From Chloroflexota bacterium (GTDB lineage: Bacteria; Chloroflexota; Chloroflexia; JAMDCE01), in the NCBI GenBank assembly GCA_023489135.1, contig JAMDCE010000603.1, positions 1 through 12,044 on the forward strand: DNA of 12,044 nt, given 5' to 3'. Under the pieces are notes generated by a model. That model saw only the letters and a program-made list of their open reading frames with translations. It did not search any database and was not told the origin of the DNA. Positions 1-12,044 of the stretch are shown here, in pieces; position 1 is the first letter of the stretch; each line of letters opens with the position of its first letter. Both the position numbers and the translations under genes were made by a program.

Positions 1-1898
1 CCATTTTCGTCACAGGCGTACTCTTGGCGCTCCTTGGGATTGGTGTGGGGGCGGGTAGCGTCTCATACAAAGGTGCGATGCTTGGTGGCCGTATCGCATC
101 GGCCCTCCAATACCCCAACTCCCTTGCCGCTTACCTGACTGCATCGGTTCTCTTGGGGCACGTCTTAGGTGCGGCCGAGGAACGGGTATGGTTGAGGTTG
201 CCCTTCATCTTGGGCTCTGCGCTATCATTACTGGTACTCGTTTTTACGTACTCCCGAGGCGCATGGCTCCTGTACCCTGTGGGCGTGCTGGGTCTTGTCA
301 TTTTCTCGCCTCACCCCTTCCGCAGCCGAGTGGTGCTAAGTGCCATGTTGACCGCCGTTGCAGTTGGAGCAAGTGCGGCCTTGTTTTCAGCAGGCTTGTT
401 CCGATCAGCTTCTGGCATTGTCTGGACCGCCACCGTCATCACGATTGGTATGGCATTGGCTGGCGGGATAGGCCAGGCCGCGGTACTAGGTCTGGGCCGG
501 CGTTACCGGATTGGGATCACCGTGGCGTTGATTGTCGCAGGCCTTGCAGCTGCACCCCTGTTGACAAGCAAACTTCCGTCCGACATAATGCGCCGCATGA
601 CCACCATCAGTTTAGATCAGCGCAGTGCAATCGAGCGGATACAGTTTACCCGCGACGCCCTGAGGATTGCGTTGGACCATCCACTAACGGGCACTGGTGG
701 AGGGGGGTTCGCCGCCACCTATCAGGCTTACCAGAGCTTTGGATACACCAGTACGCAGGTCCATAATAATTTTGCCCAGACGCTGGTCGAGACAGGGGTT
801 CTTGGGTTAGCTGCCTTTCTTGCCATTTGGGTTACTGCCCTCCTTTCTTACGCCAAGCATTTCACAAGCGCTGGTTCTAACACTCGACTGCAGGTCAGCG
901 GCGCTTTGATTGCTGCGGTGGCATTGGGATTCCATAGCTTATTTGACTTTGATCTCTCGCTTTCAGCCGTGAGCCTCGTCTTGTGGGGTTTATGGGCGGT
1001 CGTTGCAGGCATCGAACCAAGACCAATCACCCGCCCGGCTCGCCTAAACAGAGGTCGCATCATAACATCACCCAGTAGAGCAGTCGTATTCATTCTCGCC
1101 GGTGCTACCGTTGGCGTGTTTGCGACGAGGCTTTTGGCTGGAGTACGGATTGGGGAGGCGGCCGCACGCCAACTCCAGCAAGGCAATTTGGCAGCTGCGC
1201 AAGCTGGTTTTGAACGAGCTGCGACTTATGACCCCTTTACTGCAAGTTTTCAAGCCGATCTTGGGCAGACGCAAGAACTGATGGCGGGCGCCGAAAACCA
1301 TCAAGCGCTTATGCAGTCTGCTCGCATACACTTTGAAAACGCTATGCGACTTGAGAGCACAAATCCCAACTTTGAAGCCGCATATGGTGCATTTGCTCTA
1401 CGCAATGGCATGATTGATGAAGGGCTTCGTGCCTTTGAGCGTGCCGTAACCTTGCAGCCCTCCTTGGCCAGTCGGTACGAAAACCTTGCCCAGGCCTACG
1501 TGCTGGTAGGCCGTCTCTACCTGGAGCAAGGCCAAAAGGCCCAGGCAGAGCAAGTGCTGCAGCGGGTTTCTTCGGTAGCACAATCACTGGCTCAGAGACA
1601 CTTGAAGACGCCAGCTTTTGCGGTCCCCTCAGAGATAACCCCTGCCACTACACCTTTGCTTGCACTCTTCCAGGGTGAAGCGCTAGCATTATTGGGGGAT
1701 ACGAGTTTGGCCCAAGAGTCATTGGTTACCGCCAGCCAAAGCCCCAACACCGCGGCCGAAGCGAAACTTTGGTTGGGGATGCTTGCCGAGAAACGGGGTA
1801 ATGCCGCAAGCGGCAAAACACTCCTGGAACAAGCGTACGCGGCCAACGGCAGACTCCGTGATGAGCACGCGAAGCTTATCCCACTGCTTAGGAGGTAA
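1..1898 (+). CDS. O-antigen ligase/polymerase family membrane protein with C-terminal TPR repeats (5' partial)
   Basis: A membrane enzyme of the WaaL/Wzy/PglL (Wzy_C) superfamily, which joins or transfers undecaprenyl-linked glycans at the outer face of the cytoplasmic membrane. The frame is open to the window's left edge (codons from base 3), so the true start and first membrane segments are missing; the first internal start-like codon is TTG at 24. Counting from that TTG there are 624 residues. Hydrophobic segments fill about residues 1-370. A family-type TYSRGAW motif sits at 75-81, and the large periplasmic loop ends with HNNFAQTLVETG at 247-258, the usual H-N signature before a membrane helix. 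From about 375 onward the protein is soluble and TPR-like (for example AAQAGFERAATYDP and LRAFERAVTLQPS), a common C-terminal extension in this family. It is followed by the chain-length gene, which fits a role in polymer assembly. Ligase and polymerase cannot be told apart from sequence alone. Confidence 0.85.
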   Translation, partial: IFVTGVLLALLGIGVGAGSVSYKGAMLGGRIASALQYPNSLAAYLTASVLLGHVLGAAEERVWLRLPFILGSALSLLVLVFTYSRGAWLLYPVGVLGLVIFSPHPFRSRVVLSAMLTAVAVGASAALFSAGLFRSASGIVWTATVITIGMALAGGIGQAAVLGLGRRYRIGITVALIVAGLAAAPLLTSKLPSDIMRRMTTISLDQRSAIERIQFTRDALRIALDHPLTGTGGGGFAATYQAYQSFGYTSTQVHNNFAQTLVETGVLGLAAFLAIWVTALLSYAKHFTSAGSNTRLQVSGALIAAVALGFHSLFDFDLSLSAVSLVLWGLWAVVAGIEPRPITRPARLNRGRIITSPSRAVVFILAGATVGVFATRLLAGVRIGEAAARQLQQGNLAAAQAGFERAATYDPFTASFQADLGQTQELMAGAENHQALMQSARIHFENAMRLESTNPNFEAAYGAFALRNGMIDEGLRAFERAVTLQPSLASRYENLAQAYVLVGRLYLEQGQKAQAEQVLQRVSSVAQSLAQRHLKTPAFAVPSEITPATTPLLALFQGEALALLGDTSLAQESLVTASQSPNTAAEAKLWLGMLAEKRGNAASGKTLLEQAYAANGRLRDEHAKLIPLLRR

Positions 1899-1976
1899 GT
1901 TGGACATTGCCGTGGTCGGTCCATCAAGCGACAAAGGTAACCGGGCGACTAACAGGTTAACTAGGGGGTCAGTGAG

Positions 1977-3113
1977 TTGGACTTGCACGAAGTCCTTTTC
2001 GTTTTGCGCCGTTGGTGGTGGTTATTCGTTCTTATCCCCGCAATTGCTCTAGGTGTCATGTTGGCGCGCAGCTTTGTGAGGACGGTGCCAGCCGCGACTT
2101 ATGCCGTCTATGGTTCATTACTTGTTACGCAAGATGCATCAACGGTATCAGGTAGCTCACAGCAGATTAACGGGGCGCTTCAGGTTGTGGAGTTGATTCA
2201 ATCGGAGCGTGTTCTAGACGAAGTAAGAAATAAGCTGAACATTAACGTAGATGCGCTTATCTTCCGGAAGCGCTTTTACTTTAGCGTTCCGCCCAACAGC
2301 GGCGTCATTCATATTACTTACCTTTCGCTCCAACTGGATGAAGCGCAGGCGACCCTCAATGAATTCATGGAGACAGCCGTCTCTGAGGCTGCGCCGTTGG
2401 CAACCGGGTTGCGCGTCCGGGTGCTTGACGAGGCAAGTAAGCCACAGGTGGAAGCCCCGGAACCGGCGGGGCCTGACCCGGCTCGCGTTCTAATGTTGTC
2501 GATTCTGGCCGCCGCCGCATTGGCAGGGGTGGCAGAGTTGGTGCTGCCACGTGTTCGGTCACACAGGGATGTGTCCCGGTTTCTCCAATTGAGAGGTGTG
2601 TCCGTTGCAGCAGGTCGGCCTGAAGCTGCTTCTCTTGTGTCCTTGGTTGGGATGCTAGTGGGGGCCCGCCAAGGTCAGCTTCCCGTGAGCCTAGGAATCG
2701 TGAGCGCCGATGGTAAAGCTGTGGCAGAGGATGTGGCTGTGGCATTGGCCGGAGCCTTTGCTGCAGCAACGTTTCGAGTTCTACTGGCATCCAGTAATGA
2801 GGCCACTGTGGTTCAAGATGAATTCATTGAACATGTGCCAGAGAATGAAATGGCTGCGCTCGGCCTTAGGGATTTGCAGGAGCACCTCTCTTCATGGAAA
2901 ACAACGCATGACGTCATAGTCTTCGCGCCCCCAATCTGGGGCGGTTCAGTTGTTGGCCCACTAATGGCTTCAGCCACGGACGAAGTGGTGGCAGTGGTGC
3001 AAAGCGGTTCCAGCGTCGGGAAGGTACGAGCCTCCTGCAATGCCTTGCGCTTCGCGGGCGCAAACCTAACCGCAGTTGTAATCTTGAATGTTCCGAAGCT
3101 CCTGTTAAAGTGA
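1977..3113 (+). CDS. Wzz-type chain-length determinant fused to a degenerate BY-kinase-like domain
   Basis: A polysaccharide co-polymerase-like membrane protein of 378 residues that probably controls chain length or export. The N-terminus (MDLHEVLFVLRRWWW) is typical of Wzz proteins. TM1 spans about 14-32, followed by an extracytoplasmic region at 35-160, a proline-rich stretch (PEPAGPDP, 161-168) and TM2 at about 169-190. The cytoplasmic part (about 235-378) aligns by eye with bacterial tyrosine-kinase (CpsD/EpsB/Wzc C-terminal) folds, but the catalytic motifs are broken. The Walker A region reads SADGKAVAE (243-251) with no Ser/Thr after the Lys. The Walker A' site reads VLLASSNEA where VLLIDAD is expected, and the Walker B-like site reads VIVFAPP instead of VIIDTPP. 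There is no C-terminal tyrosine cluster. The start is TTG at 1977, preceded by AGGGGG at about 1963-1968. I infer a pseudokinase with a structural or regulatory role. Confidence 0.8.
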   Translation: MDLHEVLFVLRRWWWLFVLIPAIALGVMLARSFVRTVPAATYAVYGSLLVTQDASTVSGSSQQINGALQVVELIQSERVLDEVRNKLNINVDALIFRKRFYFSVPPNSGVIHITYLSLQLDEAQATLNEFMETAVSEAAPLATGLRVRVLDEASKPQVEAPEPAGPDPARVLMLSILAAAALAGVAELVLPRVRSHRDVSRFLQLRGVSVAAGRPEAASLVSLVGMLVGARQGQLPVSLGIVSADGKAVAEDVAVALAGAFAAATFRVLLASSNEATVVQDEFIEHVPENEMAALGLRDLQEHLSSWKTTHDVIVFAPPIWGGSVVGPLMASATDEVVAVVQSGSSVGKVRASCNALRFAGANLTAVVILNVPKLLLK

Positions 3114-3134
3114 CGTAGGGCTTCCCCTGGGGGT

Positions 3135-5057
3135 GTGGCTGTGCGGAATCTTCTCAAGCCTGTTTATCTCATGCTTGGCGATCTCATAGTGCTCAATCTG
3201 GGCGCGCTGCTAGCTCTTGCGCTGCGATTTGATGGGGCCATTCCCCTGGATTATCTCAGAGTGTTTGGACTAGTGGCGTTGCCTTATACAGCTCTGAGCC
3301 TGCTGATTTTTCATCTTTTCGGGATGTACTCCAGCTTGTGGAAATACTCCAGTTTCCGCGAGGTCAGCAGGTTGGTGCTTTCAGTATTGGTGTCCACAGG
3401 CGCCTTGGCACTGTTGGTTTACTTGCCTCCACTCATGGTTCAACGACCGCATCTGTTTCCCCGCAGTGTGTTGATCACCACGATTCTGACCAACGCCTCC
3501 CTGGTAGCGGGGCTTAGGTATGGAAAAGTTCTGCTCCTCTCTTCGGTGGAATCTGCTGTACCGAGGCAAGTCCACATTCGGCGTGCTCTCATCTACGGTG
3601 CGGGCGAAGCGGGAGCGATAGTCGTCCGAGAGTTGGCAAGACACAGTGAGCTCGGCGTCGAAGTAGTTGGTTTCCTGGACGATGAACCTGCAAAGCACGG
3701 ACGGGTTGTCGCGAATATACCGGTGTTGGGTGGACGGGATCAACTAGCACAGATCTTGAAAGAAAGGGCTATCGGTGAAGTCGTTATTGCCATGCCCTCC
3801 GCGCCTCGGCAGACCCTGCGCGAGCTGCACACAACGCTTGTTTCTACAGGGGTACAGGTCAAGATCGTTCCGGGAATCTATGAAGTTTTGAGCGGGCGGA
3901 TCTCCTTTAGCCAAATCCGAGAAGTGCAGATCGAAGATCTCTTAGGGCGAGAGTCCATAGACATTGACATGACGTCCATGGGCTCATACCTCCGAGGTCG
4001 GCGCGTGTTGATCACCGGTGCAGGTGGTTCCATTGGCAGCGAGCTCTGTCGCCAGGTTGCCCTCTTTGAGCCAGCAATGCTCATTCTGTTAGACCACGAA
4101 GAAAATGGTATCTTCGAGGGCGCCCTGGAGTTGGATGTACTCGGGTTACGATGCCCAAAGCACCTGTCAGTGGCGGATGTTTGCGACGAAGAGAAGGTGC
4201 ACCGCGTCTTCGAACGTTGGCGGCCAGATGTGGTCTTCCATGCGGCTGCGCACAAGCATGTTCCGCTTATGGAGGAACATCCGGAAGAAGCCATTAAGAC
4301 CAACGTGTTCGGAACCCGCATTGTCGCCAGGGAGGCGGTTGCATTTGGCGCTAGCAGGTTTATCCTTGTCTCCACCGACAAAGCCGTAAACCCGACGTCG
4401 GTCATGGGGAGCTCCAAGCGGGTCGCCGAAATGGTCGTCCAGAGCATGAATCAGCATGGCATCACACATTTTGCGGCGGTCCGCTTCGGGAATGTCCTCG
4501 GCAGTCGAGGAAGCGTAATCCCGATCTTCAAGCGTCAAATTAGCCGAGGGGGACCTGTCACCGTTACCCATCCGGACGTGACCCGTTTCTTCATGACAAT
4601 TCCAGAGGCGGTGCGGCTGATTATTCAGGCAGGCGGCCTTGCCAAAGGCGGCGAAACTTTCATCCTTGATATGGGCGAACCCGTTCGAATCCTCGATTTG
4701 GCTGAGAACCTCATTCGGCTATCCGGCTTGGAACCGGGGGTTGATATCAAGATTGAGTTCACCGGCTTGCGCCCGGGAGAGAAGCTATATGAAGAGTTAA
4801 TGTACGACGAGGAGAAGTACACCCGAACCGCACACCCCCGCATCCTGGTGTCGAATGCCGTGGTCGATCGGATATCGATCGCGGATGATAAATTAGATGC
4901 CCTTCTAGGTCACGCCACATCAGGGGATGGAGAGGCTATCCGCCGGGTCCTTCTAGAAGTGGTACCAAGCTACAAGTGGGGCACCCAAGCCCATGACGAG
5001 GTCGCAGCTTCCAGGCAGGGTAGCCTGAACACTGAGAATCCTGTGACTCAGTCGTAA
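3135..5057 (+). CDS. Membrane-bound nucleotide-sugar 4,6-dehydratase (FlaA1/CapD/WbpM/PglF type)
   Basis: A long-form SDR enzyme of 640 residues, the usual size for PglF/WbpM proteins, which convert UDP-GlcNAc to a UDP-4-keto-6-deoxy sugar at the cytoplasmic side of the membrane. Four hydrophobic segments occupy about residues 10-125. A first Rossmann-like domain starts at GAGEAGA (155-161). The catalytic SDR domain begins at VLITGAGGSIGSE (291-303), with HAAAHKHVPLME at 369-380, STDKAVNP at 413-420, and M424/K428 in the active-site spacing where this subfamily uses Met in place of the usual Tyr. The RPGEKLYEEL motif is near the C-terminus. The start is GTG at 3135; a second in-frame GTG at 3141 is possible. 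It may supply a bacillosamine, QuiNAc or FucNAc-type precursor, or feed a legionaminic-acid route, but no matching aminotransferase or acetyltransferase lies in the window, so the final sugar is unknown. Confidence 0.9.
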   Translation: MAVRNLLKPVYLMLGDLIVLNLGALLALALRFDGAIPLDYLRVFGLVALPYTALSLLIFHLFGMYSSLWKYSSFREVSRLVLSVLVSTGALALLVYLPPLMVQRPHLFPRSVLITTILTNASLVAGLRYGKVLLLSSVESAVPRQVHIRRALIYGAGEAGAIVVRELARHSELGVEVVGFLDDEPAKHGRVVANIPVLGGRDQLAQILKERAIGEVVIAMPSAPRQTLRELHTTLVSTGVQVKIVPGIYEVLSGRISFSQIREVQIEDLLGRESIDIDMTSMGSYLRGRRVLITGAGGSIGSELCRQVALFEPAMLILLDHEENGIFEGALELDVLGLRCPKHLSVADVCDEEKVHRVFERWRPDVVFHAAAHKHVPLMEEHPEEAIKTNVFGTRIVAREAVAFGASRFILVSTDKAVNPTSVMGSSKRVAEMVVQSMNQHGITHFAAVRFGNVLGSRGSVIPIFKRQISRGGPVTVTHPDVTRFFMTIPEAVRLIIQAGGLAKGGETFILDMGEPVRILDLAENLIRLSGLEPGVDIKIEFTGLRPGEKLYEELMYDEEKYTRTAHPRILVSNAVVDRISIADDKLDALLGHATSGDGEAIRRVLLEVVPSYKWGTQAHDEVAASRQGSLNTENPVTQS

Positions 5058-5076
5058 GCGAAGGCGAGGGTTACGC

Positions 5077-6127
5077 ATGCAAGAGGTGCGCGTTGGCTCG
5101 CGAATGCTGGGTCACGGACAGCCGGTGTTCATCATCGCCGAAGCTGGCGTGAATCACAACGGCAGCCTGGAAACCGCTAAACGGCTAATTGATGCTGCGG
5201 TGGAAGGGGGAGCCGATGCCGTCAAGTTTCAATCGTTTTCGGCTAAGAGCCTGGCGTCAGTGTATGCCCCCAAGGCCGAGTACCAGAAGGATACAACAGG
5301 CGCAGTTGAAAACCAACTCGACATGCTTCGACGTCTGGAGCTCTCGCCTGCCAACCACTGGACGCTGGCCCGGTATGCAGCGCAGCACGGCAATTACCTT
5401 TCTGTCCACGCCCTTCGATACAGCAAGTGCTGACCTTCTGGTGGAACTCGGTGTTCCCGCCCTGAAGGTTGGCTCAGGGGACTTAACGAACTTGCCGCTG
5501 CTTCGCCATGTTGCTGGTAAGGGGCTGCCACTGTTGATCTCTACAGGGATGGCGACCCTAGGAGAGGTTGAAGAAGCCCTTGGGGTCGTAGCCGAAGCTG
5601 GGAACGAACAGGTAGTGCTGTACCATTGCGTCTCCAGCTACCCTGCGCCCGTTGAGCAGACAAACCTTAGGTCGCTCATTACCATGGCCCGGGCCTTTCG
5701 GGTGCCGGTAGGCTACTCGGACCATACACCCGGCATTGCGGTACCCTTGGCGGCCGTCGCCCTTGGTGCTGTTTCCATTGAAAAGCACTTCACCCTTGAC
5801 CGACGAATGGGTGGCCCAGACCACCAATCGTCCCTGGAGCCCGGTGAGCTCTCAGAATTGGTTCGTTCTATACGCCAGGTGGAGGTCGCCTTGGGAGATG
5901 GGCGGAAGCGCCCGGCGCCAGCCGAGAAAGATGTCGCCCTGGTCGCCAGGCGCAGCATCGTAGCTGCCGTAGAGGTAGCCCCCGGGGCGGTACTTGCTGG
6001 GGATTTGATCGCCGTTCAACGCCCCGGTACAGGAATTCCTCCCAAGTACTTGGATCTGCTCCAGGGCCGCAGGACTCGCAGGGGGCTCCGCGCCGGGGAA
6101 CCCATAACCTGGGACGACCTCGTGTAG
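5077..6127 (+). pseudogene. neuB: N-acetylneuraminate (nonulosonate) synthase NeuB, split by a one-base frameshift
   Basis: NeuB condenses ManNAc, or a 2,4-diacetamido analogue, with phosphoenolpyruvate to give a nonulosonic acid in the cytoplasm. The ATG start at 5077 follows a GAGGG site. The first frame carries AEAGVNHNGS (residues 21-30) and KFQ (50-52), then ends at TGA 5431-5433. The remainder is in the next frame from FLSTPFD at 5399 to TAG at 6125-6127. It includes SGDLTNLPLLRH, EKHFTLDR, GGPDHQSSLEP and a C-terminal SAF (antifreeze-like) domain over about the last 65 residues. Removing one A of the AA at 5392-5393 restores the reading HGITFLSTPFD and a 349-residue protein, normal for the family. 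Both halves are otherwise intact with no further stops, so the break is either recent or a sequence error. The gene sits directly before neuC, which supports the assignment. Sialic and legionaminic acid synthases cannot be separated with confidence by eye. Confidence 0.9.
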
Positions 6128-6137
6128 GAGGCTGTTC

Positions 6138-7286
6138 ATGACTAAGGTCTGTGTCGTCACAGGGACTCGGGCTGAGTACGGACTTCTCAAACCGATAATG
6201 CGGGCCATCCAGAGCACGTCTGGCCTGGAGCTTCAGCTGCTTGTAACCGGGATGCATCTTGCTCCAGAGTATGGCAACAGCATAGAGGAAATCCGAAGGG
6301 ACGGCTTCGTCATCTCCTCCGAGGTCAGCATGCTCATTGCTGGCAGTACTCCAGGAGCTCAGGCCAAAGGCATTGGGCTGGGCATCATCGGGATTGCTCA
6401 AGCAATCGAAACGTTACGGCCGGACGTCATGGTTGTGCTGGGAGACCGGGGTGAGCCACTGGCGGCGGCAATCGCGGGCATCCATCTCAACGTCCCGGTG
6501 GTGCACCTTCACGGCGGCGAGAGCAGCTACGGCAGTGTAGATGAACCCGTTCGCCATGCGATTACCAGGCTGGCTCATATCCATTTGGTTGCCAATGAGA
6601 GAGCGGCCGAGAGGGTGCGGGCGATGGGAGAGGAAGAATGGCGTATCCACGTAGTCGGTGCACCAGGCTTGGACAGTATTGTGAATGCACGTAGACAGGA
6701 GTGGCGCGACCTGCAGGATCGTTTAGGCCGAGAGCTGCGTCGTCCCTTCGTTGTAGTGGTGCAGCATCCAGAGACGGTTGGCATCCACGACACTCAGGCA
6801 CAGATGCATCAGATTTTGACCGCAGTTGACGACACCGAACTTGATGTTGTAGTGATCTATCCCAATGCGGATGCCGGTTCTTTCGGGATCATCTCCGCCA
6901 TTCAGGAATTTGAGAACAAGCCGGGCTTTCATTGCTTTCGGAACCTGGCACATGAAGATTACCTAGGGTTGCTGCAGCATGCTAAGGCACTCTTAGGAAA
7001 CTCCAGCAGCGGCATCATCGAAGCGCCTTCCGTCGGTCTCCCTGTTGTCAATATCGGTCTGCGACAGGCAGGTCGGGAACGAGCCGAAAACGTCATTGAT
7101 GCCGACTACGACGTGACGGAAATTCGGCAAGCGCTGGCCAAGGCTCTTACGGACCAGGAGTTTCGAGCGCAGGCTCGGCGGGCAAGGAACCCGTATGGTG
7201 ACGGGCGGACGGGACCTCGCGTTGCCGAACTCCTCTCGACAGTGCCCCTGGATGCTCGTTTATTGCTAAAAAGGCTAACCGTGTAG
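6138..7286 (+). CDS. neuC: UDP-GlcNAc 2-epimerase, hydrolysing (NeuC/LegG type)
   Basis: A cytoplasmic enzyme of 382 residues that epimerises and hydrolyses UDP-GlcNAc to ManNAc plus UDP, or in the LegG variant acts on the UDP-2,4-diacetamido sugar. It feeds the adjacent NeuB. Visible family motifs, in order, are TGTRAEYGLL (8-17), GDRGEPLAAA (102-111), HGGE (125-128), DEPVRHAITRLAHIH (135-149), QHPET (209-213), GNSSSGIIEAP (287-297) and the NIG-R-GRER block (305-315). The length is typical. AGGAGG at 6126-6131 overlaps the neuB stop codon and lies six bases before the ATG, so translation is probably coupled to neuB. The start is well supported. With no aminotransferase or acetyltransferase gene here, the simple Neu5Ac route is the more economical reading, but the substrate remains an inference. 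Confidence 0.93.
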   Translation: MTKVCVVTGTRAEYGLLKPIMRAIQSTSGLELQLLVTGMHLAPEYGNSIEEIRRDGFVISSEVSMLIAGSTPGAQAKGIGLGIIGIAQAIETLRPDVMVVLGDRGEPLAAAIAGIHLNVPVVHLHGGESSYGSVDEPVRHAITRLAHIHLVANERAAERVRAMGEEEWRIHVVGAPGLDSIVNARRQEWRDLQDRLGRELRRPFVVVVQHPETVGIHDTQAQMHQILTAVDDTELDVVVIYPNADAGSFGIISAIQEFENKPGFHCFRNLAHEDYLGLLQHAKALLGNSSSGIIEAPSVGLPVVNIGLRQAGRERAENVIDADYDVTEIRQALAKALTDQEFRAQARRARNPYGDGRTGPRVAELLSTVPLDARLLLKRLTV

Positions 7287-7296
7287 GAATTCGGGG

Positions 7297-8433
7297 GTGC
7301 ACAAGACGGAACGTTGGAACGGAGTACTGGTATTCCTGGCAGCTTCACTGAGCGCCGCATTCATTGGCGGTTTCCCCAAGGTCGGCTGGGGAGTAGTTTT
7401 GGCAATCGTCCTTGTTTTGATCTTCGCCTATGGTAGCCGGTTCGTGGGGGCGTCTGTCATGCTACCGCTTTCCATCTACCTCGTCCTGCTCATGGGGGGC
7501 GCATTTCGCTTTGACCTCTATGACCAGGCACGTGTTCTCAGGGGGGCCTCAGTGCTGAATTTGATACGGACCCTCCATCCCCATGCCCCCAGGTTCCTGG
7601 TGGCCTATCCGGCCATTTTGGTCGCAAACTGGTCCGGGCTTGATATCGACCGGGTTTACGGCTTCTATGCCGGTCTCAGCATGCTGGCGTTGTGGTTTGT
7701 ATTGCGACAGATAGCGCTAGTGTTAGGTAGGCCAGAGTCCGAGTCGCGGCTCTATTACGCAGCCGCCATTATACTGTCCTTAGTCATGCACGGGCGACTC
7801 ATTCACGCGTTCCTGGGTATGGCCATGGTTCTCTTGGCGCAGACCCGGCAGGCCGTTTTTGGGCGCCTCAAGATAGGGGACGGTTTCTTGTTACTCGCAG
7901 GGCTGTTCTTGGCATCTGTAAGCACGGGCACTCTGGTCGTAGCCACACTACAAATCATAGCCGTGCAACTATGGTTCCCGGGCACGTCTGGCTGGTCGAA
8001 GCGACTGGCCTGGGTTGCTCTACTGCCCGCGGCGGTTGTGCTGCCCTATGCGGCCGAAATGATCAGGAAGCTGGTTACGTTTTACGGCGGGGGCTCGCAA
8101 TTCATCTTTGGGGTGCTTAACCATGGGGCGGGGAGGCTATTGCTTAAACCGCCAATCACGCCAGTTGCAGCGGTGGGACTGGTTGCCGGTGCCCTAGTGG
8201 CCCGTGATGTTTGGTTCTTTGTCACCCGTGAGGCACGCTCACTTACACCTGCCCTCATCTCCATCGCACTGTCCATCGCGGGCGGTGTCTTTGGATACTC
8301 GACAGGGCTTATGCTTATGCCTGGGGCCCTGGTAATCGGCTCCATGAGCTACTCCTGGCTCTCCAGCGGAACACGCAGTCTGCCTCTGCGAACGGGTGGT
8401 GATCTCTGCAATGTCGGCAGAAGCTATACCTAG
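7297..8433 (+). CDS. Polytopic membrane protein, candidate Wzy/EpsG-like polysaccharide polymerase
   Basis: A very hydrophobic protein of 378 residues with roughly ten to twelve predicted membrane segments, at about 10-25, 31-46, 52-70, 100-112, 121-143, 153-183, 195-225, 238-254, 286-302 and 316-352. I do not recognise a firm family signature. A polar loop with FRFDLYDQARVLRG (70-83) and a HGRLIH motif (165-170) recall EpsG/Wzy-like polymerases, which are poorly conserved. The start is GTG at 7297, ten bases after the neuC stop, with a weak upstream site. The 3' end overlaps neuA by 23 bases, so it is co-translated inside the sialic-acid block. That position makes polymerisation or export of a nonulosonate-containing chain the best guess. 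A flippase is less likely because the length and topology are short of the 12-14 helices of MOP-type flippases. Confidence 0.6.
   Translation: MHKTERWNGVLVFLAASLSAAFIGGFPKVGWGVVLAIVLVLIFAYGSRFVGASVMLPLSIYLVLLMGGAFRFDLYDQARVLRGASVLNLIRTLHPHAPRFLVAYPAILVANWSGLDIDRVYGFYAGLSMLALWFVLRQIALVLGRPESESRLYYAAAIILSLVMHGRLIHAFLGMAMVLLAQTRQAVFGRLKIGDGFLLLAGLFLASVSTGTLVVATLQIIAVQLWFPGTSGWSKRLAWVALLPAAVVLPYAAEMIRKLVTFYGGGSQFIFGVLNHGAGRLLLKPPITPVAAVGLVAGALVARDVWFFVTREARSLTPALISIALSIAGGVFGYSTGLMLMPGALVIGSMSYSWLSSGTRSLPLRTGGDLCNVGRSYT
8394..8404 (+). promoter_or_regulatory. Ribosome binding site that fixes the neuA start
   Basis: GGGTGGTGATC matches the anti-16S consensus AGGAGGTGATC at 9 of 11 positions and ends six bases before ATG 8411. 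It lies inside the 3' end of the upstream membrane-protein gene. This favours ATG 8411 over the in-frame GTG codons at 8396 and 8399, which sit inside the site itself. Confidence 0.7.
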
Positions 8434-9148
8434 CCGGAAGGATAACCTCCACGTTCTGGCCGCCATCCCGGCGCGGGGGGGCTCCAAAGGAGTGCCACGA
8501 AAGAACGTGCGTCTTCTTGGGGGGATGCCGCTCATTGGCCATAGCATTGACGCCGCTCAGAGAAGTCGGTTCAGGCCCAGAGTGGTGGTGTCAACCGACG
8601 ATGAAGAGATTGCCGCTGTGTCACGTAGACTCGGCGCAGAGGTTCCTCTCCTCCGGCCGAAGGAACTGGCAACCGATACAACTCCGACGGCCCCAGTTAT
8701 TCAGCATTTGCTTGCAGCTCTGGAGCGGGCTGAAGGGTATGTCCCCGATGTTGTAGTACTCCTCCAACCCACTTCACCGCTGAGAACGGCTTCGGTCGTA
8801 GATGCCGGAATTGAGGCCTTACTGAACAGCGACGCCGATTCAGTGGTGGGGGTGTGCCTCAACGAACACCCCCCTCAGTGGCTAAAGGTCATCGGTTCTG
8901 ACGGTTATCTTCAGAACTTCATCGAAGGCGGGGAGACGTATCGACGGCGCCAAGACTGTCCATCATCGTACCGAATCAACGGCGCCCTCTACGTTACAAG
9001 ACCCAAGTTGATACGACAAGAGGGTCGCCTTTTGGGTGATCGAACTCTTCCGCTGATCATGAATCCTCTGGAATCGGCCGACATCGACACAGAGTTGGAC
9101 TTTCTTGTGGCGGAGGTGCTACTTGAAAGGACGGCGGGGGGGCATTAA
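8411..9148 (+). CDS. neuA: CMP-nonulosonate cytidylyltransferase (CMP-sialic acid synthetase)
   Basis: NeuA transfers CMP from CTP to sialic acid or a related nonulosonic acid, giving the donor used by sialyltransferases. With the ATG at 8411 it has 245 residues, close to the usual size. The nucleotide-binding motif IPARGGSKGVPRKN is at 19-32, followed by STDDEEIA (61-68), LLQPTSPLR (117-125), RRQDCPSSYRINGALYV (179-195) and ESADIDTELDF (221-231), all characteristic of the family. The start was chosen from the strong binding site at 8394-8404; an upstream GTG at 8396 would add only five residues. It overlaps the preceding membrane-protein gene by 23 bases. Family members for Neu5Ac and for legionaminic acid look alike at this level, so the exact sugar is not settled. 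Confidence 0.93.
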   Translation: MSAEAIPSRKDNLHVLAAIPARGGSKGVPRKNVRLLGGMPLIGHSIDAAQRSRFRPRVVVSTDDEEIAAVSRRLGAEVPLLRPKELATDTTPTAPVIQHLLAALERAEGYVPDVVVLLQPTSPLRTASVVDAGIEALLNSDADSVVGVCLNEHPPQWLKVIGSDGYLQNFIEGGETYRRRQDCPSSYRINGALYVTRPKLIRQEGRLLGDRTLPLIMNPLESADIDTELDFLVAEVLLERTAGGH

Positions 9149-9154
9149 GTTCTG

Positions 9155-9742
9155 TTGGAGGGCGGCAAAGGGTGGATACGGACGTTGAGACGTTTGCGTG
9201 ATTTCTGCCTGGCCACAATCGGGCTAATTCTACTCTCACCTCTTTTCGTAGTTGTTGCAGCTGTCATCAAACTAGACTCGCCGGGCCCGGTGCTTTTTCG
9301 CCAACAACGGGTGGGACGCAACGGGACAACCTTCAGGATTTTCAAATTCCGAACCATGGTGAAAGATGCCCCCAACATGGGCCCCCACTATACAGATAAT
9401 AACGATCCCCGGATTACGCGCGTCGGCGGACTGCTGCGCAGGACTAGTATTGACGAGCTTCCGCAACTCTTGAACGTCGTCTTGGGCCACATGAGCTTGG
9501 TAGGCCCAAGACCCATCACACCAGAGCAAGTTGACTACTACACCCCGGCACAGTTCCAGGCGCGGCACTCTGCGCCCCCTGGTATAACTGGCCTAGCCCA
9601 GATCAACGGGCGCAGCCTCCTGACGTTTCAAGAGAGCTTGGAATGGGATCTGACTTACGTGCGATCGGCCTCGTTGTGGACGGATCTGGTCATCATTCTG
9701 AGGACGGTGCGGCAGGTGTTGTCAGGTAGGGGAACGAACTGA
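9155..9742 (+). CDS. Undecaprenyl-phosphate sugar phosphotransferase (PglC/WcaJ-C-terminal type)
   Basis: A monotopic phosphoglycosyl transferase that starts repeat-unit synthesis by moving a sugar-1-phosphate from a UDP-sugar onto undecaprenyl phosphate at the inner membrane face. It has 195 residues, the compact form without the extra membrane and Rossmann domains of WcaJ/WbaP. Visible features are a re-entrant hydrophobic helix with the LLSP motif (about 17-40), LDSPGPVLFRQQRVG (40-54), FKFRTM (63-68), the catalytic Asp-Glu pair in SIDELPQL (98-105), SLVGPRP (114-120) and GITGLAQINGR (143-153). The start is uncertain. TTG 9155 lies six bases after the neuA stop; TTG 9185 would still keep the whole membrane helix and has AAAGGGTGG upstream. 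Its likely substrate is the product derived from the upstream 4,6-dehydratase pathway, which is inference. Confidence 0.92.
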   Translation: MEGGKGWIRTLRRLRDFCLATIGLILLSPLFVVVAAVIKLDSPGPVLFRQQRVGRNGTTFRIFKFRTMVKDAPNMGPHYTDNNDPRITRVGGLLRRTSIDELPQLLNVVLGHMSLVGPRPITPEQVDYYTPAQFQARHSAPPGITGLAQINGRSLLTFQESLEWDLTYVRSASLWTDLVIILRTVRQVLSGRGTN

Positions 9743-9765
9743 CGTATTTGAGGTGAATCCCTGTC

Positions 9766-11598
9766 GTGTGTGGCATTGCTGGGGTCCTAGACCTAAATGG
9801 GAAGTCCTTGGATGATCCCAACGTCTTGGTTCAGATGTGCGACCAGATGACTCACCGCGGACCCGATGATCGCGGAGTCTTGGTGCAAGGGTTTCTGGGA
9901 CTTGCCATGCGTCGGCTCCGCATCATTGACCTGAAGACAGGCGATCAGCCGATTCCGAATGAGGACGAGTCGATATGGGTTGTCCACAACGGTGAAATCT
10001 ACAATTATCTAGAGCTACGCTCAGACCTGATGAGCCGCGGGCATCGCTTTCGGACGAACAGCGACTCCGAGGTGCTTGTGCACCTGTATGAAGAGTACGG
10101 CACAGAGATGTTCGCGAAGCTTAACGGTATGTTCGGCTTCGCCCTGTGGGACGGAACAAAGCGAGAACTTGTCGTAGCGCGCGACCGGTTGGGGAAGAAG
10201 CCACTCCACTATGCGGTTCTGGATGGACGGCTGATTTTTGCGTCAGAGATCAAGGCGCTGCTCGCGTACCCGGGATTTCCCCGTCGGGTCAATCTCGAGG
10301 CGCTGAACCAACTGCTGACCTACAACTATATTCCAGCTCCGCTCACTGTTTTTCAGGATGTCTCAGAGCTACTCCCCGGCCACTTCCTTATCGCCCGCGG
10401 CGGGACGGTGAAGACTCAGGCGTATTGGACCCCAAGGTTAGCTCCGGAAGAGCGTTCCGAGCGTGAATGGGTCGACGACATCCTCGAAACCCTTCGCGAA
10501 GCCACCCGAGTGCGACTCCGCAGTGACGTGCCCCTCGGTGCATTCCTTAGCGGCGGCGTTGATTCAAGCTCGGTTGTTGCCACGATGAGTGCTCTTAGCG
10601 ATCAACCCGTAAGCACCTTCTCAATTGGTTTTACCGACCCGCGGTTTGATGAGCTTCCTTACGCGCGTCAAGTGGCCGGCCTCTTTGCCACGGATCATCA
10701 CGACCTAGTGGTCGATCCGGACATGTTTATTGGCATGCTGGAAAGAGTAATTTGGCACCTGGATGAACCTTTTGGGGACGCGTCGTTCCTTCCGACGTTA
10801 GTGCTTTCACAGTTGGCGAAAGAGACAGTGACAGTTGTCCTCACGGGTGACGGGGGGGACGAACTGTTTGCGGGCTATGAACGAGTCCGCGACTTTATAG
10901 CCCTCCACCCGCAAGCTGCTAGTCCGGTAGCAGTAGCCCAGCAGTACGCGGACTTCACTGCTGTATTCAATCAGACCCTAAAAAACCGGTTGCTCTCGGG
11001 AGGCCTCGCTGATGCTGTCCATACTACGGACTCAAGCCACGTGTTTGCTCAGTTGTTCAATCAGGCCGGCTCCAAGAACCCCCTGGATATGATTCTCTAT
11101 GGCGACATCCGCTCATTGCTCAATAACAACAACTTGGTCAAACCTGATCGCATGGCAATGGCCGTGGCGCTAGAGGCACGGTCTCCATACCTCGATCCGC
11201 GTATGGTTGACCTATCCTTGCGCATGCCGTCGAACCTGAAGCTGCGAGGCCAGGAGACGAAATACATTCTAAAGAAAGCTCTCGAAGTCGAAGGCACCTT
11301 ACCCCATGAAATTCTGTATCGGAAGAAGCAAATGTTTACGGTGCCCATCGGGGAATGGTTTCGCGACAAGCTCAGGCAATACAGCCGCGAGATCCTACTG
11401 GACTCTCGCACTGCGCAGCGCGGCTATTTCAACACTGCGACTGTGAGTGAGATGTTGGACCAACATCAGGCAGGTGCCGTAAACTACACCCGCCAGTTGC
11501 GCCTCTTGCTTACTGTCGAGCTATGGCATCGCCTCTTCATAGATCGTACAGATTTGGTGCCACCACCGGCAGCGGAAACCTCGATTCACCATCCCTAG
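9766..11598 (+). CDS. asnB: Class II glutamine amidotransferase of the asparagine synthase (AsnB) family
   Basis: A protein of 610 residues with the full two-domain AsnB architecture. The N-terminal glutaminase domain has the Cys2 nucleophile directly after the start (MCGIAG), HNGEIYNY (74-81), SDSE (99-102), GMFGFALWD (121-129) and ARDRLGKKPLHY (138-149). The synthetase domain has the pyrophosphate loop LSGGVDSSSV (261-270), then DGGDELFAGY and EARSPYLDPRMVDL. The start is GTG 9766, because Cys2 must follow it; GAGGTGA at 9750-9756 is the binding site. In polysaccharide clusters such paralogues often amidate sugar acids or related intermediates rather than make asparagine, and the location here suggests the same, but the substrate is unknown. 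Bases 10298-10383 within it recur inverted at the window's right edge. Confidence 0.92.
   Translation: MCGIAGVLDLNGKSLDDPNVLVQMCDQMTHRGPDDRGVLVQGFLGLAMRRLRIIDLKTGDQPIPNEDESIWVVHNGEIYNYLELRSDLMSRGHRFRTNSDSEVLVHLYEEYGTEMFAKLNGMFGFALWDGTKRELVVARDRLGKKPLHYAVLDGRLIFASEIKALLAYPGFPRRVNLEALNQLLTYNYIPAPLTVFQDVSELLPGHFLIARGGTVKTQAYWTPRLAPEERSEREWVDDILETLREATRVRLRSDVPLGAFLSGGVDSSSVVATMSALSDQPVSTFSIGFTDPRFDELPYARQVAGLFATDHHDLVVDPDMFIGMLERVIWHLDEPFGDASFLPTLVLSQLAKETVTVVLTGDGGDELFAGYERVRDFIALHPQAASPVAVAQQYADFTAVFNQTLKNRLLSGGLADAVHTTDSSHVFAQLFNQAGSKNPLDMILYGDIRSLLNNNNLVKPDRMAMAVALEARSPYLDPRMVDLSLRMPSNLKLRGQETKYILKKALEVEGTLPHEILYRKKQMFTVPIGEWFRDKLRQYSREILLDSRTAQRGYFNTATVSEMLDQHQAGAVNYTRQLRLLLTVELWHRLFIDRTDLVPPPAAETSIHHP
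10298..10383 (+). repeat. Inverted repeat, left arm (inside asnB)
   Basis: These 86 bases are identical, base for base, to the reverse complement of 11959-12044. The reading frame of asnB runs cleanly through this copy and encodes a normal part of the enzyme (about residues 178-206), so this is the native copy. The match stops at 10384/11958, where the bases differ. At the other end it is limited by the window edge, so the true repeat may be longer. Confidence 0.96.
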
Positions 11599-11608
11599 TG
11601 AGTCGGCT

Positions 11609-11617
11609 GGAGGTGAT
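11609..11617 (+). promoter_or_regulatory. Strong ribosome binding site of the aldolase gene
   Basis: GGAGGTGAT is a near-perfect anti-16S match. The only suitably placed in-frame codon after it is CTG at 11622, eight bases after the GGAGG core. The next in-frame ATG (11643) is 29 bases after that core, and GTG 11613 and GTG 11598 lie within or before the site. Confidence 0.65.
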
Positions 11618-11621
11618 ACTC

Positions 11622-11999
11622 CTGTTACCTCGTCTAATCCTCATGCTGATTACGAACCGACCGGATATTGCCCAAGCCGCCGAGGCTGCCGGTGTTGATC
11701 GTATCTTCGTGGATCTCGAACGCCTGGGGAAGCTTGAGCGACAGGGCCATCTTGATACGCATATTTCGGACCACGCGTTTGAAGACATCGCCAACCTGCG
11801 CCCTTCCGTGAATAAAGCCCAAATCCTGGCGCGCATCAATCCTATCAATATCGGCACTCCCCATGAAGTTGAGCAGGTTCTCAGCATGGGTGCTGATATC
11901 GTCATGTTACCTATGTTTCGGACCCGCAAGGAAGTGTCGCAGTTTGTGAATCTGGTTGGTGGCCGGGGAGTAGCTCTGAGACATCCTGAAAAACAGTGA
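11622..11999 (+). CDS. HpcH/HpaI-family aldolase, 5' part only; 3' end replaced by inverted asnB sequence
   Basis: The start of a class II, metal-dependent aldolase/citrate-lyase-like TIM-barrel protein. These enzymes cleave or form C-C bonds using pyruvate- or PEP-like substrates. Visible family sequence includes LMLITNRPDIAQAAEAAGVD, then RIFVDLERLGK with ERQGHLDTHIS, ARINPINIGT, and GADIVMLPMFRT followed by FVNLVGGR. Full proteins are about 250-290 residues, but here homology stops at LVGGR (about 11966), after roughly 115 residues. The last codons up to TGA 11997-11999 (GVALRHPEKQ) are translated from the inverted asnB copy and are not family sequence. The start is unsure: CTG 11622 fits the binding site best, with GTG 11598 and ATG 11643 as alternatives. 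It lies just after asnB, which suggests shared work on a sugar-acid intermediate. The real gene probably continues in the genome beyond the junction. Confidence 0.75.
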   Translation: MLPRLILMLITNRPDIAQAAEAAGVDRIFVDLERLGKLERQGHLDTHISDHAFEDIANLRPSVNKAQILARINPINIGTPHEVEQVLSMGADIVMLPMFRTRKEVSQFVNLVGGRGVALRHPEKQ

Positions 12000-12044
12000 G
12001 CGGAGCTGGAATATAGTTGTAGGTCAGCAGTTGGTTCAGCGCCT
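11959..12044 (-). repeat. Inverted repeat, right arm: reverse-complement copy of asnB 10298-10383
   Basis: A perfect 86-base reverse-complement copy of an internal asnB segment, reaching the last base of the window. It interrupts the aldolase reading frame. The junction has short microhomology: native aldolase coding for LVGGR and the asnB complement both plausibly contain GTGGCCGG, so the switch falls somewhere in about 11959-11966. There is no transposon end or target duplication. The most likely cause is an inverted chimera formed in amplification or assembly; a real inverted duplication is possible. Confidence 0.96.

Follow-up and report, generated by a model that had tools for sequence, protein, structure and literature searches.

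Gene content of the locus

The window, that is the whole stretch of DNA analysed in this work (12,044 nt), is a surface-polysaccharide locus, as judged from the genes predicted in it. An O-antigen ligase/TPR protein, a Wzz-like protein (25.4 bits, just below the Pfam cut-off of 25.5), a nucleotide-sugar epimerase/dehydratase, a NeuB-like reading in two frames and a NeuC-like epimerase are accompanied by a protein of 378 residues, a cytidylyltransferase, a sugar transferase, an asnB gene and an aldolase gene. NeuB and NeuC are names which we take to be appropriate on the basis of sequence resemblance and Pfam families; the NeuB pieces were compared with relatives by tblastn alone, outside the Pfam scan. 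The 378-residue protein (7297-8430) has no match in Pfam, and stretches of it are 25-30% identical to sequences found in the related loci L003, L006, L007, L040 and L056. From its position in the locus, one may guess at a polysaccharide polymerase, or at some other membrane protein.

The two genes closest to the right end of the window lie on the plus strand. The asnB-like asparagine synthase gene (9766-11598; PF00733 and PF13537) has an intact reading frame. The gene next to it encodes an aldolase of the HpcH/HpaI type (PF03328), of which the 5' part is present, from 11607 to 11966; the start position is provisional, and the corresponding database protein, P0001, begins at the ATG at 11643. 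Among 65 related genome loci, 21 have an asnB match of any kind, and in two of the 65 (L052, 8166-10327; L057, 8165-10342) asnB is found immediately 5' of a full-length aldolase gene, on the same strand; the window has its two genes in this order too. Gene order differs in other loci, as L003, L004 and L006, where aldolase, sugar transferase and asnB follow each other. Plasmid records yielded 10 matches at 60-80% identity, none over more than 80% of the query, and the eight of these matches that were listed are confined to the asnB part.

The window is probably the entire deposited contig, ending at 12044. Three proteins of the database, P0001 (the aldolase piece), P0121 (asnB) and P0241 (epimerase/dehydratase), are 100% identical to proteins of the window; each entry has one member on one contig, and the longest contig measures 12044 bases, the size of the window. 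Since the window's own proteins sit on a contig of this length, the contig is taken to end where the window does. The nearest relatives, i.e. the next-best matches among those listed, are 75% (aldolase piece), 72% (asnB) and 54% (epimerase/dehydratase) identical, and no further contig with a close copy of any of the three was found among the matches listed. Named relatives of the three proteins are spread over several phyla.

An inverted copy of asnB at the end of the window

The window ends in 86 bases (11959-12044, minus strand) that are the exact reverse complement of a segment located within asnB on the plus strand (10298-10383). All 86 bases are identical, and the spacer between the arms measures 1575 nt; the perfect inverted copy and the separation of about 1.6 kb reported in the initial annotation are both confirmed. 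The copy ends on the last base of the contig. Its left border is sharply set at 11959, because base 11958 differs from the complement of base 10384, and leftward extension of the match is blocked. The first 10 bases at the opposite end of the window have no comparable inverted copy.

Chance could be ruled out as the origin of the repeat. The second-longest exact inverted repeat in the window spans only 14 nt, the longest one in 100 simulated first-order Markov sequences of window-like composition 15 nt, and the longest one separated by a spacer >200 nt in the 65 related loci 32 nt. Terminal copies were monitored separately. At the 130 ends of the same 65 loci the longest exact inverted copy measures 16 bases (L065), the next one 11 bases (L041); 31 of the 65 loci extend to the end of their contig on at least one side (24 on one side, 7 on both). 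Since the genomes of this control set are not known to have been amplified, the comparison tells that long inverted copies at contig ends are unusual, not how frequent they are under multiple displacement amplification (MDA).

The arms might in principle mark the end of a mobile element, or of a programmed inversion. The repeat falls inside two unrelated coding genes, which argues against this possibility, and a Pfam scan of nine translated genes revealed neither transposases nor recombinases. As already stated in the initial annotation, no mobile-element end is recognizable, and an origin of this kind may practically be dismissed.

The interrupted aldolase gene

The aldolase piece matches PF03328 with 29.1 bits, above the curated Pfam cut-off of 25, and the match covers positions 1-106 of the 221 of the profile, hence the first half alone. 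Relatives were taken from the best 120 of 235 database proteins; the alignment with P0001 includes 115 of them, each 230 residues long or longer, and four shorter ones were left out. The last residue conserved in the family is Arg108 of P0001 (11964-11966), found in 113 of the 115 aligned relatives. It is preceded by Gly107, kept in 101 of them, and the conserved Gly-Arg pair corresponds to 11961-11966. In relatives, the residue following Arg108 is Ala or Val (105/115), and the Glu (115/115) and Thr (113/115) that come shortly after are both absent from the window. Median identity to the relatives is 0.55 over residues 1-108 of P0001 versus 0.20 over residues 109-118. Aligned relatives extend by a median of 160 further residues, and P0002, which is 75% identical to the aldolase piece, runs to 276 residues.

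Genome loci tell the same. The Gly-Arg pair occurs in 49 of the 65 related loci, and either Ala (45/65) or Val (10/65) comes next (one locus undetermined). In 62 of the 65, no stop interrupts the aldolase frame for at least 153 residues beyond the match. As to the three exceptions, in L032 the locus, and with it the contig, stops 6 bases beyond the match, in L040 81 residues follow, and in L064 the match is partial, and is followed by 12 residues. Continuous versions of the gene thus exist in related genomes, and the family likeness stops after Arg108, in agreement with the earlier remark that the aldolase is cut exactly at the junction. In some loci (L002, L008, L009, L016, L041 and L055) the frame extends 517-582 residues beyond the match, as though the aldolase were fused to an extra domain.

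The cut in the gene probably does not reflect a genuine mutation. Neither the truncated aldolase nor the short tail of the ORF beyond 11966, which together make up the 118 residues of P0001, should be taken as biology. The idea that an inverted copy is a normal feature of these loci finds no support, given that none of the 65 contains an exact spaced repeat >32 nt, and that the aldolase frame is open in nearly all of them.

Bases common to both sides of the join

Because the asnB copy starts at 11959, while the aldolase reading holds to 11966, the aldolase and the asnB copy would have eight bases in common at the join (11959-11966, plus strand; complement of 10376-10383). The number may rise to nine (11967) if the lost codon started with G, a plausible case because the codons of Ala and Val, the usual next residues in relatives, begin with this base. 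The left limit of the microhomology can be read directly, while the right limit is set through the Gly-Arg pair of the aldolase, and hence from protein conservation in relatives rather than from the uninterrupted DNA of this species. The figure of about 8 bases originally proposed can thus be retained as 8-9. Before any rearrangement the sequence would plausibly have carried an inverted repeat of 8-9 bases, with arms 1575 nt apart.

Origin of the inverted copy

Chimeras formed in the course of MDA have a recognizable profile. According to Lasken and Stockwell (2007, PMC1855051), 406 of 475 chimeras obtained by single-cell MDA of E. coli were inverted, and 337 of these 406 joined segments lying <10 kb apart. 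Complementary bases, up to 21 bp, were found at the join in 93.5% of the inverted joins <10 kb, the 3' end was shifted upstream or downstream about equally often, and roughly one junction per 22 kb was formed. In a larger chimera set (PMC4595205), overlaps peak at 6 nt, most being of 5-8 nt, and distances, which peak at 250-300 nt, lie between 0 and about 5,000 nt.

The contig end fits this profile in several respects. The second segment is inverted (86/86 bases), the two segments are 1575 nt apart, thus within about 10 kb, and the 8-9 complementary bases, the right limit of which derives from proteins, lie within the range of 2-21. Inversion, identity of the arms, distance and truncation point are features of the contig end itself. 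The intervening sequence is skipped, as in the inverted chimeras described in PMC1855051; unlike those, the present one is known from an assembled contig end alone. A point against an MDA origin is that 1.6 kb exceeds the distance peak given in PMC4595205.

Inversion, short distance and microhomology, taken together, lead to reading the contig end as a fold-back chimera, and the view put forward in the initial annotation, that the terminal copy is an artefact, is supported. That the last 86 bases are a laboratory fold-back (inverted) chimera, most likely generated by MDA with phi29 polymerase, is the explanation that we favor with some reserve, the amplification being itself presumed. That the copy is an artefact of one kind or another is highly probable. 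A growing strand may have copied the aldolase up to ...GTGGCCGG, and then been displaced. The displaced 3' end would have paired with the complementary CCGGCCAC of a neighbouring displaced strand (10376-10383), and synthesis would have proceeded in reverse through asnB. The assembler may have used the chimeric read, or reads, to extend a contig end of low coverage by 86 bases, and then halted. The order of these events, as the low coverage and the length of the microhomology, is conjectural.

Artefacts unrelated to MDA deserve consideration. A chimeric read may have been formed during library preparation, or the assembler may have joined the aldolase end to reversed asnB via a short common word. 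The location of the copy at the contig end suits both possibilities. It may also be remarked, on a purely numerical basis, that a de Bruijn graph built with k = 87 would have overlaps of k-1, hence of 86 bases. An 8-9-base common word is far shorter than the words which assemblers usually rely upon. Random ligation should seldom unite two pieces of one contig that lie 1.6 kb from each other. Fold-back within a short library fragment should not span such a distance. Chimeric reads carrying inverted repeats or palindromes, and resembling in this respect the contig end, are also generated in sonicated and enzymatically fragmented libraries (PMC10908179). The libraries described there are human, and 1.6 kb plausibly exceeds an ordinary short-read fragment, so that the likeness is partial. 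An artefact of this type is a possibility to be kept in mind, and is on the whole doubtful.

The last explanation to be weighed is biological. A microhomology-mediated inverted duplication of the chromosome, either a tandem inversion duplication or an event of the template-switch type, would have truncated the aldolase, and put a reversed asnB after it, perhaps along with upstream genes. A real inversion junction gives an identical sequence, and we agree with the earlier statement that a true duplication would look alike. An 8-9-base inverted repeat with arms 1575 nt apart in the parental sequence is the type of substrate that such models assume. Tandem inversion duplications of Salmonella, reportedly described by Kugelberg and coworkers in 2010, are said to be inversions joined at short inverted repeats, as proposed here; such structures should show a second junction as well as the duplicated segment in full, and the contig ends before either. 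A contig break inside an unresolvable repeat would be expected in this case as well, and perfect identity of the arms is compatible with a recent event. Against a duplication, L052 and L057 have a full-length aldolase immediately 3' of asnB, in the same orientation, and none of the 65 loci, all from other species, has an exact spaced inverted repeat >32 nt. A second assembly is not among the database entries for the three proteins searched. Moreover, chimeras are frequent if DNA has been amplified, at the rate mentioned above (PMC1855051). Since the relatives are other species, this evidence weighs little against a recent event in a single strain. The junction 30-mer had no exact match in viral_contigs, a weak test. 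All considered, a real chromosomal duplication is unlikely. Likewise unlikely is its specific form of a natural structural variant, in which a recent inverted duplication in the surface-polysaccharide locus removed the aldolase end and left reversed asnB behind it; if true, such a rearrangement could alter the cell surface.

The fold-back chimera remains our preferred reading of the contig end. A perfect inverted copy of nearby interior sequence at the end of a contig may serve as a cheap flag for chimeras of this kind.

A further irregularity is found in the NeuB-like gene (5077-6127), which is split between two frames that overlap (ORFs 5077-5433 and 5189-6127). In L003, L052 and L057, the three loci in which both pieces are matched, the starts of the two matches lie in a single frame. 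The frame change near position 5400 may denote either a sequence error or a broken gene; a sequence error would fit a weak assembly.
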